Made by a program: the position numbers and the translations under genes. The notes beneath the pieces are model-generated. The model saw only the letters and a program-made list of their open reading frames with translations. It was not told the origin of the DNA and did not search any database. A stretch of DNA of 64,000 bases from Streptomyces sp. NBC_00775 (GTDB lineage: Bacteria; Actinomycetota; Actinomycetes; Streptomycetales; Streptomycetaceae): positions 2,418,001-2,482,000 of the forward strand of contig NZ_CP108938.1 of NCBI RefSeq assembly GCF_036347135.1, read 5' to 3'. This document shows positions 1 to 64,000 of the stretch, in pieces. The first letter of the stretch is position 1. The number at the start of each line of letters is the position of its first letter.

Positions 1-280
1 ATGAATGGTCAACGTCAAGGCGTAGCAAGGAAGTTGAAGGTCAACGCGGCCCTGTCGCGGCGCGGGTTCACAGGTGCGGCACAACCAACACCCTTTTCCC
101 ACAAGTCCCTTGACCCGCGAATGTAACCCCGGGTAACTTCCTCGGCGGCTACTGCTGCGTAACCAGAAAGCCCTTGCCCGAGCCGGGAGAGGTGAGGAGG
201 CGTGCGCGGCAGCCGCTGTCCGCGCCAGGACAACGGGCCACTGGACCCCTACCCGCATCGAACATGCCCAGGGAGCAGAC
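1..280. other. Gene-free leader region
   Basis: No convincing gene is seen here. GGTCAACG occurs twice (7-14 and 39-46). A possible promoter for the next gene is TTGACC at 110-115 followed by TAACTT at 134-139, an 18-nt spacer, but the match is weak. Confidence 0.35.
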
Positions 281-964
281 ATGGCCTCGTCCTCGGACGC
301 CACGGCATCCAACGGTTCCAGCCCCGAGACCCCCGAGAACACGGAAAGCGGTTCAGCCGCCGACACTCCGGACAGACGCGGGCGGGTCCGCCTGCGTCGC
401 GCCGCCGTGATGGCGGTGCCCGCCACCGCGATCGCCGCGGGATTGATGATCCTCACCGCCCAGGGCGCGCTCGGCGTCCAGTTCGCCATCTCCGGCATGG
501 CGTTCACGGTCACCGCGACGGACCTCGACGGCACGGGCTTCGAGCAGTTCGGCGGCCTCGACAACATGGCGGACGGCAGCCCGAACGCCGGCGACACCGG
601 CGGCCAGGTCCTGATCGTCACCTCCGCGATCAAGAGCGCCACGCTCACCAAGCTGTGCCAGAGCGTCGACCTGGGCGGCACGAACCTGCTCATCACGGCG
701 GGCAGCGGAGCGGACAAGGTGCAGGCGAGCCACCTCACCACCGACTCCACGGAGCTGTCGGGCGACGCGTCGTTCGGCAACATCGAGATCGGCAACGACG
801 CCAGCACACTCGACAAGGCCGAAGTCCAGGGCCCCAAGGGTGTGTTCAGCCAGCAGGCCGACACCGTGCACATCGCGAACCTGCGGCAGACCAACTACGC
901 GACCACGGCAGCGGTGTTCAAGCTCCCCGGTCTCAAGCTCCGCTTCAGCGACTCGGGTTGCTGA
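281..964 (+). CDS. DUF6230 family membrane-anchored protein
   Basis: A 227-residue protein of the actinomycete DUF6230 family. A Ser/Thr-rich, arginine-ending N-terminus (1-40) is followed by one hydrophobic segment (about 41-62) and a Gly/Asp/Thr-rich exported domain with two cysteines (in TKLCQSV and at the very C-terminus). This suggests a membrane-anchored extracytoplasmic protein. The ATG is preceded by GGGAGCAG at good spacing. Its TGA overlaps the ATG of the DUF6114 gene (TGATG), so the two are translationally coupled, as is usual for this pair. The molecular function of the family is not known. Confidence 0.85.
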   Translation: MASSSDATASNGSSPETPENTESGSAADTPDRRGRVRLRRAAVMAVPATAIAAGLMILTAQGALGVQFAISGMAFTVTATDLDGTGFEQFGGLDNMADGSPNAGDTGGQVLIVTSAIKSATLTKLCQSVDLGGTNLLITAGSGADKVQASHLTTDSTELSGDASFGNIEIGNDASTLDKAEVQGPKGVFSQQADTVHIANLRQTNYATTAAVFKLPGLKLRFSDSGC

Positions 965-1368
965 TGTCCTCCGTCCGGAACCTGAGATCCGGTTTCCGGC
1001 AGTGGCGCGCGCACCGCCCCTTCTGGGGCGGGCTGCTGCTCACTCTGGCCGGGGCGGAGATCCTCCTCACCGAGAAGGCGTCCCTGAAGGTCGTCATGCA
1101 CATCGGTATGCAGGGGCTGGCGGGCTATCTGCTCCCCACCCTGATGCTGCTGTGCGGCCTGCTGATCCTCTTCAACCCGGCCCAGCGGCTCTTCTACTCC
1201 CTCCTGGGCATCCTGCTCTCCCTCGGTACCTGGCTCACCTCCAACCTCGGCGGCTTCCTCATCGGCCTCCTGCTCGGAGCCATCGGCAGCTGCCTCACCT
1301 TCGGCTGGCTCCCGGACCAGGAACCGCGCCGGCGGCGGTTGCGGTTGCGCCCGCGCCGAACGGCGTAG
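964..1368 (+). CDS. DUF6114 family membrane protein
   Basis: A 134-residue integral membrane protein. After a short basic N-terminus (RNLRSGFRQWRAHRP) there are about four hydrophobic segments (near 20-37, 45-70, 76-92 and 95-115), then an arginine-rich cytoplasmic tail. DUF6114 proteins are typically encoded directly after DUF6230 proteins, as here, and the start codon overlaps the upstream stop. The two probably act together in the cell envelope. No catalytic motif is visible and the function is unknown. Confidence 0.85.
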   Translation: MSSVRNLRSGFRQWRAHRPFWGGLLLTLAGAEILLTEKASLKVVMHIGMQGLAGYLLPTLMLLCGLLILFNPAQRLFYSLLGILLSLGTWLTSNLGGFLIGLLLGAIGSCLTFGWLPDQEPRRRRLRLRPRRTA

Positions 1369-1406
1369 CGAGACCGGCCTACCGCTCAAGGCGGGCATCG
1401 TCGCGG

Positions 1407-1946
1407 CTACTCCGCAGGGGGCCGCGGCGGATGGTCGGGGGGTGGTGGCGGGGACTGCCGGGACGCTTGCCCCGGTCGTGTCCTCGCGGCCAGCACAAGG
1501 GACAGAATGAGAAATATCAAGGTTGCCAGGGCGAAAAAGAAACCGAGCCAGAGGCCGACCCCGATGGAGCCCACACTTATCCCGGTGACCTGCTGATTGA
1601 AGTTGATCAGGTCGCCCACGTCGCCGAGTTTCATGATGTAGACCACCAGAAGACAGCTCGCGGGAATCAGAGCCACGGGCGCGTATTTCCTGTCCACCGC
1701 CAGAGCCATGAATTCCAGCGCGAGAACGGCGGCCACCATGACGATGATCAGTGCGGGTCCAGCCGCCTGCATGCCTGTGCCGAAGGCGTTGGGACTGACG
1801 TAGCCCGATATCCAGGGAACGAAGAGCATGAGGAAGCTGAGAAGGGCAGTTACCGCGGAAGCCAGCAACGGCCAGTCATGGGACACGTCCAGGGAGATAT
1901 GGAGGCCTTTCCCCCTCGGAGAGGAAGGGGCGGCATAGTTCGTCAT
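1407..1946 (-). CDS. Hypothetical four-helix membrane protein
   Basis: A 179-residue protein that I cannot assign to a named family. Four hydrophobic segments (about 25-45, 57-80, 90-108 and 128-155) are followed by a Pro/Arg-rich cytoplasmic tail. I chose the ATG at 1946 because GGAGGAGG lies just upstream; a GTG six codons earlier would place that ribosome site inside the coding sequence. The gene uses more A/T-ending codons than its neighbours (runs such as AATATCAA and AAAAAGAAA on the plus strand), which may indicate recent acquisition. It converges with the DUF6114 gene. Confidence 0.7.
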   Translation of the reverse strand: MTNYAAPSSPRGKGLHISLDVSHDWPLLASAVTALLSFLMLFVPWISGYVSPNAFGTGMQAAGPALIIVMVAAVLALEFMALAVDRKYAPVALIPASCLLVVYIMKLGDVGDLINFNQQVTGISVGSIGVGLWLGFFFALATLIFLILSLVLAARTRPGQASRQSPPPPPDHPPRPPAE

Positions 1947-2212
1947 GACGATCCTCCTCCGCACCGCCTGCCACCCTCAGGGTCGCAGGGCAGGGTGCAC
2001 TACTTTCAGACTGCGCGCGTCGCGGACCTTCCGCAATTTCCGAGCACCACACCCCCGACCGACTGACCTGTACGCGCAGGGAAGTTACCCCCGTACGCGC
2101 AGGCCAGAGTTGCCCTAGTACGCACCGGGCGCCCAGGCGGTCTCGCTGAGGCACCGTACCCTCGCGTAGCGTGACGTGCCGTATTGACGTCCGCGGGCCA
2201 GGGAGGCTCCCG
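1947..2212. other. Divergent intergenic region between membrane gene and P450
   Basis: This 266-bp spacer holds the promoters of the leftward membrane gene and the rightward P450. Direct repeats of TACGCGCAGG occur near 2071 and 2094, within a cytosine-rich background, and could be operator half-sites. No small gene is supported. Confidence 0.35.
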
Positions 2213-3457
2213 ATGGGAAATCCAAGTCCCTTAGTGATCGACGCGACCGGGCGCGACATCCATGGAGAAGCCGCCCGTATCCGCGAGGGCGGGCCGGTGA
2301 CGCGGGTGGTGCTGCCCGGTGGTGTGGAGGCCTGGGCGGTGAGCAGTCCGGAGTTGCTCAAGCGGCTGCTGACCGATCCCCGGGTGTCCAAGGACGCCCG
2401 GCAGCACTGGCCCCGGTTCGCCCGCGGAGAGATCACGCCGGAGTGGCCGCTGTTCACATGGGTCGCCGTACGGAACATGTTCACCACGTACGGCGGCGAG
2501 CACAAACGCCTGCGCGTTCTGGTCTCCAAGGCGTTCACCGCGCGCCGGACGGCCGCGCTCCAGCCGCGTATCGAGGAGATCACCGCGCGACTGCTGGACC
2601 GGATCGAGGAGGCCGGGCGCGGGTCCCGGGCCGTCGATCTGCGCGAGGAGTTCTGCTACCCGCTGCCGATCCAGGTGATCAGCGAGCTGTTCGGCCTGCC
2701 CGAGGAGCGGGGCCCCGAGCTGCGACAGCTGGTGGACCGCCTCTTCGCCACCTCCGCCGACCCGGGTGAGATGACCGCCGCGTACGAGCGGTTGTACGTC
2801 GTCCTGGCCGAACTCGTCGCCGCCAAGCGGGAGTCGCCCGGTGACGACCTCACCTCCGGCCTGATCGCGGCCCGCGACGAGGAGGGCGACACCCGGCTGA
2901 GCGAGCAGGAACTGCTCGACACCCTGGTGCTGATGATCAGCGCGGGGCACGAGACCACGGTCAACCTCATCGACAACGCCGTCCACGCTCTGCTCACCCA
3001 TCCCGAGCAGCTCGCGGCGGTGCGGGACGGCCGGGCCTCGTGGGAGGACGTGGTCGAGGAGACACTGCGGGTCGACGCGCCGGTCGCCAGCCTGCCGCTG
3101 CGGTATGCCGTGGAGGACCTCGACATCGCCGAACTGGGCGGTCCGCAAGGGGCGTTCATCGGCAAGGGCGAGGCCATTCTCGCCGCGTACGCCGCCGCCG
3201 GACGCGACCCCGAGCGGCACGGAAAGGACGCCGACCGCTTCGACGTCACCCGCGCCGACAAGGAACACCTCGCCTTCGGCCACGGCGTGCACCACTGCCT
3301 CGGCGCCCCGCTCGGCCGCCTGGAGGCCCGGATCGCGCTCCCGGCACTCTTCGAGCGGTTCCCGGACCTCCAACTCGCCGTCCCCCAGGAGGATTTGCGG
3401 CCGGTGGACTCCTTCATATCCAACGGCCACCGCTCCCTCCCTGTGCGGGTCTCCTGA
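2213..3457 (+). CDS. Cytochrome P450
   Basis: A 414-residue soluble bacterial P450 haem mono-oxygenase. The I-helix oxygen-binding motif AGHETT, the K-helix ExxR (EETLR) and the haem-ligand motif [15 protein letters not shown] are all intact, with Cys362 as the thiolate ligand. The sequence resembles the CYP107/CYP105-like soluble class but I do not assign a subfamily. The start is the ATG at 2213 with GGGAGG six nt upstream, rather than the in-frame GTG at 2171. No ferredoxin or ferredoxin reductase gene lies beside it, so redox partners must come from elsewhere. The substrate is unknown, and it is too far from the NRPS cluster to be tied to it. Confidence 0.93.
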
Positions 3458-3600
3458 TCACTCGCCCGCCCCCGTCCCGGCAGAGGACGGTTCCCGGCTC
3501 CACGGCGTGAGCGATGACTTGACCGGAGACGCAGCGATGGCCTTTCTGCGCGCCGGGCTCGTCACGCTCCCGTCGGCCGGCCGGAGCGCCTGAGCACCCG

Positions 3601-4902
3601 TCAGGCGGGCTGCGGAGTCAGGCGGTGCAGGCCCTTGCGGTCGTAGTAGCGGGTCATCGCGAAGCCGAAGATCAGGGCGAGGGCGGTACCGATCGCGATC
3701 ATGGTCCAGGCGCGGGAGAGACCGGCGTCGGCGCGGGCGTCGAAGAAGAGGATGGCGCGTACTCCGTCGCTGAGCTGCCGCATCGGCTCGAAGATCGACA
3801 GGAAGCGGTAGAAGCCGGGGACGGCCTGGAGCGGGACGGTGGCGCCCGACGACGGCAGGCCCAGCACGATGAACACGAACATGGACACCAGCTGCCCGAT
3901 CCCGCCGAAGGCGGCGTTGATGGCCTGGACGCCCAGGCCGACCGCGAGGCTCGCGCAGTAGGAGTAGATCCACAGCAGCGGCAGATGCGAGGCGTCCATG
4001 CCGAGGATCGAGATGGTGGCCAGCATGACCAGCGTGGTCGTGAGCACGGTGATCCCGGCGGTCATGACCATCTTCAGCAGCAGCGTCTGGGTACGGCTGA
4101 TGGGCACGGTGGGGCGGCGGGTGTGCCAGGGGCCGATCTCGCTGTCCGCGTAGCCGAGGGCGGTGTCGACGCCGGTGCTGATGAGGTTGCCGCCCATGAA
4201 GCCGGCCAGCACGAGCAGCAGGGTGTAGTAGAACGCGCTCAGCCCCAGACCGCTGTGCTCGCCGATGGGGTGGCCGACCGCGGTGATGACCTGGACCGGG
4301 TCGGCCAGCAGCAGACGCGTGGTGGAATCGGCCTGCGCGGCGGCGGGCGCCGCCGTCAGCTGCTTGCCGATGGTCGTGGAGGTCTGCTGGGCGGCCGCCG
4401 TGGTGATCCGGCTCGCCAGTGACGAACCCAGGCTGCCCATGCCGGGGTTGGTCAGCACCGTCAGTTTCGGCCGGGCCGTGGCGTTCGCGGTGGTGAGCGC
4501 CGCGACGGAGGTGGTGAAGTCCGGGGGAATGACCAGGGCGCCGTAGACCTTGCCGGAGGACAGCTGCGCCTGGACCTGAGCCTGGGTGAGCCGGCGCCAG
4601 TCCGCCTTGCCCGAGGGGTCGCCGGAGATGACGGCCTCGGTGACCTGCGTGCCCACGTTCTGCTTCTGGCCGGGCAGCGGTGTGCCCGTGTCCGCGTTGA
4701 CGATGCCGATGGGCAGATCGTGCAGGTGCTGGTTCGGGTTGACGATGCCGCCCATATAGAGCAGCGACAGCAGCAGCGCGAGCAGCCCGGTCAGGACGGT
4801 GGGCACCAGCCACAGCATCGGACGGCGCAGGAGCGCGGCGGCACGAGCCTGGACGGGGGCGTCGGGGTGGGCGTCGTCGCGGTGGTTGCTGTCGGCGTCC
4901 AT
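3601..4902 (-). CDS. DUF3533 / YhgE-Pip-like membrane protein
   Basis: A 433-residue protein with the ABC-2-like exporter layout of the DUF3533/YhgE-Pip group. One N-terminal transmembrane helix (about 29-50) precedes a large extracytoplasmic domain (about 55-215), then five or six helices in the C-terminal half (about 222-425). Such proteins are linked to export or envelope stress and often sit next to a TetR regulator. Here the opposite strand at 5250-5411 carries what looks like the tail of a dead TetR gene, and a 40-bp palindrome lies just upstream. The start has TGGAG close by. Substrate unknown. Confidence 0.75.
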   Translation of the reverse strand: MDADSNHRDDAHPDAPVQARAAALLRRPMLWLVPTVLTGLLALLLSLLYMGGIVNPNQHLHDLPIGIVNADTGTPLPGQKQNVGTQVTEAVISGDPSGKADWRRLTQAQVQAQLSSGKVYGALVIPPDFTTSVAALTTANATARPKLTVLTNPGMGSLGSSLASRITTAAAQQTSTTIGKQLTAAPAAAQADSTTRLLLADPVQVITAVGHPIGEHSGLGLSAFYYTLLLVLAGFMGGNLISTGVDTALGYADSEIGPWHTRRPTVPISRTQTLLLKMVMTAGITVLTTTLVMLATISILGMDASHLPLLWIYSYCASLAVGLGVQAINAAFGGIGQLVSMFVFIVLGLPSSGATVPLQAVPGFYRFLSIFEPMRQLSDGVRAILFFDARADAGLSRAWTMIAIGTALALIFGFAMTRYYDRKGLHRLTPQPA

Positions 4903-4942
4903 GGTTCTCCAGGGGTTCCGGGGCGGAACGGGACCGGCGTAC

Positions 4943-4982
4943 GGGGTGGGCGGCTCCCGGACGTCCGGGAGCCGCCCACCCC
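4943..4982. promoter_or_regulatory. 40-bp perfect palindrome upstream of the DUF3533 gene
   Basis: Arms 4943-4962 and 4963-4982 are exact reverse complements with no loop (centre GGAC|GTCC). It lies 41 bp upstream of the DUF3533 start codon. The position suits an operator or cruciform in the promoter region better than a terminator, since no gene ends into it. Confidence 0.6.
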
Positions 4983-5249
4983 GGTCAGCATGGGGCGTAC
5001 GGCGGTGAGGCGTTCGGCGACTCGCCGAATCCCCGGTCGCGGGCGACGGGTTCGCGCCGACGCGACACGGCCGAGAACACCACGGCCGTACGGCGCTCCG
5101 CGCGGTCGTTGCGCCTGCGCCCGCACCCTCTCGTCCAACACCGGATCGTGAGCCGAGAAGATCGCCGGGCCGGGATCCCCGCGTCGGTACGGCTCGGCGA
5201 GGCGGCCGTGATCGTCGCGGTTCCTCGCGACGCTGGACTTGCCGTGTAA

Positions 5250-5411
5250 GTCATATCCGGCGCCCGGCAGGATCGCGTACGGGCACACGCGACCGCCTTC
5301 CGGGCCACCGCGCTCCGGCACCCCAAGGCCTTTCCCCTGGTCCTGACCAGGCCGGCGAAGTCCCCGTACAAGGCTCAGGCGGGCACAGGCTTTGCCCGGC
5401 CCCAGGGATGA
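5250..5411 (+). pseudogene. Possible remnant of a TetR C-terminal domain
   Basis: This frame, closed by TAA at 5247 and TGA at 5409, reads RVRAHATAFRATALRHPKA followed by FPLVLTRP. That resembles the helical C-terminal ligand domain of TetR regulators (pattern ALR..LLRHP...LL). No start codon, ribosome site or helix-turn-helix precedes it, and the 5' part is not recognisable. DUF3533 exporters commonly have a divergent TetR repressor, and this remnant has exactly that orientation. I infer a decayed repressor, but the resemblance is short and was judged by eye. Confidence 0.35.
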
Positions 5412-5468
5412 AGGCGCGCCCCGGCCCTTGGGTTGATACGGCTGACCGATCGCATCATCCTTGTACAT

Positions 5469-7856
5469 ATGGTGATATTGCCGGGCAATGCGGGGCGGGA
5501 GAGCGCGGCCGGTGACGCCATGGTGGTGGTCGACGCACACGGAGTGGTCACGGGCTGGAGCCAGGGGGCTCGCCTGCTGACGGGATACACGGCAAAGGAG
5601 ATCACCGGACGGCCGGTGTCGGAGCTGGTGGACAGGGACGCCGACGCGGTCCGGCGGGAGCTGCGGACGAGCGGCGGCGCGGTGGTGGCCGTACGGCGTC
5701 GGGACGGGCGGCGGACGGAACTGGCCCTGCGGGTGTGCCCGCTGCGGGGCGCCAAGGGGGAGCCGGGGGGATATGTGATCTCCGCGGTGCCGGACGACGA
5801 GGGTCGTGTACTGGGTGAGCTGGCGTTCCGGCAGGCGTCGATATCGATGTCGATCTTCGACACCGGGCAGCGGTATCTGCGGATGAACGACACGGCGTCC
5901 CGGATCATGGGACGGCCGGAGACGGAGTTCACCGGCCGCTTCTTCCCCGACACCGTGGAGGACGCGGAGCACAGCCGCGGCTTCCTGCGCCACCTCCGGA
6001 AGGTCGTCGAGACCGGACAGCCGGTGCACTACGAGAGCTGGACCCGCGCGCCCTCCGGGATGCGGATGCATGCCTGGAACACCGAGATGTGGCCGCTGCG
6101 GGACCGTTCGGGGCAGCTGCTCGGGGTCGCGCTGGCCGCGTTCGACAGCAGCGAGCAGCACGGGGCCAAGGAGCGGCTCGCCCTGCTGAACAAGGCCGCC
6201 ACCGGCATCGGCACCACGCTGGACGTGATCCACACCGCCCGGGAGCTGGCCGAACTGGCGGTGCCCCGGCTGGCGGACTTCGTCAGCGTGGACCTGCTGG
6301 ACTCGGTGCTCCAGGGCGAGGAACCCGCCGTCGGCCCGGTGGGCGGCGATCTGGAGCTGCGCCGCGTCGCCCATCACTCCCGCACCGCCGGGGTGCCCGA
6401 GGCGGCGATCGGCCTGGGCACCGCGGACGTCTATCCGCCCGCCTCGCCGCCGGCCCGCGCGCTGGCCACCGGTCACGCGGTCCTCACCAGAACCGGCGAG
6501 GCGGACCTCGACGACTGGGTCGCACGGCACGACGGCCGGTCCGCCAAACTGCGGGAGAGCGACAACGTCGACTTCTCCCTGATGGCCGTACCGCTGGTGG
6601 CACGCGGTACGACGCTCGGGGTGTCGGTCTTCGTACGGCTGCTCACCCCGCAGAGCCCCGACCCCTTCGACCAGGACGACGTGTCGCTCGCACGGGAGCT
6701 GGCCGCCCGCGCCGCCGTCTGCGTGGACAACGCCCGCCGCTACACCAAGGAGCACACGACCGCGCTGGCGCTCCAGCGCAGCCTGCTGCCCCAGGCGGTG
6801 GCGGGCCAGGCCGCGGTCGAGTTCGCCTCCCGCTACCTTCCGGCGCTGTCCCAGGCGGGCGTCGGCGGCGACTGGTTCGACGTGATCCCGCTGTCCGGCA
6901 CGCGGGTGGCGCTGATCGTCGGAGACGTCGTCGGACACGGCATCCACGCCTCCGTCACGATGGGCCGGCTGCGTACGGCGGTGTGGACGCTGGCCGATGT
7001 CGACCTGCCCCCGGACGAGCTGCTGACCCACCTGGACGATCTGGTCGAGCACCTGGCGGCCGACGACAGCGGGGTGGGCGCCGAGATCGGCGCGACCTGT
7101 CTGTACGCCGTGTACGACCCGGTGTCCCGGCACTGCACGATCGCCTCCGCGGGGCACCCGCCGCCCGCCGTGCTGTTCCCGGACGGAACCGTCGAGGTCG
7201 TCGAGGTGAGCGCGGGGCCGATGCTCGGAGTCGGCGGTCTGCCGTTCGAGTCCACCGAGCTGGACGTGCCCGAGGGCGCGGTACTCGCCCTCTACACGGA
7301 CGGGCTCGTGGAGGCCCGCGACCTCGACGTGGACGCGGGCACCGCCGTGCTGTGCGCCGCCCTGGCGGCCCCGGCCGGGAACCTGGAGGACGCCTGCGAC
7401 AACGTACTCAGGGCTCTTCTCCCGGAGCGCCCCGCGGACGACGTGGCCCTGCTGCTGGCCCGCACCCGCGGCCTGGACACCGGGCAGGTCGCCGTCTGGG
7501 ACCTGCCCGCCGATCCCGCGGTGGTGGCCACCGCCCGGCAGTACGCCACCGAGCAGCTCACGGCATGGGGGCTCGACGAGGCCGCCTTCGTCACCGAGCT
7601 CGTCGTCAGCGAACTGGTCACCAACGCCATCCGCTACGGCGGCGCCCCCATCCAGCTCCGGCTCATCCGCGACCGCGCCCTCATCTGCGAGGTCTCCGAC
7701 GCCAGCAGCACCTCGCCCCATCTGCGCCGGGCCCGCACCTACGACGAGGGCGGCCGCGGGCTCCTCCTCGTCGCCCAGCTCACCGACCGCTGGGGCACCC
7801 GCCCGACGGGCACCGGCAAGACGATCTGGGCCGAACAGGCGCTTCCCGTCCCGTAG
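5469..7856 (+). CDS. PAS-PAS-GAF-SpoIIE phosphatase with HATPase domain
   Basis: A 795-residue cytoplasmic signalling protein. In order: two PAS domains (about 10-100 and 105-225), a GAF domain (about 230-420), a PP2C/SpoIIE-type serine phosphatase (about 440-640, motifs GVGGDWFDV and LYTDGLVEAR) and an anti-sigma-like HATPase kinase domain (about 680-790, N-box ELVTNAIRYGG and DEGGRGLLLV). Such proteins are numerous in Streptomyces and combine kinase and phosphatase ends of anti-anti-sigma switches. The start is uncertain: I used the ATG at 5469. A TTG at 5433 and an ATG at 5520 are also in frame, and none has a clear ribosome site. No anti-sigma antagonist gene is adjacent. Confidence 0.88.
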   Translation: MVILPGNAGRESAAGDAMVVVDAHGVVTGWSQGARLLTGYTAKEITGRPVSELVDRDADAVRRELRTSGGAVVAVRRRDGRRTELALRVCPLRGAKGEPGGYVISAVPDDEGRVLGELAFRQASISMSIFDTGQRYLRMNDTASRIMGRPETEFTGRFFPDTVEDAEHSRGFLRHLRKVVETGQPVHYESWTRAPSGMRMHAWNTEMWPLRDRSGQLLGVALAAFDSSEQHGAKERLALLNKAATGIGTTLDVIHTARELAELAVPRLADFVSVDLLDSVLQGEEPAVGPVGGDLELRRVAHHSRTAGVPEAAIGLGTADVYPPASPPARALATGHAVLTRTGEADLDDWVARHDGRSAKLRESDNVDFSLMAVPLVARGTTLGVSVFVRLLTPQSPDPFDQDDVSLARELAARAAVCVDNARRYTKEHTTALALQRSLLPQAVAGQAAVEFASRYLPALSQAGVGGDWFDVIPLSGTRVALIVGDVVGHGIHASVTMGRLRTAVWTLADVDLPPDELLTHLDDLVEHLAADDSGVGAEIGATCLYAVYDPVSRHCTIASAGHPPPAVLFPDGTVEVVEVSAGPMLGVGGLPFESTELDVPEGAVLALYTDGLVEARDLDVDAGTAVLCAALAAPAGNLEDACDNVLRALLPERPADDVALLLARTRGLDTGQVAVWDLPADPAVVATARQYATEQLTAWGLDEAAFVTELVVSELVTNAIRYGGAPIQLRLIRDRALICEVSDASSTSPHLRRARTYDEGGRGLLLVAQLTDRWGTRPTGTGKTIWAEQALPVP

Positions 7857-7878
7857 TCACACCGTCAGGTGGTGGCGG

Positions 7879-9585
7879 TCAGCCGGTCTGTACCGGAGCC
7901 TCGGCGAACGCGACGGCCAGGTCGGCCTCGATGCGGGCGACACACGCGCGGAGGGCGGGCAGCACGGTGTCGCGGGTGTGCTCGGGCGACTCCGGTCCGG
8001 CGTGCAGGGCGACGTTCAGGGCACCGACGGCCCGCCCGCTCCGGTCCCTGACCGGTACGGCGAGCGAGCGCAGCCCCGCCTCCAACTCCTGCTCCACCAG
8101 GGCGAATCCCTCGCTCGCGACGCGGTCCAGGGCGGCGCCGAGCGCGGCGGCCGAGGTGAGCGTGTGCGGGGTCAGAGCCTGCGGCCGAAGGGCACCGATC
8201 CGCTCCTGCCGGTCCGCCTCGGGCAGATCCGCGAGCAGCACCCGGCCCATGGAGGTGGCGTACGCGGGCAGCCGGGTGCCGGGCGTGATGCGGGCGCTGG
8301 TGATCTGCTCGGCGGCCACCCGGGCCACATAGCGGACCTCGGCACCGTCGAGGACCGCCAGCGACGTCGACTCCCTCACCTGTCCGGCCAGGTCGGCGAG
8401 ATGGGGCTGGGCGATGTCGGCGAGGGTGAGGGTGGACAGCCGTGCGTAGCCGAGCTCCAGGACGCGCGGGGCCGGCAGGAAACGGCGGGCGCGCTGCTCC
8501 ACGTAACCGAGTTGACGCAGTGTCAGCAAATTGCGCCGGGTGCTGGGGTACGACAGCCCGGCGGCCTCGGCGGCCTCGGCGAGGGTGAGTCCGCCGCGCC
8601 GCCGACCGAGCGCGGCGAGTACGGCCAGGCCCCTGGCCAGCGCCTGGAGGAAGGACGGGCCCAGTTCGGGCTTGGCGTCCGTGTAGGCGGGGGCGGCGGG
8701 CGGCGCCGGGGCTGCCGCGGGCGCGGTGCCGTACAGCTCGTCGGCGATGTCCTGGGCGGCGGCGGTCAGCGCGGCCAGGGCGTGCGCGCGCAGTTCGTCG
8801 CCGCCGTGGCGGCTGGTGTGCGCGAGCACGCTGATCGCGCACACGGGCCGGCCGTCGGGGTCGCGCACGGGGACCGCCAGTGCGACCAGGCCCGGGGCGA
8901 CCAGCTGGTCGTCCAGCGCCCAGCCGTTCGCGGCCGCCGCCGAAGTCCAGGCGGCGAAGTCGGCCTCCGTCCGTTCGGGGCCGGGAGCGGTGCGGCGCGT
9001 GGGGACGGCCGGAAACCCGGTGTCGAGGGGGTCGGCGGCCCGGCGGGCCCGCCAGACGTCGTACGTGTCCGGTTCCCACCCGGTGGCGAGTACGGCGCCG
9101 GCCGCGCAGCGCTCGGCGGGCAGCAGGTCGCCGACGCGGAAGCCGAGGGGGATCACCCGGCCCGGCGGGACGGCCTTGCCGACGATGCGCGCGTCGCAGC
9201 CGTCCAGGACGATCGCCGAGACCGACTCGTCCAGGGTGCGGGTCAGCCGCTCCAGGCCGGGCCGCAGCGCGTGGGACAGGCCGCTCGCGTCCAGGTAGGC
9301 GTTGCCGAATTCCATCAGGCGCGGGGCGAGCACGAGTTCACGCCCCTCGGCCCGCAGATGGCCGAGGTGGGTGAGCGTGGCCGTGACCCGGTCGACGGCC
9401 GAACGGGCGAGGCCGGTGGCGCGGGCGAGGTCGCCCGGGCGCATCGGGTGCGGGGCGTCGGCCATGATCCGCAGCACGGCCAGGCCGCGCTCCAGGGGGC
9501 CGGCGGCTTCCGCTCCGGTGTCCGTCGGCGAAGGGTCCGCCGACGCCGATGTCCGCGATGCCGCCCCCGGAACGCCCGGCGCCAT
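7879..9585 (-). CDS. Tandem (double-length) IclR-type regulator
   Basis: A 568-residue protein, about twice the usual IclR length of about 250. It has two consecutive winged-helix plus effector-domain units. The first spans about 30-290 (HTH in LERGLAVLRIMADAPHPM; effector end ALAVPVRDPDGRPVCAIS). The second spans about 310-560 (HTH in QALARGLAVLAALGRRR; effector end SLAVPVRDRSGRAVGALN). A Pro/Ala linker joins them. The second unit resembles the PcaU/PobR branch that regulates aromatic catabolism. GGGAGGAG precedes the ATG. It is divergent from the aquaporin-aldehyde dehydrogenase operon and probably controls it. Confidence 0.88.
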   Translation of the reverse strand: MAPGVPGAASRTSASADPSPTDTGAEAAGPLERGLAVLRIMADAPHPMRPGDLARATGLARSAVDRVTATLTHLGHLRAEGRELVLAPRLMEFGNAYLDASGLSHALRPGLERLTRTLDESVSAIVLDGCDARIVGKAVPPGRVIPLGFRVGDLLPAERCAAGAVLATGWEPDTYDVWRARRAADPLDTGFPAVPTRRTAPGPERTEADFAAWTSAAAANGWALDDQLVAPGLVALAVPVRDPDGRPVCAISVLAHTSRHGGDELRAHALAALTAAAQDIADELYGTAPAAAPAPPAAPAYTDAKPELGPSFLQALARGLAVLAALGRRRGGLTLAEAAEAAGLSYPSTRRNLLTLRQLGYVEQRARRFLPAPRVLELGYARLSTLTLADIAQPHLADLAGQVRESTSLAVLDGAEVRYVARVAAEQITSARITPGTRLPAYATSMGRVLLADLPEADRQERIGALRPQALTPHTLTSAAALGAALDRVASEGFALVEQELEAGLRSLAVPVRDRSGRAVGALNVALHAGPESPEHTRDTVLPALRACVARIEADLAVAFAEAPVQTG

Positions 9586-9696
9586 GGCTTCTCCTCCCGT
9601 ACTTCCGCTCTCCGGCGCATGAGGCCGTACCCGTCGTCCGGAGAACGCTACCGGCCATTGACAGCCGTCACGACGATCGCGCAGACTCGGCGCACT

Positions 9697-9724
9697 CGCT
9701 CAATGAATCTAAGTTCACTCAGCG
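9697..9724. promoter_or_regulatory. Putative IclR operator (28-bp imperfect palindrome)
   Basis: CGCT at 9697-9700 mirrors AGCG at 9721-9724 and TGAA mirrors TTCA inside it; about 10 of 14 positions match between half-sites. It sits between the divergent IclR and channel genes, where an IclR binding site would be expected. TTGACA at 9658-9663 may be a promoter element. Confidence 0.45.
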
Positions 9725-9792
9725 AAAAATAATAGCTCGGCGCGGTGCGGGACGCACCCCACCAGGCCCCGCCCCTCTCCTTCGCCCCTCCC

Positions 9793-9828
9793 CCTGCCCC
9801 TGCCCCTGCCCCTGCCCCTGCCCCTGCC
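9793..9828. repeat. (CCTGCC)6 hexanucleotide repeat
   Basis: Six perfect copies of CCTGCC end 18 bp before the ATG of the channel gene, in the 5' leader just upstream of the ribosome site. Copy-number slippage here could change leader length. Confidence 0.85.
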
Positions 9829-9846
9829 CTTGCCTTGAGGACTCCC

Positions 9847-10599
9847 ATGAGCAATTCCGCCCAGAGCCGCGCGGACCTCGTCCGGCACAGCGCCTATGAA
9901 TTCGCGCTGACCACGGTGCTTCTCTTCGTCGTAGTGAGCCTGGTCCGCTGGCTGGCCCTCCCCGGCTCGTCACTGACGATCGGCAATCCGCACACCTTGT
10001 TCGCCGTCGCGGGAATCGCGGTCGCCGCGCTGATCGCGGCGCTGATGTACTCGCCGCCCGGCCGCGCCTCCGGCGGCCACCTCCACCCCGGTGTCACCGT
10101 CTTCCTGTGGTCGAGCGGTCTCTTCCCGGCCCGCGCGGTCCTCCCGTACCTCGCCGCGCAGCTCGCCGGATCGGTGGCCGGCACCGCGCTGGCCGGAGCG
10201 GTGTGGGGCGAACCCGTGCGCCAGGTCGGCTACGGCGCCGTGGCGCCCGCGCCCGGGACCGGCGCGGTCGAACTGTTCCTCATCGAGGGCGCAGCGCTCG
10301 CCGCGGTGTTCGTCGCGGTGGCGCTGGTGATGGCCAGGCCCGCCCTGCGCGGTCTGATCCCGGCGGTCATCGGCATCGGTGTGGGCGTGGTCATCGCGAC
10401 GCTGGGCACCGTGACCGGGGCGAGCATCAACCCGGCGCGCGCCTTCGGTCCGGCCCTGCTCTCCGGTCACCACGAGCACTTCTGGAACTACATGATCGCG
10501 CCGCTGGTCGCCCCGGCACTTGTCGGCCTCGCCCACCGCGCCCTGCTCACCCGCCGGGCCGCCGCACCTTCGCCGGCGTCCGCGTCCGCCGAGGCGTGA
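9847..10599 (+). CDS. MIP-family (aquaporin/glycerol-facilitator-like) channel
   Basis: A 250-residue membrane channel of the major intrinsic protein family with about six helices. The second half carries the canonical pore motif, INPARAFGPAL. The first pore motif is replaced by HPG (in GGHLHPGVTVF), so the usual NPA asparagine is lost there. The start ATG at 9847 has GAGGA five nt upstream. The aldehyde dehydrogenase gene follows 32 nt after its stop, so the two form an operon. It may facilitate uptake of a small polyol or another uncharged substrate; water or glycerol selectivity cannot be read from the sequence. Confidence 0.85.
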   Translation: MSNSAQSRADLVRHSAYEFALTTVLLFVVVSLVRWLALPGSSLTIGNPHTLFAVAGIAVAALIAALMYSPPGRASGGHLHPGVTVFLWSSGLFPARAVLPYLAAQLAGSVAGTALAGAVWGEPVRQVGYGAVAPAPGTGAVELFLIEGAALAAVFVAVALVMARPALRGLIPAVIGIGVGVVIATLGTVTGASINPARAFGPALLSGHHEHFWNYMIAPLVAPALVGLAHRALLTRRAAAPSPASASAEA

Positions 10600-10631
10600 G
10601 CCTCCCCCCTTCCTCACCTCAGGAGCACCCC

Positions 10632-12101
10632 GTGTCCACCACCCGAGGACTGATCATCAACGGCCAGGAGGTCCCCGCCTCCTCCGGCCGCACCGCGTCC
10701 GACATCAACCCCTGGACCGGCGCCGTCTGCGCCGAGGTCGCCGCCGGCACCACGGACGACGTACGCCGTGCCGTGGACGCCGCCGACGCCGCGTTCGAGG
10801 CATGGGCCGCGACCAGGCCGGCCGAGCGCCGCCGGATCTTCCTGCGCGCCGCGCAGCTGATGGCCGAGCGCACGGAGGAGATTGTGCGCCTGATGGCCGC
10901 CGAGGTCGGCGGCGTCGCGCCCTGGGCCGGGTTCAACGCCCACCTGGCCGCCGACATCTTCCTGGAAGCCGCGGCGGAGGTGAGCCGACCGACCGGGCAG
11001 ACCCTCGCCACCAACTCCGACGGCGTCTACTCCGCGCAGGTGCGGGTGCCCAAGGGCGTGATCGCCGCGATCTCGCCGTGGAACGCGCCGGTCATCCTCG
11101 GGGTGCGCGCGGTGGCGATGCCGATCGCGATGGGCAACACCGTGGTGATGAAGCCCAGCGAGGACGCACCGATCGCCTGCGGTCTGCTGATCTCGGACGT
11201 GCTGCACGAGGCCGGGCTGCCCGCGGGCGTGCTCAACGTCGTCACCAACGACCGTGCCGACGCGGCCGAGGTGGTCTCCGCGCTGATCGCCGACCCCCGG
11301 GTACGGATGATCAACTTCACCGGTTCCACGGAGGTCGGCCGCACCATCGGCGTCCAGGCCGCCCAGCACCTCAAGCCCGCCGTGCTCGAACTCGGCGGCA
11401 AGAACGCCCTGTTGGTCCTGGAGGACGCGGACGTCGACTACGCGGTGGACGCCGCGGTCTTCGGCTCCTTCATGAACGCGGGACAGATCTGTATGTGCGT
11501 GGACCGGGTCGTCGTGCACCGCGCGGTCGCCGAGGAGTTCACGGCCAAGTTCGCCGCCCGCGTCCAGGCACTCCCGTACGGCGATCCGGCCGATCCGGGC
11601 ACGGCTGTCGGCCCGGTCGTCAACGCGGCCGCCGCGCGGCGGGTCGCGGCGCTCGTCGCGGACGCGGTCGCTCGCGGCGCCGAACTGGCCGCGGGTACCG
11701 GTGAGATCGAGGAGCCGGGCACGCTGATCCGGCCGGTCGTCCTCACCGGGGTCACCAAGGAGATGAAGGTCTACTACGACGAGATCTTCGGCCCGGCGAC
11801 CGTGATCCATGTCGTGGACAGCGTCGACGAGGCCGTCGTGCTCGCCAACGACACTCCCTACGGGCTGACCGCGGGTGTCATTACGGAGAACCTGGCGCAG
11901 GGACTGTCGGTCGCCGCCCGCCTGCGTACCGGCATCGTGCATGTCAACAACCAGTCCATCGCGGACGAACCGCAGGCTCCGTTCGGTGGTGTGAAGAGTT
12001 CCGGGTACGGGCGGTTCGGTGGGCAGGCGGGCGCGGAGGCGTTCACCGACACGCGGTGGGTCACCGCGCAGGCCGTCGGCCATGCGCACTACCCGATCTG
12101 A
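10632..12101 (+). CDS. NAD(P)-dependent aldehyde dehydrogenase
   Basis: A 489-residue aldehyde dehydrogenase of usual length. The general base Glu253 lies in LELGGKNA and the nucleophile Cys287 in GQICMCVDR. The cofactor-binding segments ISPWNAPV and FTGSTEVGR are present. The overall sequence resembles benzaldehyde/vanillin-type dehydrogenases (inference). The GTG start is set by AGGAGC at 10621-10626. It lies downstream of a small-molecule channel and opposite an IclR regulator, so the likely job is oxidation of an imported or derived aldehyde in a catabolic route. Confidence 0.93.
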   Translation: MSTTRGLIINGQEVPASSGRTASDINPWTGAVCAEVAAGTTDDVRRAVDAADAAFEAWAATRPAERRRIFLRAAQLMAERTEEIVRLMAAEVGGVAPWAGFNAHLAADIFLEAAAEVSRPTGQTLATNSDGVYSAQVRVPKGVIAAISPWNAPVILGVRAVAMPIAMGNTVVMKPSEDAPIACGLLISDVLHEAGLPAGVLNVVTNDRADAAEVVSALIADPRVRMINFTGSTEVGRTIGVQAAQHLKPAVLELGGKNALLVLEDADVDYAVDAAVFGSFMNAGQICMCVDRVVVHRAVAEEFTAKFAARVQALPYGDPADPGTAVGPVVNAAAARRVAALVADAVARGAELAAGTGEIEEPGTLIRPVVLTGVTKEMKVYYDEIFGPATVIHVVDSVDEAVVLANDTPYGLTAGVITENLAQGLSVAARLRTGIVHVNNQSIADEPQAPFGGVKSSGYGRFGGQAGAEAFTDTRWVTAQAVGHAHYPI

Positions 12102-12135
12102 TCGCCCCTGCCGCCCCTACCCGTCCCATCCCTTC

Positions 12136-12211
12136 CTGGGGGCTGCGCCCCCAGACCCCCGCTAAAAGATCGCGCAGTTCCCCGCGCCCCTTAAAAGGGG
12201 CGCGGGGAACT
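12136..12211. terminator. Double hairpin after the aldehyde dehydrogenase gene
   Basis: The first hairpin is CTGGGGGC (12136-12143) with GCCCCCAG (12147-12154), loop TGC. The second has 15-bp perfect arms at 12176-12190 and 12197-12211 around TTAAAA. This GC-rich pair is a recurrent Streptomyces intergenic element and probably terminates transcription. A related, shorter copy lies at 48952-48984. Confidence 0.75.
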
Positions 12212-12350
12212 CGCTTATGGGCAGCGGGCGTTCGCGTTCCTTGGGGTCCGGCGTGGGGCGACTGTGGGCAACCTGTGGGTTTGCTGATTCTCATCCGGCC
12301 CTCAGTGAAGCCTCACCGATGCCCCAGACGCGGGCTGGATGGTCGCTGCC

Positions 12351-13229
12351 ATGAACGAACAGAACGCAGGAGGCGTCCGGCAGCGCTCGGTCGAGATCGT
12401 GGTGCCGGTCTACAACGAGGCTCATGTCCTCGCCGACAGCATCGGCCGTCTCCACGCATACCTCGAAGCCTCCTTCCCGTTCCCGTTCCGCATCACCGTC
12501 GCGGACAACGCGAGCACCGACGCCACCTGGCAGACGGCGATCGACCTGACCCACCGGCTGCCCCATGTGCACGCGGTCCACCTGGACGCCAAGGGCCGGG
12601 GCCGAGCCCTGAAGCACGTGTGGAGCCAGTCGACCGCGGATGTGGTCGCTTACATGGACGTCGACCTGTCCACCGGCCTTGAGGGCTTCCTCCCCCTGGT
12701 CGCTCCCCTGCTCTCCGGCCACAGCGACGTGGCCATCGGCAGCCGGCTGCACCGTCAGTCGGCGGTGGAGCGCGGGCCGAAGCGTGAATTCATCTCCCGC
12801 TCCTACAACCTGCTGCTGAAGGCGGGGCTCGCGGCCCGTTTCTCGGACGCGCAGTGCGGGTTCAAGGCCGTACGCACCGACGTGTTCCGGGCGCTCGCCC
12901 CGCACATCGAGGACAACGCCTGGTTCTTCGACACCGAACTGCTGGTCCTCGCCCAGCGCAACCGGCTGCGCATCCACGAGGTCCCGGTCGACTGGGTCGA
13001 CGACCCCGACAGCCGGGTCGACATCGTCCGCACCGCCGTCGACGACCTCATGGGCATGGGCCGGATGCTGAAGGCCACCCTGACCGGCCGCGCCCGGATC
13101 GCCGCCGTACCGCGCCGCGGCAGCGTCCCGCAGGTACCGGCCACCCGAAAGACCGCCGAGGTCACGCCTGTTCAGGCGGCCGACGCAAGCACCTCGTCCC
13201 GCTCGGATCACTTGGAGTATGCGTCATGA
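12351..13229 (+). CDS. Family 2 glycosyltransferase (GtrB / dolichyl-phosphate sugar synthase-like)
   Basis: A 292-residue GT-A glycosyltransferase. The nucleotide-sugar fold begins at VEIVVPVYNEAHVL, the metal-binding DxD is DVD in AYMDVDLST, and a later QCGFKAVR segment is typical of polyprenyl-phosphate sugar synthases. No C-terminal membrane helices are present. Its stop overlaps the ATG of the GT39 gene. The pair probably makes a lipid-linked sugar and transfers it outside the membrane. I chose the ATG at 12351 with GGATGG eight nt upstream; the ATG at 12339 is possible. Confidence 0.88.
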   Translation: MNEQNAGGVRQRSVEIVVPVYNEAHVLADSIGRLHAYLEASFPFPFRITVADNASTDATWQTAIDLTHRLPHVHAVHLDAKGRGRALKHVWSQSTADVVAYMDVDLSTGLEGFLPLVAPLLSGHSDVAIGSRLHRQSAVERGPKREFISRSYNLLLKAGLAARFSDAQCGFKAVRTDVFRALAPHIEDNAWFFDTELLVLAQRNRLRIHEVPVDWVDDPDSRVDIVRTAVDDLMGMGRMLKATLTGRARIAAVPRRGSVPQVPATRKTAEVTPVQAADASTSSRSDHLEYAS

Positions 13230-15400
13230 CGACCCTCGCCCCGCCGCCCCAGCAGGAGGGCTCCCGGCGTTCGCACCGGGCCGCCCCGCCCGCCGACGGC
13301 GGCATCGCCGCCCGCGCCCGAAGGGTCTTCACCGGACCCGAGGACGACCCGCGCTGGGCCCGCCCGGCCCTGTGGGCGATCGCGCTCCTCGCCACGGCCC
13401 TGTACGCCTGGAACCTGTCCTCCCTCACCGGCAACACCTTCTACAACGCCGCCGTCTACAGCGGCACCAAGAGCTGGAAGGCGTTCTTCTTCGGCGCCCT
13501 GGACTCCGGCAGCTTCATCACCGTCGACAAACCGCCGTTCGCGCTGTGGGTGATGGGTCTGTCGGCCCGCGCCTTCGGCTACGGCACCTGGCAGTTGATG
13601 CTGCCGATGGTCGCGGTGGGCACGGGATCCGTGGCTCTGCTGCACCGCCTGGTCAAGCGGGACTTCGGCCCGGTGGCGGCGACGATCGCCGCGCTGGCAC
13701 TGGCCCTCACCCCGATCACCGTCGCCATCACCCGCGACACCAACCCCGACCCGATCCTGGTCTTCCTGATGCTGCTCGGCGCGGCCGGCCTGCTGAAGGC
13801 CGTCCGCACCGGCCGGCTGATGCCGCTGGTCTGGTCGGCGGTCGCGATCGGCTTCGCGTTCAACACCAAGATGATGCAGGCGTACGTCGTCCTGCCGGTG
13901 TTCTTCCTGGTCTACCTCTGGGCCGCGCGGGGTTCCGTGGGCCGCCGGATCCGCAACCTCGGCGTCGCCACCGTCGCGCTGGTCGTCTCCAGCGCCTGGT
14001 GGATGGTGATCGTCGACCTGATCCCCGCCTCCTCCCGCCCCTACATCGGCGGCTCGACCGACAACACGGTCTGGGATCTGGTCATCGGCTACAACGGCTT
14101 CGGCCGCATCTTCGGCGCGAGTTCGTCGGTGGGTTCGGCCGGCAACGGCGCCAGCTTCGGCGGTACGGCGTCCGTCTACCGGCTCTTCAACGAGATCATG
14201 GGCGGCCAGATCTCCTGGCTCATCCCCTTCGCGGCCATCGCCCTCGTCGCGGGCCTGATCCTGCGCGGCCGGGCGCCCCGCACCGACGCCAAGCGCGCGG
14301 CGCTGATGCTGTGGGGCGGCTGGTTCGTCCTGCACTACCTGACCTTCGCCCTCGCGGAGGGCACCTTCCACCCGTACTACGTCACCGCCATGGCCCCCGG
14401 TATCGCGGCCCTGGCCGGTGCCGGCGGCGTGATGCTGTACAAGGCGCTGCGTGAAGGCTCGGCGGCGAAGTGGGGCTGGGTCCTCCCGGCCGCCGTCGCG
14501 GCCAGCGCGGGCTGGGCGATCGTCCTGCTCCAGCGGGTCTCGGGCTCCGGCACGCTCTACACCGTCGCCGAGGTCGTGGTCGGTGTCGCGGGCGCATTCT
14601 CGGTGCTCGGTCTGCTCGCCGGACGGTTCATGAAGCGGCAGCGGCTCCTGGGCTTCGCGGCCCTGGCGGCCGTCGTCGCCCTGCTGGCGGGGCCCACCGC
14701 GTACTCGCTCTCGGCGGCCACCGGTGCTTCCAGCAACGGCACCAACCCGACGGCCGGCCCGAACACCGGCGGCGGCATGGGCGGTACGGGCGGCGGTCCG
14801 GGCGGCAGCGGCAGCAAGGGCGCCATGGGCGGTGAGGCACCGACCGGTGCCGACGGCGGCCAGTCCATGGGCGAGCCCCCGTCCGGCAGCGGCTCGTCGT
14901 CCACGGCCGAGTCCGGCACCCGGCCGAGCGGCGGCCAGACGGGCGGCGGTGGCGGTGGTCAGATGGGCGGCGACAGCCAGGTCTCGTCGGACATGATCAC
15001 GTATCTCAAGAAGCACCAGGACGGCGCCACTTGGCTGCTGGCGGTGGCCACCGACCAGACCGCGTCCTCGATCATCCTGGAGTCCGGACAGCCCGTCATC
15101 TCCATGGGCGGCTGGTCCGGCAGCGACAACGCCATGACCCTCGCCAAGCTCAAGAGCCTGGTGAAGTCCGGCAAGCTGCACTACATCATGATCAGCAGCA
15201 CCGGCGGCCAGGGCACCGACTCCGAGATCGCCACCTGGGTCGCGAAGCACGGCACCGCCGTCAAGTCCTCGGCGTACAGCACGAGTTCATCCACCAGCTC
15301 CAGCTCCAGCTCCAGCTCCAGCTCCAGCTCCAGCTCCAGCTCCAGCTCCAGCTCCAGCTCCAGCGGCCTCTACCGCCTGGACGCCTCCGACGTCAGCTGA
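13226..15400 (+). CDS. GT39/ArnT-like membrane glycosyltransferase with poly-Ser tail
   Basis: A 724-residue polytopic protein of the ArnT/PMT-like GT-C group. About eleven membrane helices occupy residues 48-495, and the first loop carries acidic residues (KPPFALWVMG region follows DSGSFITVD). A long Gly/Ser-rich low-complexity linker (about 510-590) leads to a soluble C-terminal domain (about 592-685). The protein ends with about 25 serines encoded by a hexanucleotide repeat. It overlaps the GT2 gene by ATGA and likely uses the lipid-linked sugar made there to glycosylate an envelope acceptor. Acceptor unknown. Confidence 0.87.
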   Translation: MTTLAPPPQQEGSRRSHRAAPPADGGIAARARRVFTGPEDDPRWARPALWAIALLATALYAWNLSSLTGNTFYNAAVYSGTKSWKAFFFGALDSGSFITVDKPPFALWVMGLSARAFGYGTWQLMLPMVAVGTGSVALLHRLVKRDFGPVAATIAALALALTPITVAITRDTNPDPILVFLMLLGAAGLLKAVRTGRLMPLVWSAVAIGFAFNTKMMQAYVVLPVFFLVYLWAARGSVGRRIRNLGVATVALVVSSAWWMVIVDLIPASSRPYIGGSTDNTVWDLVIGYNGFGRIFGASSSVGSAGNGASFGGTASVYRLFNEIMGGQISWLIPFAAIALVAGLILRGRAPRTDAKRAALMLWGGWFVLHYLTFALAEGTFHPYYVTAMAPGIAALAGAGGVMLYKALREGSAAKWGWVLPAAVAASAGWAIVLLQRVSGSGTLYTVAEVVVGVAGAFSVLGLLAGRFMKRQRLLGFAALAAVVALLAGPTAYSLSAATGASSNGTNPTAGPNTGGGMGGTGGGPGGSGSKGAMGGEAPTGADGGQSMGEPPSGSGSSSTAESGTRPSGGQTGGGGGGQMGGDSQVSSDMITYLKKHQDGATWLLAVATDQTASSIILESGQPVISMGGWSGSDNAMTLAKLKSLVKSGKLHYIMISSTGGQGTDSEIATWVAKHGTAVKSSAYSTSSSTSSSSSSSSSSSSSSSSSSSSSSSGLYRLDASDVS
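15296..15361 (+). repeat. (AGCTCC)11 tandem repeat coding for serines
   Basis: Eleven perfect AGCTCC units (66 bp) encode an uninterrupted Ser run near the C-terminus of the GT39 protein. Unit-length changes keep the frame, so the tract can lengthen or shorten without loss of the protein end. Confidence 0.95.
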
Positions 15401-15532
15401 CCCCACCGTTCCTCCCACCAGGGCGGGCCGCCGGACATCCCCACCGGCGGCCCGCCCCTACGCGTTATGGAGTGCTCCCCTGGCGGCTCGCGGACGCGCC
15501 CCGGCTCATCGCGAGCACCGCGTCGCGGCGGC

Positions 15533-15691
15533 TCAGCGCGCCGAGCGGTGAAGGACCGGTCGCCCGTCGGCCTCGGCGGCAGCGCGGGCCCCCGGGCGGC
15601 GCACCAGGACGGTGACGTCGTGACCCGCGGCCACCAGACGGTCGAGCATCGGCCTGCCCATCCGGCCCGGCCCGAGGAATCCGATCCTCAC
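15533..15691 (-). pseudogene. Truncated 6PGDH/3-hydroxyisobutyrate-dehydrogenase-like remnant
   Basis: A 52-codon frame beginning with GTG at 15691 reads RIGFLGPGRMGRPMLDRL and then VAAGHDVTVLVRRPGARA before a stop. This is the NAD(P)-binding Rossmann start of the beta-hydroxyacid dehydrogenase family (pattern GxGxMGxPM). Normal members have about 290 residues, so only the first sixth remains. It is divergent from the TetR gene at 15833, a usual arrangement for a regulator and its target enzyme. I infer an enzyme gene cut short by deletion; nothing of the rest is seen between here and the GT39 gene. Confidence 0.65.
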
Positions 15692-15832
15692 TCCAGGTCC
15701 GCAGCACGCATCGGCTTCCCCTCTTCGAGAGGCACACCATCCGGTCCTGGGACTGTAGCGACGCGACGGGAGTTATAGAAGACCATCTCCTGAAATGGGC
15801 CGCCTGCACCCCTGGTCATTACGATGGCCCCC

Positions 15833-16420
15833 ATGACAGAGCCTCGCCGTCGCCCGGGCCGTCCACGTGACACGAGCATCAATGAACGGGCCCTCGCGGC
15901 AACGCGCGAGCTGCTGGTCGGACGCGGCTTCGAGGCGACGACGATCCAGGCCGTGGCGGACCACTCCGGCGTACACGCCTCCGCCATCTACCGTCGCTGG
16001 CCGTCGCGGATCGAGCTGATCGAGGAGGCCACGTTTCCCGGACTCAGCCCGGTGAGCGTCCAGCCGACGGGGGACCTCCGCCGCGATCTGCGCCGGTTCA
16101 TCCGCGCCTACCTGGCGGCCTTCGGCGCGCCCGCGGCACGTGCGGCGGCGGCCGGACTCCTCACGCACTATCAGACAGCGGGCCGCGCCCGTCCGCCGGA
16201 GATGTACCTGCGGGTGTCGGCGCGACCGCAGTTCCAGGACATCCTGCGCGCCGCTCCGCCCGGGAGCGTCGACCCCGACGTGGACCCCGACGACGTCTTC
16301 GACCTGCTCCTCGGCGCCGTCCTGACCCGCACCCTGCTCTTCGCGGTCACGGCACGGCACCGCCCCATCGAGCGCACCGTCGAGATGATCCTCCGGCTGC
16401 TGCGGCCCCTCGACGCATGA
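15833..16420 (+). CDS. TetR/AcrR family transcriptional regulator
   Basis: A 195-residue repressor with an N-terminal basic RRRPGRP stretch and a TetR helix-turn-helix at about 14-60 (TIQAVADHSGVHASAIYRRW). An all-helical ligand domain of normal length follows. No ribosome site precedes either ATG (15824 or 15833), so a leaderless or near-leaderless transcript is possible. It faces a truncated dehydrogenase remnant, so its former target may be lost. The ligand is unknown. Confidence 0.85.
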   Translation: MTEPRRRPGRPRDTSINERALAATRELLVGRGFEATTIQAVADHSGVHASAIYRRWPSRIELIEEATFPGLSPVSVQPTGDLRRDLRRFIRAYLAAFGAPAARAAAAGLLTHYQTAGRARPPEMYLRVSARPQFQDILRAAPPGSVDPDVDPDDVFDLLLGAVLTRTLLFAVTARHRPIERTVEMILRLLRPLDA

Positions 16421-16466
16421 GGAAGGGGGCGTGACGCTGCTGGGGTCCCAGACGTGCGCGCTCATG

Positions 16467-16492
16467 CCATGGTGCAGCGGGCTGCACCATGG
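16467..16492. promoter_or_regulatory. 26-bp palindrome downstream of TetR
   Basis: Perfect 12-bp arms CCATGGTGCAGC and its complement flank GG. It lies between the TetR stop and the next gene, and may be an operator or a terminator. No T-run follows. Confidence 0.5.
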
Positions 16493-16609
16493 AATCGGGA
16501 GGCCGGCCCCTCGTGGCGGGGAACGGGCGACGGGATCGTAGTCGACAGCGATCGCAAGAGATCCACGGATCGCGACAGGCCCACGTCTCCCCTTCAGAAG
16601 GAAACCTCC

Positions 16610-17002
16610 GTGAAGTCGCTGCTCGCCGCCGTGAAGGCGTTCGTCGCCAACCTTCTGCTCTGGTCGTTCTTCGTGGGCGGACTCGCCGCGAGCTCCGCGT
16701 CCGGTGCCGTCCTCGACGGCACCCAGAAGGATGTGGCCACCTACGCCGGTATCGCCGTCTCGCTGCTGGCCGGTTCGCGCATCGCGAAGAAGCCGAGGAT
16801 CAAGGCGTTCCTGTCGACGCCGCCGGTGCTCTGGTTCCTGTTCCTGTTCAACGGCGCCGTCGCCGCCGTCTGTTACCTCACCATGGACGGCGCGAAGGGG
16901 ATCATGGCCGCCGCCGGCATGGGCCTGGTCTCGCTGGGCGCGGCCGGCGGTCTGATCGCGAGCCGCCGGAAGCCTGCCGGACTGCCCACCGCGTCGCGTT
17001 GA
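16610..17002 (+). CDS. Small hypothetical membrane protein
   Basis: A 130-residue protein with four hydrophobic segments (about 8-30, 42-58, 70-92 and 98-116) and a basic C-terminus ending in RRKPAGLPTASR. The GTG start is supported by AAGGA seven nt upstream. I do not recognise the family. It is followed 65 nt later by a small lipoprotein gene in the same direction, so the two may share a transcript. Confidence 0.65.
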   Translation: MKSLLAAVKAFVANLLLWSFFVGGLAASSASGAVLDGTQKDVATYAGIAVSLLAGSRIAKKPRIKAFLSTPPVLWFLFLFNGAVAAVCYLTMDGAKGIMAAAGMGLVSLGAAGGLIASRRKPAGLPTASR

Positions 17003-17067
17003 GGTCCCCGCACCCGTCGAACGCCTGCCCAAGTCACCGCACAGCCCATCCAGGAGGGGACCCATCC

Positions 17068-17484
17068 ATGGCCGCGAACCGCCGACGTGGACGCCGCACC
17101 GCCACCATCGCCACCACCGTTGCCGCCGTCGCGCTGACCGCCGGGCTTGTCACCGGCTGCGACGACGTCGACAACTCACTGGGCTGCCTGCGGAACGCCG
17201 ACACGATCGCCGACAGCCTCAAGGCCATCCATGAGGCGGGCGTGGACGCGGCGAAGGACCCGACGCGGACCGACGAATCCATCGACAGCATCGACGAGCA
17301 CCTCAACGAGATTGACGCCAAGATCGGCGACAAGTCGGACAACGACAAGGTCGACAAGGCCGTCGACGACCTCGACAAGGCGATCGCGGACTACAACAAG
17401 GCCATTTTGAACGGCGACACGAACCCCGACTCCAGCAAGATCGACGACGCGGCCGACGCGTTGAAGAGCGTCTGCACGTCGTAA
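17068..17484 (+). CDS. Small predicted lipoprotein, helical
   Basis: A 138-residue protein with a twin-arginine-rich N-terminus (NRRRGRR), a hydrophobic stretch and a lipobox ending VTGC at about residue 31, consistent with lipid attachment and export. The mature part is acidic, rich in Asp, Lys and Ala, and predicted helical with heptad-like spacing (DKVDKAVDDLDKAIADYNKA). It has two further cysteines (GCLRN and SVCTS). AGGAGGGG lies eight nt before the ATG. No family assigned. Confidence 0.7.
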   Translation: MAANRRRGRRTATIATTVAAVALTAGLVTGCDDVDNSLGCLRNADTIADSLKAIHEAGVDAAKDPTRTDESIDSIDEHLNEIDAKIGDKSDNDKVDKAVDDLDKAIADYNKAILNGDTNPDSSKIDDAADALKSVCTS

Positions 17485-17609
17485 CGGGCGCGGGCAGGGG
17501 GCCGGCCGCGTCGCCCACCCGCTGGTGCGGCTTCCACTGCCGGACACCGTGGCGTCACACCGGGCGGGAACGCTTCCAGCGTCCCCACCGCGGAAGGACG
17601 ACGTGCGCC

Positions 17610-18638
17610 GTGTCCCTGCTCCCGCTCCCGCTCCCGCTCCCGCTCGACGATCTCCCCACCGCGCTCCCCTCCCCCTCCCCCTCCTCCTCCTCCCCCTCCC
17701 CCACGTTCGTACGCCTCATCCGCCCGGCGCTGACCCTGCTCCCGCTCGTGCTGATCGGCGTGTGGGCGGCGGTCGACCGGCACACGGTGCGCGACGGCGC
17801 CGCCCGGCTGGCCGCCGCCGACCCCTGGTGGCTGCTGGCCGGGATCCTGTTCACCAGCCTGGGCTGGGTGGCCGCCGCGTGCGCCCGGCAGGGGGCCCTG
17901 CCGGAAAGGCTGCCGCCGGGACCGCTGCTCGCGTCGCAGTTCGCCGCCGGTGCCGCGAACCACGTACTCCCGGCGAGCATCGGCGCCCATGCCGTCACCC
18001 TGCGCTTCCTGCGAAGCCGCGGCGTGCCCCTGGCCCGGGCCACCGCCTCGCTCGCCCTGTACTCGCTGGTCAAGCCGCTGGCGAAGACACTGGTGCTGGT
18101 CGTCTTCCTCGTGGCCTTCCCGGACCTGCTGCGGCTCGGCGAACTCGTCCCGGAACAGTGGACGTTGCTCCTGGCCGCCGGCGGCATGCTGCTCGGCCCC
18201 GCCGCCGTTTCCCTGCTCCTGGCGGTCGTCCGTCCGCTGCGTGGCCCGGCCCTCGGACTCGTCCGCACCGCCCTGACCGACGCACGGCTCCTGCACACCC
18301 GGCCCAGCCGCGTCCTCGCGCTCTGGGGCGGTGCTGCCGCCGGACCCCTGCTCCAGGGGAGTGTGATCGCCTCGGTCGGGTTCTCGCTCGGGCTGCCACT
18401 GTCCTGGGCGCAGGTGGTCCTCGCGCTCCTCCTCGCCAGTACCGCCGTCGGGGCCGTGCCCGCGCCGGGCGGGATCGGCCCCGTGGACGCGGCGCTGGTG
18501 TTCACCATGGCCGCGTTCGGCGCACCGATGGACGTGGCCACGGCGACCGTCATCGGCTATCGCGTCCTGACGGTCTGGGTGCCCCTGCTGGCGGGCACGC
18601 TGGTGCTCGCGGCCCTCGTCCATCGCAAGGTGCTGTGA
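17610..18638 (+). CDS. Lysylphosphatidylglycerol-synthase TM-region (UPF0104-like) membrane protein
   Basis: A 342-residue polytopic protein with about eight helices, resembling the flippase half of MprF (LPG synthetase transmembrane region). The family's PGGIGPVDA motif is present at about 285. The catalytic aminoacyl-transfer domain is absent, so lipid or polyprenyl-sugar transport is likelier than lysylation. The N-terminus is unusual: a run of Leu-Pro pairs and Ser-Pro pairs encoded by CTCCCG and CCCTCC repeats. The GTG start has AAGGA about 11 nt upstream, so the true start could differ. It converges with leuA. Confidence 0.75.
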   Translation: MSLLPLPLPLPLDDLPTALPSPSPSSSSPSPTFVRLIRPALTLLPLVLIGVWAAVDRHTVRDGAARLAAADPWWLLAGILFTSLGWVAAACARQGALPERLPPGPLLASQFAAGAANHVLPASIGAHAVTLRFLRSRGVPLARATASLALYSLVKPLAKTLVLVVFLVAFPDLLRLGELVPEQWTLLLAAGGMLLGPAAVSLLLAVVRPLRGPALGLVRTALTDARLLHTRPSRVLALWGGAAAGPLLQGSVIASVGFSLGLPLSWAQVVLALLLASTAVGAVPAPGGIGPVDAALVFTMAAFGAPMDVATATVIGYRVLTVWVPLLAGTLVLAALVHRKVL

Positions 18639-18661
18639 ACCGGCACCTGGTGAACGCGCGC

Positions 18662-20437
18662 TCAGGTATGGGCGCGGTTCACCGCCGAGTTGACGGCGGA
18701 CAGGTGGGCCTCCTCCTCCGAGTCGGCCAGGGCGGCGCCGTACCAGGGGGTGCCGTCGAGGGTGATCCTGACGTAGGCGGCGTACCTGGTGCCGGCGCCG
18801 ACCGGGTGCCCGTGCGCCTCGGTGACCTCGACCGTGAGGCCGGCGCCGGCGAGAGCTGCCGCGTACGCGCTCGGCACCTCGGGGCCCGAGCCCGTCAGCC
18901 GCGTGGTCCTCCCGGCGGCGTGCGCGACCAGGGCGTCCACGGTGACCCGGGGACCACGGGAGATCTCGAACTCCTTGAGAAGCAGGGCCGGCTGGGCGCA
19001 GTCGAGGTACATCCGCGTGAAGACGGCGCGCAGGTCGGCCGGGGTGAGTTCGGCGCCGTCGCCGTCGGCGACGCGCTGCACCTCGCGCGCGAGTTCCACG
19101 CGCATCCCGCGGGGCAGGTCGAGGCCGTACGCCGTCTTGAGGACGTGGGCCACCCCGCCCTTGCCGGACTGGCTGTTGACCCGGACCACCGATTCGTAGC
19201 TGCGGCCGATGTCCTTGGGGTCGATGGGGAGATACGGAACGTTCCACGGCACGGCCCGCGCGTCGCCCGTCTCGGCGATCCGGCGGTCGGTCGCGGCCAG
19301 ACCCTTGGCGATGGCGTCCTGGTGGGTGCCGGAGAAGGCGGTGTGCACGAGGTCGCCGCCGTACGGGTGGCGCGGGGGGACGGGGAGCCGCGTCGCGTAC
19401 TCGGCCGTGCGACGGATCTCGTCGAGGTCGGAGAGGTCCAGCTGCGGGTCGACGCCCTGGCTGAAGAGGTTGAGGGCCAGCGTCACCAGGCAGACGTTGC
19501 CGGTGCGTTCGCCGTTGCCGAAGAGGGTGCCCTCGATGCGGTCGGCGCCGGCGAGGACGGCCAGCTCCGCCGAGGCCACCGCCGTACCGCGGTCGTTGTG
19601 CGGGTGCACCGACAGGATGATCCCGTCGCGGCGGTCGAGGTTGCGGTGCATCCACTCGATCTGGTCCGCGAAGACGTTCGGCGAGTCGGTCTCGACCGTC
19701 GTCGGCAGGTTCAGGGTGACGGGCCGCTCCGGGCTCGCGTCCCAGAGCGAGGTGACGGCGTCGGAGATGCCCAGCGCGAACTCCGGCTCGGTGACGTTGA
19801 ACGTCTCCGGGGAGTACTGGAAGCGCAGCCCGGTCCCCTTGGCGGCGTCCGCCCTGCGGGCCACCTGCCCGGCCGAGTCCAGCGCCATCCGCCGTACCTC
19901 GTCCTGGGTCATACCGAACACGACGTCGCGCCACAGACAGGCGGTCGCGTGGCACAGGTGCACCATCGCGCGGTCCGCGCCCTCGATGGACTCGAAGGTA
20001 CGGTCGATGAGTTCGGGGCGGGCCGGCGTGAAGACGGAGATCGTCACGTCGTCGGGGATGCGGTCCTGCTCGATCAGCGTGCGGACGAACGAGAACTCGG
20101 CGTCGCCGGCCGAGGGATAGCCGACCTCGATGTCCTTGAACCCCATGCGGACGAGGAGGTCGAACATCCGGCTCTTGCGCTCGACGTCCATGGGGCTGCT
20201 CAGCGCCTGGTTCCCGTCGCGCAGGTCGACCGACGCCCACAGCGGCGCCTTGACCAGCGAATTCGACGGCCAGGTACGGCCGGTGGGGTCGGCCTGGGGA
20301 CGGGCGGGCCGCGCGTACCGTCCGTAGGGCATGGCGGAGCCGCGCTGGGCGTTCCACCACGGCTGGTCCGCGTGGCGCGGACCGAGGGGAGTCCTGAGCC
20401 CCGGAACGGTGTGGGGCGACGGTGGCGCTTCGGTCAT
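18662..20437 (-). CDS. leuA: 2-isopropylmalate synthase
   Basis: A 591-residue alpha-isopropylmalate synthase of the long actinobacterial type. The catalytic TIM barrel starts with WASVDLRDGNQAL, metal ligands lie in SVHPHNDRGTAV, and GTLFGNGERTGN follows. The C-terminal leucine-sensing domain (about 430-591) is present. It condenses 2-oxoisovalerate with acetyl-CoA. It sits 79 nt after the last NRPS gene on the same strand, so it can be read as the final gene of the cluster operon, possibly raising leucine or homologated 2-oxoacid supply. It may equally be the housekeeping copy; the window cannot decide. Confidence 0.93.
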   Translation of the reverse strand: MTEAPPSPHTVPGLRTPLGPRHADQPWWNAQRGSAMPYGRYARPARPQADPTGRTWPSNSLVKAPLWASVDLRDGNQALSSPMDVERKSRMFDLLVRMGFKDIEVGYPSAGDAEFSFVRTLIEQDRIPDDVTISVFTPARPELIDRTFESIEGADRAMVHLCHATACLWRDVVFGMTQDEVRRMALDSAGQVARRADAAKGTGLRFQYSPETFNVTEPEFALGISDAVTSLWDASPERPVTLNLPTTVETDSPNVFADQIEWMHRNLDRRDGIILSVHPHNDRGTAVASAELAVLAGADRIEGTLFGNGERTGNVCLVTLALNLFSQGVDPQLDLSDLDEIRRTAEYATRLPVPPRHPYGGDLVHTAFSGTHQDAIAKGLAATDRRIAETGDARAVPWNVPYLPIDPKDIGRSYESVVRVNSQSGKGGVAHVLKTAYGLDLPRGMRVELAREVQRVADGDGAELTPADLRAVFTRMYLDCAQPALLLKEFEISRGPRVTVDALVAHAAGRTTRLTGSGPEVPSAYAAALAGAGLTVEVTEAHGHPVGAGTRYAAYVRITLDGTPWYGAALADSEEEAHLSAVNSAVNRAHT

Positions 20438-20516
20438 GTTCCTGCCCTCTCGGTCTGAGTGTGCGGGGTCGGGCGACCGGTCACCGCGGTCACCGGGTAC
20501 GGCGGACGGGCACCGG

Positions 20517-22982
20517 TCAGGGGCCGGCCGGAGTACGTCCGCGGGCGGTGAGGTGGGCCGCCAGGGCGCGGACCGTGGAGTACTTGTAGAGCTCGGCCCA
20601 GCGCAGCTCCGGATCGATGCCGGGCAGGCACCGCTGGGCCGACATCGAGTCGCCGCCCAGGGCGAAGAAGTCGGAGTCCCGGCCGACCGGCCCCGTCCGC
20701 AGGGTCTCCTGCCACACCGCCGCGATCCGCTGCTCCCAGTCGCCGACCGGGAGTTGAGCGGGTTCGGGAGCCCCCGGGGAATCCGCCGCGGGCACCTCGG
20801 GGGCGAGGGCGGTCAGGGCCTTGCGGTCCAGTTTTCCGTTGGCGTTCAGCGGCATCGCGTCCAGGACCCGTACGGATCCCGGCACCATGAACGCCGGGAG
20901 CAGCTGGGCCAGATGGGCCCGGAGATCTTCGGGGCGGGGCGTCCGGCCGGGGTGCGGGACGGCATAGGCGACCAGCCGGGACCCGCCCGCGGCGGAGGTG
21001 ACGGCGGCCGCGGCCGCGTCCTTCACCTCCTCGTGGCCGCGCAACACGGCCTCGATCTCGGTCAGTTCCACCCGCAGACCATGGATCTTCACCTGGAAGT
21101 CCTTGCGGCCGAGGAGTTCGATCAGGCCGTCCGGCCGGTGCCGGGCCAGGTCACCGGTCCGGTACAGCCGGTCGCTCACACCGTCGTACGACCAGTCGAG
21201 GAAGCGCTCGCCGGTGAGTTCGGGCCGTTCCAGATAGCCGCGGGCCAGGCCGGTGCCCGCCAGGTGGAGTTCGCCCGCGACGCCGGGCGGTACGGGCTGG
21301 AGGAAGTCGTCGAGGATGTAGGTGCGCTGGTTGGCCATGGGACGGCCGTAGGGGATGCTCGTCCAGTCGGGGTCCGTCTTCTCCACCTCGTACACCGTGG
21401 AGTGGATCGAGGCCTCGGTGGCTCCGCCGAGCGCGATGAACCGCACAGGGCCGGCGAACGCCCGGATGCGGTCGGGCAGCCGGACCGGGATCCAGTCGCC
21501 GCCGAGCATGATCAGACGCAGCCGGCCGAGCCGGCCGTGGCCGGTGCGCTCCAGGTGGTCGGTGAGCAGTTCGAGGAGGGCGGGGGCGGAGTTCCAGACC
21601 GTGATGTCCCGTTCGACGAGCAGCCGGGCCCAGTGCGCGACGTCCTTGGCCCGCTCCGGATCGGGGACGACGACGGTGCCGCCGGCCGCGGTGATGCCCA
21701 GGAACTCGTACACCGACATGTCGAAGCTCGGGGAGGACAGGGCGAGGACGCGGTCCTGATCGCCCACCGTGTAACGGGAGTTGAGGTCGGCCAGGTTGTT
21801 CACGACCCCGCGGTGGCGCAGGGCGATCGGCTTGGGCTGCCCGGTGGAACCGGAGGTGTGGATGATGTAGCAGAGGTTGTCCGGACCCGCCGCCGGGACG
21901 GGATCGTGCGCGGGGTGCCGGGCCAGGGCGTCCGTGTCCACGTCGAGAAGGACCAGCGGGCGGGGCGTCTGCGTGGCGGGCAGAGCGGCCGCCCGTACGG
22001 TGTCCGTGACCACGACGGCGCAGGACGTGCCGTCGAGCATGGTGGCCAGGCGCTTGGCCGGGTAGTCCGGGTCGAGCGGAACGTACGCGCCGCCGGCCTT
22101 GAGGATGCCGAGCACACCGGTCAGCAGCGAGGCCGAGCGCTCCAGGCACAGTCCGACCCTGGTGTCGGGGCCGACGCCCGCCTCCCGCAGGTGGTGCGCG
22201 AGCCGGTTCGCGGACGCGTTGATCTCGCCGTACGTCCACTGCCGTTCGCCCTGGATCAAGGCGACCGCCCCGGGCTCCCGGGCCGCCCGCTCCTCGAACG
22301 CGTCGTGCAGACACGCCTTGTCCGGCAGGGGGACGGCGGTGCGGTTCCACTCCACCAGGGTGTGGTGCGTCTGCTCGGCGGTGAGCAGACGCAGCAGGGC
22401 GACGAGGCGGTCGGGGGTGCGCGCGGCGTCCGTCGTCAGCGTCACGAGGTGGTCGGCCAGGCGCTGGACCGTCTCCCGGTCGAAAAGCCGCTCGTCGTAA
22501 CGGAGTTCGGTGACCCAGCCGTCCGCCCGGGGGTGCACGGTGAGGTGCAGCTCGTGGGCGGGGGCGGCGGAGGATCCGGGCGCGTCGGTGCCGTCGGTGA
22601 TCCGGAGGCCCACGGGAGGCGCGCCCTCTTCCGGTGCGGCGGAGATCGTGACGCGGCCGGCGGAGAGGTCCGCGAGAGTAGGCCGGCCGGTGACCGCGAA
22701 CCCGGCGAACTCCGGTTCCCCGCCGGGCCGTTCGAGGGCGAGGGCGATACGGTCCTGGCCGGTGAGCCGGTGCAGCAGCGCCGCGACACACGCGGTCAGC
22801 GCGTCCTGCGGGGAGACACCGGGCAGGGCCGGCGGCGCGGGCAGCTCGCCACGGAGCAGGGCGGAGGCGAGCGGCTCGTGCCCGGCCCGGCGCGGCCGGT
22901 CGGCGGGTACCAGGGCGGGGGGCCAGTTGTCCCTGGCGGCGGTGCGGGAGTCCTCCGTACGGGGCCACGTCTCGGGGGTCAC
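20517..22982 (-). CDS. NRPS module: half C domain, A, T
   Basis: An 821-residue NRPS protein. Residues 1-200 match only the C-terminal lobe of a condensation domain (DALTACVAALLHRLTGQD, FDRETVQRLADHL); the HHxxxDG active-site half is missing. A complete A domain follows (about 215-720: IIHTSGSTGQPKP near 372, YRTGDLARHRPDG, GRKDFQVKIHGLRVE, NANGKLDRKAL), then a T domain (LGGDSMS, Ser near 777). My hand-read specificity code is D-M-Y-N-M-G-L-I-H-K, with no exact match I know; it is nearest to cysteine-type and hydroxyornithine-type codes. The GTG start overlaps the SHMT-like stop (GTGA), with AGGAG upstream. Confidence 0.9.
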   Translation of the reverse strand: MTPETWPRTEDSRTAARDNWPPALVPADRPRRAGHEPLASALLRGELPAPPALPGVSPQDALTACVAALLHRLTGQDRIALALERPGGEPEFAGFAVTGRPTLADLSAGRVTISAAPEEGAPPVGLRITDGTDAPGSSAAPAHELHLTVHPRADGWVTELRYDERLFDRETVQRLADHLVTLTTDAARTPDRLVALLRLLTAEQTHHTLVEWNRTAVPLPDKACLHDAFEERAAREPGAVALIQGERQWTYGEINASANRLAHHLREAGVGPDTRVGLCLERSASLLTGVLGILKAGGAYVPLDPDYPAKRLATMLDGTSCAVVVTDTVRAAALPATQTPRPLVLLDVDTDALARHPAHDPVPAAGPDNLCYIIHTSGSTGQPKPIALRHRGVVNNLADLNSRYTVGDQDRVLALSSPSFDMSVYEFLGITAAGGTVVVPDPERAKDVAHWARLLVERDITVWNSAPALLELLTDHLERTGHGRLGRLRLIMLGGDWIPVRLPDRIRAFAGPVRFIALGGATEASIHSTVYEVEKTDPDWTSIPYGRPMANQRTYILDDFLQPVPPGVAGELHLAGTGLARGYLERPELTGERFLDWSYDGVSDRLYRTGDLARHRPDGLIELLGRKDFQVKIHGLRVELTEIEAVLRGHEEVKDAAAAAVTSAAGGSRLVAYAVPHPGRTPRPEDLRAHLAQLLPAFMVPGSVRVLDAMPLNANGKLDRKALTALAPEVPAADSPGAPEPAQLPVGDWEQRIAAVWQETLRTGPVGRDSDFFALGGDSMSAQRCLPGIDPELRWAELYKYSTVRALAAHLTARGRTPAGP

Positions 22983-24484
22983 AGGCGTGCTCCTGTCGGG
23001 GTCGCGAGGGTGCTGTCCGGGGGCGCGAGGGCGGCCTCGGCGAGCAGGTCGGCGTGCGGCGTCACCGGGGTGGCGGTGCCGGCCCGCGGCAGTGGGTGGC
23101 GGGCGCACAGGGCGCGGACCTCGGCACGCAGCGTCGCGCGGGCGCGGGAGTCGATCCGGTACTCGGTGTCGCTCAGCGCGGTGGTGGCGGCGAGGGCCCG
23201 GTGCAGAAGCGCGGCGCACTCGCGCATCCGGTCCGGGCCGAGGCCGCGCTGGGCGAGGATGTTGGTGCCGAGCCGGATGCCGCTGGTGACCAGCGGCTTG
23301 CGGGTGTCCCCGGGGATCCGGTTGCGGTTGACGAGGATGCCGCACTCCTCCAGGGCGCGTTCCGCGATCACTCCGGTCAGGCCGGTGCTCCGCAGGTCGA
23401 TCAGGACCATGTGGTTGTCGGTGCCCCCGGTCAGCACCCGGTGGCCAAGGCGGGACAGTTCCCCGGCGAGCGCGCCGGCGTCGGCCACGATGCGGCGCGT
23501 GGTCTCGGCGAACTCCGGTTGTGCCGCCAGCGCGAAGGCGCGGGCCTTGGCGGCGATCGACGCGGGGGCCGGGGTGCCCTGCGACCGCGGGAAAACCGCC
23601 CCCTGCATCAGCCGCGCGAGCGGTGTCCTTCCGTCGGGCCCGGGCGTCAGATGCTCGCGCCCGCTGAGGATCAGACCGCCGCGCGGTCCGCCGAGCTGCT
23701 TGTAGGTGCTCGTCGTGGTGATGTGCGCGAGGTCGACGGGGCTGGGGTGTTCACCGGTGGCGACCAGGCCCGCGATGTGGGAGATGTCCGCGACAAGATA
23801 GGCCCCGACGGAGTCGGCGACGGCCCGGAACCGGGCGAAGTCCAGGACGCGCGGATAGGCGCTGGCGCCCGCGATCAGCACCGTGGGGCGGTGCTCCGCG
23901 GCGAGGTCCGCGAGGCGCGCGTAGTCGATACGGCCGTGTGCGTCGAGACCGTAGGCGATCGCGCGGTAGTGCCGTCCGCTGACCGAGGCCGGGGAGCCGT
24001 GCGTGAGGTGCCCGCCCGCGTCGAGGTCCAGGCCGAGCAGGGTGCCGCCCGGGGACATGAGCGCGGCGAGCACCGCGAGGTTGGCGGAGGAGCACGAGTG
24101 CGGCTGGACGTTGGCGTACCGGGCCCCGAACAGCCGCTTGGCGCGCTCCACCGCGAGCCGCTCGACCCCGTCGAAGTTGCCCGCTCCGGGGTGGTAGCGG
24201 GCCCCCGGATACCCCTCGGCCGTCACATTGGACAGGGCCGCCCCGCCGGCGGCGAGCACCGAGGGGTCGGCGATGCTCGCGGACGCGACCATCGCGAGGG
24301 TGGTGTTCTGGTCGTGCACCTCCGCGTCGAGGAGCCCGGCGAGTTCGGGGTCCGTGTGGCGCAGGGCGGTCATCCCGGTGCGCAGGAGCGCGTCCTGGGC
24401 ACCCCGCGCCTCCTGCGCGTCCTGGGTGTTCTGGGCGTCCTGTGCCGACGCGGCGGCCGGCCGCGTGGTCGTCGTGGGGGTCAC
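22979..24484 (-). CDS. SHMT-like PLP-dependent enzyme
   Basis: A 501-residue fold-type I PLP enzyme of the serine hydroxymethyltransferase family. It carries the Schiff-base lysine motif TTSTYKQLGGPRGG, plus SNVTAEGYPGARYHPG and VADISHIAGLVATG. A low-complexity Gln/Asp/Ala-rich N-terminus (about 1-35) is extra. Housekeeping SHMT is usually encoded away from NRPS genes; here both ends overlap cluster genes by GTGA. Family relatives in NRPS clusters add or remove a hydroxymethyl or aldehyde unit on amino acids, for example making alpha-methylserine or beta-hydroxy amino acids. Which reaction applies here is not known. Confidence 0.85.
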   Translation of the reverse strand: MTPTTTTRPAAASAQDAQNTQDAQEARGAQDALLRTGMTALRHTDPELAGLLDAEVHDQNTTLAMVASASIADPSVLAAGGAALSNVTAEGYPGARYHPGAGNFDGVERLAVERAKRLFGARYANVQPHSCSSANLAVLAALMSPGGTLLGLDLDAGGHLTHGSPASVSGRHYRAIAYGLDAHGRIDYARLADLAAEHRPTVLIAGASAYPRVLDFARFRAVADSVGAYLVADISHIAGLVATGEHPSPVDLAHITTTSTYKQLGGPRGGLILSGREHLTPGPDGRTPLARLMQGAVFPRSQGTPAPASIAAKARAFALAAQPEFAETTRRIVADAGALAGELSRLGHRVLTGGTDNHMVLIDLRSTGLTGVIAERALEECGILVNRNRIPGDTRKPLVTSGIRLGTNILAQRGLGPDRMRECAALLHRALAATTALSDTEYRIDSRARATLRAEVRALCARHPLPRAGTATPVTPHADLLAEAALAPPDSTLATPTGARL

Positions 24485-25167
24485 AGCTGCTCCTCGATGA
24501 CGCGCCACAGCTCCGGCATGGCGTCCAGCAGATAGAGGTGACCGCCGGGCAGATGCAGGGCGGTGTACTCCTCGGTGGTGAAGGTCTTCCAGTCGTCCCA
24601 CTCCTCGACGGGGGCGGCCACGGTGTCCGTGGTCCCGCGCAGCGCGGTGAGCGGCACCGGCAGCGGGTCGAGTCCGCTGGGCTCGTAGGTGCTCAGCAGC
24701 CGCGCGTCGGCGCGCAGCACGGGCAGCAACAGGGCACGCAGCTCGGGGTGGTTGAGCGCCTCGAAGCCCCGCTGCCCGTCCAGTTCCAGGCCGGCGACGG
24801 CTTCGTCGTCGTTGTCGCTGAGCGGGAGGTAGCCGCGGTGCCGTGGGCTGCGCGAGCCGCTGACGATCAGCCGCCGTGGCAACGGGCCGCCGGTGGCGAG
24901 CAGATGACGGACGGTCTCGTAGGCGAGGAGCGCGCCGAAGCTGTGCCCGAAGATCACGAACGGCTGTCCGGCCGCCGCCGCGACGATCCGCTCGGCGGTG
25001 CTCGCCGCGGCCTCGGCGAAGTCGGTCCAGCACGCCTTGGTGAACTCCTCCTCGCGGCCGGGGAGTTGAATGGGCACGGCGCGTGCGCGGTCCGAGGCCA
25101 GGGCCTTCCAGGGGCGGTACACCCCCGCTCCCGCTCCCGCGTACGGCAGACACATGACCTGTGTCAT
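24481..25167 (-). CDS. Type II thioesterase
   Basis: A 228-residue alpha/beta hydrolase of the NRPS/PKS external thioesterase class. It has the opening CLPYAGAGAGVYRPW, the nucleophile elbow GHSFGA (Ser near 78) and the late catalytic His in LPGGHLYLL. Such enzymes remove stalled acyl groups from carrier domains. No integrated TE domain is found in this cluster, so this or its partner at 43435 may also release the product (inference). It overlaps both neighbours by four nt, so expression is tightly coupled. Confidence 0.92.
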   Translation of the reverse strand: MTQVMCLPYAGAGAGVYRPWKALASDRARAVPIQLPGREEEFTKACWTDFAEAAASTAERIVAAAAGQPFVIFGHSFGALLAYETVRHLLATGGPLPRRLIVSGSRSPRHRGYLPLSDNDDEAVAGLELDGQRGFEALNHPELRALLLPVLRADARLLSTYEPSGLDPLPVPLTALRGTTDTVAAPVEEWDDWKTFTTEEYTALHLPGGHLYLLDAMPELWRVIEEQL

Positions 25168-26555
25168 CGGACCTTCTCCTCAATCGTCGGTGCGTTCGGG
25201 GCCGACGCGACGAGCCGACGGGTGACGGCCGCCGCGAGTGCGGGCAGCCTGCCTGCCCAGACCCCGTCGGCCGGGGCCTGCAGGACGCCTTCGAGGCGGG
25301 CGCCCGGCAGCTCGTTGAGCTGGAACTGGATCTCCGCCTGGGCGCCCAGCGGGTACACGGGAACGGTGTGCATCCGTACCGGTCCCGCCGGATGCAGCGG
25401 CCGCTGCCAGCTCTCGTAGGCGAACAGGGCCTGGTGGAGCGGCATCCGGCGGCTCGGCCGCGTCCGGGTGGCGCGGACCGTCTCGTCGTACGGCAGCTCC
25501 ATGTGCAGGACGCCGTCGGTGAACGTCTCCCACACCCGGGGCAGCGCGGCGGGCGCGTCGAGGTGCCGCAGCCGCACCGGCAGCGTGGTGAGCAGACAGC
25601 CGATCTCGTCGGCCTGGTCCGGGGTGCGCAGGGAGACCGGCGTACCGACGCAGAAGTCGTCCGCGCCGCTGAGTTCGGCGAGCGCCTGCCCGTACGCGGT
25701 GAGCAGCACCGCGAACGGCGGGCAGGCGGCGCGCCGGGCGGCGTCCCGCACCGCGGGGCCGAGGCCGTCGGCGAACCGGACGCGATGCGTGCGGACCTCG
25801 GCACCGGCGAGTTCGCGCTGCGAGGGGCCGGGGCCTTCGACGGGCAGATCGGGTACGCCGTCGAGTGCGGCACGCCAGTAGGCGACGAGCTCTTCCCCGC
25901 GGGCGGCGGACGGTTCCGGCGGGGTGCCGTGCGACCGGGGCGGCGCGGGCGGCTCGGGCTCGCCCGCGACCGTCCGGGCGTAGGCACGGGCCAGGTCGGC
26001 CGTGAACACCTCGTGGGACAGCCCGTCGTACGCGATGTGGTGCGTCAGCACATAGAGCGTGGCGGCGGGCACGGGGGCGGTGCCGTACGTGTCCGGGCCG
26101 CCGTCCGCCGTGGCCGCACCGGGGTCCGGGGCGAGCGCGAGGGCGAGATGGCGGCCGTGGTCCAGGTCGAGCAGGTCCGGGGCGGACAGTGCCCGCTCCG
26201 CGTCCCGGAAGCCGGCGCAGGGAGCCAGCGGCAGCAGCGGCGGTTCGGCCGCCGCCGGGACGACCGTGCGCAGCAGTCGCCCGCCCTTGGCGGTGAACAC
26301 CGAGCGCAGCGCGGGGTGGCGCGCGACGACCCGGCGGGCCGCCTCGGTCAGCGCCGCCCGGTCGAGCGGCCCTTCGACCCGTATCGCGCTGAGCACGCGC
26401 CAGGCGGGGGAACCCGGCGCGATCCGCTCGGCGAACCAGAACTGGCGCTCGGCCGGCGAGACGGGCCGCGACTGCGACTGCGGCTCCGGCTCCGGCTGCT
26501 GGTGCGGCTGTTGGTGCTGTTGCTGCTGTTGCTGCGAAGGGAGTTCGAGTCTCAT
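25164..26555 (-). CDS. Stand-alone NRPS condensation protein
   Basis: A 463-residue discrete condensation domain. After a Gln/Pro-rich N-terminus (about 3-30, CAG/CAA-rich) comes a complete C domain with intact THHIAYDG active site and the second-lobe motifs FAVLLTAYGQALAELSG and DEIGCLLTTLPVRL. It contains no A or T domain, so it must condense intermediates held on carrier domains of other proteins. The nearby module at 20517-22982 lacks the active-site half of its own C domain, so this protein is the natural trans partner. Its ATG lies five nt past the SDR stop. Confidence 0.9.
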   Translation of the reverse strand: MRLELPSQQQQQQHQQPHQQPEPEPQSQSRPVSPAERQFWFAERIAPGSPAWRVLSAIRVEGPLDRAALTEAARRVVARHPALRSVFTAKGGRLLRTVVPAAAEPPLLPLAPCAGFRDAERALSAPDLLDLDHGRHLALALAPDPGAATADGGPDTYGTAPVPAATLYVLTHHIAYDGLSHEVFTADLARAYARTVAGEPEPPAPPRSHGTPPEPSAARGEELVAYWRAALDGVPDLPVEGPGPSQRELAGAEVRTHRVRFADGLGPAVRDAARRAACPPFAVLLTAYGQALAELSGADDFCVGTPVSLRTPDQADEIGCLLTTLPVRLRHLDAPAALPRVWETFTDGVLHMELPYDETVRATRTRPSRRMPLHQALFAYESWQRPLHPAGPVRMHTVPVYPLGAQAEIQFQLNELPGARLEGVLQAPADGVWAGRLPALAAAVTRRLVASAPNAPTIEEKVR

Positions 26556-26559
26556 CGCG

Positions 26560-27414
26560 TCACCGCACCGTGTATCCGGCGTCGACCGTCACGGTGGTGC
26601 CGGTGACATGGCGCGAGGCGTCGCTCGCCAGCCACAGGGCGGCGGCGGCCACGTCCTCGGGGTCGACGAGGGTGTGCATCGGCTGGTCCGCGGTGAACAG
26701 CGCCTCGTGCTCCTGGGCGGGGATGTCCAGGGCGCGCGCCACCTCCGAGAGCATCCGGCCGTCCATCGCGGGCTCGTCGCGGATGTTGCCCGGGCAGACC
26801 GCGTTGACCCGCACCCGGTGGGAGGCGTAGTCGAGCGCGCTCGCCTTGGTCAGACCGACGAGACCGTGCTTGGCCGCGACGTACCCGGCGAAGTTGCGGT
26901 AGCCGACCAGGCCGGCGGTGGAGGCGATGTTCACGATCGATCCCTGGCGCCGCTCGACCATCGCGGGCGCGAACACCTTGGTCGTGCGCCAGGCCCCGCT
27001 CAGGTCGATGTCGAGCATCAACTGCCAGTCCTCCTCGGCCGTTTCGTGCACCGGCCGCCCGGAGGGAGCGACCACGCCCGCGTTGTTGACCAGCAGGTCC
27101 GGCGGACCGAAGCGGGCGGTCGCCGTCTCCCGCAGCCGGGTCAGCGCGTCCAGGTCCCGTACGTCGACGGCCGCGGTCAGGACGGCGGCGCCGAGCTTGC
27201 CGCACTGCTCGGCGGTGTACGCGAGCTGGCTCTCGGTGCCCAGCGGGTACGGGACCCCGGCGATGTCGGCGGCCGTGTCGAGCAGGACCAGGTCGGCGCC
27301 CTCGGCCGCGAAGGCGAGCGCGCAGGCACGTCCGGCCCCGCGGGCGGCTCCGGTGATCACCGCGGTGCGGCCTTCGAGGCGGCCGGTGGGCGGGGCGGGG
27401 TGCAGCGGGGTCAT
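26560..27414 (-). CDS. SDR oxidoreductase with mycofactocin-type insertion
   Basis: A 284-residue short-chain dehydrogenase. It has the NAD-binding TGAARGAGR, NNAG, and a Ser-Tyr-Lys catalytic set (IVNIASTAG ... YVAAKHG). After the second beta strand there is an additional stretch, about residues 46-67, reading DIAGVPYPLGTESQLAYT. This is the type of insertion found in mycofactocin-coupled SDRs, which hold their nicotinamide cofactor tightly. No mycofactocin genes are in the window. Overlaps of four nt with the MFS gene place it in the cluster operon, where it probably oxidises or reduces a hydroxyl/keto group of a precursor or the product. Confidence 0.87.
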   Translation of the reverse strand: MTPLHPAPPTGRLEGRTAVITGAARGAGRACALAFAAEGADLVLLDTAADIAGVPYPLGTESQLAYTAEQCGKLGAAVLTAAVDVRDLDALTRLRETATARFGPPDLLVNNAGVVAPSGRPVHETAEEDWQLMLDIDLSGAWRTTKVFAPAMVERRQGSIVNIASTAGLVGYRNFAGYVAAKHGLVGLTKASALDYASHRVRVNAVCPGNIRDEPAMDGRMLSEVARALDIPAQEHEALFTADQPMHTLVDPEDVAAAALWLASDASRHVTGTTVTVDAGYTVR

Positions 27415-28805
27415 CGGGTACGCACCTTTCCCGGGCCCGTGTCCAAGGCCCGGTCCGTCTCAACGGAGCTGTCGGCGGAGGCAGTTGACGTGAACGTCAC
27501 GGCTCCGTCGGCCTCCTCGGCCGCGCGGGGCCCGTCGGCGGCCGGCCGTACGTCCATGTCCTTGAGCGCGGGCCGACGCCAGCTCGCCGCGATCAGGACC
27601 AGGTAGACGAGGGCGAAGCACAGCATCGGGACGCGCAGCCCGGCCAGGTCCACCAGCCAGCCGGCGGTCAGGACCCCGAGCGGGGCCGAGGTGAGGGCCA
27701 TGGCCCCGGTGAGGCCGAAGACCCGGCCGCGCAGCTCCTCGGGGACGCGTTCGAGCATGACGGTCGACAGCATCGGGTTGAGGGGCCCGCCGGCCACACC
27801 GGTGAGGAAACAGATCACCGTGACGCCGACGGCGCCGGGCTGGAGTACGAGCAGCAGCCGCAGCACCGCGACCATCGCGAAGCAGCCGAAGAGGGTGTAG
27901 CGGCGGCTGGAGAGGAAGGTCCTGCTGGCGGGCCCGTACAGGAAGGTGCCCACGATCGAGCCGATGCCGACCGCCCCGAGGAACCACCCCATGGCCGCGC
28001 TGCTGTGCAGCACGTCCTGCGCGTACACCGGCAGGAACAGCGGGGTGAAGGCGTCGTCGAGGAAGTTGGTGACCACCACGAACGCGGTCATGGCGCCGAT
28101 CACCGGCATCGTCCTGACCAGTGCCATGCCCTCCCGCAGCTGGCCGAAGAAGCCGAAGCCGCTCTGCGCGGAGCCCTTGTTGGCCTCGCCGCCGGGCACC
28201 GCGAACGTCACCAGGGCGGCGGCGACCAGGAAGGTGCCGGCGTCGACGTACATGCCGACGACCGAGTCGGTCGCGGCGACCAGCACACCCGCCAGCGGAG
28301 CACCGGCCACCAGGCCGAGCCGGGGGGCGGCCTGGTACCAGGAGTTGACGCTCTCCAGGCGCGCGCCCGCGTTCTCGGTGACCGGTTTGAGCAGGGTCAT
28401 GCGGGCCGCGGTCGCGGGTGTCGCCACCACGGTCCGCGCGAAGAGCAGGGCGAGCAGCAGCGGGATGGGCAGCCCCGTGGTCGCGTCGAGCAGTGGCACG
28501 AGCAGGACGAGCAGACCCGCCGCCAGGTCCGACAGCACGCTCAGCCGGCGCCCGCCGAAGCGGTCGACGAGGACGCCGCCGACGGCCCCCGCGAAGATCA
28601 GCGGGACCGCGCCGATGAAGCCGGCGAGACCGGTGGTGGCGGTGGAGCCGGTGGTGTGCAGCACGTACAACGGCACGGTCACCACGGTGATCGCGTTGCC
28701 GAACGCCGACAGGTACTGGGCCGTGAGGAGAGCGGCGAGCGGGCTTCGGCGGCCTGCCGACGCGGTGCGGGCGCCGCTCACCGTCGTGCCGGGCGCCGCG
28801 CTCAT
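27411..28805 (-). CDS. MFS transporter (MdfA/macrolide-efflux-like)
   Basis: A 464-residue transporter with twelve predicted helices of the DHA3/macrolide-efflux-type MFS group. The first-loop motif GVLVDRFGGRR is clear, and a long acidic cytoplasmic tail (about 410-464) follows the last helix. Located inside the NRPS/PKS operon with four-nt overlaps on both sides, it probably exports the product and gives self-protection. Substrate not determined. Confidence 0.9.
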   Translation of the reverse strand: MSAAPGTTVSGARTASAGRRSPLAALLTAQYLSAFGNAITVVTVPLYVLHTTGSTATTGLAGFIGAVPLIFAGAVGGVLVDRFGGRRLSVLSDLAAGLLVLLVPLLDATTGLPIPLLLALLFARTVVATPATAARMTLLKPVTENAGARLESVNSWYQAAPRLGLVAGAPLAGVLVAATDSVVGMYVDAGTFLVAAALVTFAVPGGEANKGSAQSGFGFFGQLREGMALVRTMPVIGAMTAFVVVTNFLDDAFTPLFLPVYAQDVLHSSAAMGWFLGAVGIGSIVGTFLYGPASRTFLSSRRYTLFGCFAMVAVLRLLLVLQPGAVGVTVICFLTGVAGGPLNPMLSTVMLERVPEELRGRVFGLTGAMALTSAPLGVLTAGWLVDLAGLRVPMLCFALVYLVLIAASWRRPALKDMDVRPAADGPRAAEEADGAVTFTSTASADSSVETDRALDTGPGKVRTR

Positions 28806-31800
28806 CGCCGTACCCCCTGCCGGTCGCGACGCTCGCGGCTGAGCCGCTCGAAGAGGCGTTCCATGGTCTCCTCCATCACTCCTGTCACTCCCGGGACACC
28901 GTCCGGATCCTGGGGCTGCTGCGGCGCGTTGAGCAGATCGCGCAGTTCTCGTGCCGCCAGCTCCGCGGTGGCGCGGACCGCCTCGGGGTCCACCGCGTCC
29001 GGGTTGTGGAGCCAGCGCAGGACCAGGGCGCCGTCGCGCAGCGCGATCGCCACGTCGACGTCCACCGGGCGTTCGACGTCCTCGTTGCCGGTCGCCGCGG
29101 TCTCCGTGGACCGGGTGAAGAGCCCGCCGGTTCCGTTCGCCGGATCCGCCAGTTCGCCGACGTAGTTGACGATCACCCGGGGCTCGCCGAGCGCGGCGAA
29201 CTCCTCGCGCAGCCGGGCGTCCGCGGCACAGCCGAGCAGCCCGAAGGTCTTGCCGGAGTCGGGCACGGCGCGCAGTGCCGCGGCGGTGGCCCGCAGGTCG
29301 TCCGCCGCGCTGCCGCCGGTGAGCGGCACCCGGAGGGGGAAGGGCGCCGAGTAGTAGCCGACGGCCCGGTCGGGGTCCCAGCCGGGCAGCGCGGCCAGCG
29401 GATCGCGGCCGAGGCCGATCAGCCAGTACGACGCCTGCTCGTCCGGGGCCCAGGGGCGCAGGGCGCGGGCGACGGCGGTCAGTGTCACGGCCTCCAGTGG
29501 CCCGTGCCACTCGGCGGGCAGCTCCACCTCCACCTCGAACTGCCGCTCGCCGCCGTACACGTTGGGCCCGTCGAGGCTCCAGCGGTACGCGCCCGCTCCG
29601 GCCAGCTGGGCCCGCCAGTACGCGGCGTGCGGGGCGGGGTCGAGGGCCCTGACGGCCGCCGCGTGCTCCGCGTAGCCCGCCTTCTCGCCGGTGAGCGGCT
29701 CGCCCCGGTAGCCCCGGGCCAGGTCCGCGATGACGATGCCCCACGACATCCCGTCGATGACGAGGTGGCTCGCGCCGAGCACGACACGGTCCGGGGCGCC
29801 GGACGCCCCGGGCAGATGGCTGACCGCGAACAGCACGCCGGCCGTCAGGTCGAAGTCCGCGCGCTGGGCCGCGACGACCCGCTCCGGGTCGGCCCCGGCG
29901 GGCTCGGCCGACCAGCGCCAGGCCTCGCCGGGCACGATGCGCGGTCCCAACTCGCCGGAACCGGCGGCGGGTTGATAGGCGGTGGTCAGCGTCGGATGGG
30001 CGCGCACCACCGCCCGTGCCGCGTCCCGCAGCCGGTCCGCGTCCAGCGGCCCGGCCGCCTCCAGGACGTAGCTGTGGGCGAAGGACTCCACCCGGTCCAG
30101 GCCACGGCCGAGCAGCATCTCCTGCTCGGGGCCGAGCGGACCCGCCGCCGGCACCGGGCCGCTTTGCGGGGCTCCGGCGCGACGGGCGCCGAGCGTCTCG
30201 GCGAGCCGGCCGAGCACCGGGTGGGTGAAGACGTCCTTGAGGGTGGCGGTGAACCCGGCCTCCCGGAGCCGGTGGGCGAGGCGCACGGCGAGCAGGGAGG
30301 TGCCGCCGGAGGTGAAGAAGACGTCCTCGGGGGCGGCCCGGTCCGTGCCGAGCACCTCGCACCAGGCGTCGGTGACCCGGCTCAGGTCCTCGTCCCCGGC
30401 CCGTCCCGGCTCCGCTCGCGGCCCCGCCTCGGCGGGCGGGGAGAGCAGCGAGACGGGGGGCTGCGCGGGCCGGGGAGCGGGCCGGCGCAGCGGTTCGTCG
30501 GGCCGCTCGGCGAACTGCTCGACGATCTGCAGCAGCCGCCCGGTGAGCGAGGCGACGGTGGCGCGGTCGAAGAGCGCCGTACGGTACTCCATGCGCCCGT
30601 AGACCACGTCGCCCACCTGCCACCAGGCGGTGGTGAGGTCCATGGTGGAGACGCCCTCGGGCACGGCGTTGGCGTACACCTCGGCCCCGGGCAGCCCCAG
30701 GGCCTTGGAGTCGTCGATGTCGAGCTGCACCAGCATGGTCTGGAGCAGCGGATGCCGGGTGGCCGACCGGTCGGGTGCCACGGCCTGGACGATCTCCCCG
30801 AAGGGCACCTCACGGTGGTCGGCCACCGCTGCGGCGGCCGCGGCCGTGGCGGTGAGCACGTCGTTCGGGGTGGGGTTCTCGGGCAGCCGGATCCGCAGCG
30901 GGATGCTGGTGAGCAGGAACCCGATGAGCGGGGTGGTCTCCGGTTCGCCCCGGGTGGCGGCGGGGATCCCGACGACCAGGTCCCGCAGACCTGTCCGCTC
31001 GTACAACAGGGCGGCGTACGCGGCCGTCATCGCCGTGGCCGGGGTGGTGCGCGCCGCCCGGGCGCGGGCGGCGAAGGCGAGGCCCACTTCCCGGTCGAGG
31101 ATGAAGCCGTAGTGCTCCCCGGCATGGTCGGCGGTGTCGGGACTGTGGTCGTAGGGCAGCGCGAGCCGCTCCGGCACCCCGTCCAGGAAGGTCCGCCAGA
31201 ACTCCCGGTGACGCTCGCCGTGCGGGCCGGCGAAGCGTTCGCGCTGCCAGTGCGCCCAGTCGCCGAACTGCACGGGCAGCTCGGCCACTTGGGGTTCCCG
31301 GTCCTCGGACAGCGCCCGGTAGTGCTCCAGGAGTTCGTCGTTGAGGCGTACGTACGACCACTGGTCGACGAAGGAGTGCGGCATCGTCTCGACGATCTGG
31401 TGGTCTCCCTCGGCGACCTTCGCCACGGCGAGCCGCAGGACGGGGTCACGGGCCAGGTCGAAGGGGCGGCGCACCTGTTCCGCGATGAACTCCTGTCGGC
31501 GCCGCTCGATCCGTTCGTCGGAGTCCTGGGACGGGTCGGCGGCCGACAGGTCGGCGTAGCTGATCTCGGCCCGCCGGTCCTGGTGGACCCGCAGATAGGG
31601 TCTGCCGCCCTCGGACTCGGCGTTCGCGCGCAGCAGTTCGTGCCGGAGCACCACCGCGTCCGCGGCCCGGGTGAAGGTGTCCAGGTCGAACGCGCCGGCC
31701 ACGCGCAGCCCGTACCCGAGGGTGTAGGTGGTGGTCCCGGGGTCCAACTGGTCGAGGATCCACAGGCGTTCCTGGTCCATGCCGAGCGGGAACCGGTCGC

Positions 31801-31930
31801 GGGGGCCCGGCCTGCGCCGCAGCTGCGGGCCGTCGCGCTCGGCGAGCCGGGCGGTGAGGGCGGCCCGCTGGGCGGGGCTGAGCCGGGCGAGCCGGCCGGC
31901 CAGGCGTGACTTGTCGACGGGCGCGCTCAC
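28802..31930 (-). CDS. NRPS protein C-T-E without an adenylation domain
   Basis: A 1042-residue NRPS. A helical N-terminal linker (about 5-32) precedes a C domain (about 45-480) whose active site reads PHSFVDQ (the catalytic His185 and Asp189 kept, first His and Gly changed). A T domain follows (FFTSGGTSLLAV, Ser near 543). Last comes an epimerase-like domain (about 600-1000: SHLVIDGMSW near 723, GYYSAPFP, VIVNYVGEL). There is no A domain, so its carrier must be loaded in trans, for example by the stand-alone A enzyme at 44287-45894. An E domain implies a D-configured residue. The GTG overlaps the upstream stop. Confidence 0.9.
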   Translation of the reverse strand: MSAPVDKSRLAGRLARLSPAQRAALTARLAERDGPQLRRRPGPRDRFPLGMDQERLWILDQLDPGTTTYTLGYGLRVAGAFDLDTFTRAADAVVLRHELLRANAESEGGRPYLRVHQDRRAEISYADLSAADPSQDSDERIERRRQEFIAEQVRRPFDLARDPVLRLAVAKVAEGDHQIVETMPHSFVDQWSYVRLNDELLEHYRALSEDREPQVAELPVQFGDWAHWQRERFAGPHGERHREFWRTFLDGVPERLALPYDHSPDTADHAGEHYGFILDREVGLAFAARARAARTTPATAMTAAYAALLYERTGLRDLVVGIPAATRGEPETTPLIGFLLTSIPLRIRLPENPTPNDVLTATAAAAAAVADHREVPFGEIVQAVAPDRSATRHPLLQTMLVQLDIDDSKALGLPGAEVYANAVPEGVSTMDLTTAWWQVGDVVYGRMEYRTALFDRATVASLTGRLLQIVEQFAERPDEPLRRPAPRPAQPPVSLLSPPAEAGPRAEPGRAGDEDLSRVTDAWCEVLGTDRAAPEDVFFTSGGTSLLAVRLAHRLREAGFTATLKDVFTHPVLGRLAETLGARRAGAPQSGPVPAAGPLGPEQEMLLGRGLDRVESFAHSYVLEAAGPLDADRLRDAARAVVRAHPTLTTAYQPAAGSGELGPRIVPGEAWRWSAEPAGADPERVVAAQRADFDLTAGVLFAVSHLPGASGAPDRVVLGASHLVIDGMSWGIVIADLARGYRGEPLTGEKAGYAEHAAAVRALDPAPHAAYWRAQLAGAGAYRWSLDGPNVYGGERQFEVEVELPAEWHGPLEAVTLTAVARALRPWAPDEQASYWLIGLGRDPLAALPGWDPDRAVGYYSAPFPLRVPLTGGSAADDLRATAAALRAVPDSGKTFGLLGCAADARLREEFAALGEPRVIVNYVGELADPANGTGGLFTRSTETAATGNEDVERPVDVDVAIALRDGALVLRWLHNPDAVDPEAVRATAELAARELRDLLNAPQQPQDPDGVPGVTGVMEETMERLFERLSRERRDRQGVRR

Positions 31931-33084
31931 GCGGACACCTCCGGGATCAGGGCCGGCTGGTCCGGCGCGGCGGTCGGAGCCGGTGCCGTGCGCAGGCCGA
32001 ACAGTGCGGGCAGCGCGGCGAGGACGTCGGCGGCGGGCAGGCCGAAGTCGACGAGGCAGCCCACCTCGTCCGCGCCCGCGGCGGCCAGCTCGGCGAGGAC
32101 GCCGCGGGCCTTGGCGGGGGAACCGAGCAGGGAAGGGCCGGTGAGGAAGTCCAGATAGGCGCTCTCCACGAGGACCTCGTCGTCCCCGCCGCCGGTCTGG
32201 TTGCGGAAGGACCGCAGATAGGCGTGCATCGCCGGGCGCAGGAAGTCCTCCAGGTCGTCCCGCTCACTGACGTACGCGTGGGCCATGACCACCACGTCGC
32301 CCTCGCCGGGGTGTCCGGCGTCCCGCCAGGCCTGCCGGTAGTGGGCGATGTTCTCGCGCAGCGCGGTCATCGTCTGGCCGAGCAGCGCGGTCATCACGCC
32401 GTACCCGGCCCGGGCCGCGTCGGTGAAGGTGCGCCGCGTACCGGTCGCGGTGAGCCAGACGGGCAGCTCGGCCGTGACCGGGCGGGGACGGGTGCGGATC
32501 TGCGGGCTGGTGCCCGCGGTGGAGGGGTAGGGCAGGGCGTCGCCGCGCCACAGGGCGCGGATCTCCTCGATGGACCGGAAGGTGGTCTCGCGCCGGCCGG
32601 CGTAGTCGGTGCGGGCCAGGACGAAGTCATCCGGGTGCCAGCCGCTGGCGAAGGAGATCCCGGCCCGGCCGCCGGAGAGGCTGTCCACGAGCGCCCAGTC
32701 CTCGGCGACGCGCGCCGGGTGGTGCAGTGGTGCGGCCACGCTGCCCGCCCGGATCCCGATGGAGCGGGTACGGGCGGCCACCGCGGCGGCGAGCACCGCC
32801 GGGTTGGGGGAGAAACCGCCGAAGTCGACGAAGTGGCGCTCCGGCAGCCAGACCGCGTGCAGTCCCGCCTCGTCGGCGCGGGCGGCGGCCTCCAGGACGA
32901 ACGGATAGTACGCGGACGCGTCGGCGTGGTCGGCGCTCGCGAAGAAGTACAGGCTGTGCCGCAGCCGGGCGGGCGGCGCGGTGGCCGCCTCCGGCTGCCG
33001 TGTCTGCCGGGCCCGCAGGCCCGAGCTCAGCCTGCGCCGCTGTTCGGGGGTGAGCGCGCCGAGGCGCGCGGAGAGGTCACTCAT
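31927..33084 (-). CDS. Discrete luciferase-like (LLM) flavin monooxygenase of the natural-product type
   Basis: A 385-residue LLM-fold flavin-dependent monooxygenase of the MupA/Atu3640 group normally found as a domain inside NRPS/PKS proteins. Diagnostic segments are HSLYFFAS, VWLPERHFVDFGGFSPNP, GIRAGSVAAPLHHP and SFASGWHPDDF. Here it is a separate protein. Its first 30 residues (SARLGALTPEQRRRLSSGL) resemble a module-linker helix, much like the N-terminus of the C-T-E protein downstream. It likely acts on a carrier-bound keto intermediate made by the PKS module, whose gene it overlaps by eight nt. The outcome (hydroxylation or oxygen insertion) cannot be read. Confidence 0.88.
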   Translation of the reverse strand: MSDLSARLGALTPEQRRRLSSGLRARQTRQPEAATAPPARLRHSLYFFASADHADASAYYPFVLEAAARADEAGLHAVWLPERHFVDFGGFSPNPAVLAAAVAARTRSIGIRAGSVAAPLHHPARVAEDWALVDSLSGGRAGISFASGWHPDDFVLARTDYAGRRETTFRSIEEIRALWRGDALPYPSTAGTSPQIRTRPRPVTAELPVWLTATGTRRTFTDAARAGYGVMTALLGQTMTALRENIAHYRQAWRDAGHPGEGDVVVMAHAYVSERDDLEDFLRPAMHAYLRSFRNQTGGGDDEVLVESAYLDFLTGPSLLGSPAKARGVLAELAAAGADEVGCLVDFGLPAADVLAALPALFGLRTAPAPTAAPDQPALIPEVSA

Positions 33085-36000
33085 CGTGCTGCCCGCTCTC
33101 TGCCTCTATCTCTTCCAGCAGCCGCAGCAGTTCGGCGTCGTCGCGCTGTGCGGCGAGTTCGTCGATCCGGGCGGTGAACCCGGCGAGCGACGAGTGCTCG
33201 TACAGGTCCTGCAGACGCACCTCGACGAGCAGCGCGTCGTTGACGACGCTGACCAGCTGGGCGGCGTGCAGGGAGGTGCCGCCGAGGTCGAAGAAGTTGT
33301 CCTCGGTGCGCAGGTGGGTGACGCCGAAGGCCTCCGCCCAGATGCGGCGGACGGCGTCGGCGGTGGTCTCCTCGGCGTCCGCGCCGGCCGGGATGTCACC
33401 CGGGCCGGCCGCTGTGTCCGGCGCCTGGTGCGTCACGTCCTTGGCGGACCAGGCCTGTGCGGGAGAGGCGTACGGATCCTGGGCGCCGCCCGCCGTGGGC
33501 TCGTCGGCCGGTGCCGCCACCCAGTGCCGGTCGTCGGCGAAGGGGTAGCCCGGCAGCGGGACGGCCTCGGCGGGCCGGGCCGGGGCGGGCAGCGGATACC
33601 CGGCGGTCCACAGCGCGGCGAGCGCGGCCCGCAGCTCCGCGGGTTCGTCGGCGGCGGCGCCGCCCTGCGGGGCGCGCCCGGCCGCGTCCACGACGAGCGG
33701 ATCGCGTCCCGCGCCCCGGGCCGCCTGCCGTACGAGCGCGGTCAGGGCGTTCGCGCGGTGCAGCCCGAACACGGCGGCGGGACGGGCGTCGAGGAGGGCG
33801 GTGACCGCGTCGGCGAAGCGGACCGGGGATTCCAACTGCCGTCCCCAGTACGCGGGATCGGTGGCCTCCTGGCCGGTGAGCGGGGCGCCGGTCAGACCGG
33901 AGAGAACGGGGACGGCCGGCGCCGACGCGGGGAGCGTGGCGACGAACTCCGTGAACTCCCGTGCGGCCCGGGCCATCATGCGCGAGTGGAAGGCGCGGGT
34001 CGCGGGCAGCCGGGTGGTGCGCACCCCGGCCTCGCGGCAGCGCTCCTCGAAGGCGGCGAGCGCCTCCTCGGGGCCTCCGCAGACCGTGTTGTCCGGCCCG
34101 TTGAGCAGGCAGACGTCCACGTCGAGTCCGGCCGAGAGCTCCACGGCCAGGCTCTCCCCGGCCCGTACGGCGGCCATCGCCCCCGGCTCCGCGGCGGCCA
34201 TCAGGCGGCCTCTGTGGACGACGGCGGCGGCCGCGTCCTCGACGGTGAAGACACCGGCGTACGCGGCGGCGGTCAGCTCACCGACACTGTGCCCGAGCAG
34301 CAGGCCGGGGCGGATCCCCCGGCGTTCGAGCAGCCGCAGCCCGGACAGCCCGAGCACGAACAGCAGGGGCTGTACGACGGCGGTGTCGAGCAGCCTCGGG
34401 TCGCCGGCGGGCCAGTCCCGGGCGTCCCCCAGGTCCGGTCCGCCCGCATCGCGGACCACGGAGGCGAGTTCGGCGAGGTCGGCCGCGAACTCGGGGTCCG
34501 CGTCCGCCAGTCGGGCCCCGGCTGCGGCGAGGTCGATGCCCTGGCCGGGCAGCACGACGCCGAGCAGCGGCTCCGGTTCGGCCCGGCGGCCGCCGCCCTC
34601 CTCGGCGAGCGTGGTGAGGGCGGAGCGCAGCCGCTGCCGGGCGGCGGAAGGATCGGCGGGCAGGGTGACGGCCCAGCGCTCGGGCAGGACCCGGCGGTGG
34701 TGCCAGAGGGTTCCGGCGAGCACGTCGAGGGGAACCTCGGCCCCCGGACCGTCCAGCCACGCGGTCAGATCGCGCGCCTTGTGGCGCAGGGCCCGGGAAT
34801 CGGCCGCGGAGAGCACGACGGTGGACGGGGTGACGTCGGCCGGTGCGCTCTCGGGGGCGGACTCCGGTGCCCGGGTGAGCAGGACATGGCAGTTGGTCCC
34901 GCCCAGACCGAACGAGCTCACCCCGGCGGTACGGGGCCGGTCGGCCGGCCAGGCCCGGGCGGTGCGGGGCAGTTCGAAGCGCGGCGACCCCAGGTCCGCG
35001 TCCGGGCCGTCGCCGGGCTGCGCGGGCGTCGGGGGCAGCACGCCCGCCTCCACCGCGAGGACGGCCTTGATCAGCCCGATGACTCCGGCGGCGGTGTCGC
35101 AGTGGCCGATGTTCGGCTTGACCGATCCCAGGGCGAGAGCGGGCTGTGCGGCCGACCGCCCGTACACCTCGGCGAGAGCGGACAGTTCGACCTGGTCACC
35201 CAGCTGGGTGCCGGTGCCGTGGGTCTCGACGTAACCCACGTCGTGCGGGTCGAGCCCGGCGGCGGCGAGCGCCTCGCGCAGCACCTCGGTCTGGCCGGTC
35301 GGGCTGGGCGCGGTCTGGCTCATCCGGTCGCCGCCGTCGTTGTTGACCGCGCTGCCCAGGAGCAGGGCGCGGGCCCGCTCGCCGGTGTCCGGCAGGTCGG
35401 CCGCGCGGCGCAGCACCACGATGCCCGCACCGCTGGACGGCACGGTGCCCGCGCTGCCCCGGGTGAAGGCGCGGCAGCGGCCGTCGGGCGAGGTGATGCC
35501 GCCCTCGGTGTACTCGTACGCGGGGTCCTGGCTGGTGTGGACCGTGGCACCGCCCGCGATCGCGATGTCGCACTCGTAGGTGAGCAGGCTGCGGATGGCC
35601 TGGTGGACGGCGACCAGGGAGGTCGAACAGGCCGTCTGCACGGTGATGCTGGGGCCGGTCAGGCCGAGCCGGTACGACAGTCCGGTGGCGAGGAAGTCGC
35701 GGGAGTTGCCGAGGGCGAGCTGCTCGGGCCCGAGGGCGCGTACGGTCTTCTCGTCCTTGAGCACGTGGTCGCGGAAGTAGGCGTCGGTGCCGCAGCCCAC
35801 GAACACACCCACCCGGTCGGCGGTGCGCGTCGTGTCGATGCCCGCGTCCTCCAGGGCGTGCCAGGCCAGTTCGGTCAGCACGCGGTGCTGGGGGTCGGTG
35901 GCGGCGGCCTGGGCGGGCAGCATCCCGAACAGCTCGGCGTCGAAGCGGTCGTACCGGTCGATCTGGCCCGCGCGCGTCGGCGGCTTCCCCGGGGCGTCTG

Positions 36001-36205
36001 AGCCGGCGCCGTCCGCGCCGACGGAGTCCGTGCGGACGGCGGCCGGCAGGCTGACGGTGCCGGCGACCAGGGACGCCCAGAACTCCTGCGGCTGCGAACT
36101 CCCCGGCACCCGCAGGGACATGCCCACGACGGCGACGGCGTGGTCCGCGGCGCCGGAGCCGGGGCCAGTGCCGTCCGCGTCGTTCACGGTGTGCTGGTCG
36201 CTCAC
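33077..36205 (-). CDS. Type I PKS module KS-AT-T
   Basis: A 1042-residue polyketide module. KS (about 20-440) has the active Cys in QTACSTSL and the two His motifs VETHGTGTQLGD and KPNIGHCD. AT (about 540-830) has GHSVGEL, and its substrate segment reads RAFHS, the malonyl-type AFHS pattern. A carrier domain ends the protein (FFDLGGTSLHA, Ser near 978). No KR, DH, ER or methyltransferase is present, so it should add one malonyl unit and leave a beta-keto group. The GTG start overlaps the NRPS stop, with AGGAGGAAGC upstream. Confidence 0.93.
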   Translation of the reverse strand: MSDQHTVNDADGTGPGSGAADHAVAVVGMSLRVPGSSQPQEFWASLVAGTVSLPAAVRTDSVGADGAGSDAPGKPPTRAGQIDRYDRFDAELFGMLPAQAAATDPQHRVLTELAWHALEDAGIDTTRTADRVGVFVGCGTDAYFRDHVLKDEKTVRALGPEQLALGNSRDFLATGLSYRLGLTGPSITVQTACSTSLVAVHQAIRSLLTYECDIAIAGGATVHTSQDPAYEYTEGGITSPDGRCRAFTRGSAGTVPSSGAGIVVLRRAADLPDTGERARALLLGSAVNNDGGDRMSQTAPSPTGQTEVLREALAAAGLDPHDVGYVETHGTGTQLGDQVELSALAEVYGRSAAQPALALGSVKPNIGHCDTAAGVIGLIKAVLAVEAGVLPPTPAQPGDGPDADLGSPRFELPRTARAWPADRPRTAGVSSFGLGGTNCHVLLTRAPESAPESAPADVTPSTVVLSAADSRALRHKARDLTAWLDGPGAEVPLDVLAGTLWHHRRVLPERWAVTLPADPSAARQRLRSALTTLAEEGGGRRAEPEPLLGVVLPGQGIDLAAAGARLADADPEFAADLAELASVVRDAGGPDLGDARDWPAGDPRLLDTAVVQPLLFVLGLSGLRLLERRGIRPGLLLGHSVGELTAAAYAGVFTVEDAAAAVVHRGRLMAAAEPGAMAAVRAGESLAVELSAGLDVDVCLLNGPDNTVCGGPEEALAAFEERCREAGVRTTRLPATRAFHSRMMARAAREFTEFVATLPASAPAVPVLSGLTGAPLTGQEATDPAYWGRQLESPVRFADAVTALLDARPAAVFGLHRANALTALVRQAARGAGRDPLVVDAAGRAPQGGAAADEPAELRAALAALWTAGYPLPAPARPAEAVPLPGYPFADDRHWVAAPADEPTAGGAQDPYASPAQAWSAKDVTHQAPDTAAGPGDIPAGADAEETTADAVRRIWAEAFGVTHLRTEDNFFDLGGTSLHAAQLVSVVNDALLVEVRLQDLYEHSSLAGFTARIDELAAQRDDAELLRLLEEIEAESGQHDE

Positions 36206-39200
36206 GCTTCCTCCTGGGGGTGGCGCCCGGCGGGGGGCGGACCGATGACGGCCGCGAGTCGGCGCGGGGTCGGGTTGCGGAAAATGTCCTTGAGCTGGGA
36301 GCCGGTGAAGCCCGTCGAGCGCTGCAGGGCGTTGAGCCGCACGGCGAGCAGCGAATTGCCGCCCATCTCGAAGAAGTTGTCGTCCACGCCCACCGGGACG
36401 CCGAGCAGTTGCTGCCACACCTCGCACAGCTGGTGCGCGGTGTCCGGCGTGTCCGCCGTGCCTCCGGCCCGGGGTGCGGCGGAGTGCGGGCCGGACGAGG
36501 CCGGTAGTGCGGCTCGGCCGGACGGTTCCTCGGCCGGCCGGGCGGGCGCCTGCCGGGGTGAGGGGGCGGGCAGCCGGGCCGCGTCGAGTTTTCCGTTGGC
36601 GGTCAGCGGCAGCGCGGGCACCACGGTGAGCGTGGCGGGCAGGACGTGCGCGGGCAGCCGCTCGGCGAGCCACTGCCGGATCTCCGCCGTGTCCGCCCGC
36701 TGTTCCGGGGTGACCAGATAGGCGTCGATCCGTGCGGCGGCCGCGTCGTGCGCGTCGCGGACGACGGCCGCGGCCGCCGTGACGGCGGGATGGGCGAGCA
36801 ACGTGCCGCGGATCTCGCCGAGTTCGATGCGGTGGCCGCGGATCTTCACCTGGTCGTCGAGACGCCCCAGATGCTCCAGCTCCCCGTCGGGCAGCAGCCG
36901 GCCCCGGTCCCCCGAGCGGTAGAGCAGCTCGTCGGGGCGTTCGGCGAGCCGTCCCCGGACGAAGCGCCCTTCGGTCAGTTCCGGGCGGTTGAGGTACCCG
37001 GCGGCCACACCGGCGCCGCTGACATGGATCTCCCCGGGAACGCCGGGGGCGGCCGGGCGGCCCTCCTCGTCCAGGACGTACAGCCGCCAGCCCGGCAGCG
37101 CCCGGCCCACCGAGCGCGTGCCGCTCAGCGCGTCGGCCCGGGTGAGGGTGCGCCAGGTGCAGTGCACGGTGGTCTCAGTGATGCCGTACATGTTCACCGC
37201 CCGGCAGACACGCTCCGGGTAGCGGTCGAACCACGGAAGCAGCAGCGCGGGTTCGAGCGGCTCACCGCCGAAGATCAACAGCCGTACGGACAGCGGGACT
37301 TCGGCACTCTCGTCGGCGGCTAGGGCCTGTGTCGGAAGTGGCGTCGTCCGCCCGAAGGGCGGGCCGGGCGGCGTCCGGTGCGTGCTCTCGGCGTGCCGGG
37401 CGGAAGCCCTCGTACTGGACGTACTTGGGCTTTCGCCCGGTGCGGCGAGAGTGCGTGCCGGGCGTCGGCCGGCAGGCGCCACTTCCGACACAGGCCCTAG
37501 CAACTGGGCGAAGGCGGAGGGCGTCTGGTTGAGCACCGTGACGCGCTCACGGGCGAGCAGGGCGTGGAACCGCTCGGGGTCGCGGGCGCTCCAGTGCGGT
37601 ACGACGATGAGCCGCCCGCCGGTCAGCAGGCAGCCCCAGATCTCCCAGACCGAGAAGTCGAAGGCGAAGGAGTGGAAGAAGGACCACACGTCGTGCTCGT
37701 CGAAGGCGAAGCCCTCGGGGCCGGCCGTCGCGGCCAGCAGGGCGGTGACGTTGCGGTGCCGCACCAGCACGCCCTTGGGGGTGCCCGTCGAGCCCGAGGT
37801 GTGGATGACGTAGGCCACGCGCTCCGGGTCGGCGGCGGGCAGCTCACGGCCCGGCCCCGTGGGGACGGCCGTGGGCAGCAGCAGCGTCAGGCCCGGCGGC
37901 AGCAGGGCGGGGTCGCGGTCGGTCACGGCGGTGGCGAGGCCGGTGTCCTCGGCGATGAAGGCGAGCCGGTCCTGGGGGTAGCCGGGGTCCAGCGGAACGT
38001 AGGCGGCACCGGCCTTCAGTACGGCGAGCAGCGCCACGACGAGGTCGAGGCCGCGCTCCAGGCAGACGCCCACCCGGTCGCCGGGCCGTACGTCCCGCTC
38101 GGCCAGGGCGAGGGCGAGCGCGGTGGAGCGTTCGTCGAGCTCCTGGTAGGTCAGCCGTTCGTCCTCGCAGACGACCGCGGTGCGGTCGGGCAGCCGGGCG
38201 GCCCGGGCGGCGAACAGCGTGGGCAGATCGGCCGCGGGGGCGGTGAAGGGGTTCGCCGAGGGCGCGCCGCCCGGTTCCTCGGGCGCCCCGGTGGGCCCCT
38301 CGGCGGTCAGCAGGCGGGCGCGGGCGGCGGGCGGCAGGACGGAGAGTTCGCCGAGCGGGGTGTGCGGTTGTCCGACCATGGCGGTGAGCGTGGCCTCCAG
38401 TTGGCGGCAGAACTGTTCGGCCGCTCGGGCGTCGACCCGGTCGTGCCGGTACCGCAGCAGCCCTCGCAGCTCCCCGCCCAGGTCCTGGCGGAGATAGAGG
38501 GCGAGCGGGAACTGGGCCGGGCCGAAGCCGGGGTCCGGGAGCGGGTGGGCGGTGAGGTCCGGTGCGGTGATCTCCGGCAGGGTCCGGCAGGGGACCACGA
38601 CCAGGGACAGTCCGGCGCGGTCGGTGGCGGGCAGCACGGACGACAGCGGCAGATCGGCGTCGCGGTACGCGTCGAGGCAGCGGCGGTGCGCGCGGCGCAG
38701 CCAGTCGGCGACGGACTGCTCGTCGTCCAGGTCCAGCGGGACCGGCACGGTGGCGTTGAAGTAGCCGACGGTGGAGGCATGCCGCGGGGTGCGCCGTGAC
38801 ACGGCCGCCCCGAGCACCGGGCGGGTGGTGCCGCTGTTGCGGCCGAGGACCAGGGCCGCGGCGGCGGTCATCAGGGAGTGCTGGGTGATGCCCAGCTCGG
38901 CGGCGAGCTTGGCCGCGCCCTCCCAGGACTCCTCCGGGACGCGCAGGCCCACGGCCTCGTCGGGCGCCGTGGCGGTGGGGGCCGGTCCGCCGGCCGGGGT
39001 GCGGGCCCAGTCGAGCGAGCAGGACACCCCGCCCGCCAGTTCGGCGCGCAGGGCGGCGGCCCGTTCCTCGCGGGCGGGCGGCAGTTGATGCCGGCCGTCG
39101 GCCCAATCGGCGAAGGACTGGACCGCGGCGGCCTCCTCGCCGGCCAGCAGCCACTGGGCGATGAGTGCCATGGACGTCTCGTCCACCACCAAGTGGTGTG

Positions 39201-39624
39201 CGGTCAGGACGAGATCGGCGGTACGGGGGGTGTAGCGGACCAGGACGGCATGGAGCAGGGGACCGCGCTCCAGGTCGAACGGGCGCAGCACCTCGCGCCG
39301 CAGCCGGGCGCGGGCGAGCGGGCCTTCGGGGTCGACCGGGGCCGTCATGGTGTGGAGCCGCGGAGCCCGCCGCGCCGGGGCGAACAGCAGGGCACCGTCC
39401 CGTTCCGCGACCCGGGAGGCGAGCAGCGGATGGGCGGTGAGCAGCCGTGCGAACCGGTCGCGCAGCAGCTCCTCGTCGAGGGCGCCGTCGACGCGGTGGA
39501 CGAGTGAGGAGTTGTACGTGGCGGGGAACTCGGCCTGCTGGTCGGCGGCGTAGAGATCGGCCTGGCCGGGGGTCAGCCGGTGCGTGGCCCCGTTTTCCTG
39601 GTCTCCCTGGTGCCGCTCAGCCAT
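36202..39624 (-). CDS. NRPS module C-A-T, threonine-type A domain interrupted by an in-frame MITE-like element
   Basis: A 1140-residue NRPS. The C domain (about 10-430) has HHLVVDE at 143-149 (final Gly replaced by Glu). The A domain (about 470-1000) has VIHTSGSTGTPKG, FGGEPLEP, YGITETTVHCTW, YRSGDRGRL and NGKLDAARL. My hand-read code D-F-W-N-I-G-M-V-H-K is the canonical threonine code. The T domain Ser is about 1091 (FFEMGGNSLLA). Residues about 709-767 are a 59-residue Ser/Thr/Pro/Arg-rich insertion encoded by the palindromic element at 37320-37500, between motifs A4 and A5. Removing it restores a normal QLL-AADES junction. Whether the enzyme is still active is unknown. The start overlaps the carrier gene by eight nt. 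Confidence 0.93.
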   Translation of the reverse strand: MAERHQGDQENGATHRLTPGQADLYAADQQAEFPATYNSSLVHRVDGALDEELLRDRFARLLTAHPLLASRVAERDGALLFAPARRAPRLHTMTAPVDPEGPLARARLRREVLRPFDLERGPLLHAVLVRYTPRTADLVLTAHHLVVDETSMALIAQWLLAGEEAAAVQSFADWADGRHQLPPAREERAAALRAELAGGVSCSLDWARTPAGGPAPTATAPDEAVGLRVPEESWEGAAKLAAELGITQHSLMTAAAALVLGRNSGTTRPVLGAAVSRRTPRHASTVGYFNATVPVPLDLDDEQSVADWLRRAHRRCLDAYRDADLPLSSVLPATDRAGLSLVVVPCRTLPEITAPDLTAHPLPDPGFGPAQFPLALYLRQDLGGELRGLLRYRHDRVDARAAEQFCRQLEATLTAMVGQPHTPLGELSVLPPAARARLLTAEGPTGAPEEPGGAPSANPFTAPAADLPTLFAARAARLPDRTAVVCEDERLTYQELDERSTALALALAERDVRPGDRVGVCLERGLDLVVALLAVLKAGAAYVPLDPGYPQDRLAFIAEDTGLATAVTDRDPALLPPGLTLLLPTAVPTGPGRELPAADPERVAYVIHTSGSTGTPKGVLVRHRNVTALLAATAGPEGFAFDEHDVWSFFHSFAFDFSVWEIWGCLLTGGRLIVVPHWSARDPERFHALLARERVTVLNQTPSAFAQLLGPVSEVAPAGRRPARTLAAPGESPSTSSTRASARHAESTHRTPPGPPFGRTTPLPTQALAADESAEVPLSVRLLIFGGEPLEPALLLPWFDRYPERVCRAVNMYGITETTVHCTWRTLTRADALSGTRSVGRALPGWRLYVLDEEGRPAAPGVPGEIHVSGAGVAAGYLNRPELTEGRFVRGRLAERPDELLYRSGDRGRLLPDGELEHLGRLDDQVKIRGHRIELGEIRGTLLAHPAVTAAAAVVRDAHDAAAARIDAYLVTPEQRADTAEIRQWLAERLPAHVLPATLTVVPALPLTANGKLDAARLPAPSPRQAPARPAEEPSGRAALPASSGPHSAAPRAGGTADTPDTAHQLCEVWQQLLGVPVGVDDNFFEMGGNSLLAVRLNALQRSTGFTGSQLKDIFRNPTPRRLAAVIGPPPAGRHPQEEA
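37320..37500. mobile_element. MITE-like palindromic element inside the NRPS A domain
   Basis: Perfect 24-bp terminal inverted repeats (37320-37343 and 37477-37500, beginning CTAGGGCCTGTGTCGG) bound the element. The interior is also an imperfect palindrome centred near 37415, so one strand could fold into a single long hairpin. CTAG at each end may be target duplication or part of the repeat; it cannot be told apart. The net insertion is 177 nt. It encodes no transposase. Its ends suggest mobilisation by an IS5-like transposase elsewhere in the genome (inference). Confidence 0.85.
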
Positions 39625-39889
39625 GGCGGACGGCGCGGACGGCGCCCTGGAGCGCGGCGGCGTCCGGCGCTTCCAGGATGTCCAGATAGTCGAGCTCCTC
39701 GCCGGTCAGCTCGAAGAGCTGATGGGCGAGAAGCACCGCCTTGAAGGAGTCGCCGCCGTTCTCGATGAACCCCTGGGAGATATCGGCATCCGGCCCGAGA
39801 GACTCGTACCACAGATCCAGAATTCTCTGGGAGAGATCCTGCTCCGCGGATACCTCAGGAGAATCGACGGACGTCCGCTCTTCCGGCAT
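39617..39889 (-). CDS. Free-standing carrier protein (PCP/ACP)
   Basis: A 90-residue carrier protein with the phosphopantetheine site in IENGGDSFKAV (Ser48). It is the first gene of the leftward NRPS/PKS operon and overlaps the threonine module gene by eight nt, so it is well placed to present a starter unit to that module's C domain. GGTGAG lies upstream of the ATG. Its cargo is unknown; the stand-alone A enzyme at 44287 is one candidate loader. Confidence 0.88.
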   Translation of the reverse strand: MPEERTSVDSPEVSAEQDLSQRILDLWYESLGPDADISQGFIENGGDSFKAVLLAHQLFELTGEELDYLDILEAPDAAALQGAVRAVRHG

Positions 39890-40157
39890 AAGTGCTCACC
39901 CATCCCGCTTGTGCGCTCTTTTTGAATTCGGCGAATCGCAGTGGACCGAACAGGAGCATGGCGACCGGAATCGAGCAGCGTCAACGCCCCTTCCTGGGAG
40001 TTTGGAGATCCATTTACTTTTCTGGATGTTATTCACACATAGTTGACGCAAAGCTGACGTGCGACTGATTAGTATCCGCCTGGATTGATGAAACGAGCCG
40101 CACGGCGCCAGGTAATTCAGCGGTGCGGGAATGGCATGGACTTTCGGAGGAATCCAC
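39890..40157. promoter_or_regulatory. AT-rich divergent promoter region of the NRPS/PKS cluster
   Basis: This 268-bp region is clearly richer in A and T than its surroundings. Leftward: TTGACG (complement of 39979-39984), 18-nt spacer, CATGCT (complement of 39955-39960). Rightward: TTGACG at 40043-40048, 18-nt spacer, GATTAG at 40067-40072. The two -35 boxes point away from each other with 58 bp between them, where a shared regulator could bind. No gene is seen here. Confidence 0.6.
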
Positions 40158-43100
40158 ATGCAGAAACCCGCGATCCCTGGGCAGCTCCGCTTCTTCACGC
40201 TCGACCTGCAGAAGCCGCGGCCCGCCATCGTGCACCGGCTGACCGCGACCGGCCCCGTGGACGGTGACCGGCTGCTCGCCGCCGTACGCGCGGTGCTGCG
40301 TGCCCAGCCCGCGCTGCGCCTCTCCCTGCATCCGGAGCCGGCCGGGCTGATGCAGCGCGTCCATCCGGTGGCCGACGTCCCAGTCGAGGTGCACCGGCTG
40401 CCCGCGGACGCCGCGTCGGCCGGGCGGCTGCTCCGCGAGCGGGTCGACGCGCTCGGCGCCCCCTTCGACCACGCCGGCGCCCCCTTGTGCCGGGTCTCCG
40501 TGCTGCTCGGCGACGACCGGGCGCAGCTCCTCTTCGGCGTCCACCACGGGATCTTCGACGACGGCTCCGCCGCCGCGCTCCTCGACGCCCTCACCACCGC
40601 GTACGCGCAGGGCCCCGACGCGCTGCCCGACGCCGGGGAGCTGCCGGCCCCGCCGCAGGGTGAACAGGCCACCGCGCTACGGGAGTTCTGGACCCGTACC
40701 CTCAAGGACGCACCCGCCGACTGCACCCTGCCGCAACTGGTCCCGGGCGCGGACCGCACCCGCGGCTCGGTCACGGCCCAGTTGCCCGCCGCCCTGGTGT
40801 CCCGGATGCGCGACCGCGCGAGGGAGACGGGGGCGAGCGTCTTCACTCAGGTGATGGCGTCCCTCGCCTGGGTCGCCGGGTGGTACGCGCGCACCGACGA
40901 CGTGGTGATCGCCACGGCCAGCGGGGCGGGCCGGGACACCAGCGGGGCATCGGTGATCAACTGCCTGCAGAACACCATCCCCGTCCGTGTCCCGCTGTCC
41001 GGCGCCACCACGGAACAGCTCCTCGACCGCACGCTGGAAGCCCTCTTCGACGCGGTCGAGCACTCCGAGCTGCCCCTGGAGGAGATCCTCGCCGCGACCG
41101 GCGCCGAACGGCACCCGGACCGCAAGCCCTTCACCCAGCTCATGTGCACGCAGGGCGAGTTGTTCACCGAGGCCGAGAGCGGCGGGCTGCTGTGGCGGAT
41201 GGACCCGCCCGAGTCGGACCAGGTCGAGTACGACCTGAGCGTGACCCTGCTGCACGGCCCGCGGGGCGAGGAACACCTGGTCGTCGCCCACCCCGTGCAG
41301 GCCCTCGACGGGCGGACCGCCGAACGGTTCCTCGCCCATCTCGTCGCCGCCCTCGACGCGCTCACCGCGCCGCACTCCGTACCCCTCACCGGACACGACC
41401 TGCTGTCCACCGGGGAGCGGGCCGAGCTCGCGGCGCTGACCGGCGCCCCCGTCCCCGGCACCCCGGCACCGGTCCACCGGCTCGTCGAGGAGCAGGCCCG
41501 GCGCACCCCGGACGCCACGGCCCTCGTCACCTCCGCCGAACTCCTCGACCACGCCACGCTGCACGCCCGTGCGGAGCGCCTCGCCGCGGCCCTGATCGCG
41601 GCCGGTGTACGGCCCGGCGACCGGGTGGGCGTGTGCCTGGAACGCTCGGCCGGCCTGGTCGTCGCGGTGCTGGCCGCCTGGCGGGCCGGCGCCGCCTATG
41701 TGCCGCTCGACCCCGACTATCCGGGTGACCGCCTGCGCTACATGCTGGAGGACTCCGCCCCCGCCGCCGTGATCGCCGAGACCCCCCTGCTGCCCGGGGT
41801 GCCGACGCTGGCCCCGGACGCCGAGGCGCCGCTGCCCGCCGCCTGGCCGCAGGTTCCGGCCGACTCACCGGCGTATGTGATGTACACGTCCGGCTCCACG
41901 GGACGGCCCAAGGGCACGGTCGTACGGCACGACAACCTCTGGGCCCTCTTCGCGGGCTTCGACCACGTGCTCGACGCGATACCCGACGTCGTCCTGGCGG
42001 GCACCAGCCTGTCGTTCGACATCTGCCTCATCGAACTGTTCTGGTCCCTGACCCGTGGCTGCGCCGTGCATCTGACCAGCCATCGCACCGTGCTCGACGA
42101 GGACGGCGTCCCCGACGGCACGTTCTACCAGTGCACGCCCTCCGCGGCCCGGCTGCACACCTCCTCCCCCGAGGGCCGCCGGCTGCTCGGGCGGCTCGGC
42201 GCGCTCGTCGTCGCCGGCGAACCGCTCGACGCGGACCTCGCCGCCGAGCTGGCGGGGCTGGTCCCCGGACCGGTCGTCAACGGGTACGGGCCCACCGAGG
42301 CCACCGTCTACACCACGCTGTGGCGGGTACGCCCGGACACCCCCGTGCACATCGGCCTGCCCCTGCCCGGGGTGCGCTGCCACGTGGTGGACGCGCACGG
42401 CAGGGCCATGCCGCCGGGCTGCCCCGGCGACCTGGTGATCACGGGCACCGGGATCGGCGGCGGATATTGGCGGCGCCCCGAACTCACCGCCGAGCGCTTC
42501 CCCGCCCTGCCCTGGGCCGGCGGCGACACCGGCTACCTCAGCGGCGACGTGGTGTCCTTCGCCCCGGGCACCGGCCTGCGGTTCCTGCACCGCGCCGACC
42601 AGCAGATCAAGGTCCTCGGACAGCGCGTCGAGACCGGGGAGATCGAGGCCACGCTGCGTCTGCACCCGGGGGTACGGGACGCCGCGGTGGCCGTCCTGCC
42701 CGACCGTACCGGGGTCGCCGCCTTCCTCGTCCCCGAGGAGGGTGCCGCGGATCTCGTCCCGCGGGGCGACGCCGCGGCGGGGGCGTCGCCGGTGCCCTTG
42801 TCCGCCGCGGCCACGGCCGGGCTGCGCCGCCACGCGGCCGGCTGGCTGACCGGCGCGATGCTGCCCACCGTCTGGCAGACGGTGGCCGTCCTGCCGAAGT
42901 CGCCCAACGGAAAGCTGGACCGGCTGACCCTGGCCGACTGGGCGGCGCGCAGCGCCCCGGCCGCCCCGCGTACGGGCACGGAGGAGCTGTCCGGTTCGGC
43001 GGCGAGCGTCGTCCTGGAGGTCTGGGAGCAGGTGCTCGGCGAGCGGGTGACGGACCCGGGCGCCACCTTCTTCCACCTGGGCGGCACCTCCGCCGGGATC

Positions 43101-43346
43101 ATCCGCGTCCTCGCCCTGCTCCAGCCCCGCTACCCGGACCTGCGGCCGGCCGGCCTGTTCCGGCACACCACGGCGCGGGCCCTGGCCGCGCACCTGACGG
43201 ACCTGACGGACCTGACCCGGGCGGACGCGCGGGAGGAGCCGGCGGACACCGCTGACGCCGTCCCCGCCGCCCGGACCGACGGCTCCGGGCGTGGGGCACG
43301 GCGGGCGCGGGCCCTGGGCCAATGGGCCCCACGGGCACGCCGTTGA
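40158..43346 (+). CDS. NRPS module C-A-T (divergent arm)
   Basis: A 1062-residue NRPS. The C domain (about 1-420) has VHHGIFDDG near 128. The A domain (about 435-930) has YVMYTSGSTGRPKG near 573, NGYGPTEATVY, a modified LSGDVVSFAPG for motif A7, and SPNGKLDRL. The T domain is near 940-1020 (FFHLGGTSAGI). The A domain carries SFDICLIELFWSLTRG, a variant common in A domains of LLM-containing systems. My hand-read code is D-I-I-Q-V-A-G-V-Y-K, which I cannot assign. GGAGG at 40146-40150 sets the ATG. It starts the rightward arm, followed by a thioesterase gene. Confidence 0.92.
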   Translation: MQKPAIPGQLRFFTLDLQKPRPAIVHRLTATGPVDGDRLLAAVRAVLRAQPALRLSLHPEPAGLMQRVHPVADVPVEVHRLPADAASAGRLLRERVDALGAPFDHAGAPLCRVSVLLGDDRAQLLFGVHHGIFDDGSAAALLDALTTAYAQGPDALPDAGELPAPPQGEQATALREFWTRTLKDAPADCTLPQLVPGADRTRGSVTAQLPAALVSRMRDRARETGASVFTQVMASLAWVAGWYARTDDVVIATASGAGRDTSGASVINCLQNTIPVRVPLSGATTEQLLDRTLEALFDAVEHSELPLEEILAATGAERHPDRKPFTQLMCTQGELFTEAESGGLLWRMDPPESDQVEYDLSVTLLHGPRGEEHLVVAHPVQALDGRTAERFLAHLVAALDALTAPHSVPLTGHDLLSTGERAELAALTGAPVPGTPAPVHRLVEEQARRTPDATALVTSAELLDHATLHARAERLAAALIAAGVRPGDRVGVCLERSAGLVVAVLAAWRAGAAYVPLDPDYPGDRLRYMLEDSAPAAVIAETPLLPGVPTLAPDAEAPLPAAWPQVPADSPAYVMYTSGSTGRPKGTVVRHDNLWALFAGFDHVLDAIPDVVLAGTSLSFDICLIELFWSLTRGCAVHLTSHRTVLDEDGVPDGTFYQCTPSAARLHTSSPEGRRLLGRLGALVVAGEPLDADLAAELAGLVPGPVVNGYGPTEATVYTTLWRVRPDTPVHIGLPLPGVRCHVVDAHGRAMPPGCPGDLVITGTGIGGGYWRRPELTAERFPALPWAGGDTGYLSGDVVSFAPGTGLRFLHRADQQIKVLGQRVETGEIEATLRLHPGVRDAAVAVLPDRTGVAAFLVPEEGAADLVPRGDAAAGASPVPLSAAATAGLRRHAAGWLTGAMLPTVWQTVAVLPKSPNGKLDRLTLADWAARSAPAAPRTGTEELSGSAASVVLEVWEQVLGERVTDPGATFFHLGGTSAGIIRVLALLQPRYPDLRPAGLFRHTTARALAAHLTDLTDLTRADAREEPADTADAVPAARTDGSGRGARRARALGQWAPRARR

Positions 43347-43434
43347 CGTATCCGGGGCGAGCGGCCCGCCCGGACACCGCTCGCCCCGGGCCCCGTACCT
43401 CCCTCATCCTTTCCCCCTTCTCCCTGGAGCCCCG

Positions 43435-44139
43435 ATGACGCTCACCCTGATGTGCCTGCCCTACGCCGGAGCCGGCGCCGGGCTCTTCCGCCCCTGGCAG
43501 GACGATCCCGGTCTGCCGTTCCGCGTGGTGCCGGTCCAACTCCCCGGCCGGGACGAGTGGTTCGTGCGGGAGCCCTGCACGACCATGGCGGAGGCCGCCC
43601 GGGAGTGTGCCGAACAGATCAGGGAGGCGGCCGGCAGCGGACCGTACGCGGTGTTCGGGCACAGCTTCGGCGCGCTGCTCGCTCATGAGACGGTCCGGCT
43701 GCTCGCCGCCGGCGGAGACCGCCTGCCGGTCCGGCTGATCGTCAGCGGCGCCGCCGCCCCCGGTCTGCCCCGCCCCCGGATGGACGGGGACGCGCTCGAC
43801 GACGAGGCGTTCGTCGCCCGGCTGCGGAGTCTGGTCGGCTACGACCACGAGGCCTGGCACGAGCCGGAGCTGCGCGAACTGCTACTGCCCGCGCTCCGCG
43901 CCGACCTCGGCATCCAGGACCGTTACGTCCCGGCGCCGGGCGGCCCGCTGCCCGTACCGGTGAGCGTCCTGCGCGGCATCGATGACGACCTCGTCGGCCG
44001 CGCCGACGCCGCGCACTGGGACGCGTGCACCACGGAGGGCAGCGAACTGATCGACCTGCCCGGCGGGCACATGTACTTCAGCGAGGACTGGCCCCTGCTC
44101 TGGAAAACTCTCGGCTCCGTACTCCACCGGGAGGCGTGA
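43435..44139 (+). CDS. Type II thioesterase
   Basis: A 234-residue external thioesterase paralogous to the one at 24481-25167. It has the same CLPYAGAGAGLFRPW opening, GHSFGA nucleophile elbow and LPGGHMYF histidine motif. The gene follows the C-A-T NRPS by 88 nt and has TGGAG upstream of the ATG. Two such enzymes in one cluster without any integrated TE suggest one proofreads and the other may release the chain; which does which cannot be told. A strong hairpin follows. Confidence 0.92.
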   Translation: MTLTLMCLPYAGAGAGLFRPWQDDPGLPFRVVPVQLPGRDEWFVREPCTTMAEAARECAEQIREAAGSGPYAVFGHSFGALLAHETVRLLAAGGDRLPVRLIVSGAAAPGLPRPRMDGDALDDEAFVARLRSLVGYDHEAWHEPELRELLLPALRADLGIQDRYVPAPGGPLPVPVSVLRGIDDDLVGRADAAHWDACTTEGSELIDLPGGHMYFSEDWPLLWKTLGSVLHREA

Positions 44140-44208
44140 GACACCCGGGGAGCGTCAAGGGAACGTCGGACATCCCGCTGATCCCCCCAGGCCCGGCACC
44201 TGAATGCC

Positions 44209-44241
44209 TCCGGCCCGGCACCTGATCGGTGCCGGGCCGGA
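44209..44241. terminator. Bidirectional terminator hairpin
   Basis: Perfect 14-bp arms TCCGGCCCGGCACC (44209-44222) and its complement (44228-44241) flank a 5-nt loop. It lies between the convergent thioesterase and stand-alone adenylation genes. Confidence 0.8.
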
Positions 44242-44286
44242 GACGTCCTGTCAGGGTCCGTACGGGGGACGACGACGCCCGCGGAC

Positions 44287-45894
44287 TCAGTCCCGCGCCG
44301 CGGCCAGGATCTCGGCCAGCGCCCGCCGGTCCAGCTTCCCGTTGACGCTCAGCGGCAGGCCGTCGAGGTGGGAGAACCTCTGCGGCAACATGTAGCGCGG
44401 CAGGGTCGCGGTGAGGGCCTGCCGCAGCTCGGCGGCGGTCCGCGGCCGCCCGGTGCAGGCCGCTTCGAGCCTCAACTGGCCGTCCGGTCCCGGCAGCGCG
44501 AGCACGGCGGCCTCGACGATGCCGTCCTGCGCGCGCAGAGCCGCCTCCACCTCACCGGTCTCGATCCGCTGCCCCATGATCTTGACCTGCTGGTCGACCC
44601 GGCCCTGGTGCACGAGCACCCCGTCCGCGAGCACCCGGACCAGGTCCCCGGTGCGGTACCAGTCCTTCTCACCGGGCACCCCACCCGCCGGCGGGGTACC
44701 GGCCACGCCCGAAGCGTCCAGGAACCGTCCCTCGTTGTCGGCCTCGTCCAGATACCCGGCGAACCGCTGCACCCCGCGCACGTACAGCTCGCCCTCCTCG
44801 CCCTCGCCGGCCGGCTTCCCGCTCTCGTCGAGTACCAGGGACTCCAGATGGGGGAAGACAGCGCCGATGGGAACGGTGCCGTTCGCCGAGCGCGGCCAGT
44901 CCTCGACCCGCTCCGGAAGCCGGTACTGGGTGGTGACGATGGTGACCTCGGTCGGCCCGTAGAGGTTCTCGACGACGCTGCGGGACGCCGCCCGCTTCCA
45001 GGCCGCGGCCTGCTGGGCGGTCAGCTGCTCCCCGCCGAACAGGCTCCACCGCATGGAGGGCATGGAATCGGCCGCCAGTCCCCCCGTCCGGTCGGCCATG
45101 GTGATGACCGAGGGCACGGAGAACCAGTGCGTGATCCCCTCGCGGGCCACGAACCGGGCGGGCTTGGCGAGCTCATGGGCGGGCGGCACCACGAGCGTCG
45201 CCGCCGAGCCCCAGGCGCCGAACAGCTCGAAGACCGAAGGGTCGAAGGCGAGGCCGATGTTCTGCGCCATGCGGCAGCCGGGTCCCAGTTCGTACCGGTC
45301 GATGACGTAGCGCAGGAAGGCCGAGATGTTGCGGTGGCTGACCGGGACGCCCTTGGGGGTCCCGGTGGAGCCGGAGGTGAACAGCAGATAGGCGAGACCG
45401 TCGTCGTCCGGTACGGCGGCGGACTCGTCCGGCGCCCCCGTCAGAACCCGGTCCCGGTCCCGGCCCCGATCCCGGTCCGCTCGCAGCGCGGTCAGCCGCT
45501 CCTCGCTCAGGTGCAGCACCGGCGTCACGGACCAGCCCTCGGGAGCGCTCCTGCCGGTCAGGAACAGATCGAGCGCCGCGTTCTCGGCGATCGTGGCCAT
45601 CCGCGCGGCGGGAAAGGCCGAGTTGAGCGGGACCACGGCGGCACCCAGGCGCAGTACCGCCAGATAACCCGCGTACGTGCCGACGCCGGGCCTCGTGGCC
45701 AGACCCACCCGGCGCGGTGCCCGGCCCCCGCAGGCCGTCACGATCTCGCCGGCCAGCGCCTCGGCCAGCTCGCGGAGCTCACGGTAGGTCAGCCGCTCAC
45801 CGTCCACTTCGAGCGCGGTCAGGTCCGGGTACGCCTCGGCGGTCGTGGCGAACCACTCGTACAGGGTGCGGGGTTCGCGGCGCGGGGCGCTCAT
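44287..45894 (-). CDS. Stand-alone adenylation (amino-acid-activating) enzyme
   Basis: A 535-residue discrete A domain of the ANL superfamily. It has LLFTSGSTGTPKGVP, NLYGPTEVTI, WYRTGDLV, GRVDQQVKIMGQRIE and the catalytic lysine in VNGKLDRRAL. No carrier domain is attached. My hand-read pocket code, roughly D-P-F-F-L-G-L-I-V-K, hints at a branched aliphatic substrate but is not a match I know. It can serve the A-less C-T-E protein or the free carrier protein. A short Arg/Asp stretch (RADRDRGRDRDR) comes from a CGGTCC-like repeat. It overlaps the epimerase stop by four nt. Confidence 0.9.
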   Translation of the reverse strand: MSAPRREPRTLYEWFATTAEAYPDLTALEVDGERLTYRELRELAEALAGEIVTACGGRAPRRVGLATRPGVGTYAGYLAVLRLGAAVVPLNSAFPAARMATIAENAALDLFLTGRSAPEGWSVTPVLHLSEERLTALRADRDRGRDRDRVLTGAPDESAAVPDDDGLAYLLFTSGSTGTPKGVPVSHRNISAFLRYVIDRYELGPGCRMAQNIGLAFDPSVFELFGAWGSAATLVVPPAHELAKPARFVAREGITHWFSVPSVITMADRTGGLAADSMPSMRWSLFGGEQLTAQQAAAWKRAASRSVVENLYGPTEVTIVTTQYRLPERVEDWPRSANGTVPIGAVFPHLESLVLDESGKPAGEGEEGELYVRGVQRFAGYLDEADNEGRFLDASGVAGTPPAGGVPGEKDWYRTGDLVRVLADGVLVHQGRVDQQVKIMGQRIETGEVEAALRAQDGIVEAAVLALPGPDGQLRLEAACTGRPRTAAELRQALTATLPRYMLPQRFSHLDGLPLSVNGKLDRRALAEILAAARD

Positions 45895-46913
45895 CGGACA
45901 CCGGTCCGCGCGTGCCAGGCCAGCAGCACCTCTTGCTCCTTGTCCGGGGCGATGCCGAGGACGGTCTCGCCCTGTTTGTACGGGCCGGTGGCGGGGCCGC
46001 GTTCACCGAGCCAGCGCCAGGTGTCGGCGACGGTCTCGGCGAGCGGGCGGCGGCGCAGCCCGGCCGCCTCGGCCTTCGCGGGGACGACCGCCCAGGTGCC
46101 GGCCATGGCGGGCTCGTCCGGTGCCCACAAGGGCAGTTCGGTCCACGGTCCGACGCCCTGGTCCAGGAGGAAGTCGTCGTCCGCCCAGACCGGTTCGGCG
46201 CCGGAACCGGTCACCTCGGCGCACCGGCCGAGCAGTTCGCCGAAGGTGGCGCCGTCCTTGGGGCCGGTCACCAAGTAGCGGCCGGTGGCGCGCTGTTCGA
46301 GCAGGTCCAGGCCGAAGGCGGCGACGTCGCGCGCGTCGATGAGCTGTACGGGCTGCTCCGGGCGGCCGGGGGCGAGGAACTCCCCGCCGCGGGCGGCCCG
46401 CTCCAGCCACCACAGCAGCCGTCCGGTGTTCTCCCAGGGACCGACGATCAGGCCCGGGTTGAGGATCAGGGTGCCGCCGGTGAAGTACTTCTCGACCGCG
46501 CGTTCGCAGCCGGCCTTCAGCGCGTTGCCCGGCACCTCGTCCGGTGTGGCGTCGGGCCCGCAGACGTGCCGGGGCGCGGTCTCGTCCACCGGGGCGGCGG
46601 GCCAGTCGGAGTGGGCGTGGAAGGAGGACACGAACAGATAGGTGCCGGCCCGGCCGCTGAGCGCCCGGGCCGAGTCGCCCACCGGCCGGGGCTGGAAGCC
46701 ACAGGTGTCGACAACCGCGTCCCAGGGCCCGGCGGCCGCGAGCCGTTCGAGGTCGGCGGGGTTCTCACGGTCTCCCCGCAGGGCCTCCGCGCCGGGCACG
46801 TCCGGCCCGGAGCGGCCCCGGTTGAACACCGTCACGGCATGGCCGCGGAGGGTCGCCTCTTCGGCGAACGCCCGCCCCAGGAACACCGATCCACCGAGTA
46901 TGAGTATGCGCAT
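45891..46913 (-). CDS. NAD-dependent epimerase/dehydratase family protein
   Basis: A 340-residue extended SDR (NAD-dependent epimerase/dehydratase fold). It opens with the Rossmann motif RILILGGSVFLGRAF, followed by FNRGRSG and VVDTCGFQP. A C-terminal substrate domain is present. It resembles reductase-like members more than sugar epimerases because the canonical YxxxK is not obvious. The start is the ATG at 46913, directly before the glycine motif. It overlaps the stand-alone A gene by four nt, so it belongs to the cluster and may tailor the residue that this enzyme activates. Reaction unknown. Confidence 0.8.
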   Translation of the reverse strand: MRILILGGSVFLGRAFAEEATLRGHAVTVFNRGRSGPDVPGAEALRGDRENPADLERLAAAGPWDAVVDTCGFQPRPVGDSARALSGRAGTYLFVSSFHAHSDWPAAPVDETAPRHVCGPDATPDEVPGNALKAGCERAVEKYFTGGTLILNPGLIVGPWENTGRLLWWLERAARGGEFLAPGRPEQPVQLIDARDVAAFGLDLLEQRATGRYLVTGPKDGATFGELLGRCAEVTGSGAEPVWADDDFLLDQGVGPWTELPLWAPDEPAMAGTWAVVPAKAEAAGLRRRPLAETVADTWRWLGERGPATGPYKQGETVLGIAPDKEQEVLLAWHARTGVR

Positions 46914-47023
46914 CGGCTCAGGATCAGCGCGCGCTCCCGGCGCGGGCAACGCACTTTGAGAAGGGCTGACAAAGCCCTGACGCGGAGGCCACACTCGTCC
47001 TCGCGCGTACCGTCTCAGCCCGC

Positions 47024-47051
47024 GTCAGGCGTCAGGCGTCAGGCGTCAGGC
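47024..47051. repeat. (GTCAGGC)4 repeat at the msrB stop codon
   Basis: Four perfect seven-base copies span the end of msrB. Because the unit is not a multiple of three, copy changes would alter the last residues, although every frame soon reaches a stop. Confidence 0.9.
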
Positions 47052-47436
47052 GCAACGAGATGGAGTTGATGCAGTACCGCTGATCGGTCGGCGTCGCATA
47101 CCCCTCCCCCTCGAACACATGCCCAAGATGCGACCCGCACCGCGCGCACCGCACCTCCGTCCGCACCATCCCGAGCGTCCGGTCCTCGATCAGCTCGACC
47201 GCGTCGGTGTCCTTCGGGTCGTAGAAGGACGGCCAGCCGCAGTGCGACTCGAACTTCTCCGTGGACGTGAAGAGTTCGGCGCCGCAGGCACGGCAGGAGT
47301 AGACGCCCGTGGTCTTGGTGTCGGTGTACTGACCGGTGAAGGCGGGCTCGGTACCCGCCTTCCGCAGCACCGCGTACTCGGACGGGGTCAGCTCCGCGCG
47401 CCACTGCTCGTCCGGCTTTTCGATGTCGTACGACAT
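47032..47436 (-). CDS. msrB: Peptide-methionine (R)-S-oxide reductase
   Basis: A 134-residue MsrB that reduces methionine-R-sulfoxide in oxidised proteins. Two zinc-binding CxxC pairs (CRACG and CARCG) and the catalytic RYCINSISL are intact, as are ESHCGWPSF and HLGHVFEGEG. The ATG at 47436 is used; the upstream TTG is unlikely. It lies 46 nt after murC on the same strand, probably in one transcript. Its last codons lie in a seven-base tandem repeat. Confidence 0.95.
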   Translation of the reverse strand: MSYDIEKPDEQWRAELTPSEYAVLRKAGTEPAFTGQYTDTKTTGVYSCRACGAELFTSTEKFESHCGWPSFYDPKDTDAVELIEDRTLGMVRTEVRCARCGSHLGHVFEGEGYATPTDQRYCINSISLRLTPDA

Positions 47437-47482
47437 GAAGCTCAACCCCTTACACAGCTGAGGAAGCTCACAAGAGCTACGG

Positions 47483-48868
47483 CTACTTGGACAGGCGGGT
47501 CAGGATCTCGGGGCCGAGGTCCGTGACGTCGCCCGCACCCATGGTGAGAACCAGATCACCGGGCTTCGCCATTCCCGCGACCACGGAGGGAACCTCGGAC
47601 TTGTCGTGGACCGCCGTCACATCGGCGCCCGCCGCCCGCGCCGCCTCGATGATCAGCTCGCTCGTGACGCCCGGGATCGGGTCCTCGCGGGCCGGGTAGA
47701 TGTCCAGGACGACCGAGGCGTCCGCCAGCGACAGGGCCTCGCCCATCTCCTTGCCCAGCTCCTGGGTGCGGGAGAACAGGTGGGGCTGGAAGACCACGAG
47801 GATGCGGCCGGAAGCGCCCGCACGCATGGCCTCCAGGTCCGCCGTCATCTCGGTCGGGTGGTGCGCGTAGGAGTCGATGACCTGGACGCCCGCCTCCTCG
47901 CCCTTCAGCTGGAGGCGGCGCTTCACCCCCGTGTAGGAGGCGAGCGCGGGGGCCAACTGGTCCGCCGGGATGCCGAGCGCCACGCCCGCCGCGAGGGCGG
48001 CCACCGCGTTGTGCGCGTAGTGGCGGCCGGGCACGGAGACCGCGAAGGTCAGCTCCGAGCCGTCCAGGAGCACCTTCACCTCACTCTTCAGACCGTGCGG
48101 GACCACGGAGAGCACACGGACGTCGGCATCCGCCGATTCGCCGTACGTCACCACGCGGACGTCGTCGGGCAGGCGCCGCGTCAGCTCGCGCGCGCCCTCG
48201 TGGTCGGCCGAGATCACCAGCGTGCCGCCGGGGACGATCTTGCCCGCGAACGTCTCGAAGGACTCGTAGATCTCGTCCATGGACGCATAGTTGGCGTGGT
48301 GGTCGAGCTCTACGTTGAGGACGATCGCGACCTCGGGCGCGTACTTGTGGAAGCTGCGGTCCGACTCGTCGGCCTCGGCGACGAAGATGTCGCCGTCGCC
48401 GTGCAGGGCGTTCGAACCGGGGGCGTCGAGGTCGCCGCCGATCGCGTACGACGGGGACAGGCCCAGGGAGGAGAGCGAGACCGCCAGCATCGACGTCGTG
48501 GTCGTCTTGCCGTGGGTGCCGGCGACCGCGATCGGGCGCAGGCCGTCCATCAGCCGGGCGAGGGCGTCCGACCGGTGCACGACCGGGATGCCGAGCTCCG
48601 CCGCGCGGGCCAGCTCCGGGTTGTCCGCGCGGATCGCCGAGGAGACCACCACGCAGGTGGCGTCGGAGGCGAGGTGGTCGGCCGCGTGCCCGATATGCAC
48701 CGTCGCACCGAGCGCCCGCAGCGCCTCGGCGGTAGCCGACTCCTTCGCGTCACTCCCCGCCACCTTGGCCCCGCGCTGCGCGAGAATCTTCGCAATACCC
48801 GACATCCCGGCGCCGCCGATGCCGATGAAGTGCGGTCGGTCCATGGCGGTAGGAAGGCCGGGTGCCAT
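47483..48868 (-). CDS. murC: UDP-N-acetylmuramate-L-alanine ligase
   Basis: A 461-residue MurC, the cytoplasmic ATP-dependent ligase adding L-alanine to UDP-MurNAc in peptidoglycan synthesis. It shows the UDP-binding FIGIGGAGMSGIAKIL, the P-loop GTHGKTTTT, VAEADESDRSF, and the C-terminal SYAHHPTE and FQPHLFSRT. GGGAG lies six nt before the ATG. It is outside the usual division and cell wall cluster, next to msrB, an arrangement seen in streptomycetes. A core gene marking the edge of the NRPS/PKS region. Confidence 0.96.
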   Translation of the reverse strand: MAPGLPTAMDRPHFIGIGGAGMSGIAKILAQRGAKVAGSDAKESATAEALRALGATVHIGHAADHLASDATCVVVSSAIRADNPELARAAELGIPVVHRSDALARLMDGLRPIAVAGTHGKTTTTSMLAVSLSSLGLSPSYAIGGDLDAPGSNALHGDGDIFVAEADESDRSFHKYAPEVAIVLNVELDHHANYASMDEIYESFETFAGKIVPGGTLVISADHEGARELTRRLPDDVRVVTYGESADADVRVLSVVPHGLKSEVKVLLDGSELTFAVSVPGRHYAHNAVAALAAGVALGIPADQLAPALASYTGVKRRLQLKGEEAGVQVIDSYAHHPTEMTADLEAMRAGASGRILVVFQPHLFSRTQELGKEMGEALSLADASVVLDIYPAREDPIPGVTSELIIEAARAAGADVTAVHDKSEVPSVVAGMAKPGDLVLTMGAGDVTDLGPEILTRLSK

Positions 48869-48951
48869 GCGCGTTTCTCCCAAGATCCAGTACGACGACA
48901 GGCGTGCCCGAGTGAAGGCACGCACCCCCAGCCTATTGCGTACGGCGACAG

Positions 48952-48984
48952 GCGCCCCGTAAGGGGCGCGAGGAACTGCGCGAC
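48952..48984. terminator. Intergenic GC hairpin
   Basis: Arms GCGCCCC (48952-48958) and GGGGCGC (48963-48969) with loop GTAA are followed by GAGGAACTGCGCGAC. It is a shorter relative of the hairpin at 12176-12211. It lies after the leftward gene at 49060-49533 and probably terminates it before murC. Confidence 0.6.
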
Positions 48985-49059
48985 CAGCCACGTACCAGTC
49001 GCACCCGATAAACCCGAGCAACCCCTACGGCACCCACAGACAAGCCAAAGCGGCAGCGA

Positions 49060-49533
49060 TCACGCCTTGCTGTGCGAGAAGAGCTTCAACACCGGCACCC
49101 CCACCTTGTGCCGAGCCCGCGAGGCCCAGTCCCGGTGGAAGAACTCCTCCACGTAGTGGGGGTCGGTCAGCACGATGACCTCGTCGGCGCCGGTCTCGTC
49201 GACCAGGGCCTTCAGCGCGTCCAGCGGATGGTCCTCGATGAGCCGGCCCACCGCCTGGCTGCCCGACGCGTGCAGGGCCTCAAGGGACACCTCCAGCGCC
49301 TGCCCACCGAGGGCCGCCGCGTCCGCGCCCTCCGGGGTCTCCCGCTCGCGCGCCGCTTCGTCCAGCTCACCGAGCGCGACGTCGTCGATGGCCCGCAGCA
49401 GCCGGTCCGCCTGGTCGCCACGGGGCTGGAGCAGCACGTGGAAGGCGACCGTCTCGTCACCGTGCAAGGTGGTGACGAACTCCACGTCGGCGGACGTCAG
49501 GGCCTTCTCGATCATCAATACGCTTGTGAACAC
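49060..49533 (-). CDS. Conserved actinomycete protein, function unknown
   Basis: A 157-residue soluble protein with an alpha/beta pattern. Homologues in streptomycetes have often carried the label indole-3-glycerol-phosphate synthase, but the protein is too short and shows none of that enzyme's barrel motifs. The C-terminal part (ALVDETGADEVIVLTDPHYVEEFFHRDW) looks like a nucleotide-binding universal-stress-like fold. The GTG start has AAGGG upstream; an ATG six codons in is possible. It is conserved beside murC and a RibD-like gene. Confidence 0.7.
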   Translation of the reverse strand: MFTSVLMIEKALTSADVEFVTTLHGDETVAFHVLLQPRGDQADRLLRAIDDVALGELDEAARERETPEGADAAALGGQALEVSLEALHASGSQAVGRLIEDHPLDALKALVDETGADEVIVLTDPHYVEEFFHRDWASRARHKVGVPVLKLFSHSKA

Positions 49534-49667
49534 GACAGGCGCCCTTCTCCTCCGTGGGCCGTCCGTAGGCCCCTGCGGAAACCATCCTGCCCCGAGACCG
49601 CACGGGGTCTGCGAGATTTAGTGTGCCGAGTGGAAGAAAAACGGAACGGGGCATTTCCGCCGACTTG

Positions 49668-50462
49668 TCACGACCGACGGTATCGGGTGTAGAGGAACCC
49701 GGCCTCCTCCAGCAGGGACACGAGTTCGAACCGCTTCGGGACCGCGATCGAGGGCCCTCCGGCGATGCGCTGCGCGTCACCCGCGGTGAGCATGGGGGAC
49801 ACGGTCAGACAGAGCTCGTCGAGCACTCCGGCCGCGACCAGCTGGCCCAGCAGCCGGGGTCCGCCCTCGGTCAGCAGCCGGGTGAAGCCGAGATCCCCGA
49901 GGGCCCGTACGGCGCGGGCGGGGTCCACGCCCTTCCCGTCCCCGGCGATCACCACCTGGGCGCCGGCCTTCTCGGCCGCCGCGACCCGCTCCGGAGGGGC
50001 CCCGGCACCCGTCAGCACCAGCGTGGGCACCAGGGGCGAGGTGAAAAGCGGAAGCGAGAAGTCCAGGTCGAGGCTCGCGGTCACCACCGCGATCGCGGGC
50101 GCGGGGCCCTGCCCGGCGGCCTCCCGGAGCGCCGCGAAGGCCTCACGCGCGCGTGTCGGACGGTAACCCTCCTGGCGTACCGTTTCCGCGCCGACGATCA
50201 CGACATCGGCGAGCCCCCTCAGCACCCCGAAGATCCGCATGTCGGTGTCGCCGGAGATGGGCTGCGAGCGGCCCTCGTGCTGGCCCGCGCCGTCGAGCGT
50301 GGACACCATGTTGGCGCGCAGCCAGAGCCCGCTCACCGACGGGTAGGCGTACACCTCCGCCAGCTCCTGAAGCCCCCACTCGCGGTCCGCCGCATCCGCC
50401 TCGGGGGCCCCGCCCGAGGCCTGGGCTGCTGTTTCGTACGTCACAGGGAACAGGCGTCGCAT
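49668..50462 (-). CDS. RibD C-terminal / pyrimidine reductase-like protein
   Basis: A 264-residue protein of the dihydrofolate-reductase-like RibD C-terminal domain family. Motifs are WLRANMVSTLDGA, MRIFGVLRGLADVVIVGAETVR and LLTEGGPRLLGQLVAAG. No deaminase domain is attached, so it is a stand-alone reductase acting possibly on a pyrimidine or pterin-like substrate; classical riboflavin synthesis is not implied. Its start codon region overlaps the beginning of the divergent ZapE gene's leader. Confidence 0.88.
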   Translation of the reverse strand: MRRLFPVTYETAAQASGGAPEADAADREWGLQELAEVYAYPSVSGLWLRANMVSTLDGAGQHEGRSQPISGDTDMRIFGVLRGLADVVIVGAETVRQEGYRPTRAREAFAALREAAGQGPAPAIAVVTASLDLDFSLPLFTSPLVPTLVLTGAGAPPERVAAAEKAGAQVVIAGDGKGVDPARAVRALGDLGFTRLLTEGGPRLLGQLVAAGVLDELCLTVSPMLTAGDAQRIAGGPSIAVPKRFELVSLLEEAGFLYTRYRRS

Positions 50463-50499
50463 GACGTGCAGTGTGGCACGGCCCTTAGAGTGGGGAACC

Positions 50500-51600
50500 G
50501 TGTCGTCCTCCACCACCGCCTCCGGGATCGACCCGATAGCCGAAGCGGCCCCGCTGTCCCTGTCCGCCCGCGAGCCGTACGTCCCCGCCGACCGGCTCGT
50601 CGCCGAGATGGTGCCGCCGCCCCGCTTCGACTCGGTCCGCTTCGCCACGTACATCCCGGACCCGAACCAGCCCAGCCAGACCGAGGCCGTAGGCGTCCTC
50701 GAAGGCTTCGCGAGCGGTCTCGGCGGGGCGCACGCCATCGGCGGCGCCAAGCGCCGGCTGTTCGGCTTCGGGAAGGCCCCCAAGGCGGCCCCCGCCGGTC
50801 CCCGCGGTGTCTACCTGGACGGTGGCTACGGCGTCGGCAAGACCCATCTGCTGGCCTCCCTGTGGCACGCGACCCCGGCGGAGCCCACCCTCAAGGCGTT
50901 CGGCACCTTCGTGGAGCTGACGAACCTGGTCGGCGCGCTCGGCTTCCAGAAGACCGTGCAGACGCTGTCGGGGCACCGGCTCCTGTGCATCGACGAGTTC
51001 GAGCTGGACGACCCGGGCGACACCGTCCTCGTCTCCACCCTGCTCGGCAAGCTGGTCGACGCGGGTGTCGCGCTCGCGGCGACCTCGAACACCCTGCCGG
51101 GCAAGCTCGGCGAGGGCCGGTTCGCCGCCGCCGACTTCCTGCGCGAGATCCAGGGCCTGTCCGCGCGCTTCCGGCCGCTGCGCATCGACGGCGAGGACTA
51201 CCGCCACCGGGGGCTGCCCGAGGCCCCGGCACCGTTCTCCGACGAGCAGGTCACGAAGGCGGCGTACGCCACCGACGGCGCGTCCCTCGACGACTTCCCG
51301 CATCTGCTCGACCACCTGGCGCGCGTCCACCCCAGCCGGTACGGCGCCCTGACGGACGGCGTCCGGGCCGTCTGCCTCACCGACGTCCAGCCGGTCCCGG
51401 ACCAGTCGACGGCGCTGCGGCTCGTCGTGCTCGCCGACCGGCTGTACGACCGTGAGGTGCCGGTCCTCGCCTCCGGAATGCCCTTCGACAAGCTCTTCAG
51501 CGAGGAGATGCTGAACGGCGGCTACCGCAAGAAGTACTTCCGCGCGATATCCCGGCTCACGGCGCTGGCGCGGGACGCGAAGAAGCTCGTGGAGAGCTGA
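50500..51600 (+). CDS. zapE: AFG1/ZapE-type cell division ATPase
   Basis: A 366-residue AAA-like ATPase of the AFG1/ZapE family. It has the Walker A GGYGVGKTHLL, Walker B LLCIDEFELDD, a sensor in AATSNTLP and the family's C-terminal LFSEEMLNGGYRKKYFRAISRL. In Gram-negative bacteria ZapE modulates the FtsZ ring; the role in actinomycetes is less clear. The GTG at 50500 has GGGGAA upstream. It is divergent from the RibD-like gene with a very short gap. Confidence 0.9.
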   Translation: MSSSTTASGIDPIAEAAPLSLSAREPYVPADRLVAEMVPPPRFDSVRFATYIPDPNQPSQTEAVGVLEGFASGLGGAHAIGGAKRRLFGFGKAPKAAPAGPRGVYLDGGYGVGKTHLLASLWHATPAEPTLKAFGTFVELTNLVGALGFQKTVQTLSGHRLLCIDEFELDDPGDTVLVSTLLGKLVDAGVALAATSNTLPGKLGEGRFAAADFLREIQGLSARFRPLRIDGEDYRHRGLPEAPAPFSDEQVTKAAYATDGASLDDFPHLLDHLARVHPSRYGALTDGVRAVCLTDVQPVPDQSTALRLVVLADRLYDREVPVLASGMPFDKLFSEEMLNGGYRKKYFRAISRLTALARDAKKLVES

Positions 51601-51733
51601 TTCAGGCCACTCCCCCTCCCGTTTCAGCTCCTCTTCACAGGTGAAACGTCGAGTTAACCCTGCAAACAACTCGCCACGTTATTCTGTGAGTCGACCTTGA
51701 GCGCAGTGGTGGATGAGGTGCCGGAGGGGGCGC

Positions 51734-52075
51734 ATGTTACGTGGTACGACGGCCCGGACCCTGTTCGTGGTACTCGCCGCCGTCCTGATCGCCCTGCAAC
51801 TCTTCACTCCCACCGAGTCGTTCGCGTCCGCGCACAAAGGCGAGGTCGCCTCCTGTGCCGAGGCCGAGCATCCGCAGAAGGCGGCCCCGCCGCTGGGTGC
51901 CCGCCGGCACGTCCGTGACGAGGACGACCTCGTACCGGAGACACCGGCGCGCGCCCTGCTGGCCGGCGATCCCGCGGAGGCGTATCCGCCGGCGTCGCTC
52001 ACCGCCGCGCACCCCCGTACGTCGATGGCCTCAACGGCCTTGTCCCCCGCGGGACTTCAGGTCTTCCGCTGCTGA
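51734..52075 (+). CDS. Small secreted or membrane-anchored protein
   Basis: A 113-residue protein with an N-terminal hydrophobic segment (about 8-29, TLFVVLAAVLIALQLF) followed by SFASAHKG, consistent with a signal peptide cut near AFASA-like sites or a membrane anchor. The rest is acidic, low in structure signals and ends with Cys. GGAGGGGG precedes the ATG closely. It lies 70 nt before the carbonic anhydrase gene. No family recognised. Confidence 0.65.
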   Translation: MLRGTTARTLFVVLAAVLIALQLFTPTESFASAHKGEVASCAEAEHPQKAAPPLGARRHVRDEDDLVPETPARALLAGDPAEAYPPASLTAAHPRTSMASTALSPAGLQVFRC

Positions 52076-52145
52076 GCGGAGCGCGTCCCCCCACGCTCCG
52101 TTTCGTAAGCCGACGCGCCCTCATGGCGCGCCAGGAGGAACTGAC

Positions 52146-52724
52146 ATGCAGCCCCTCATCGACCATGCCCGCTCCTTCGGCCGGCGGCCCGAGGATTTCG
52201 CCTCACTCGCCCAAGGCCAGTCCCCGCAGGTCCTGTTCGTCACCTGCTCCGACTCCCGGGTCGTCCCGGCCCTGATCACCGGCGCCCGCCCGGGCGAGCT
52301 CTTCGAGCTGCGCACCGCGGGCAACATCGTCCCGCCGTACGTCTTTGACCGGCCGACCTCCGAGGCGGCCACCGTCGAGTACGCGGTGGACGTGCTCGGC
52401 GTCACCGAGATCGTGGTCTGCGGCCACTCGCACTGCGGCGCCGTGGGCGCGCTGGTGCGCGGCGAGGACCTGACCGCCGTACCGGCCGTACGCGACTGGC
52501 TCGCACAGGCCGAACCCCCGTCCGAGGCGCCGGACGACGACCCGGCCGTCGCCGGGGCGGTGCAGAACCATGTCCTCGCGCAACTGCTCCGGCTCCGTGC
52601 GTACCCGTGTGTGCCACGGGCCCTGACGGCAGGTCAACTGCGCCTGCACGGCTGGTACTACGAGGTCCACACCGGCGCCGTACGCGTGCACAGCCCCGAC
52701 ACCGACTCCTTCGAGGCGCTGTGA
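52146..52724 (+). CDS. Beta-carbonic anhydrase
   Basis: A 192-residue beta-class carbonic anhydrase interconverting CO2 and bicarbonate. Zinc ligands lie in CSDSRVVPA and GHSHCGAVGAL, with the Asp-Arg pair of the active site in CSDSR. Length is normal. AGGAGGAA precedes the ATG. The SulP transporter gene overlaps its stop by GTGA, so the two are coupled, as expected for a bicarbonate uptake-conversion unit. Confidence 0.95.
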   Translation: MQPLIDHARSFGRRPEDFASLAQGQSPQVLFVTCSDSRVVPALITGARPGELFELRTAGNIVPPYVFDRPTSEAATVEYAVDVLGVTEIVVCGHSHCGAVGALVRGEDLTAVPAVRDWLAQAEPPSEAPDDDPAVAGAVQNHVLAQLLRLRAYPCVPRALTAGQLRLHGWYYEVHTGAVRVHSPDTDSFEAL

Positions 52725-54209
52725 GCCGCGCGATGACCCTCTCGAATCCCACCAGGCGACTCCCCCACCTGCGGCAGGACTTCGCCGCGTCGATCGTGGT
52801 GTTCCTCGTCGCCCTGCCGCTGTGCGTGGGCGTCGCCGTCGCCTCCGGTGTTCCGGCCGAACTCGGCCTGGTCACCGGCATCGTGGGCGGTCTCGTCACC
52901 GGGCTGATGCGCGGCAGCAGCCTCCAGGTGTCGGGGCCGGCCGCGGGGCTGACCGTGCTGGTCTTCGAGGCCGTACGGGAGTACGGGCTCGCCGTCCTCG
53001 GAGTCGTGGTGCTCGCGACGGGCGTTCTCCAACTCCTCATGGGCGCTCTGAAGTTGGGGCGCTACTTCCGGGCGATCTCGGTGGCTGTCGTCGAGGGCAT
53101 GCTGGCCGGGATCGGGCTCGTGCTGATCGCGGGCCAGCTCTACTCGATGGCGGGCCTCAAGGCTCCGGCGTCCGGGCTCGACAAGCTCACCGGGCTGCCG
53201 GAGGCGCTCGCCGCCGCGGCCCGGAGCACCGAGGCGCTGGCCTCGGCCGGGCTCGGGGCGGGCACGGTCGCCGTACTGGTCCTGTGGAAGCGGCTGCCGC
53301 GGCGCGTGCGTACGGTGCCGGGGGGCGCTCGGCGCGGTCGCGCTGGCCACTCTCGCCACGTCGGCGTTCGGGCTGCCCGTGGCCAAGGTCGAGGTGCGGG
53401 GGCTGGTCGGCTCCGTCCAGCTGCCCTCCCTCGGCGCCTTCGGCGAGCTGGCGCACGTCGGTGTGCTCGGCACGGTCCTCGCCTTCACCCTGATCGCCTC
53501 CGCGGAGTCGCTGTTCAGCGCGGCGGCCGTGGACCGGCTGCACGACGGGCCGCGGACCGAGTACGACAAGGAGCTGATGGCGCAGGGCGCGGGCAACACG
53601 GTGTGCGGGCTGCTCGGCGCGCTGCCGATGACCGCCGTGATCGTACGCAGCGCGGCGAACGTCCAGGCGGGCGCGCGGACGAAGGCGTCCCGGGTGCTGC
53701 ACGGGGTGTGGCTGCTGCTGTTCGCGGCGCTGCTGCCCGCCGTGCTCGGGGTCATTCCGCTGCCCGCCCTCGCCGGCATCCTGGTGCACGCGGGCTGGAA
53801 GCTGATCCCGCTGCGCGAGATCGCCGCGCTGTGGCGTGCGCACCGGGGTGAGGCGCTGATCCTCGTGGTCACCGCGGTGTCGATCGTCGCCGTCAGTATG
53901 TTCGAGGGCGTCCTCGTCGGGCTGGCGCTGGCCGTCGCCAAGACGGCCTGGGAGGCCTCGCATGTGCGCCTTGAGGTCATGGACAAGGGCGCCGGGCCCG
54001 TTCAGGCGTATCTCTCGGGCAACGCGACCTTCCTGCGGCTGCCGAAGATACTCGACAGCCTGGAGGCGCTGCCGCAGGACCGGCCGGTCGAGCTGGACCT
54101 CTCGGGTCTGCACCACCTCGACCATGCGTGCCGGACCGCGCTGGAGAACTGGTCGGCGCGGCACAGCGCGACGGGGATCGAGCCGGTGAAGGTCACGCCG
54201 GGGGCCTGA
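52721..54209 (+). pseudogene. SulP/STAS anion transporter, frameshifted
   Basis: Two frames together encode a SulP permease (start PHLRQDFAASIVVFLVALPLCVG) with a C-terminal STAS domain (from about 54000, VELDLSGLHHLDHA). The frame changes at the run of six G at 53320-53325. With five G the protein would read VPGALGAVALATLATS and continue without a break for about 495 residues. This is a real mutation, a sequencing error or a slippage site. The GTG at 52721 overlaps the carbonic anhydrase stop. If intact, it would import bicarbonate or sulfate. Confidence 0.85.
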
Positions 54210-54299
54210 CCTGGGGCCGGGCCCGTCTCATGGCGGGCCCGGCCCTTCGACGTAAAGTGGACCTATTAGACATAATGGGCGGCTCGGAAGGGGGTCGTG

Positions 54300-55232
54300 A
54301 TGCTCGAAGAACTCCTGGTCGCGGGCGTGGCAGCCGGTACCGCAGGGTTGGTGTATCTCGCGGCGGCGGCCCGGGTCGTCAAGCAGTACGAGCGCGGCGT
54401 GGTCTTCCGGCTGGGACGCGTGATGAGCCTCCCACGCTCTCCGGGGTTCACCCTGATCGTGCCCTTCGTCGACCGGCTTCGTAAGGTCAACATGCAGATC
54501 GTGACGATGCCCGTGCCGGCCCAGGAGGGCATCACGCGGGACAACGTCACCGTCCGGGTCGACGCGGTCGTCTACTTCAAGGTGGTCAACGCCCCCGACG
54601 CGGTCATCCAGGTCGAGGACTACCGCTTCGCCGTCTCGCAGATGGCACAGACCTCGCTGCGGTCCATCATCGGCAAGAGCGACCTCGACGACCTCCTGTC
54701 CAACCGCGAGAAGCTCAACCAGGGGCTGGAGCTGATGATCGACAGCCCGGCGATCGGCTGGGGTGTGCAGATCGACCGCGTCGAGATCAAGGACGTGTCG
54801 CTGCCGGAGACGATGAAGCGGTCGATGGCCCGGCAGGCCGAGGCCGACCGTGAGCGGCGGGCCCGGGTCATCAACGCGGACGCGGAGCTCCAGGCTTCCA
54901 AGAAGCTCGCGCAGGCCGCCGAAGTGATGTCGGAGCAGCCCGCCGCGCTCCAACTGCGGCTGCTGCAGACGGTGGTGGCGGTCGCGGCCGAGAAGAACTC
55001 GACGCTGGTACTCCCGTTCCCCGTTGAGCTGCTGCGGTTCCTGGAGCGGGCCCAAGTCCCACCGGGTTCGGCCCAACCGGGTCCGGCGGCGGTCGAAGAG
55101 GCGCCGCACCAGACAGCCCCCAAGGGCGACGATCACCAGAGCGGCACTCTCGAAGAGAGCGGCACTCCCGAAGAGAGCGGCACTCCCGAAGAGAGGGACG
55201 AGGGGAAGGACGAACCCCAGGACAACGGGTGA
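54300..55232 (+). CDS. SPFH/band-7 (slipin-type) membrane protein
   Basis: A 310-residue slipin/stomatin-like protein. One N-terminal helix (about 5-26) anchors an SPFH domain (about 28-210, QYERGVVFRLGRV, PGFTLIVPFVDRL, ITRDNVTVRVDAVVYFKV). Next is a coiled-coil segment (ADRERRARVINADAELQASKKL) and an acidic tail. The tail contains three copies of an SGTxEE unit encoded by an 18-bp repeat near 55138-55197. Such proteins form membrane scaffolds. I use the ATG at 54300, with AAGGGGG five nt upstream. CATAAT near 54270 may be a -10 element. Confidence 0.9.
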   Translation: MLEELLVAGVAAGTAGLVYLAAAARVVKQYERGVVFRLGRVMSLPRSPGFTLIVPFVDRLRKVNMQIVTMPVPAQEGITRDNVTVRVDAVVYFKVVNAPDAVIQVEDYRFAVSQMAQTSLRSIIGKSDLDDLLSNREKLNQGLELMIDSPAIGWGVQIDRVEIKDVSLPETMKRSMARQAEADRERRARVINADAELQASKKLAQAAEVMSEQPAALQLRLLQTVVAVAAEKNSTLVLPFPVELLRFLERAQVPPGSAQPGPAAVEEAPHQTAPKGDDHQSGTLEESGTPEESGTPEERDEGKDEPQDNG

Positions 55233-55253
55233 CGCCACGACACACATGACACA

Positions 55254-55289
55254 AGCGGTCCCGTGCAGCTCTCGCTGCGCGGGACCGCT
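55254..55289. terminator. Bidirectional terminator hairpin
   Basis: Arms 55254-55269 and 55274-55289 pair over 16 positions (one G-T wobble) around TCTC. It separates the convergent SPFH and RGD-rich protein genes. Confidence 0.75.
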
Positions 55290-55341
55290 GGGGAAGGCAC
55301 AGCCGGCCTTGCCGAGACGATTCGCCGTCGATGTTCAAGCG

Positions 55342-55737
55342 TCAGCGACCGCCGTGCCCTCCGTTGCCATAACCTCCGTTGCCGTGGCCGTTGCCACCGT
55401 TGTCGTGGCCGTTGCCGTAGCCACCGTTGTCACCACGTCCGTTGTCACCACGTCCGTTGTCGTACCCACCATGGTCGCCACGGCCGTTGTCACGCCCGTT
55501 GTCGTACCCATTGTGGTCGCCGCGTCCGTTGTCGCCGCGTCCGTTGTCGCCGCGGCAGTTGTCGTCGTGACCGCGCCAGCTGTTGCCGTAGTTGCCCCAG
55601 CAGTAGTCGGACGAGTGGTGAGAGTCCGAGTGGGAGTCACTGTTGGCGCTGGCTATGCCGGCTCCGCCAAAGGCCAGAGCCAGGGCAGCGAAGCCGCCGC
55701 CGACCAGCCGGATGATCCTGGATGTCGTAACCCGCAT
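55342..55737 (-). CDS. Secreted Gly/Asp/Asn/Arg-rich repeat protein
   Basis: A 131-residue secreted protein. A signal peptide (about 1-32, ending AGIASANS) is followed by a Ser/His segment, two cysteines about 12 residues apart (DYCWGNYGN, DDNCRGDN) and a C-terminal low-complexity region of GDNGRGDNGRGDHNGYDNG type. RGD occurs repeatedly. The region is built from GTTGTC-like DNA repeats (55350-55560 on the plus strand). The ATG has GGGAAAGG nearby. Function unknown; acidic Asp/Asn-Gly repeats could bind calcium or form a flexible surface layer. Confidence 0.75.
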   Translation of the reverse strand: MRVTTSRIIRLVGGGFAALALAFGGAGIASANSDSHSDSHHSSDYCWGNYGNSWRGHDDNCRGDNGRGDNGRGDHNGYDNGRDNGRGDHGGYDNGRGDNGRGDNGGYGNGHDNGGNGHGNGGYGNGGHGGR

Positions 55738-56737
55738 GATCCTTTCCCTTCCAGGGAGCGTGGACGGGCCCGGGCCCCGTACAGCGTTCGCGGGGTCCGG
55801 TTCATCGACCTCGAAGGGGGGTCCGGTTTCATCGACTGTGAAAGTGAGCGGGAGTTCCCGCCGTCGACTCACGCGCTGTATGCGCGGCATCGGGCCCGCC
55901 CGGGCTGCCCAGTGCAGCAGACCCCGCGGCGGAGCATCCGTCCGTCGGACGTTCGACGGCCAGGTGACCGTCGAACGGAATGTTCAGATTGCTCGTCTCT
56001 CACCAGGCAAAAGACGGTGTATTTCGTTCAATCCACATCCAAACTAGGCATACGCATACATAGAAGTCAAGCTGGACGGGCACCCCACCGTCGCACCTGG
56101 CGAAACCCACGGCACCCTGCGCAACTCCCATTCACCACGGAGCAATTGACGCCCATTTCGCGTCGCGTGACCCCGCGCTCGACGCCGGAGTGCATCCCGG
56201 CACGCCGACTACCGATGCGGGTGCAGGACCACCACCAACCCGGCGGGCAGCACGTGATGTTGCGACCGAGCGCCCGCCCTCGGGCTCGAACTACCCCTTC
56301 ACATGGCCGAGTTGGGAGCCACAGAAGAAGCCCGCACAGCACGGGAGTTGACCGGACGGGCGTACGCCGGGCCCGGTAGCAAACCGGCCCGCCGCCGGGC
56401 CCCCATCCCGAACCCGTGCCAATTCGCACAGTTGATCGACGTACACACCACCGATCCGCTCAGCCGGGAGGCCTGAAGCGCGAGTAGCGGTTCCAAGCCG
56501 CCCGGCGCACCATCAAGGGAGGCGGCCGGAAGGCCAAGGGCACGGCTCCCGCCTCGCCGACCTGCGAGAACGCCGGTGGACTTCGATGTAAAGGAGAGCC
56601 GCGAGAAGCGGCTGCCCGCTTGACCACCCGCCCACAGAGCACCGAGGCGGCTCTAGGCGGGTGACTTCAGGACCGGATACGCGCGGCACGTGCACGAGAG
56701 GGGCGAATCGTCACATTTACGCAGATATCTTCATCGG
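55738..56737. other. Gene-poor region of about 1 kb
   Basis: No convincing gene. GTTCGACGG (55951-55959) and CCGTCGAAC (55968-55976) form an inverted repeat. 55980-56075 is distinctly AT-rich. A 57-codon frame from ATG 56303 to TGA 56476 (MAELGATEEARTARELTG...) has no ribosome site and no recognised family. It may be the remains of older genes. Confidence 0.5.
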
Positions 56738-57592
56738 GTGATCATTCCTGTACGTCGATTCGCCGCGACCTGTGCCCTCGGCACCCTCGGCGTCGCGCTC
56801 GCCGCCTGTGGTGCCCCCGACACCCCGCACGCCCGCCCGGGGCACCCCACGTCCGCCAGTGCCGCGCCGTCGCGGCCCCCGACGCTCGCCCCCGGTCCCG
56901 CCGGACTGACCCCCGTCTTCAAGAACGGCCCCAGGACGCCGGACAAGACCGTCGCGCTGACCTTCGACGCGGACATGACCGCGGATCAAGGGGCGCGCGC
57001 GGCGGCCGGGGAGCACTTCGACAATCCGAAGCTGATCGCCACGCTGCGCGGGTTCAAGGTGCCGGCGACCGTGTTCATGACGGGGCGATGGGCCGACGAG
57101 TATCCCGAGGAGGCCAGGGACATCGGGCAGGACCCGCAGTTCGAGGTCGCCAACCACTCGTACAGCCACTACGCCTTCACGGACGACTGCTACGGGCTGC
57201 CGACCGTGCCCGAGGACGAGATGCGGGCGGACGTGGAGCGGGCGTACACCGCGTTCAAGAAGGCGGGGGTGCGCCATGCGATGCCGTACTTCCGTTTCCC
57301 GGGCGGGTGTTACGACCGGACGGCGCTGCGGGCGCTGAGCGCGGTCGGCGTGACCGCCGTGCAGTGGGACGTGGTGAGCGGGGACGCGTTCGCGACGGAC
57401 GCGGATGCCGTGGCGCGGCAGGTCCTTGAGGGCGTACGGCCCGGGTCCGTCGTCGTGATGCACTGCACGCAAAGCGCGGCTCCGGCGACCGAGAAGGCGC
57501 TGCGGACGATCATCCCCGAGCTGCGCGAGCAGGGGTACCGGTTCGTGAAGGTGTCCGAGCTGATCGGGCGGGCGGAGGGCCGCCACCGCTGA
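56738..57592 (+). CDS. Polysaccharide deacetylase family lipoprotein
   Basis: A 284-residue CE4-type (NodB homology) deacetylase-like protein. A signal with lipobox LAAC (Cys near 24) is followed by a Pro/Ser/Ala linker and the NodB domain. The TFDADMT motif supplies Asp, but the usual HxxxH metal motif reads HSYSH (in VANHSYSHYAF). RFPGGCYD and SVVVMH are also present. It likely removes acyl groups from cell-wall or extracellular glycans. I chose the GTG at 56738 because the lipoprotein signal then starts cleanly; no good ribosome site is seen. Confidence 0.85.
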   Translation: MIIPVRRFAATCALGTLGVALAACGAPDTPHARPGHPTSASAAPSRPPTLAPGPAGLTPVFKNGPRTPDKTVALTFDADMTADQGARAAAGEHFDNPKLIATLRGFKVPATVFMTGRWADEYPEEARDIGQDPQFEVANHSYSHYAFTDDCYGLPTVPEDEMRADVERAYTAFKKAGVRHAMPYFRFPGGCYDRTALRALSAVGVTAVQWDVVSGDAFATDADAVARQVLEGVRPGSVVVMHCTQSAAPATEKALRTIIPELREQGYRFVKVSELIGRAEGRHR

Positions 57593-57623
57593 GCGGCTCG
57601 GCCGCCCGTCCTACCCTGGAGCC

Positions 57624-57812
57624 ATGAGCGACTACTGCGACACCGGGGCGGATCCGGCACCGGCACCGGCTTCCTCTCCGGCGGACGGCCCCCCGTTCGC
57701 CGAGTGCGTGCTGTGCCGGAAGCCGACGGAGTACCCGGAGTCGCACAAGGGGATCACGCTGTGCCCCGTCTGCGAGTGGCAGGAGGCACAGCGCACCGCC
57801 TGCTCAGGCTGA
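57624..57812 (+). CDS. Small zinc-ribbon-like protein
   Basis: A 62-residue protein with two CxxC pairs, CVLCRKP and CPVCEW, spaced like a small zinc ribbon, after a Pro/Ala-rich N-terminus. TGGAG lies just before the ATG. It converges with the ABC permease gene, and the two coding ends overlap by nine nt. Function unknown; such small proteins often bind metal or partner proteins. Confidence 0.7.
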   Translation: MSDYCDTGADPAPAPASSPADGPPFAECVLCRKPTEYPESHKGITLCPVCEWQEAQRTACSG

Positions 57813-58475
57813 CCGGCGCGAGGTGAGCGCGCAGGCCGCGGCGATCGCGGCCGCCGTGAGCAGTGCGGCGGCCGCCAGGGGCAGCAGCGGTACGGGGACC
57901 GTGCCCGCCTGCGAGCCCGTGATCAGGTCGGTGAGCGCGGCGTGGGCAGGTGAGCCCGTCACCACCAGGGCGAGCAGCGCCGCGAGCAGCATCGCGGGGA
58001 CCGCGCGGCCCGGTGAGCGCAGCAGCGGCCAGGTCGTGAGCGCGCCGACGGCCGTGCCGAGCAGCGCGCAGACGAGCGCTGCGAGGAGCCCGGCGCCGCC
58101 CGCCGCGAGCACCGGCACCCGCTTCTGGTGGTCCGTACTCGTGGGATCGCTGATCACCGTGACGACCAGTGTCGCCGCCGCCCCGATGAGCACGGCCACG
58201 CCGAGCGCGACGGACAGACAGGCCAGGTGCGCCCGCGCGGGACCGACCGCCGCGCCCACACAACTGCGGGCCGCGGGCGGCTCGTTGGTCGCGCAGATCC
58301 GTACCAGCCAGGCGGCGACGGGCAGCACGGCCGCCGCCGAGTAACCGAGCGAGTCGAGCACCGGCTGACCGCTCTGCACACCGATCCCGAGGAACGCCGC
58401 GTACAGGATGAACGGCGGCAGCCAGCGCTGGGAACGCAGGAGCAGGGCGGTCTGGTAGCGGAGGAGGGCGGTCAT
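57804..58475 (-). CDS. ABC transporter permease
   Basis: A 223-residue integral membrane protein with six predicted helices, alanine- and leucine-rich, encoded immediately after an ABC ATPase gene with an ATGA overlap. It is therefore the permease half of the exporter. The first helix follows RSQRWLPPF. No family-specific motif is seen. The substrate is unknown. Confidence 0.8.
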   Translation of the reverse strand: MTALLRYQTALLLRSQRWLPPFILYAAFLGIGVQSGQPVLDSLGYSAAAVLPVAAWLVRICATNEPPAARSCVGAAVGPARAHLACLSVALGVAVLIGAAATLVVTVISDPTSTDHQKRVPVLAAGGAGLLAALVCALLGTAVGALTTWPLLRSPGRAVPAMLLAALLALVVTGSPAHAALTDLITGSQAGTVPVPLLPLAAAALLTAAAIAAACALTSRRSA

Positions 58476-59428
58476 CGGCGGCTTTCGCTTTCGAGCGGGC
58501 GTACGGCGTTGTCGGAGCTCTCGGCGCTGCCGAAGGACTCGGAGGTCTCGGAACTCTCGGAATACGCGGAGGAGTCCTTCGGGAGTGGCCGGTTCACGCT
58601 CACCACATGCCAGGGCGGCCGTTCGCCCAGCAGTGACCTGAGCAGCACGTCGGAGTGCGACTCGGGGACGGTGAAGCGTGTCGTCCCGGCTGCGGTGCGC
58701 TCGACGGACGTCGACGGCGCGACTGCCCGGTCGGGCGGCTCCGCGTCCGGCGGGCCTTCGGCCTCGACGACGACGTGCGGTCCGGTCGCCACCGAAGTGG
58801 CCTGCTCCGTACGGCGGTTGAGGGACCCCCCGATCACCGCGTAGGTGGCGTCCGGCACCCCCGCCAATCGCCTCGGGTCGTGGTCGACGAAGACCACGGC
58901 GGCCCCGGCGGCGGTGCGTTCCGCGACGGCGCGTTCCAGTTCGGCGCGGGCCGCGGTGTCGAGGCCGGTCCAGGCCTCGTCGAGGACGAGGAGATCCGGA
59001 TCGGCGAGCAGGGCCTGGGCGACGGCGACCTTCTGGCTGCTGCCCTTGGACAGCTCCGCCATGGGCGTACGGGCGTACGCGGCGGCGCCGAGCCGCTCCA
59101 GCCATACGTCGGCGGCGCGGGCGGCGGCCGTACGGGACAGGCCGTGGACCGCGCCGAGGTGGGTGAGGTAACCGGTCGCGGTGAAGGGGAGCGCGGCCGG
59201 GAAGCGCTCGGGGACGTACGCCGTGCGCGGACGCCCGGTGATCCGGCCCTCGGTGGGCGCGTCGATCCCGGCGAGGAGGCGCAACAGGGTTGATTTTCCG
59301 GTGCCGTTGGCGCCCTCGACACGGGTCAGAGTGCCGGGTGCCAGGGTGAGGTCGATGCCGCGCAGCACCCAGGGGCCGTGCAGCCCGTAGCGGCGGCCGA
59401 CGCCCGCCAGCCGTAGATCGTCTCGCAT
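58472..59428 (-). CDS. ABC transporter ATP-binding protein
   Basis: A 318-residue ATPase. It has Walker A GANGTGKST, the signature LSKGSSQKVAVAQALL, Walker B LLVLDEAW and the switch His in VFVDHDP. After the nucleotide-binding domain (about 1-205) is an extra region and a Ser/Glu-rich tail. The ATG at 59428 has GAGAGG nine nt upstream; an ATG three codons earlier abuts the ribosome site and is less likely. It forms an operon with the permease and is divergent from the Pth2-like gene. Confidence 0.9.
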   Translation of the reverse strand: MRDDLRLAGVGRRYGLHGPWVLRGIDLTLAPGTLTRVEGANGTGKSTLLRLLAGIDAPTEGRITGRPRTAYVPERFPAALPFTATGYLTHLGAVHGLSRTAAARAADVWLERLGAAAYARTPMAELSKGSSQKVAVAQALLADPDLLVLDEAWTGLDTAARAELERAVAERTAAGAAVVFVDHDPRRLAGVPDATYAVIGGSLNRRTEQATSVATGPHVVVEAEGPPDAEPPDRAVAPSTSVERTAAGTTRFTVPESHSDVLLRSLLGERPPWHVVSVNRPLPKDSSAYSESSETSESFGSAESSDNAVRPLESESRR

Positions 59429-59471
59429 GGGGACCATCCTCTCCCGGGCGGACGGGCGCCCGGGGGCGAAT

Positions 59472-59524
59472 GGATCTTCCGCCCGGCGGACTCCCGGAAG
59501 AACGGATCTTCCGCCTGGCAGACT
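59472..59524. promoter_or_regulatory. Direct repeats in a divergent promoter
   Basis: Two 21-bp copies beginning GGATCTTCCGCC (59472-59492 and 59504-59524, 19 of 21 identical) lie 32 bp apart between divergent ABC and Pth2-like genes. CGGAAG/CTTCCG also forms an inverted pair. They may be operators or a local duplication. Confidence 0.5.
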
Positions 59525-59531
59525 GGAGGGC

Positions 59532-60251
59532 GTGAGCAGCGACCCGACCCCCGCAGGCGACAGCCCCTTCCGTTCCGAGCGCACCGCGCGCGACGAGGCA
59601 CCTCAGTTCGTGCTGCCTCTGGTCGTCCGTATCGAGAAGGCCGCTCCCCCGGCGCGTACCGACGCGCTGGAGACCGCCGCCCGCGCCGTGCTGACCGTCC
59701 TCAGCGACGAGCGGTCCCTCGGGGACGGGGAATGGGCGCAGGCGATGCGGGACTGGCAGGACGCGCGGATCCGCAAGGTCGTACGACGGGCCCGGGGCGC
59801 CGAGTGGCGGCGGGCCGAGGCGCTGCCCGGGATCACGGTGACCGGGAAGTCCGCCGAGGTGCGGGTCTTCCCGCCGGTCCCGCTGGACGGCTGGCCCAAG
59901 GACCTGGCCCGGCTCCAGGTCTCCGGCACGGACCTGGACGACCCGGAGCCGCCGCTGGACGCCGACGCGACGGCGCCGGTGCTGTGGCTCAACCCCGACC
60001 TCGGCATGTCGGCCGGCAAGACGATGGCGCAGGCGGGCCACGGCGCCCAGCTGGCCTGGTGGGACCTGTCCGACGAGGAGCGCGCGGCCTGGCGCGACGA
60101 GGGCTTCCCGCTCGCCGTGCGCACCGCCGACCCGGCCCGCTGGCGTGAACTCACCACCTCCGGGCTCCCGTTGGTCCGCGACGCTGGTTTCACGGAGATC
60201 GCACCGGGCTCGTGCACGGTGGTCGCGGACCATCCGGCACTGCGCGGCTGA
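59532..60251 (+). CDS. Pth2-like peptidyl-tRNA hydrolase family protein
   Basis: A 239-residue protein whose C-terminal part (about 150-239) matches the archaeal/eukaryotic-type Pth2 fold (LNPDLGMSAGKTMAQAGHGAQLAW, ending SCTVVADHPAL). The N-terminal half (PQFVLPLVVRIEKAAPP) is an additional domain. Pth2 frees tRNA from peptidyl-tRNA; whether this long bacterial form does so is unproven. The GTG lies very close to GGAGGG, so the site is tight but usable. Confidence 0.8.
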   Translation: MSSDPTPAGDSPFRSERTARDEAPQFVLPLVVRIEKAAPPARTDALETAARAVLTVLSDERSLGDGEWAQAMRDWQDARIRKVVRRARGAEWRRAEALPGITVTGKSAEVRVFPPVPLDGWPKDLARLQVSGTDLDDPEPPLDADATAPVLWLNPDLGMSAGKTMAQAGHGAQLAWWDLSDEERAAWRDEGFPLAVRTADPARWRELTTSGLPLVRDAGFTEIAPGSCTVVADHPALRG

Positions 60252-60264
60252 CCCCCACACTCCT

Positions 60265-60294
60265 CACCGACACCGACACCGACACCGACACCGG
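60265..60294. repeat. (CACCGA)4-CACCGG repeat
   Basis: Four perfect hexamers and one variant lie between the convergent Pth2-like and TetR genes, outside coding sequence. Confidence 0.85.
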
Positions 60295-60320
60295 CCCCGG
60301 CACGTCCCGAGCCAAGACGG

Positions 60321-60899
60321 TCAGGCGGCCGGGGCGAAGTGCCCGACCAGCAGGGACAGGCGGTGGGCGTGGCCCTCGCGGGGCAGGCGTCCGCCGCGCA
60401 TCAGCGTGACGAGGCCGTGCAGGCCGCTCCAGAAGGTCTCCGTGAGGATGTCCGGGTCGTCGTCGCCCGCGAACGGCTGGACGGCCTGGCACAGCTCGCC
60501 GAAGGCGTCCCACAGAACCGGGGGTGCCTCGGCGGTCGCGAACGGCAGGTCGACGGCGTACGTGAACATCGCGTCGTACAGCGCGGGGCGCCGCTCACCG
60601 AAATCCGCGTAGACCGCGCCGACCGCGGCGAGGGCCGCACCGGGATCGGGCGCCGACGTGCGGGCCTCGCGCAGCTCCTCCACGAGCTCGGCGCAGCCCT
60701 GCACCGCGACCGCCGCCATGATGGCACCCTTGCCCTTGAAGTGGCTGTACAGCACGGGCTGGCTGTACTCGATCTCGGCGGCGAGCCGTCGTGTCGTCAC
60801 CGCGTCCCAGCCCTCGGCCTCGGCCAGTTCCCGCGCGGCCCTGACGATCAGCCGCTCACGCTCCGCTCGTTCGCGCTCCCGGCGCGTCTGGATCGACAT
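60321..60899 (-). CDS. TetR/AcrR family regulator
   Basis: A 192-residue repressor with a very basic start (RRERERAERERL) and helix-turn-helix at about 14-58 (RRLAAEIEYSQPVLYSHFKGK). The C-terminal ligand domain is of the TetR_C WHG-like type. It is divergent from the DUF4267 gene, with two matching 13-bp palindromes between them, so autoregulation and control of DUF4267 are likely. No ribosome site is visible before either possible start (60899 ATG, 60905 GTG); the message may be leaderless. Confidence 0.88.
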   Translation of the reverse strand: MSIQTRRERERAERERLIVRAARELAEAEGWDAVTTRRLAAEIEYSQPVLYSHFKGKGAIMAAVAVQGCAELVEELREARTSAPDPGAALAAVGAVYADFGERRPALYDAMFTYAVDLPFATAEAPPVLWDAFGELCQAVQPFAGDDDPDILTETFWSGLHGLVTLMRGGRLPREGHAHRLSLLVGHFAPAA

Positions 60900-60909
60900 G
60901 GCCACGATT

Positions 60910-60972
60910 CTAGCATCGCTAGTATTCAGGTCGACGCTATGCTACCTTCGCTCTTGTCCCTAGCGTTGCTAG
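60910..60972. promoter_or_regulatory. Pair of TetR operators
   Basis: CTAGCATCGCTAG (60910-60922) and CTAGCGTTGCTAG (60960-60972) share the pattern CTAGC-N3-GCTAG, spaced 50 bp. They flank the two divergent start regions, so binding could repress both genes. Confidence 0.7.
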
Positions 60973-60986
60973 CAAGGAGATCCGAC

Positions 60987-61358
60987 GTGCTTACTCCCAC
61001 GGCCTACGGCCTTGCCCTCGTGCTCGACCTCCTCGTCCTGTTCATCGGCGCGCGGTTCCTGCTCCAGCCAGTGCCCGCCGCCACCGGCTACGGCGTTCCG
61101 GCCAAGCCGCACGGCGACGCCGCCTACCTGGAGATCAAGGGTCTGCGCGACGCCACCTTCGGCGTCATGGGCCTGGCCCTGCTCGCCTTCGCCGGCGCCA
61201 CCGCCGAGGCGTGGTTCATGCTGATCGTGGCGCTGGCACCGCTCGGCGACACACTGATAGTGCTGCGCCACGGCGGCACCAAGGCCGTCGCCTTCGGGAT
61301 CCACTTCGCCACCGCCGTGGTCGTCCTCGTCAGCGCCGCACTGCTCTTCGCGGCGTGA
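60987..61358 (+). CDS. DUF4267 family membrane protein
   Basis: A 123-residue protein with four hydrophobic segments (about 5-26, 52-68, 72-90 and 98-120), matching the small DUF4267 membrane family. GLRDATFGVMGLALL and GDTLIVLRHGG are characteristic. AAGGAGA is six nt before the GTG. It is very likely controlled by the divergent TetR protein. Function unknown. Confidence 0.85.
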   Translation: MLTPTAYGLALVLDLLVLFIGARFLLQPVPAATGYGVPAKPHGDAAYLEIKGLRDATFGVMGLALLAFAGATAEAWFMLIVALAPLGDTLIVLRHGGTKAVAFGIHFATAVVVLVSAALLFAA

Positions 61359-61410
61359 GAAGGGGCCCGGGCTAGGCTTTTCCCACAGGTACGAACATGG
61401 GGAGGGCACG

Positions 61411-62055
61411 ATGGCCGGGACCCGGCTGGACGGCAGGGTCGAACGCGGCAACCGTACGCGGCAGTTGGTCCTCCGCCGCACCGTCGACATCGCCTCCGTC
61501 GAAGGCCTGGAGGCGCTGTCCGTCGGGCGTCTCGCCACCGAGCTCCAGCTCAGCAAGAGCGGCGTCTTCGCCCTCTTCGGCTCCAAGCAGGAACTGCAAC
61601 TGGCCACCGTGCGGGAGGCGGGGCGCGTCTACGTCGAGCAGGTGATCCGGCCCGCGGCCCAGGCCCCGGCCGGGATCGCCCGCGTCCGGCGCCTGTGCGA
61701 ACTCTGGCTGGACTACTCCCAGGGCCGGGTCTTCCCGGGCGGCTGCTTCTTCTACGAGGTCGTCGCCGAGTTCGACGCCCGGCCGGGGCCGGTGCACGAC
61801 GCGGTGGTCCGCGCCCAGCGGGACTGGACGGACCACGTGGAGCGCACCGTCGCCGAGGCCCGCGACCTCGGCGACCTCCACCCCGACACGGACGCCCCCC
61901 AACTCGCCTTCGAACTCATCGCGTTGATGGAGACGGCCAACGCCATCTCCGTCCTGCGCGACGAGACGGTCGCCTACCGCAGGGCCCGCGTCGCGATCGC
62001 CTCCCGGCTGCGGGCGGCGGCGACGGATCCGTCCGCGGTTCCTGAAGTCTCGTAA
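61411..62055 (+). CDS. TetR/AcrR family regulator
   Basis: A 214-residue TetR protein. The N-terminal helix-turn-helix (about 17-60, SVGRLATELQLSKSGVFALFGSK) is followed by a helical ligand domain with FPGGCFFYEVVAEF, typical of the YcdC/AcrR-like C-terminal group. GGGGAGGG precedes the ATG. It stands alone on the plus strand, 52 nt after the DUF4267 gene. Its target is not evident. Confidence 0.88.
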   Translation: MAGTRLDGRVERGNRTRQLVLRRTVDIASVEGLEALSVGRLATELQLSKSGVFALFGSKQELQLATVREAGRVYVEQVIRPAAQAPAGIARVRRLCELWLDYSQGRVFPGGCFFYEVVAEFDARPGPVHDAVVRAQRDWTDHVERTVAEARDLGDLHPDTDAPQLAFELIALMETANAISVLRDETVAYRRARVAIASRLRAAATDPSAVPEVS

Positions 62056-62134
62056 CACGTACGGCAATTGAGCAGCCCTCACGGTTCGATGAAACAAGTA
62101 GCACGACCGTTCGCTTAGTTTTATGCTCGGTTCC

Positions 62135-62605
62135 ATGAGCCACCCAAGGATCCTTCGCTCGCGCTGGCAGCCAGGCCCCCAGGGGCACTTCCCCGCCGGA
62201 CCGGCGGTGGTGAGCTTCACCGACTTCACCGCCGACACCTTCCGGCAGTCCTGGTCCGTCGCCCTCGCGGGACTGCGGCTGCGCGGCACCTGGCCCGACA
62301 CCCCCGGCGCGATCGGCATGTGGCTGTGGGCCGATCCGATGCGGCGGCGCTCGGGGTCGGTCTCGGTCTGGGCGGACGCGGTGGGGCTCAAGGAGTTCGT
62401 CGGCCGGCCCGACCACGTACGGATCGTGCGCGCGCACCGCGGTCGCGGAGTGCTGCGGTCGGCGGGATGGGAGACCGAGCGCTTCGACGCGGCGGAGGCC
62501 TGGGCGCACGCACGTCACCTGATCAACAACGGCACCTGCCGAAGAACGCGTCCGATCGGGCACGCGCCTGACCGGAACAGCGAGGCTGGAGGACACCGCA
62601 CATGA
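62135..62605 (+). CDS. Conserved hypothetical protein, ferredoxin-like monooxygenase-type fold
   Basis: A 156-residue soluble protein. The central region (SFTDFTADTFRQSWSVALAGLRLR, GAIGMWLWADPMRRRSGSVSVW) resembles small antibiotic-monooxygenase-like or DUF3291-like domains, but no catalytic residue can be fixed. It overlaps the next gene by ATGA, so the two are coupled. The ATG at 62135 is my choice; an ATG at 62123 is in frame. Neither has a good ribosome site. Confidence 0.6.
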   Translation: MSHPRILRSRWQPGPQGHFPAGPAVVSFTDFTADTFRQSWSVALAGLRLRGTWPDTPGAIGMWLWADPMRRRSGSVSVWADAVGLKEFVGRPDHVRIVRAHRGRGVLRSAGWETERFDAAEAWAHARHLINNGTCRRTRPIGHAPDRNSEAGGHRT

Positions 62606-63213
62606 CGAGAACGACCGGACCGGACATCGTCGAGCTCGACCGGATCGCCGTACAGGAGTCGCTCAGGGTCGTGGGGCTGGCCCAGGAGGCGGACTGGGAG
62701 CGGGACACCCCTTGCACGGGGTGGACGCTGCGGCGGCTGGTGGCGCACATGGCCGCACAGCACTACGGGTTCGCGGCGGCCGCACGCGGGGCGGGGCGCG
62801 AGGCGGCGTACTGGCGGGAGCCGGAGGACATGAGCGATCCGGGGCGGACGTATCGGGGCGCGGCGACGACGGTGCTCGCCGCGTTCGCCGAACCGGGCCT
62901 CACGGAGCGGGAGTTCGCGCTGCCTGAACTCGGGGCCGGGTTTCCCGGGCGGGTCGCCGTCGGTTTCCACTTCATCGACTACGTGGTGCACGCGTGGGAC
63001 GTGGCCGCCGCGCTCGGCGTCGGCATCGGCCTGCCGGGCCATGTCCTCGACGTGGCGCTCGCCGTCGCGCGGCGCGTGCCGACGGATCCGGCGGGCAGGG
63101 GGCCGGGCTTCGCGTTCGCGCCGGTCCTCGACGGGCCGGCCGGGCCGGACCCCCTGGAGGAGGCGCTGCGGCTGCTGGGACGCGACCCGGAGAAGTGGCC
63201 GCCGGCGAAGTAG
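62602..63213 (+). CDS. DinB-like TIGR03086-type metal-binding protein
   Basis: A 203-residue protein of the DinB-like mycothiol-dependent maleylpyruvate isomerase superfamily, TIGR03086 branch. Characteristic parts are DTPCTGWTLRRLVAHMAAQH (a metal-binding His) and HFIDYVVHAWDVAAALG (further His residues). Such enzymes use mycothiol, the actinomycete thiol, for isomerase or transferase reactions. GGAGGACA is upstream. Substrate unknown. Confidence 0.88.
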   Translation: MTRTTGPDIVELDRIAVQESLRVVGLAQEADWERDTPCTGWTLRRLVAHMAAQHYGFAAAARGAGREAAYWREPEDMSDPGRTYRGAATTVLAAFAEPGLTEREFALPELGAGFPGRVAVGFHFIDYVVHAWDVAAALGVGIGLPGHVLDVALAVARRVPTDPAGRGPGFAFAPVLDGPAGPDPLEEALRLLGRDPEKWPPAK

Positions 63214-63358
63214 GAGGCTTCCGGTCCGGCGTCTCCGCCAGGATGCCCCGCGCCTTCCGCCCACACGTTTGAACAGCACGGTCGTCCCGTACGTACCTCC
63301 TGGCACTGGCCAAGTAATGGATCCCAACGACCAGTTGGTTTGCCCCGGGAGGCTCAAT

Positions 63359-64000
63359 TTGCGGCGTATCAACGGCAGCGCCCTCGTCATCGCGGCACTC
63401 GTCGCCACCGTCGGAGCGCTCGCGTTCCCCGTGTGGTCGTACGCCGACCGTTCCGGCACGGGCGCGGCGAATGTCGCCGCCGGGACGGTGAACACACGCT
63501 GGGGGCCGCTGACCGCCGCGGACCGGGATCTGATCGTCCGGGTGCGGCTGGCCGGGCTGTGGGAGTTGCCGGCCGGGCAGCAGGCCATCGAGCGGGCCCC
63601 CACCAAGGCCATCAAGGAAGCGGGCGACCATCTGATCGTCGGGCACACCGACCTCGACAAGCGGGTGCGGATCGTGGCGGCCCAGCTCAATGTCGAGCTG
63701 CCGAACCAGCCGAACGAGCAGCAGCAGGGCTGGTTGCAGGAGCTGACGGCGGCGTCGGGCAAGGAGTACGAGTACAAGTTCGCGAACCTGCTGCGGGCCG
63801 CCCACGGCAAGATCTTTCCGGCGATCGGCGCGGTCCGCAACAGCACCCGCAACACGCTCGTGCGACAGCTGGCCAGCGACGCCAACCTGACCGTGCTCGA
63901 CCACATCACAATGCTGGAGAAGACCGGGAACGTCGACTTCGACGCCATCGCCGCGGCCGCGGCCGCCACCACGACGGCCAGCCCCACCGGTCCCCCGGCA
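63359..64000 (+). CDS. DUF4142 domain protein (partial, cut by window end)
   Basis: An open frame that runs to the window end (at least 214 codons). A signal-like N-terminus (RRINGSALVIAALVATVGAL) precedes a DUF4142 domain with GLWELPAGQQAIERAPTKA and a His in VGHTDLDKRVR. This is the family of secreted or periplasmic helical proteins common in streptomycetes. The TTG start at 63359 is set by GGGAGG at 63347-63352; an in-frame ATG at 63317 is possible but lacks a ribosome site. Confidence 0.8.
   Translation, partial: MRRINGSALVIAALVATVGALAFPVWSYADRSGTGAANVAAGTVNTRWGPLTAADRDLIVRVRLAGLWELPAGQQAIERAPTKAIKEAGDHLIVGHTDLDKRVRIVAAQLNVELPNQPNEQQQGWLQELTAASGKEYEYKFANLLRAAHGKIFPAIGAVRNSTRNTLVRQLASDANLTVLDHITMLEKTGNVDFDAIAAAAAATTTASPTGPPA

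What the first reader, a model, noticed from the sequence alone, without database searches (positions are those of the whole stretch)
37320..37500. MITE-like palindromic element inserted in frame inside a threonine adenylation domain
Seen: perfect 24-bp inverted ends, CTAG at both borders, and a nearly palindromic interior. The distance between the two CTAG copies is 177 nt, exactly 59 codons, with no stop on the coding strand. Removing it rejoins QLL with AADES, the expected A-domain sequence. It lies between specificity residues 278 and 299, in a loop that varies between A domains. Inference: a mobile element has added a new Ser/Thr/Pro/Arg-rich loop to a working or once-working NRPS, instead of destroying it.
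Basis: partly seen in the sequence, partly recalled or inferred. Interest (0 to 1): 0.88.

Follow-up and report, generated by a model that had tools for sequence, protein, structure and literature searches.

The report
Streptomyces hairpin transposon inside an enzyme
A small hairpin-shaped jumping DNA has landed inside an antibiotic-type enzyme gene of a Streptomyces without breaking its reading frame, and relatives of it sit in frame in dozens of other Streptomyces proteins, so it may add a floppy loop to proteins instead of cutting them off.

Summary
Window 37320-37500 is a 181-bp near-perfect palindrome with CTAG at both borders, 24-bp perfect arms and 177 bp (59 codons) between the CTAGs, open in the NRPS frame. 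It is mobile: four orthologous NRPSs (1076-1078 aa) lack it, and a fifth (Streptomyces sp. NBC_01615) lacks it there but carries a family member in frame in its condensation domain. 206 of 246 sampled same-genus genomes match at E<=1e-3 (about 152 at E<=1e-10). IS5-family insertion sequences have similar ends and CTAG borders, so the best reading is a MITE moved by an IS5-type transposase.

The wider finding is larger. The insert's peptide occurs in 32 other proteins of many families; a less sensitive query with the other three usable frames gave five. Copies with very different terminal repeats share a 100-bp core, as if ends were exchanged. Most copies seem intergenic, often between convergent genes, probably because CTAG is nearly absent from genes. 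AlphaFold2 gives the insert as a disordered loop. Whether the NRPS still works is untested. Closest known: Rickettsia palindromic elements. Seven literature searches gave no report of this in Streptomyces.

The parts
37320..37500 (.). whole palindromic element with both CTAG copies (181 bp)
   Evidence: relatives
37320..37323 (.). CTAG, left copy of the presumed 4-bp target duplication
   Evidence: orthologue proteins fit a single CTAG; not seen on empty-site DNA
37497..37500 (.). CTAG, right copy of the presumed target duplication; read as codon CTA (Leu709) of the NRPS
37320..37343 (+). left terminal inverted repeat (with CTAG), 24 bp perfect
   Evidence: similar ends on IS5-family loci L213, L217
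37477..37500 (-). right terminal inverted repeat (with CTAG)
37368..37467 (.). 100-bp core shared by copies with different ends
36202..39624 (-). NRPS gene, condensation - adenylation (threonine-type) - carrier protein, 1140 aa, read through the element
36991..38214 (-). AMP-binding (adenylation) domain, residues 471-878, holding the insert at residues 710-768

Best explanation
It is a non-autonomous hairpin transposon (MITE) that an IS5-family transposase carried into a CTAG site of the NRPS gene, duplicating CTAG. Shown: it belongs to a repeated family, is absent from close orthologues, is bounded by CTAG and has ends like those of IS5-family elements. Because the length added is 177 = 3 x 59, and because CTAG cannot lie inside a gene in the phase that reads TAG, the insert is read through and adds a hydrophilic 59-residue stretch between two helices of the adenylation domain. 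The same family has done this in many unrelated Streptomyces proteins, mostly in one frame. Inferred: which transposase moved this copy, that the protein is made, and that the in-frame copies that remain reflect selection against insertions that break or misfold a protein.
For: Palindrome, arms and fold. Copies in the own genome. 206 of 246 genus genomes (own included) match at E<=1e-3, about 152 of them at E<=1e-10 by my hand count of the listing; full-length copies at up to 97%. Insert-free site in 5 orthologues, one of which has an independent in-frame insertion elsewhere. Same peptide in 32 other proteins of 627-1995 aa, for example ABC transporters, GH13, MurJ, CydD, PKS and a penicillin-amidase-like protein. 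Of 30 host proteins scanned, the window's included, 5 have the insert inside one Pfam match and 3 more between two parts of one domain, the latter judged from the coordinates. Of 105 classifiable DNA copies, 6 are read through in frame without a stop, all in the same frame; 4 of these 6 also pass with longer flanks. IS5 partners: L191 in the own genome has CTAG at both ends, 1154 bp apart, and a left end GGCCTGTTGCGAAAGTGG that equals one end of copies L025 and L155. L217 has a 291-aa IS5 transposase (NF033580, 245.5 bits against cut-off 110; PF13340, PF01609) and a right end whose 21 bases from CTAG on equal the window's. AlphaFold2: insert below pLDDT 50, most blocks of the A-domain core 85-99.
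Against: No empty site was seen at the DNA level: no close DNA orthologue among 392 genus genomes or 199 relatives (five at 74-76%); these samples overlap. No IS with the window's ends on both sides was found: L217's two ends match each other in 17 of 24 positions, and for L213 no convincing right end was found. The helper is therefore assigned by similarity of ends.
Confidence: 0.9

Rival explanations
1. The insertion inactivated the enzyme although it kept the frame: the NRPS is a recent pseudogene, and the open frame is luck (177 is a multiple of three and GC-rich DNA has few stops).
For: Chance is not small: 7.4% of shuffles of this element are open in all four usable frames, and 38 of 64 CTAG-bounded copies are multiples of three. 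The insert is inside a catalytic domain. High identity to orthologues means the insertion is recent, so decay would not yet show.
Against: The rest of the ORF is intact and its AMP-binding match strong; the insert models as a separate disordered loop; the orthologue P0002 also kept an in-frame insert. None of this shows activity.
Confidence: 0.35
2. The element is selected to be translated: its main frame has been shaped to give a protein-tolerated, disordered linker, so it is adapted to live in genes.
For: 33 host proteins (window included) have frame m0, against 2, 3 and 0 found for the other three; 6 of 6 in the DNA sample. The m0 peptide has no Cys or Trp and the fewest order-promoting residues of the four. 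Members with other ends (LGRVAKV.., LVPRQATF..) were found by the same core frame. Frames are open more often than in shuffles: 12-15 of 26 representatives per frame against 27-38%, and all four open in 4 of 26 against 1.3%.
Against: The 32 proteins were found with an m0 query, so m0 is expected among them; the other-frame query overflowed its candidate list and covered about 546-1736 aa against 627-1995, so the counts are not strictly comparable. In the 25 copies of 177 bp, most of them not inside genes, m0 is open in 14 and p2 and m2 each in 23, and many genome copies have a stop in m0. 26 of 64 copies would shift the frame. Selection on each insertion after it happened explains the bias as well.
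Confidence: 0.2
3. Not a transposon but a hairpin regulator or bidirectional terminator that multiplied by recombination.
For: Of 47 copies with a coding-like frame on both sides, 31 lie between convergent genes and 1 between divergent ones.
Against: CTAG sites themselves avoid genes: 1 of 34 CTAG sites away from the elements is in coding sequence, against 621 of 858 random positions, so target choice can explain the location. CTAG borders, transposon-like ends and presence/absence among orthologues point to transposition. A terminator activity of copies that landed there is not excluded.
Confidence: 0.05
4. Assembly or sequencing artefact at a palindrome.
For: Palindromes can be hard to sequence (general knowledge).
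Against: Relatives in many genomes, some in one contig, and the same peptide in separately deposited proteins. The own genome is a single 11.1-Mb contig.
Confidence: 0.01

Closest known systems
Rickettsia palindromic elements (RPE)
   Same: Palindromic repeats of 105-146 bp, in frame inside many unrelated protein genes as well as between genes; one tested enzyme, guanylate kinase, stays active with changed substrate affinity (PMC2229807 and PMC10969869, passages read). A Wolbachia counterpart is known to me only from a title in the reference list of PMC2229807.
   Different: Other phylum and GC content. Here CTAG borders, likely IS5-type helpers and several different ends around one core are visible, whereas the table in PMC2229807 marks target duplication of RPE with a question mark. 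Sequence homology to RPE was not tested.
MITEs of IS5-family insertion sequences
   Same: Short, no transposase gene, terminal inverted repeats like those of IS5-family elements, short target duplication, many copies.
   Different: One core carries at least eight different ends, counted by eye, and copies are recurrently fused in frame to host proteins.
Other bacterial small repeats (ERIC, Correia/NEMIS, RUP)
   Same: Hairpin repeats in many copies, with TIRs and TA at the ends in several (table of PMC2229807). The 2024 review calls in-frame fusions of intragenic MITEs with genomic ORFs 'not unusual' (PMC10969869, passage read).
   Different: Other sequences and hosts; no match to them was tested.

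Membership tests
MITE | short, no transposase coding capacity | tested here: met
   181 bp
MITE | terminal inverted repeats | tested here: met
   24-bp perfect arms
MITE | target site duplication | tested here: met
   CTAG at both borders here and in 64 of 113 copies examined; orthologue proteins fit a single CTAG before insertion. Not verified on empty-site DNA, and some copies have CCAG/CTGG or CTGG/CCAG instead.
MITE | several copies, mobile | tested here: met
   presence/absence among orthologues
MITE of an IS5-family IS | autonomous IS with matching ends | tested here: inconclusive
   own-genome L191 matches another end type of the family on its left side; L217 matches the window's end on one side, L213 with one mismatch in 22 on one side. 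No IS with both ends identical.
Rickettsia palindromic elements | palindrome in frame in many unrelated protein genes | tested here: met
Rickettsia palindromic elements | sequence homology to a named RPE family | not tested
   no RPE sequence was fetched; claimed only as 'works like'

The most novel reading that the evidence does not exclude
Streptomyces (and some Kitasatospora) carry a genus-wide modular mobile hairpin: one conserved 100-bp core that keeps changing its ends so that different IS5-type transposases can move it, and whose preferred frame encodes a disordered Ser/Thr/Pro/Arg-rich linker. It acts as a recurrent natural linker-insertion mutagen of proteins, megasynthases included, outside the Rickettsiales.
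Probability: 0.35. Interest if true: 0.87.

Novelty: new variant of a known kind. Interest (0 to 1): 0.74.

Why it matters
A 2024 review of prokaryotic MITEs says it is 'conceivable' that a Rickettsia-like, MITE-driven way of changing proteins occurred in other prokaryotes (PMC10969869, passage read). Here it is seen in Streptomyces, a free-living and tractable genus, with named host enzymes, insert-free orthologues as natural controls and plausible helpers. That makes the old question, whether such inserts are neutral, harmful or useful, directly testable by enzyme assay. The different terminal repeats around a constant core also raise the question how non-autonomous elements outlive their helpers. 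For genome mining it warns that A-domain and KS predictions may meet such inserts.

Tried and rejected
DNA orthologues for an empty-site comparison: not found in 392 genus genomes (own genome only) nor, closely, in 199 relatives (own plus five at 74-76%). The one genome-contig scan with the NRPS protein gave 27 loci whose best segments are 24-53% identical, none a near orthologue; not used further. Rfam: three sub-threshold hits, best mir-3158 at 39.4 bits against a gathering score of 97, judged a chance hairpin match. A regulator or terminator role was considered because of the convergent-gene location and set aside after the CTAG control. The idea that the element is adapted to be translated was weakened. 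A search for IS ends by inverted repeats alone around the 27 transposase matches and L017 gave mostly chance-like pairs; L191 was the convincing one. Eight of 113 copies were dropped before classification (five without clear ends, three too near a contig end). The coding classifier was trained and tested on the same 20 window ORFs. Literature: the seven searches listed no paper whose title or abstract start describes this element or in-frame MITEs in Streptomyces; only passages of two papers were read, and the library lacks most subscription journals.

Full report
The feature. Window 37320-37500 (181 bp) begins and ends with CTAG, has 24-bp perfect inverted arms and folds almost end to end (-97.5 kcal/mol against -46.75 +/- 3.08 for 200 shuffles). 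The element lies in ORF 36202-39624 (-), an NRPS of 1140 aa with Condensation, AMP-binding, AMP-binding_C and carrier domains, near further NRPS and PKS genes.

The insertion. The 177 bp between the CTAG copies add residues 710-768. Without them the gene reads AQLLAADES, as do all five close orthologues. P0003-P0006 (1076-1078 aa; 95-98% identical in their best segment) have no insert. P0002 (Streptomyces sp. NBC_01615, 1160 aa) carries a longer member of the same family, 82 residues, in frame in its condensation domain after VPLD. Two insertions of one family into two places of one gene, with insert-free alleles for both, make mobility the plain reading. In both places the protein fits a CTAG read as CTA-G.

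The family. DNA search: 206 of 246 genus genomes (own included) match at E<=1e-3; by hand count of the listing about 152 do so at E<=1e-10 and the rest are weak (only three candidate places per genome were scored, so copy numbers are not measured). Plasmids: 33 of 72,556 records, 31 Streptomyces and 2 Embleya. I oriented 113 copies and sought their ends, the window's own included. 64 have CTAG at both borders; CTAG to CTAG is 177 bp in 25, 175 in 15, 165 in 10, otherwise in 14; 38 of 64 are multiples of three. In 23 copies the 100-bp core is kept at 95-97% while the 20-bp ends match the window's in 6-14 positions (about 6 expected by chance), for example L141, L144 and L145 (TGCCGCGGCAGGCAACG...) and L163 (GGGGTGTCTGGTGGATC...). 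The copies were found by likeness to the window's element, so a shared core is expected in them; the free variation of the ends is not. In the own genome three copies have three different ends. I read this as exchange of ends around a core; the mechanism is not shown.

The helper. The own genome has 27 matches to PF13340, a domain of IS4/5-type transposases, 22 over the cut-off. L191 has CTAG ends GGCCTGTTGCGAAAGTGG and GGCCTGTTGTGAGAGTGC 1154 bp apart; the first equals one end of copies L025 and L155. L217, from another genome, has a 291-aa IS5 transposase between CTAG ends 1.49 kb apart (17 of 24 matching), the right one equal to the window's for 21 bases. L213 has a transposase-like ORF (motifs only) next to an end with one mismatch in 22; no right end was found. 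So an IS5-type helper is likely, not proven. The window's end pattern with up to one mismatch was found in 15 of 392 genomes.

In proteins. Searching 5.8 billion proteins with the insert region, hosts limited to 627-1995 aa, gave 32 proteins, P0002 among them, of many families, in Streptomyces or Kitasatospora where a name was given. Positions: many in linkers, such as P0122 and P0135 between the membrane and ATPase parts of ABC transporters and P0125 between two domains. Of 30 proteins scanned (window included, two), five have the insert inside one Pfam match (P0001, P0136, P0138, P0142, P0146) and three between two parts of one domain, judged from coordinates and neighbouring motifs (P0126, P0148, P0151). 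P0127 and P0141 have it near the N-terminus, P0129 at the C-terminus. DNA copies add a ketosynthase (L178, by eye) and a membrane protein (L172, by eye).

Frame. All 33 (window included) have the frame called m0, but the query was m0. One query with the other three frames found 5: two p0, three m2, no p2; it overflowed (7966 candidates scored) and had a different length range. As a frame-blind check, 11 of 105 DNA copies have both 150-bp flanks coding on one strand; six are read through without a stop and all six are m0; the other five have a stop or differing phases, so they lie at gene ends or are disruptive. With 300-bp flanks the count is 4 in frame, 1 same phase with a stop, 0 out of phase, 1 opposite strands, 27 with one side coding and 72 with neither. 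The classifier, trained on 20 ORFs of the window, recovered the frame in 92 of 100 segments of those same ORFs. For adaptation: frames are open more often than in shuffles (12-15 of 26 representatives per frame against 27-38%; all four in 4 of 26 against 1.3%). Against it: m0 is open in only 14 of 25 of the 177-bp copies, p2 and m2 in 23 of 25 each, and many genome copies have a stop in m0. So the m0 excess in proteins looks like selection after insertion; m0 is the frame without Cys and Trp and with the fewest order-promoting residues.

Location. Of 47 copies with a coding-like frame on both sides, 31 are between convergent and 1 between divergent genes. But in the same loci only 1 of 34 CTAG sites away from the element is in coding sequence, against 621 of 858 random positions. 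The scarcity of CTAG in genes can explain most of the intergenic habit, and 6 of 105 copies in frame is not below that share of targets.

Structure. AlphaFold2 on window 36400-38400 (-) with 31 homologues: insert pLDDT below 50 (model residues 304-357), between helices 294-301 and 359-365; most ten-residue blocks of the A-domain core are 85-99, the block just after the insert 65, overall mean 76.7. Closest solved fold: THR1 from 4-chlorothreonine biosynthesis. The specificity letters DFWNIGMVHK are read by eye and match the recalled threonine code. A model cannot tell whether the enzyme folds and works.

Known things. RPEs are the nearest: in-frame palindromes in many Rickettsia genes, one tested enzyme active with changed affinity (PMC2229807, PMC10969869, passages read; the primary papers were not read). 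The same review calls in-frame fusions of intragenic MITEs not unusual, so the fusion as such is not new; what stands out is its recurrence in one genus-wide family, the frame bias and the changing ends. Seven searches listed no report of such an element in Streptomyces. I therefore class it as a new variant of a known kind.

Noticed in passing
L217 29-1522 and L016 1501-2060: IS5-type element with an extra 176-aa gene beside the transposase, no Pfam or NCBIfam match; by eye the own genome keeps an end with the same gene (C1:10436708), and no transposase motif was seen in the 3 kb held.
   Followed up: partly
L215 1501-1564, L220 1501-1564, L223 3-62: Minimal palindromes of about 60 bp made of little more than the two ends with CTAG borders.
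   Followed up: no
L010 about 880-1100 (own genome C1:2540459): Copy of the core with ends GGTCCTGGGGAAG.. and no CTAG; another mobilising system or decay.
   Followed up: no
L029, L030, L031, L037; L019, L103: Copies bordered CTGG/CCAG, others CCAG/CTGG, instead of CTAG; these are inverted, not direct, repeats and are unexplained.
   Followed up: no
window 25164-46994: NRPS/PKS genes with a luciferase-like monooxygenase (31927-33084), a thioesterase and a separate adenylation gene.
   Followed up: partly
window, whole: CTAG occurs 10 times against about 24 expected from its trinucleotides.
   Followed up: yes
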